A DNA stretch of 13,399 nucleotides from Deltaproteobacteria bacterium (GTDB taxonomy: Bacteria > Myxococcota_A > UBA796), in the NCBI GenBank assembly GCA_002707085.1, contig PALY01000004.1, forward strand, positions 78,646-92,044. Direction: 5' to 3'. The notes beneath the pieces are model-generated. The model worked only from the letters and a program-made list of their open reading frames with translations. It did no database searches and was not told where the DNA came from. Shown piece after piece: positions 1 to 13,399 of the stretch (positions are counted from its first letter, which is position 1; each line of letters opens with the position of its first letter). The position numbers and the translations under genes were made by a program.

Positions 1-660
1 TTGCGGGCTTTACAGGAACACACAGAATTGGGTGCAGGATTTGCCATCGCAACCAGGGATCTTGAAGTCCGCGGTTCTGGCACACTGCTTGGGGAAGCCC
101 AACATGGACACATCCAATCGGTCGGCTTCGATATCTATATAGAGCTGCTAGAAGACGCGATTGCAACAGCACGCGGAGACCTTAGCCGGAAACGAATTGA
201 TCCCGAGATCGAAGTCCCCGTTCCGATGTTGCTCCCCGAAGGGTGGATTGCAGAACTGGATGAACGCTTGGCGGCCTATCGACAGCTCGCAATGTGCCGT
301 TCTACCGATCAAGTCCGGGCCGTGCTTTCGGAATGGGAGAACCGGTATGGTGAACCCCCCGAAGAAGTCCTCAATCTCGGGTGGGCTGCCGAAGCGAAAG
401 TGCGGGCAAGACTGTTGGGCATCTCCCACATTCGCTGGAAGCAAATTCGGGTTGATCTCGATTTTGATGAACACTCGCCCGTACCCAGAGAACGCATCGT
501 AGAAATCGTGTCCAAGCACAGTCAACGATTTAGCCTCGCACCCATCCCTGGAAAAACGGAAGGAGTGGCGGGCCGCTTGGTCGTTCGTTTCACACCCGAT
601 GAAGGCCGTTGGCCATTCCGCTTCCTTCATTGGGTCTTTCGACAGCTCGAAGAAGACTAA
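1..660 (+). CDS. mfd: Transcription-repair coupling factor Mfd, C-terminal part (5' end outside window)
   Basis: This is the last 219 residues or so of Mfd, the DNA translocase that pushes stalled RNA polymerase off damaged DNA and recruits UvrA for nucleotide excision repair in the cytoplasm. Residues about 11-50 carry the end of the helicase core and the TRG/RecG-like motif (GAGFAIATRDLEVRGSGTLL, then QHGHIQSVGFDIY), a highly conserved Mfd signature. The rest matches the C-terminal TRCF domain, with its ELDERLAAYRQL helix and a basic, aromatic end. The full protein is usually about 1100-1200 residues, so most of it lies upstream of base 1. The TTG at base 1 is only the window edge, not a start codon. 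The stop TAA (658-660) overlaps by four bases the stop of the convergent sulfatase-like gene. Identification is very secure. Confidence 0.95.
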   Translation: MRALQEHTELGAGFAIATRDLEVRGSGTLLGEAQHGHIQSVGFDIYIELLEDAIATARGDLSRKRIDPEIEVPVPMLLPEGWIAELDERLAAYRQLAMCRSTDQVRAVLSEWENRYGEPPEEVLNLGWAAEAKVRARLLGISHIRWKQIRVDLDFDEHSPVPRERIVEIVSKHSQRFSLAPIPGKTEGVAGRLVVRFTPDEGRWPFRFLHWVFRQLEED

Positions 661-2105
661 CGATCGATATAGCCAAGCGCTTTTAGGTCTTCGATCACGT
701 CATCGGAAACCTCTATTTGTGATGAAGCGGACTGGTGTTCTGGGAACGCCGCATCCGACTTGTCGGACAACTCTTTCAACTTGTCTGGCTTTTCTGCTGC
801 CACATCACGAACCATGCGTGGATCATACTTCATATTGAACAACTGTCTTGTCCCGTCCGAAGCCGACACCAGCGCATATCTGTCATCTCTGTACAGGGTC
901 CAATCATGGGCAAACCGACCGCCAACTTCATTTTTCCACGCCGCACTCGCCCACGCTTTGGCAAGGATTGGACCGGACCTGGGCTTACCTTCTGTAATCG
1001 GCACCAAAGAGCGTTCCGTCGGCCCATCAATCCCAGCCAAATCGATCAACGTATCGTGAAGGTCATGCATTTGTACGGGTGTTCGCACACGCTTCTTTGC
1101 GGGAAGACGACCGGGTGCAGCAATCAATAACGGTACTTTCAACACCTGTGGATACACCGTTTTCCCATGCTCCCACAGACCATGTTCACCCAAGTACTCT
1201 CCGTGATCCGATGTGATCGCAACCACCCCTTCAGGCTTTTTTGCAGTCCAATGGGAAAGCATGCGATTCAACAAATAGTCAGCGGCAACAAGACCACCTG
1301 TATACAGATCTTCCACCATTTCCATGTCCGACTCAGGAATGGAGAGTTGGTCAGATTGAAGCATCCGGAAACCATTGGATTTGGCACCCTCTGGTACCTC
1401 ATACAGATCGATACCTGCCGATTCCTTCATCAGGAAATCATGGCTCCATTCGGGGGCCAAATCCGGATTGGACAACCGTTCCTTATGTCGCTGTGACCAA
1501 GGCGCTGGAGACACTTCCCATGGAGCATGAGCAATCAGCAAATTGACGAACATGAACACGGGGCGCTCATCACCATCATTCAGAATCTCAGACACCCGAT
1601 CACTCAGAACATTGTCTTGAACAACCTCGGCCACTTCAAAACCTCGGGTCAACCCCAATTTGGGATCGAGAAATCGGTTGGAGGCCAAACTGACTGTTCG
1701 ATACCCTTGGTCACGAAATCGTTCTGCAATTGTGGGTAGGTCGCTTCGCATCGGAAGCAAACCCATATGCCCCTCATCAGCACCAACCCCTTCGGTGGTT
1801 GAAGAACAGTGAGCCCCATGAATCCAAGGGTCTACTCCGGTAAACAAAGAGGCATGACTGGGCCAGGTCCAACTCGATGGTGCCGTCACATCATCAAAGG
1901 TGATCCCAGCAGCCGCAACCGCATCCAGTTGAGGGGAGGTGGGTTTGTCATACCCGTAGATGGAAAGCTTATCTGCGCGAACAGTGTCCATCACCACAAC
2001 AAAAATATCTGGGTGTGGATCAAGCGGTGCAATGGGAGTTGCTTCCTCTGACCCACAACCACATAAACTTACAAGGAAAGTTGCGATGGCAAACGGTAAT
2101 CTCAT
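657..2105 (-). CDS. Sulfatase/alkaline phosphatase superfamily lipoprotein with Thr at the nucleophile position
   Basis: A 482-residue exported lipoprotein. The signal peptide ends in a lipobox (L14-C-G-C17), so it should be lipidated at Cys17 and anchored to a membrane facing the periplasm or surface. The fold is the sulfatase type: metal ligand D40 in VVMDTVRADKLSIYGY, the nucleophile segment T80-W-P-S-H followed by LFTG, His193 in AHAPW, and D300-H301 in TSDHGEYLGEHG with Lys315 nearby. True sulfatases have Cys or Ser at the first position of C/S-x-P-S-R, which is converted to formylglycine. Here it is Thr, and the Arg is His, as in Thr-dependent phosphotransferases/phosphodiesterases of the same superfamily. 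Hydrolysis or transfer of a phosphoester is therefore as likely as sulfate ester hydrolysis; the substrate is unknown. An AAGGA ribosome site lies six bases before the ATG. The C-terminal LKALGYI is common in this subfamily. Confidence 0.85.
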   Translation of the reverse strand: MRLPFAIATFLVSLCGCGSEEATPIAPLDPHPDIFVVVMDTVRADKLSIYGYDKPTSPQLDAVAAAGITFDDVTAPSSWTWPSHASLFTGVDPWIHGAHCSSTTEGVGADEGHMGLLPMRSDLPTIAERFRDQGYRTVSLASNRFLDPKLGLTRGFEVAEVVQDNVLSDRVSEILNDGDERPVFMFVNLLIAHAPWEVSPAPWSQRHKERLSNPDLAPEWSHDFLMKESAGIDLYEVPEGAKSNGFRMLQSDQLSIPESDMEMVEDLYTGGLVAADYLLNRMLSHWTAKKPEGVVAITSDHGEYLGEHGLWEHGKTVYPQVLKVPLLIAAPGRLPAKKRVRTPVQMHDLHDTLIDLAGIDGPTERSLVPITEGKPRSGPILAKAWASAAWKNEVGGRFAHDWTLYRDDRYALVSASDGTRQLFNMKYDPRMVRDVAAEKPDKLKELSDKSDAAFPEHQSASSQIEVSDDVIEDLKALGYIDR

Positions 2106-2178
2106 TCTCTTTCCTTAATCCCTTCAAACAGTCGAAACTTCTTCATGCTATATCTATGCCACTGAGTGCACATTTCAT

Positions 2179-2182
2179 GGAG
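2179..2182 (+). promoter_or_regulatory. Ribosome binding site deciding the start of the Asp-Ala lipoprotein
   Basis: GGAG with a seven-base spacer to ATG 2190. It lies inside the open frame that begins at GTG 2166 and supports the downstream ATG, which also gives a proper lipoprotein signal peptide. Confidence 0.7.
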
Positions 2183-2189
2183 TACACAC

Positions 2190-3596
2190 ATGTATAAACT
2201 CTTCTTCCTCTCCCCTCTCTTCGCAATCACTCTGTTGGGCTGTGATGATGGGGACAAAGACAGCGATAGCGGAAGCGCTTTTGAAGACTCTGATGCGGAT
2301 GCGGATGCGGATGCGGATGCGGATGCGGATGCCGACGCCGACGCCGACGCCGACCCACCAGAATATTTAGGCTGGGAATTGGAAGGACGCATGCAATACA
2401 AGTCCACGATGAATGCTGCCCCTGAATGCGACGGAATAATTGCCGTGGCTGGCCAAGCGTACGTCGGAGAGTGTGAAAACTGTAATTTCGCATTCCGGAT
2501 GGACAATGAACTCATCGAGGAAGGCGAAACTGCAGACGACTGCGAGTACAATCCATTCCTTTCATGGTTGGATAACGATACCCGCTACAACTTCATTCTG
2601 ACCCACTCAGACAGTGCGTATGTGGCTGGCTACTACTACGAGTACACGGTCTACAATTCCGTACAGATCGGGTACAGCGCATACAACGATTATTACGGTG
2701 TTGAGTATGTGGGACCCTACTGGTTCAACTTCCACTACGATGACAATAGCTTTGATTCCAGCTTCTCACTCGATGGAAATGAGTTCGACTGGACGTTCAA
2801 CTACGAAAGTACCAACGTAGAGTACGGAGATGCCACCTTTATGGATGACTGTGGTGCAGAACTGAGCGACGGTTCGGCCAGTGGAAAGGCGGATGGTGAA
2901 CTCATCGGAACCAACAGCGTAACCTGCGACGGTCTGTACGTGGACGTCTGGGAATTCACTGCAGCAGATGGCGAAAACATCGATATCAGTGTGGACACCA
3001 CTTCGGCTGACACCACCTTCGACCCTGCTTTTTGGATTAACGATGGCGATGAATGTACAACGCACTTTGGCGATGACTCATTCGACTGTACATTCCCCCC
3101 ACCCACATACCAATGCCCAACGCTCGAACTGTCCAGCTTGGATGAAGGGACATACGAAATCGTCATCTTCTCCTATGGCGATTGCACGGCAGATGATGTG
3201 GAGTACAGCCTGACGGTCAATGGTGGTTCAGACATCAACTTGGCCCAAGACAACGCACCTCGATTTGAAGACATGGAGTTCAACACATGGCAGGTCGAAA
3301 CCGCTGGGTGTGGAGTGATGTACGAAGAGGGTGTGCCAGACGATTCAACCCCTTGTTCGATTGACGCTTCCGATGCGGATGCAGACGCCGATGCGGATGC
3401 AGACGCCGATGCGGATGCAGATGCGGACACAGACGCCGATGCGGATGCAGATGCCGATGACACGGGTGCGCCTGCAGACGCCGATGCCGATGCAGACGCC
3501 GATGCGGATGCGGATGCAGATGCAGATGCGGACACAGATGCGGATGCAGATGCAGATGCAGATGCAGATGCAGACGGTGATGACACCGGCGCATAA
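2190..3596 (+). CDS. Secreted acidic lipoprotein with Asp-Ala repeats and a PPC-like domain
   Basis: I place the start at ATG 2190 rather than the in-frame GTG at 2166. The ATG has a GGAG ribosome site seven bases upstream and begins a clean lipoprotein signal (MYKLFFLSPLFAITLLGC, lipidated Cys18). The 468-residue product then has a short Asp/Ser-rich stretch, an Asp-Ala tract (about 35-55), a Tyr- and Phe-rich domain of unknown family (about 58-232), and a beta-rich segment (about 236-345: DVWEFTAADGENIDISVD through LDEGTYEIVIFSYG). The last resembles bacterial pre-peptidase C-terminal (PPC) domains. A second, longer Asp-Ala tail (about 395-461) ends in DDTGA. The acidic tracts probably act as extended linkers or bind divalent cations; this is inference. 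Several Cys pairs suit an oxidising, extracellular location. It is divergent from the sulfatase-like lipoprotein (84 bases apart), and the two may share a regulatory region. Function unknown. Confidence 0.85.
   Translation: MYKLFFLSPLFAITLLGCDDGDKDSDSGSAFEDSDADADADADADADADADADADPPEYLGWELEGRMQYKSTMNAAPECDGIIAVAGQAYVGECENCNFAFRMDNELIEEGETADDCEYNPFLSWLDNDTRYNFILTHSDSAYVAGYYYEYTVYNSVQIGYSAYNDYYGVEYVGPYWFNFHYDDNSFDSSFSLDGNEFDWTFNYESTNVEYGDATFMDDCGAELSDGSASGKADGELIGTNSVTCDGLYVDVWEFTAADGENIDISVDTTSADTTFDPAFWINDGDECTTHFGDDSFDCTFPPPTYQCPTLELSSLDEGTYEIVIFSYGDCTADDVEYSLTVNGGSDINLAQDNAPRFEDMEFNTWQVETAGCGVMYEEGVPDDSTPCSIDASDADADADADADADADADADTDADADADADDTGAPADADADADADADADADADADTDADADADADADADGDDTGA
2292..2354 (+). 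repeat. Hexanucleotide repeat GATGCG/GACGCC (Asp-Ala tract 1)
   Basis: Ten in-frame hexamers plus a final Asp codon. The first six are identical GATGCG, the seventh is GATGCC, and the last three are identical GACGCC. Sorting of synonymous codons into two pure blocks is what replication slippage from two founder units would leave. The tract lies just after the lipid anchor and encodes a flexible, acidic linker. Confidence 0.9.
3372..3575 (+). repeat. Long Asp-Ala codon repeat with higher-order modules (tract 2)
   Basis: About 200 bases of GAY-GCN hexamers encode the C-terminal Asp-Ala tail. An 18-base unit, GATGCGGATGCAGACGCC, occurs twice at the start. At a larger scale two modules follow each other. 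Each is an Asp-Ala run broken by one Asp-Thr (GAC ACA), then a further Asp-Ala run, then Asp-Asp-Thr-Gly-Ala. The first DDTGA is near 3460-3473, and the second forms the extreme C-terminus just after this tract. This suggests both short-unit slippage and duplication of a larger module. Confidence 0.88.
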
Positions 3597-3614
3597 ACCC
3601 GCTTTCGTCGACAA

Positions 3615-3644
3615 ACGAACGGCACCCAAATGGGTGCCGTTCGT
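3615..3644. terminator. Bidirectional transcription terminator hairpin
   Basis: A perfect 13-base inverted repeat (ACGAACGGCACCC / GGGTGCCGTTCGT) with a four-base AAAT loop lies between the convergent stops at 3596 (+) and 3658 (-). Position and symmetry suit a terminator serving both genes. The flanking T-runs are short (GTTTA on one side, GTTTGT on the other), so termination strength is uncertain, but the stem is by far the strongest hairpin I see between genes. Confidence 0.8.
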
Positions 3645-3657
3645 CGTTTACACATCT

Positions 3658-4983
3658 TTAGCTGGGCGTAGCTTCTAGCTCTGGATTCGACAGATCCGGA
3701 CCCGGCCCAGCAGTCTTTTCATACCAGTCAATCTTTCCCGTGATCTGCATCAACCAAAACAAAGTCGTGATGCCCAATACGGTAATGGAAAGTCCGGTGA
3801 AGCCTTCAAAGAAATGGGCCACACTAAAACCCACCACGTAAATCATCTGTGCAATGGCTACAGGGCCAAAAGCAAATCGACTCGAAATGACCAACCTCAG
3901 ATAGCTGACCACCAAAACTACACTCGTTCCACTGGCCAAAGCAAAGGCCCATTCGACCGGCAAATGATCTGCCGTATACGCGAACAGCAAGTGGAATGAG
4001 AAGAACGATGCACCAATAAACATGTAGTGAATCGGATGAATACGGTGACCTCGAAGGAAGCTGAGGACATACAGAACCACTGTAAAAAAACCAAGAGAAA
4101 TGGGCGCTGAAGCCGACAACTTGGCACCCAAGTGTCCTGGCTGAACACGTTGTGGCATCACCATTCCAATGTTTTGCCCGGTCATGATGCGATCAAAGGC
4201 CCAATTAAGTATCCACCCCTCATCCGTCCGTTCCTTGGTCGATGGAGACATGGTTCCACCAGGAAAATCAATGGCGTGGAAATCCGTGGTCATCCGCAAT
4301 TGAAAGTTCTCGATTAAACCCGCTTCCTGTGAAACGGAAAGCGGTTGATAGTTCCAAACGGCCACACCTCTCGACACGTACGAGAACATGAAATCTGCAC
4401 CCTTTTCTTTATCGAGCGCGTACCGATATCGAAGAGCACCATTCTGTCGCTCTGCCTTTACAGAGATGTCTTTTCCATTGAGTTCCAACTCAAAACCATC
4501 GTAGGTTCCATCGCCTGAAGGCAACCGAGTCACGATTTCAAACTCTACATTTTCGGCCGCTTTGTCCAACAACTCAGGATTGATCGGGTCCACAATGTAG
4601 CGACCTGAAAAATCCACTGTGTACAGCGGAAACCAAACCAGCCCTTTGCGTCGTTCATCCAAAGCCAAGCCACTACGAACATCCGCCGATACCGGCTCGA
4701 CTTTCCGCTCATATGGAACATCCACCCATTCCGTCTTCTTTTCTTGAGCCTTTGTCTGCGAATTGTAGACAACCGTCTCTTTTTTAGATCGAACCGTCCA
4801 GTGAACAATAAATGTGGGTGAAGCCTGGGTTTGAGGTCTCCCCCATAAACTGCCTACGCTTCCTTCAAGAGATGACTCTTGTGATGTAGTGCGTGCCAAC
4901 ATTGTCCCGGAAAGGGCAATCCAAGCGACGCTAACCAACATGAAAATCCCAATGATGGGCCAAATACGAATCCTTGCTTGCAT
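3658..4983 (-). CDS. creD: CreD-like inner membrane protein
   Basis: A 441-residue membrane protein of the CreD family (inner membrane proteins of the E. coli CreBC regulon, linked to envelope integrity and colicin E2 tolerance; molecular activity unknown). One N-terminal transmembrane helix (about 8-29) is followed by a large beta-rich periplasmic region (about 30-290). Five C-terminal helices follow (about 293-310, 317-338, 343-366, 370-391, 396-416). Family-like features include LVWFPLYTVDFSG, the Asp-Phe-Pro-Gly-Gly-Thr-Met-Ser-Pro segment (239-247), TGQNIGMVMPQR (268-279) and IHPIHY before the second C-terminal helix. I use ATG 4983 because AGGAGG lies four bases before it; an upstream in-frame start at 5028 would add 15 residues without such a site. 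No creBC genes are adjacent. It is divergent from the deoxynucleoside kinase. Confidence 0.84.
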   Translation of the reverse strand: MQARIRIWPIIGIFMLVSVAWIALSGTMLARTTSQESSLEGSVGSLWGRPQTQASPTFIVHWTVRSKKETVVYNSQTKAQEKKTEWVDVPYERKVEPVSADVRSGLALDERRKGLVWFPLYTVDFSGRYIVDPINPELLDKAAENVEFEIVTRLPSGDGTYDGFELELNGKDISVKAERQNGALRYRYALDKEKGADFMFSYVSRGVAVWNYQPLSVSQEAGLIENFQLRMTTDFHAIDFPGGTMSPSTKERTDEGWILNWAFDRIMTGQNIGMVMPQRVQPGHLGAKLSASAPISLGFFTVVLYVLSFLRGHRIHPIHYMFIGASFFSFHLLFAYTADHLPVEWAFALASGTSVVLVVSYLRLVISSRFAFGPVAIAQMIYVVGFSVAHFFEGFTGLSITVLGITTLFWLMQITGKIDWYEKTAGPGPDLSNPELEATPS

Positions 4984-4987
4984 GGTA

Positions 4988-4993
4988 CCTCCT
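4988..4993 (-). promoter_or_regulatory. Strong ribosome binding site of the CreD-like gene
   Basis: AGGAGG read on the - strand, with a four-base spacer to ATG 4983. It lies downstream of the alternative start at 5028 and so decides the shorter N-terminus, which begins directly with a charged segment and the first transmembrane helix. Confidence 0.75.
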
Positions 4994-5106
4994 GATGCGA
5001 CCAAACAAGAGTGCAAGGACGATGCCAATCTGCTTCAAAAGGTTGTTTTTCGTTTCAATCACGCAACGACCGTTGTTTTTCCCTGCCCAAATCCAGTGGG
5101 TCATAT

Positions 5107-5111
5107 AGGAG
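5107..5111 (+). promoter_or_regulatory. Ribosome binding site upstream of the deoxynucleoside kinase
   Basis: AGGAG eight bases before GTG 5120, an in-frame codon four codons before ATG 5132. It leaves the kinase start ambiguous. The GTG start would add Met-Gly-Asn-Thr; the ATG has its own weaker GGGGA five bases upstream and fits the usual family N-terminus better. Confidence 0.5.
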
Positions 5112-5131
5112 ACAAATACGTGGGGAACACA

Positions 5132-5803
5132 ATGGCGCAGTTCATCGTCATCGAGGGCTTGATTGGGGTGGGGAAAACCTCCCTCTGTCGCATCCTTGAA
5201 GCTGAGAGAAATGCTCGTCTGGTCTTAGAACCTTGCGAAGACAACCCTTTTTTGGCGTCGTTTTACAGCGACCCTGATCGCTTCGCTTTTCCGGCCCAAA
5301 TGTTCTATCTGGCCAGCCGCTTCTCCCAACAAATGAACCTTCGTCAACTCGATCTGTTCAGCGATTTGATCGTCAGTGACTATCTGTGGGAAAAAGACAG
5401 ACTGTTCGCTGAAGAAACCCTGCATGGCCACGAAATGGATCTATACGATCGATTCAGCAGCCTGTTGGAAGGCAACATTGAAACACCAGAGTTTGTGGTG
5501 TTTCTCGACTCCCCCACTGAAGTGGTCCGCAGCCGCATTGCAAGACGCGCCATCGATGCCGAACAGGTCATTGAAGCGTCTTACCTAGACTCCTTGAGAG
5601 AGCGATACTACGCGCTATGGGCTCGATATTCAGCAGCACCTGTGTACGTGATCGACACATCCGAGATCCATTACGTGGATTCAGATGAAGACAAGGCCTA
5701 CATTTTGCGCATGATTGATGGGTGGCTGAAAGGATCGCCAATCGCCGGCGCTCCACGTCCATACCAAGCACCTACGCGTCAATTGGGCATGTTCGGCAAG
5801 TAA
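5132..5803 (+). CDS. Deoxynucleoside kinase (deoxyadenosine/deoxyguanosine kinase family)
   Basis: A 223-residue cytoplasmic kinase that should phosphorylate deoxynucleosides with ATP, the first step of deoxynucleotide salvage. The P-loop is G9-LIGVGKT-S17 close to the N-terminus. E33-P (LEPCEDNPF) supplies the family's catalytic Glu, and FPAQMFYLASRF (53-64) lines the substrate pocket. SDYLWEKDRLFA (82-93) matches the bacterial Asp-Arg segment, and the Arg-rich lid is near R135, R138 and R139. Length suits the bacterial dGK/dCK family. The open frame continues upstream to 4889, but that part is antisense to the CreD-like gene and looks random. Start 5132 is preferred, with GTG 5120 as alternative. 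Base preference (dA, dG or dC) cannot be told. The C-terminal ~20 residues (APRPYQAPTRQLGMFGK) are a Pro-rich tail beyond the kinase fold. Confidence 0.9.
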   Translation: MAQFIVIEGLIGVGKTSLCRILEAERNARLVLEPCEDNPFLASFYSDPDRFAFPAQMFYLASRFSQQMNLRQLDLFSDLIVSDYLWEKDRLFAEETLHGHEMDLYDRFSSLLEGNIETPEFVVFLDSPTEVVRSRIARRAIDAEQVIEASYLDSLRERYYALWARYSAAPVYVIDTSEIHYVDSDEDKAYILRMIDGWLKGSPIAGAPRPYQAPTRQLGMFGK

Positions 5804-5805
5804 AC

Positions 5806-6471
5806 TTAGGCGTGGACCACGCTGGAGGTCAACGCTCCCGCCAGAACAGATTCCACTGTGCTGATGCGATCTAAAACACGATCAATCTCTAAATAGCGCT
5901 GTCTCGCATCGACATCAGGCAAGGTCAAATGGGCCAACGCATTCACAAATGCGACCGGATCCGTTTGATTGTTCAACAGTGGCTCGACCCGTTCAGCCCA
6001 CTGAGGGCGAGAAGCGCACACTTGAACCACCATCATTCGAAGGCGTCGTACATGCGCCATCAATTCAGACTCTCCCCGGTCTGGAAACACATCGGAAACC
6101 AACAAACCTTCCGCGATTCGGTACATACAGTCCGTAGCCAATTCGCTTCGAATTCGAATGCGTCCCAGTCCCAAAATGACAATGTTGGCCCGTCCGTCGG
6201 CAAGCAACTCATGACGGATAATCTTTCCAAAACCGGCAACACTGTAAATCGGAGGCTGTTCGTCGTATGTGGATTCCCAACCCGGCCGCAAACGAGGGAT
6301 CGCCAAGAAGCCATCATGTTGAATGGCGTCATTGACGAGGTTCCTATAGCGCTCTTCAAACACATGAAGTGGCATCATGGTGTGTGGAATAAACACAGCG
6401 CCTGGCAAAGGAAATAGCGGGATACTCTCGACGGCTGTCAACAGATCGTCTGTGTCCGCTATTTTCATCAT
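5806..6471 (-). CDS. Lon N-terminal (substrate-binding) domain protein, peptidase-independent
   Basis: A 221-residue protein made of a Lon substrate-binding domain without ATPase or protease parts. The hallmark SIPLFPLPGAVFIPHTMMPLHVFEERYR is at about 16-43, followed by AGFGKIIRHELLADGRANIVILGLGRIRI (79-107). The C-terminal helical part (about 135-215) includes VNALAHLTLPD, as in Lon N-domain relatives. Such stand-alone proteins are widespread and presumably recognise unfolded or specific partners; their role is not established. ATG 6471 and the next codon, also ATG (6468), are both possible starts; a GGGG run lies two or five bases upstream, which favours 6468 slightly. It lies 30 bases downstream of glpK on the same strand and is probably co-transcribed. 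Its stop is two bases from that of the convergent kinase. Confidence 0.92.
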   Translation of the reverse strand: MMKIADTDDLLTAVESIPLFPLPGAVFIPHTMMPLHVFEERYRNLVNDAIQHDGFLAIPRLRPGWESTYDEQPPIYSVAGFGKIIRHELLADGRANIVILGLGRIRIRSELATDCMYRIAEGLLVSDVFPDRGESELMAHVRRLRMMVVQVCASRPQWAERVEPLLNNQTDPVAFVNALAHLTLPDVDARQRYLEIDRVLDRISTVESVLAGALTSSVVHA

Positions 6472-6501
6472 TTCCCCGCACTCCCCGGGGTCCTTTACCG
6501 A

Positions 6502-7968
6502 TCAGGCCTTGGCGACCGCCGCGGCCCATGCGGCTAGGTGTCCCTGCACATCATCATCGCTCATTTGAGGATCAAATGTGGAGTCCTCTGTCCAAGATTC
6601 TTGTACAGCTTTCGGTGAATCCCAAAAGCCTACACCCAGCCCAGCGAGGAACGCAGAGCCCAATGCGGTTGTCTCAAGGACAGTTGGACGAACACATGCG
6701 GTTCGCAAAATATCCGCCTGATACTGCATCAGCAGATTGTTTCTTGCGGCGCCACCATCGACTTTGAGTCCCGCCAAACGGATTGAAGAGTCCTGTTCCA
6801 TGGCCCCAAGAATGTCTGAAATCTGCAGAGCCATGCCTTCCAAAACCGCGCGTGCAATGTGAGCGCGGGTTGTTCCACCCGTAATCCCAGTAAACAAACC
6901 CCGAGCATCGGGACGCCAATGAGGAGCGCCAAGACCTGCAAGGGCGGGAACAAAAACCACGCCACCCGAATCAGGAACTGAACCAGCCAATGCCTCTATT
7001 TCTTCTGCAGAAGAAATCAGACCCAAACCATCTCTCAACCACTGCACGGCGGCACCGGCAATAAATGCGGAGCCTTCCAAAGCATAGGTGGTCTCTCCGT
7101 TGAGGCGCCAGCCCACCGTCGTCAACAAACCACGGTCCGATGCCACCGCCTTATTGCCGGTATTCATGAGAATGAACGCACCGGTTCCATACGTGCATTT
7201 GGCTGCCCCTTCCGTGAAGCAGGCTTGTCCAAACAAAGCCGCTTGCTGATCGCCTGCCATACCCGAAACTGGAATGCCGTCCGGCAAAAAGCCAAGCCCT
7301 TTGGTGTGTCCCAAGACTTCCGCGTTGTCGCAGATTCTTGGCAATGAGGCACGCGGTATGCCGAGCAATTCCAGCAATACAGGGTCCCAATCCATGTCAT
7401 AAATGTTGAATAAAAGGGTTCGAGATGCATTCGATGGGTCGGTCGCGTGCGCACCACACAATTTCCATGCGAGCCAAGTATCAATGGTGCCAAAATTCAA
7501 CTCACCCGCTTCCGCACGGGCGCGGGCCCCCTCCACATTGTCCAAAAGCCATTTTGCCTTTGTTCCTGAAAAGTATGGGTCCAACAGTAGCCCTGTACGC
7601 GCACGCACATCGGCCTCTTTACCCTCAGACTTCAACTCAGCGCATAAGTCTGCAGTTCGTCTGTCTTGCCAAACCAAAGCCCGGTGGATGGGTTCGCCGG
7701 ACACCCGGTCCCAGAACAAACATGTTTCTCGCTGGTTGGTGATCCCAATGGCCAAGATGTTCACATCTCCAGCCTGTTCCAGTGCGGCAGTGACTGCAGC
7801 CTCTACGCTGGTCCAAATCTCCGAAACATCATGTTCGACATGTCCAGGTTTGGGGTAATGGTTGGGGAATTCCACGTTGGCAGAAGCAACGACAGAAACG
7901 TTCTGATCGAGCAACAACGCTGTCGTGCCTGTGGTGCCCTGATCGATAGAAATCACGCAGTCAGTCAT
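6502..7968 (-). CDS. glpK: Glycerol kinase GlpK
   Basis: A 488-residue FGGY-family kinase that makes sn-glycerol 3-phosphate from glycerol and ATP, feeding glycerol into phospholipid synthesis and glycolysis. Motifs follow the family closely: DQGTTGTTAL (9-18), NQRET with R80 and E81 contacting glycerol, VWQDRRT with W100, DPYFSGTK with Y132, GTIDTWLAWKL (160-170), SNASRTLLFNI, and the catalytic GDQQAALFGQ with D240. The ATP-site YGTGAFILMNTG and GLGAPHW further on are present. An ideal GGAGG lies five bases before ATG 7968. The loop before the catalytic Asp reads GFLPDGIPVSG and lacks the GGTRI sequence that binds the inhibitor fructose 1,6-bisphosphate in E. coli GlpK, so control may differ. 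No glpF, glpD or glpR is adjacent; the next gene is the Lon-domain protein. Confidence 0.98.
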   Translation of the reverse strand: MTDCVISIDQGTTGTTALLLDQNVSVVASANVEFPNHYPKPGHVEHDVSEIWTSVEAAVTAALEQAGDVNILAIGITNQRETCLFWDRVSGEPIHRALVWQDRRTADLCAELKSEGKEADVRARTGLLLDPYFSGTKAKWLLDNVEGARARAEAGELNFGTIDTWLAWKLCGAHATDPSNASRTLLFNIYDMDWDPVLLELLGIPRASLPRICDNAEVLGHTKGLGFLPDGIPVSGMAGDQQAALFGQACFTEGAAKCTYGTGAFILMNTGNKAVASDRGLLTTVGWRLNGETTYALEGSAFIAGAAVQWLRDGLGLISSAEEIEALAGSVPDSGGVVFVPALAGLGAPHWRPDARGLFTGITGGTTRAHIARAVLEGMALQISDILGAMEQDSSIRLAGLKVDGGAARNNLLMQYQADILRTACVRPTVLETTALGSAFLAGLGVGFWDSPKAVQESWTEDSTFDPQMSDDDVQGHLAAWAAAVAKA

Positions 7969-8051
7969 AAAGTCCTCCGAGAAATCTGACGTATCACGGA
8001 AGGACTCACACTCGCGGGTGATTAAGCAGCGTGCTACCTTTCGATTCCATT

Positions 8052-8055
8052 GGAG
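8052..8055 (+). promoter_or_regulatory. Ribosome binding site deciding the start of the 8062 lipoprotein
   Basis: GGAG six bases before ATG 8062. It overlaps the in-frame TTG at 8050, which is therefore unlikely to be the start. Confidence 0.65.
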
Positions 8056-8061
8056 TATCGA

Positions 8062-8763
8062 ATGCGCTCAGTTCTTCTTTCCTTATCCGCTCTCGCCATC
8101 GGCGGTTGTGAACCCCCCGAATACAAGTATGCGGGCTACCGCACCTATGAGAGCTTTCCGCTCGATGGGACTCGGACATGGAAGTACAAACATGCCGCAC
8201 ACGACTACCTGCTGGAAGTCGATATGGAGGCCGAGCCTGAAGTTGTCGGCACCACACGGGTCCACACGCTTCGGTACAAGCAAGATGAACCCAGCCGTGT
8301 TTTGTACGCAATCAAATGGTCTTCAGACTCTACAGATGGGGTCCAAATCCATGGATACATCGTAGAAAATGAACCCGCTGAAGTCGCCGATGACGGTGAC
8401 GACACAGGCGAAGCATCCGGTGGAGACGATACCGGTGCCGCCGTCGATACAATCACGGATGGTTGGGTCAACTTCGATCCTCCGCTACAGCTGACCGAGT
8501 ACCAGATGGCACCCGGCGATGTCATGCTTAGCTCTGCGGGCGGTGACGACTACACGACCACTTTTGAGAAAACTGAAAACTGTCCAAACGATTGGCGTGA
8601 CGATTGGACTTGTCTACGAATCGTCGTCGAAAGCTCAGCTTCCGATCCGGCACCGTTTGTGGGTACTTGGCACTGGGCAACAGAGTACGGAACCTCTTTG
8701 TTTGAGCCCGCTGGTGACGTTGCACCATGGACTTTGGTCGAAGCGACGTGGTTCGCCAGCTGA
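8062..8763 (+). CDS. Lipoprotein of unknown function with Asp-Asp-Thr-Gly linker
   Basis: A 233-residue lipoprotein. The signal peptide MRSVLLSLSALAIGGC gives lipidated Cys16. The mature part starts with a Tyr-rich stretch and SFPLDGTRTWKYK (31-43), a pattern common to many bacterial lipoproteins whose N-terminal beta-domain begins Phe-Pro-Leu-x-x-Gly-x-x-Trp. An acidic low-complexity insert with DDTGE and DDTGA (about 109-126) interrupts the protein. The C-terminal half is beta-rich, with WVNFDPPLQL, a Cys174-Cys184 pair that could form a disulfide, and GTWHWATEYG. I do not recognise a named family and assign no function. It is divergent from glpK (93 bases apart). Its 3' end overlaps the next small lipoprotein gene, so the two are likely one transcriptional unit. 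Confidence 0.78.
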   Translation: MRSVLLSLSALAIGGCEPPEYKYAGYRTYESFPLDGTRTWKYKHAAHDYLLEVDMEAEPEVVGTTRVHTLRYKQDEPSRVLYAIKWSSDSTDGVQIHGYIVENEPAEVADDGDDTGEASGGDDTGAAVDTITDGWVNFDPPLQLTEYQMAPGDVMLSSAGGDDYTTTFEKTENCPNDWRDDWTCLRIVVESSASDPAPFVGTWHWATEYGTSLFEPAGDVAPWTLVEATWFAS

Positions 8764-9149
8764 TTTTATTGATGGCGATGAGTTGTGCCGAACCTTCATG
8801 GCGGCATGCAGACCTTCAGCTCGACATCACCCATGCAAACGTTCAAGATACCGATCGAGTTCGTATTTGCATCGATGGTGTACGCATCGAAGAAACCACT
8901 GTGGGACACGGCAAGCTCGCGTTCTCACAGCTTCCTGAACAAGGGCCAATCTCTATCGCAGTCGATCATATTGTTGATGAAGAGAGTGTTGGCGCCATTG
9001 AACCTGTCACACTCGATGAAGATACGCCTTGGGCGGAAGTGCCTTGGGTATCCTGCGAAGGGACATGTACTCCATGCACACAGCAGACATCAACCCCTGA
9101 AAAAGTGGGAGAAAGCCAGCGATTTTTGGCCATCCATTTCGTTGAATAG
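8748..9149 (+). CDS. Small putative lipoprotein overlapping the preceding gene
   Basis: A protein of 133 residues if started at GTG 8748, or 140 if at ATG 8727. I favour GTG 8748 because it opens directly with Arg and a hydrophobic stretch (VVRQLILLMAMSC), giving a plausible but imperfect lipoprotein signal with Cys13. Neither start has a clear ribosome site, so translation may depend on coupling: 8748 overlaps the upstream stop by 16 bases. The mature part is mostly beta-prone (LQLDITHANVQDTDRVRICIDG), then an acidic segment, then a Cys-rich patch with CEGTCTPC, which could hold disulfides or bind a metal. No family is recognised. Shared start overlap suggests a role linked to the upstream lipoprotein. 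The 75-base gap after it holds the parS-like site. Confidence 0.6.
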   Translation: MVRQLILLMAMSCAEPSWRHADLQLDITHANVQDTDRVRICIDGVRIEETTVGHGKLAFSQLPEQGPISIAVDHIVDEESVGAIEPVTLDEDTPWAEVPWVSCEGTCTPCTQQTSTPEKVGESQRFLAIHFVE

Positions 9150-9157
9150 CAACGCTT

Positions 9158-9173
9158 TGTTCCACGTGGAACG
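9158..9173. other. Chromosomal parS site (ParB-binding centromere sequence)
   Basis: TGTTCCACGTGGAACG matches the conserved bacterial parS palindrome TGTTYCACGTGRAACA at 15 of 16 positions; only the last A is G. The inner 14 bases, GTTCCACGTGGAAC, are a perfect palindrome. It lies between genes, eight bases after a stop and 45 bases before the next start, where parS sites are tolerated. ParB dimers bind such sites, load as CTP clamps and organise the origin region for segregation with ParA and SMC. Neither parA nor parB is in the window. A CACGTG-binding transcription factor is the alternative, but the extended match favours parS. Confidence 0.8.
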
Positions 9174-9218
9174 GTGCGACTGCCACGCCAATGATATGTG
9201 TAAGATTCACCGAGGAAT

Positions 9219-11342
9219 ATGGTCATGGGGACCTCCGAAATATTGGACTCAGCCCGCGTAGGATTTGCTGGACTGGACGTATCTCCAGTTATCCAGGAAT
9301 CTGCGCTTTCCAATCTTCAAGCATGGCTCACAGATTCACGCTTCGACGCCTACCGTTCACAGATACTGGCCCAAATAGAAGAAGGCCTGTGGGGCACTTT
9401 GGTCGACAGCTTCTATCGAACCCTTCCCTTTGGAACAGGTGGTCGCCGAGGAACCGTCGGCATCGGACCCAATCGGTTCAACCCTTGGACATTGGCCACA
9501 TCAATTCAGGGACATGCTGCATGGCTTCGCGCCCAACTCGGTGATCAACAACTGTCGGTTGTGATTGGCTACGACGTCCGGCGATTCGACGATTTGGGTG
9601 GCAACCTAGTCCCTGATGCCACCACTCCCGTACGTGGAATTACCAGCAGACATTTTGCCGAAATTGCGACTGAAGTGTACGCCGCCCATGACATCACCGT
9701 GTACCTTCCTCCAGTAGGCGAAATCCTCAGCACTCCTGAATTGTCCTTTGCGGTACGAGCTCTGAGCGCCGACGCAGGCTTGGTCATCTCGGCCAGCCAC
9801 AATCCTCCAGATGACAATGGTAGCAAGTTCTATCATGGCCACGGTGGGCAAATGGTCCCACCATTCGATGGCGAGGTCGCCGACTTTATTGCAGCCGTCG
9901 AAACGACCGAACGGATGTCTATGGACAGGGCGCAAGCCAACGGACTGGTGCGTGAAATCCCAGCGGAAGTACACAAAGAGTACATCGCGGCCAACCTTGC
10001 CGTTAGCCGACACCCCCAAGCCAGAAGTACCCACATTGTCTTTACGCCACTGCATGGGACCGCTGACACCACGGTCGCAGATGTTCTCAATGCCGCAGGG
10101 TTCCCTCTCACCATCGAACCAAGCCAAGCCGGCTACGATGGTTCTTTTCCAAATGTCCCATTTCGAGTCCCCAACCCCGAACGACCCGAAACACTAGCGC
10201 GCGCCATTGCGACGGCAAATGAAGTTGGAGCCTCTATGGTAATGGGCTGCGATCCGGACGCAGACAGGTTGGGGGTCGCAGTAAAGGGAACAGAAGGATG
10301 GAAAACACTAAATGGCAATGAAATCGCAGCATTGGTCTGTCATGCCGCACTCCAGTCTCATTCAAACCATCAACCATTGATCATCAAAACAGAAGTCACC
10401 AGCAGTCTGGTAAGCCGCATCGCCGAAAGTCATGGCGCAACCGTAATCGACCATTTGCTGGTGGGTTTCAAGTACATCGGAGAAGCACTCTTCATGCTTG
10501 AACGAAAGGGGAAGTTCCTGCACGTTGAAGGTGATCCTGAGTGCTTAGCAGCCGGTGTAGAGGAAAGTCATGGTGTGCTGGTCACCCCTGAGATTCGAGA
10601 CAAAGACGCTGCCGGAGGCGCCCTATTATTGGCGGAACTGGCCAGCGTTGAACAACTTCAAGACCGGACATTAATCGATACCCTCAATGATCTCATGAAC
10701 ACCCATGGTGCTGTATACAACCTCTTGTTGAGTACGGTCATGAAAGGGGTTCAAGGGCGAGCCCGTATCGAAGCAGTCCAGCAGTCTTTCCGATCAAACC
10801 CACCCACCAACATTGCTGGGGTGCCGGTCACTTCATTCACCGATCACCAACAACTAGACGGTGTATTTGGCCCCTTTCGTTCCGATACAGATAAGGCCAG
10901 CCGCGACGTTTTGGTGTGGCACTTGGAAGATGGATCTCGGGTCATCCTACGGCCCAGTGGAACCGAACCCAAATCCAAAGTCTATGTCGAGGTATCGGGA
11001 ACCCCTGGCGCGCCTGTGCAAGGGGAGCAAAACCGGCTCCAAAGACTGGCTCAACACATCGGACGCTCGTTCATTCAAGAAATGCTGCGACGTGTAGACA
11101 TTCATCTCCCCGACTGGGCGCTGGAAATTTCAGATTTGGTCAGCATTGAAGATAAAGAAGCCTGGGCAAATCGCGTAATTCCAAGCTTACAAGCGCGTCT
11201 TCAAGACGATCCAGAAACAGCCAAGCAGTGGTTCATCACGCAAATCAAGACAGAACACCGTGCGATGCTTCGCCCCGGTATCGAAGCCATGGCCCGAATA
11301 GAGGGTGTGGACTGTAGCGAACTACTCTCCTGTTTCGACTAG
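9219..11342 (+). CDS. Phosphohexomutase (phosphoglucomutase/phosphomannomutase family) with C-terminal extension
   Basis: A 707-residue alpha-D-phosphohexomutase, which moves phosphate between C1 and C6 of hexose phosphates via a phosphoserine, supplying sugar-1-phosphates for glycan or glycogen synthesis. All four active-site loops are visible: catalytic S193 in ISASHNP, the metal loop D345-P-D-A-D-R350, the sugar-specificity loop GVEESHG (446-452) and the phosphate-binding RPSGTEPKSKVY (578-589). FGTGGRRG (71-78) is the family's N-terminal motif. Typical members have about 450-600 residues. Here about 45 extra residues precede the core, and about 100 follow the phosphate-binding domain. GAGG lies three bases before ATG 9219 and nine before ATG 9225, so 9225 is an alternative start. 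The preceding gap carries the parS-like site. The 3' end overlaps the convergent DUF1460 gene by 21 bases. Glucose versus mannose preference is not determined; the EESHG loop differs slightly from the EESYG of PgcA-like enzymes. Confidence 0.94.
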   Translation: MVMGTSEILDSARVGFAGLDVSPVIQESALSNLQAWLTDSRFDAYRSQILAQIEEGLWGTLVDSFYRTLPFGTGGRRGTVGIGPNRFNPWTLATSIQGHAAWLRAQLGDQQLSVVIGYDVRRFDDLGGNLVPDATTPVRGITSRHFAEIATEVYAAHDITVYLPPVGEILSTPELSFAVRALSADAGLVISASHNPPDDNGSKFYHGHGGQMVPPFDGEVADFIAAVETTERMSMDRAQANGLVREIPAEVHKEYIAANLAVSRHPQARSTHIVFTPLHGTADTTVADVLNAAGFPLTIEPSQAGYDGSFPNVPFRVPNPERPETLARAIATANEVGASMVMGCDPDADRLGVAVKGTEGWKTLNGNEIAALVCHAALQSHSNHQPLIIKTEVTSSLVSRIAESHGATVIDHLLVGFKYIGEALFMLERKGKFLHVEGDPECLAAGVEESHGVLVTPEIRDKDAAGGALLLAELASVEQLQDRTLIDTLNDLMNTHGAVYNLLLSTVMKGVQGRARIEAVQQSFRSNPPTNIAGVPVTSFTDHQQLDGVFGPFRSDTDKASRDVLVWHLEDGSRVILRPSGTEPKSKVYVEVSGTPGAPVQGEQNRLQRLAQHIGRSFIQEMLRRVDIHLPDWALEISDLVSIEDKEAWANRVIPSLQARLQDDPETAKQWFITQIKTEHRAMLRPGIEAMARIEGVDCSELLSCFD

Positions 11343-12206
11343 CACTCGCCGTGGGCCTTGCTCCAAAGGCATCAAGACCGTGATGCCCTCAATGGCATAT
11401 TTGTACCAGCGAACGTGGTTCAAATACCACACCAATGAATGGTCCTTGACCTGGCCTCCCGACATCATGGTCGCATGACGCATGGTGGGCCGAACATCCG
11501 AAGGAACCATAAAGCCCACATGTTTTACGATAATCGGACGCCAGGAGTCAGAACGCCGTAGGGTCAAAATAATGGCACCAGGAGGGATCTTATCCACCGC
11601 TTGTAAAGCCGCATCCAGCGACAATACATTGATTCCATACGTTCCTGTCGGAAGATCATCGATGGGAATATCAAAAGACCGGGTACCCCTCCAGTTGGCC
11701 CAAGTGCTTTTGGTCACCGTTTTCTCGACGCGGTGTGTTTCACCCAGCGTATGCGTGATGTCCTCAAAAAAACCCGCAGCAATGTTGGCTGGAATCCACT
11801 CTGCCAACATAAAATGATGACGGTTTTGGTAGGCCGGTACCCCATCCTGGTACCGAATCGCATTCCGCCACATGGGAGCGCTGACCGGATCGCCCGCGTA
11901 CGCAAGAGCAAGAACCTCTTCGATCACAGTCAAACAATCAAACACATCGTATCGCGCCGGAGGATCGGTATCCGGACCCACCCCCTCCCCATTACCGTTC
12001 ACCACATATGGCACGCCCAAAAAAGCATCGCTGATGGCTTTCATTCGCACAGCCAAGGGTTTGTTGGCCACAGCGCGAGCAATATCTGCCACATCATCAG
12101 GAATCACACCAATGTCCAGATCAACCATCGGTGCTTTTTCTTGATCAACCTTGATGGATGACTCTTGCGCCCAAGACACACCCAGGATCAACCAAACCCA
12201 AACCAT
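11322..12206 (-). CDS. Secreted DUF1460 (N-acetylmuramoyl-L-alanine amidase-like) protein
   Basis: A 294-residue exported protein. A short signal peptide (MVWVWLILGVSWA) is followed by a DUF1460-type papain-like domain related to NlpC/P60 enzymes. FLGVPYVVNGNGEG (about 62-75) leads into VFDCLTVIEEVLALA with the predicted catalytic Cys91. NRHHFMLAEWIPANI (about 128-142) matches the family's Arg-His-x-Phe-x-x-x-Trp segment. Later His residues, H229 in KHVGF and H244 in RHATMMSGG, complete a Cys-His type active site. Family members act on peptidoglycan-derived peptides or cell-wall amides; the exact substrate here is unknown. ATG 12206 overlaps the upstream gene's stop in a TGATG arrangement, so translation is probably coupled; an in-frame GTG at 12209 would add one residue. 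The 3' end overlaps the phosphohexomutase stop in the opposite direction. Confidence 0.85.
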   Translation of the reverse strand: MVWVWLILGVSWAQESSIKVDQEKAPMVDLDIGVIPDDVADIARAVANKPLAVRMKAISDAFLGVPYVVNGNGEGVGPDTDPPARYDVFDCLTVIEEVLALAYAGDPVSAPMWRNAIRYQDGVPAYQNRHHFMLAEWIPANIAAGFFEDITHTLGETHRVEKTVTKSTWANWRGTRSFDIPIDDLPTGTYGINVLSLDAALQAVDKIPPGAIILTLRRSDSWRPIIVKHVGFMVPSDVRPTMRHATMMSGGQVKDHSLVWYLNHVRWYKYAIEGITVLMPLEQGPRRVLVETGE

Positions 12207-13399
12207 CACAAACCCAGTCGTTGTCGGTATCCCACGACACGCTGCAGCATTTGATCAAGCCGATTTTCATCGAGGCCTTCAATGCTGCGCCCCAAGGATC
12301 GTTCGATCAGATCAGCAAGCCCTTTATTGACCAGGTTGCGTCGCTCTCCTTCAGGTCTTCGTTCGACATTTCTCAAAATGTCCGATGCACCCATCCTTCC
12401 AGCAGCATCCACCAGAATTTTCCGAAACAGAGGTGCATAGTCCAGGGGCGCAGCATCAATAATCAACTGCGCCACCCGCTGGCCCTGACCAGTTCCATGC
12501 TGATCATCCCAAACCTCAACCATCGCCGTCAGGACCTCATTGCAAACGCCCACTTTTCTCGCAATGTCTTGGCTAGACAACAAAGGGCTTCCGAAACGGA
12601 GACCTGGCTTTTTCCGAGGCGGAGCGCTGAGATCGACTCGATCTTTCTGTATCGGAGTTCCTGAAAACTCTCCCTGCCCCAATCCTCTTTGCTTGGTTTC
12701 ATGATCTGCAAATGCCGCTAAGTCACCAACGCCTGTGATCGGTGCCACTTTCAACCCTTGTGCGTCTCGATCTCGCTGAACGTCCCGTCTTCTTGCTTGT
12801 TCCGCAGCCGCCTGCTTGACGGCATGACTGATCGAGCCAGGAGCAGGACCCAAGCCAGAATCAACTTCGGCCGCTATCAGACTGCCGTTGTCGACCATTT
12901 GTGCAACCAAAACCAACGTTTGTGCAGGAAAGAACGGGCTGGTCATCACAAGCCGATCGAGTCGAAGCCCAGAAGTACATAAAGCCTGTATATGTCTTTG
13001 TTGTGGTGTCGATGGCGTATGGCTCCCCCACGTCATGACCCGTTCACGCACCCGTTCAAGCCATGGAGCAATTTGCTGATGAACCACCTCCAATTCTCTC
13101 AACAATCCCGCCGAATCGTGACCGATCTGTAGATAGGGCATCATGATGGTGTTCATGGCTTGGAAGTCGAATCGACCCGCATCAAACAAGTGAAACACAA
13201 GGTTGTCTCTGAACCGACCGCTCATCAAACGGCCAATCAGCGCTTCGTCAGCAACCGTTCGTAAATCATCAATGGATAAAAGCGAAGCTTCCGTTTTCGC
13301 CTTCACCTTGTTGACTGCAGCAACATCAACTCGACCGCGAGCCAACATCCTATCCATGATCGTGTTCGCATCCGTGCTGCAAGAGGTCGCTATCAGTTC
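12206..13399 (-). CDS. Unknown multi-helical cytoplasmic protein, 5' end outside window
   Basis: I do not recognise a named family. The first Met in the window is at 13357, but it has no ribosome site. The frame stays open with sensible codons to the window edge (it reads ELIATSCSTDANTI before that Met), so the gene is probably 5' truncated. There is no signal peptide or membrane segment in the visible part. Four regions can be seen, counted from Met 13357. An N-terminal helical region has LIGRLMSGRFRDNLVFHLFDAGRFDF (40-65), loosely like the beta/helix regions of DUF4388/PATAN-type myxobacterial regulators. A helix-rich segment ends TSPFFPAQTLVLVAQMVDNG, like a winged-helix. A charged, probably disordered linker spans about 175-255. 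A conserved-looking C-terminal helical domain carries DILRNVERRPEGERRNLVNK and LADLIERSL. It is coupled by overlapping stop and start to the DUF1460 gene. A regulatory role is only a guess. Confidence 0.72.
   Translation of the reverse strand, partial: ELIATSCSTDANTIMDRMLARGRVDVAAVNKVKAKTEASLLSIDDLRTVADEALIGRLMSGRFRDNLVFHLFDAGRFDFQAMNTIMMPYLQIGHDSAGLLRELEVVHQQIAPWLERVRERVMTWGSHTPSTPQQRHIQALCTSGLRLDRLVMTSPFFPAQTLVLVAQMVDNGSLIAAEVDSGLGPAPGSISHAVKQAAAEQARRRDVQRDRDAQGLKVAPITGVGDLAAFADHETKQRGLGQGEFSGTPIQKDRVDLSAPPRKKPGLRFGSPLLSSQDIARKVGVCNEVLTAMVEVWDDQHGTGQGQRVAQLIIDAAPLDYAPLFRKILVDAAGRMGASDILRNVERRPEGERRNLVNKGLADLIERSLGRSIEGLDENRLDQMLQRVVGYRQRLGL

Follow-up and report, generated by a model that had tools for sequence, protein, structure and literature searches.

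The partition systems closest to the locus described here are those of M. xanthus and P. aeruginosa. The 16-bp parS consensus of M. xanthus, TGTTCCACGTGGAACG, is bound by M. xanthus ParB in vitro; a 50-bp probe carrying this consensus was bound, whereas a version with 11 changed bases was barely bound (PMC3899335). The sites are origin-proximal, with 22 of them gathered in a 3-kb cluster that is situated ~4 kb before parA and 35 kb from oriC (PMC3899335). It is also reported that the bactofilins of M. xanthus organise ParABS (PMC5703909). In P. aeruginosa, with its sites parS1-parS10, the same core is found, parS2 and parS3 both reading TGTTCCACGTGGAACA; several sites are origin-proximal, some are intergenic, and degenerate ones such as TGTTCCACGAGGAACG also occur (PMC4368675). 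Four exact sites cluster beside oriC in this organism, and any one of them is enough (PMC4368675). In the lineage considered here, a search by title and abstract, in which subscription journals were scarcely covered, found no published account of parS among the papers listed. The main survey on parS distribution is that of Livny et al. 2007, considered here through PMC3899335 and PMC7333895.

The window, by which we mean the whole analysed stretch of 13,399 nucleotides, corresponds to C4:78646-92044 of the assembly G000 (3.87 Mb, 165 contigs, 72% complete). Readout of the window gives TGTTCCACGTGGAACG at 9158-9173, which is identical to the M. xanthus consensus given in PMC3899335 at 16 of 16 positions and encloses a perfect 14-bp palindrome, GTTCCACGTGGAAC, at 9159-9172. 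The preliminary description had reported a perfect palindromic core of 14 bases, as is indeed present, and a match at 15 of 16 positions, which is true for the degenerate consensus TGTTYCACGTGRAACA. A scan of the window with TGTTYCACGTGRAACA, allowing up to three mismatches, returned 9158-9173 as the single match, with one mismatch. The scan by itself is weak evidence, since shuffled windows also match at this laxity, with a mean of 0.29 matches and at least one match in 49 of 200 shuffles. The features around the site are as follows.

8050..8763, + strand: ORF second before the gap; no Pfam match; ortholog in G001 with 46% identity
8727..9149, + strand: short ORF directly before the gap; no Pfam match; diverged counterpart at the same place in G001
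9150..9224, no strand: intergenic gap of 75 bases containing the predicted parS site; bounded by the ORF stop at 9149 and the probable start ATG 9225, which is aligned with the G001 start
9158..9173, + strand: predicted parS site, TGTTCCACGTGGAACG; palindromic core at 9159-9172; 16/16 with the M. xanthus consensus; core kept in the G001 gap
9225..11342, + strand: phosphoglucomutase/phosphomannomutase-family gene, downstream of the site; Pfam PGM_PMM_I to IV; G001 ortholog at the same place with 58% identity

The phosphohexomutase ORF is listed from its first ATG at 9219, which would give a gap of 69 bases. ATG 9225, in contrast, lines up with the start codon in G001 and is probably the actual start; with the upstream ORF ending at 9149, the gap then measures 75 bases, in agreement with the earlier placement of the site between genes in a gap of that length. 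An automatic assignment had put the site inside an ORF; this was rejected, the ORF being an alternative frame that overlaps the phosphohexomutase gene. The region contains two terminator-like hairpins, one of them at 9140-9154, against 0.9 expected, a number that chance would give. We also note a 476-residue ORF at 2166-3596 of the window, which has no Pfam match and contains long runs of Asp-Ala repeats; repeats of this type can also yield spurious ORFs on the opposite strand.

A genome-wide scan found seven copies of the exact core in G000, every one of them on contig C4 or C16, where 0.06 copies are expected under independent bases and a reversed-pattern control gave one. The end of C4 (117457-120319) and the start of C16 (1-2863) share 2,863 bp that differ at one position (99.97% identity). 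This overlap indicates that the two contigs join, and the number of distinct sites becomes six, C4:119932 and C16:2476 being a single site doubled by the overlap; the seventh site was dropped. A single contig of G003, C5, carries genes from both sides of the junction. The joined scaffold is 268 kb in length, or 6.9% of the assembly, and the odds that, given one site there, the five others would land on it at random are ~2 in a million. With up to two mismatches, 15 places were found in G000 versus seven for the control, from which it follows that the looser matches outside this scaffold are mostly at chance level. The degenerate sites C4:51872 and C16:116542 are left out of the site count.

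The scaffold also bears the marks of a replication origin. Contig C16 carries dnaA, which encodes the only DnaA of G000. In 10-kb bins, GC skew is negative throughout the full bins of C4 and, on C16, as far as 90 kb, from where every C16 bin is positive; cumulative skew reaches its minimum at C16:92060, just beyond the dnaA end and 1.6 kb downstream of the start of that gene. The stretch that separates dnaA from the gene after it contains a strict DnaA box at C16:91778. The six distinct exact sites are located 183.7, 120.1 (the window site), 87.9, 50.6, 36.0 and 0.3 kb before dnaA. The intervals between them are 63.7, 32.1, 37.4, 14.6 and 35.7 kb, and a regular spacing of ~35 kb is not claimed. 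For a chromosome of ~5.3 Mb, a size estimated as 3.87 Mb / 0.724, the 120 kb between the window site and dnaA amount to ~2%. The preliminary description had placed the window near the origin and had proposed mapping all hits relative to parAB, dnaA and the GC-skew minimum. Its placement is supported, six of six distinct exact sites being confined to the 268-kb scaffold that holds dnaA and the skew switch. Evenly scattered hits, a missing chromosomal parB or a terminus-proximal window had been named there as contrary outcomes; none of these was encountered, as a parB of chromosomal type is present and the window is near dnaA. A single 16-mer was enough to assign an unlabelled window correctly to the surroundings of the replication origin, in an uncultured lineage of Myxococcota.

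The partition genes are situated on contig C1, which is 65 kb in length, is separate from C4 and C16 and contains no core parS. A gene for a ParA-type ATPase, parB (ParB_N and HTH_ParB) and a bactofilin gene stand in a row at C1:52495-54761, an arrangement that recalls the link between bactofilins and ParABS in M. xanthus (PMC5703909). The ParB match on C1 is strong, at 160 bits, and C107 gives another, weak one (22.5 bits). In an alignment to Caulobacter ParB, with the numbering placed by matching spacing, the specificity positions read R, A, K and G. R173 and G201 are described as absolutely conserved in ParB (PMC7383237), and the G000 protein keeps the equivalents of both, the position numbers being inferred from spacing. 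G000 accordingly has, beside ParA, a ParB of chromosomal type with recognition residues of the parS-reading type. The CTP motif GERRLRA is present in all five ParBs checked; a motif search for the recognition helix matched two of five, after which the helix of G003 was read by eye and G001 and G037 were left out. No SMC above the family cut-off was found in the G000 assembly (72% complete). SMC is present in six of six relatives searched, which suggests that its lack in G000 is likely due to missing sequence.

From the motif, the confinement to the origin scaffold, the presence of parA and parB, the intact parS-reading residues and CTP motif, and the placement in G001, the 16-mer is almost certainly a chromosomal parS, a predicted loading point for ParB clamps and one of six that precede dnaA on one side. 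By analogy with the known family, ParB dimers would bind the palindrome and, on taking up CTP, would form closed clamps that slide out along the neighbouring DNA. ParA would then separate the ParB-loaded origin regions after replication, and ParB may also load SMC at the origin region. Given that there are several sites, the one in the window probably extends the part of the origin region that ParB covers, and is unlikely to be indispensable by itself.

Conservation was followed in the genus, in the family and in the order. G001 has orthologs of the phosphohexomutase gene and of the genes that flank it left and right, in unchanged order, and the corresponding gap holds the identical 14-bp core while the remainder of the gap has diverged. 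The contigs of G002 break at the site, with C106 ending at 4038 just past the preceding gene and C242 starting at the phosphohexomutase gene. For G003, the only family member from another genus, the best phosphohexomutase match (37%) is on another contig, and no exact core was found at the matching place on its C5. Conservation of the window site rests on two species, since the gap is unassembled and unreadable in G002 and G003 has neither a close ortholog of the gene nor an exact core at the matching place. As to the array, exact core sites number five in G001 and four in G002, and seven of these nine share a gene interval with a G000 site. The sites in common intervals, and the cores that precede dnaA, are the following.

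Same interval, G001: C83, C369, C343
Same interval, G002: C112:1109, C214, C271, C229
Core preceding dnaA, G000: C16:90101-90116
Core preceding dnaA, G001: C343:5477-5492
Core preceding dnaA, G002: C214:3968-3983

The core before dnaA is located ~0.3 kb from the gene in three of three genus members, within an upstream region that is partly conserved. Among 80 dnaA loci of named genomes, several of which end at contig ends, a core near dnaA was found in two, both from genus members (UBA2957 and UBA796), and none was found on the dnaA contig C76 of G003. The intragenic site at C16:2476-2491 is present in the same frame and at the aligned position in G002 (C112:1108-1123), although the surrounding DNA is much diverged. 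The interval of C16:39830 contains a one-mismatch copy in G002. C16:54437 and G002 C271:8946 have flanking genes in common, but the sites do not align with one another and are counted as the same interval only. The G001 C41 site shares just one flanking gene, no counterpart of G001 C370:5058 was found in the contigs compared, and none of the listed core sites of G001 and G002 maps to C4:24149. The exact core at G002 C229:15959 corresponds to the degenerate C16:116542-116557 of G000, 26 kb after dnaA; this difference suggests that sites are gained or lost on the far side of dnaA. With C229 mapping 26 kb after dnaA, the genus has an array that is not wholly confined to one side. In the order as a whole, 35 of 39 genomes carry the exact core and four do not. 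These genomes provide an example in which single parS sites stay between the same genes as the sequence around them diverges; this bears on the question, raised in PMC7333895, of what makes species differ in how many parS sites they have and in how these are clustered.

The position of the site directly before a gene raises the possibility that parS doubles as a local regulatory element, with bound ParB repressing or otherwise altering transcription of the phosphohexomutase gene; an effect on transcription of this gene had been suggested in the preliminary description. In G000 as in G001, the site occupies an intergenic position a short way ahead of the start codon, and there is a precedent in P. 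aeruginosa, where ParB represses genes beside the intergenic parS3 and parS4 and not those at the intragenic parS1 and parS2 (PMC5521831). Nevertheless, a consensus scan, crude for this lineage, found no sigma-70-like promoter in the gap, and the genes that precede the gap are co-directional with the phosphohexomutase gene, so that the site may sit within an operon. Moreover, the array includes at least two sites, C4:24149 and C16:2476, that are embedded in long ORFs and have no gap upstream, and a position before a gene is therefore not a general feature of the array. Control of the phosphohexomutase gene by ParB is possible, as the position of the site and the P. aeruginosa precedent would allow, though as an explanation of the site this dual role appears unlikely.

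Much less probable is that the 16-mer belongs to another regulator of CACGTG type or is a chance palindrome. The matches at three mismatches in about a quarter of the shuffled windows would be in keeping with such an origin; the actual match, in contrast, is near exact, its exact copies are limited to the origin scaffold and are kept in place across species, and one intragenic copy recurs in the same frame and at the aligned place in G002. That the region represents a secondary replicon, i.e., a second chromosome or a megaplasmid that has a parS of its own, could be suggested by the location of parA-parB on the separate contig C1, which is devoid of the core. The scaffold, however, holds the only DnaA of G000, the GC-skew switch and the strict DnaA box just after dnaA, the window contains housekeeping genes including the end of mfd (TRCF domain) and a FGGY-family kinase, and C5 of G003 unites genes from both sides of the C4/C16 junction; a secondary replicon is very improbable. 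With the site taken as a chromosomal parS, a wider and more speculative proposal can be made, which we consider doubtful: the centromere of the genus may consist of single parS sites that follow one another, mostly on one side, in fixed gene neighbourhoods over ~200 kb, uncoupled from parAB and with one site anchoring it immediately ahead of dnaA. If this were true, ParB bound along this series, also ahead of the phosphohexomutase gene, would couple partition to the initiation of replication and to the expression of nearby genes.

The comparison with the described systems brings out the layout. In G000, six single sites are strung out along 184 kb and the 65-kb contig with parB has none of them, which is in contrast to the compact cluster of M. 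xanthus near parA. The degenerate C4:51872 resembles the degenerate sites of P. aeruginosa such as TGTTCCACGAGGAACG (PMC4368675); nevertheless, the exact sites of G000 are spread along one side of dnaA rather than clustered beside the origin. ParB was searched in 17 relatives, and two other families of the same order, f2 and f4, use the same core and the same ParB family as G000. In f4, the core is within 1.5 kb of the parB match in five of five genomes examined. In f2, it is within 1.5 kb of parB in at least five of nine genomes and is absent from the parB contig in three of nine among the matches listed, with G031 unplaced. In the family of G000, no core site is found on the parB contig in four of four genomes, G000 included; as these contigs span just 25 to 65 kb, a site may lie further off. 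The element is of a well-known kind, encountered here in an unstudied lineage, and is a solid and ordinary instance of it. What is mildly notable against the described systems is that the array is spread out and lies mostly on one side, and that the parB contig lacks a core site in all four genomes of the family.
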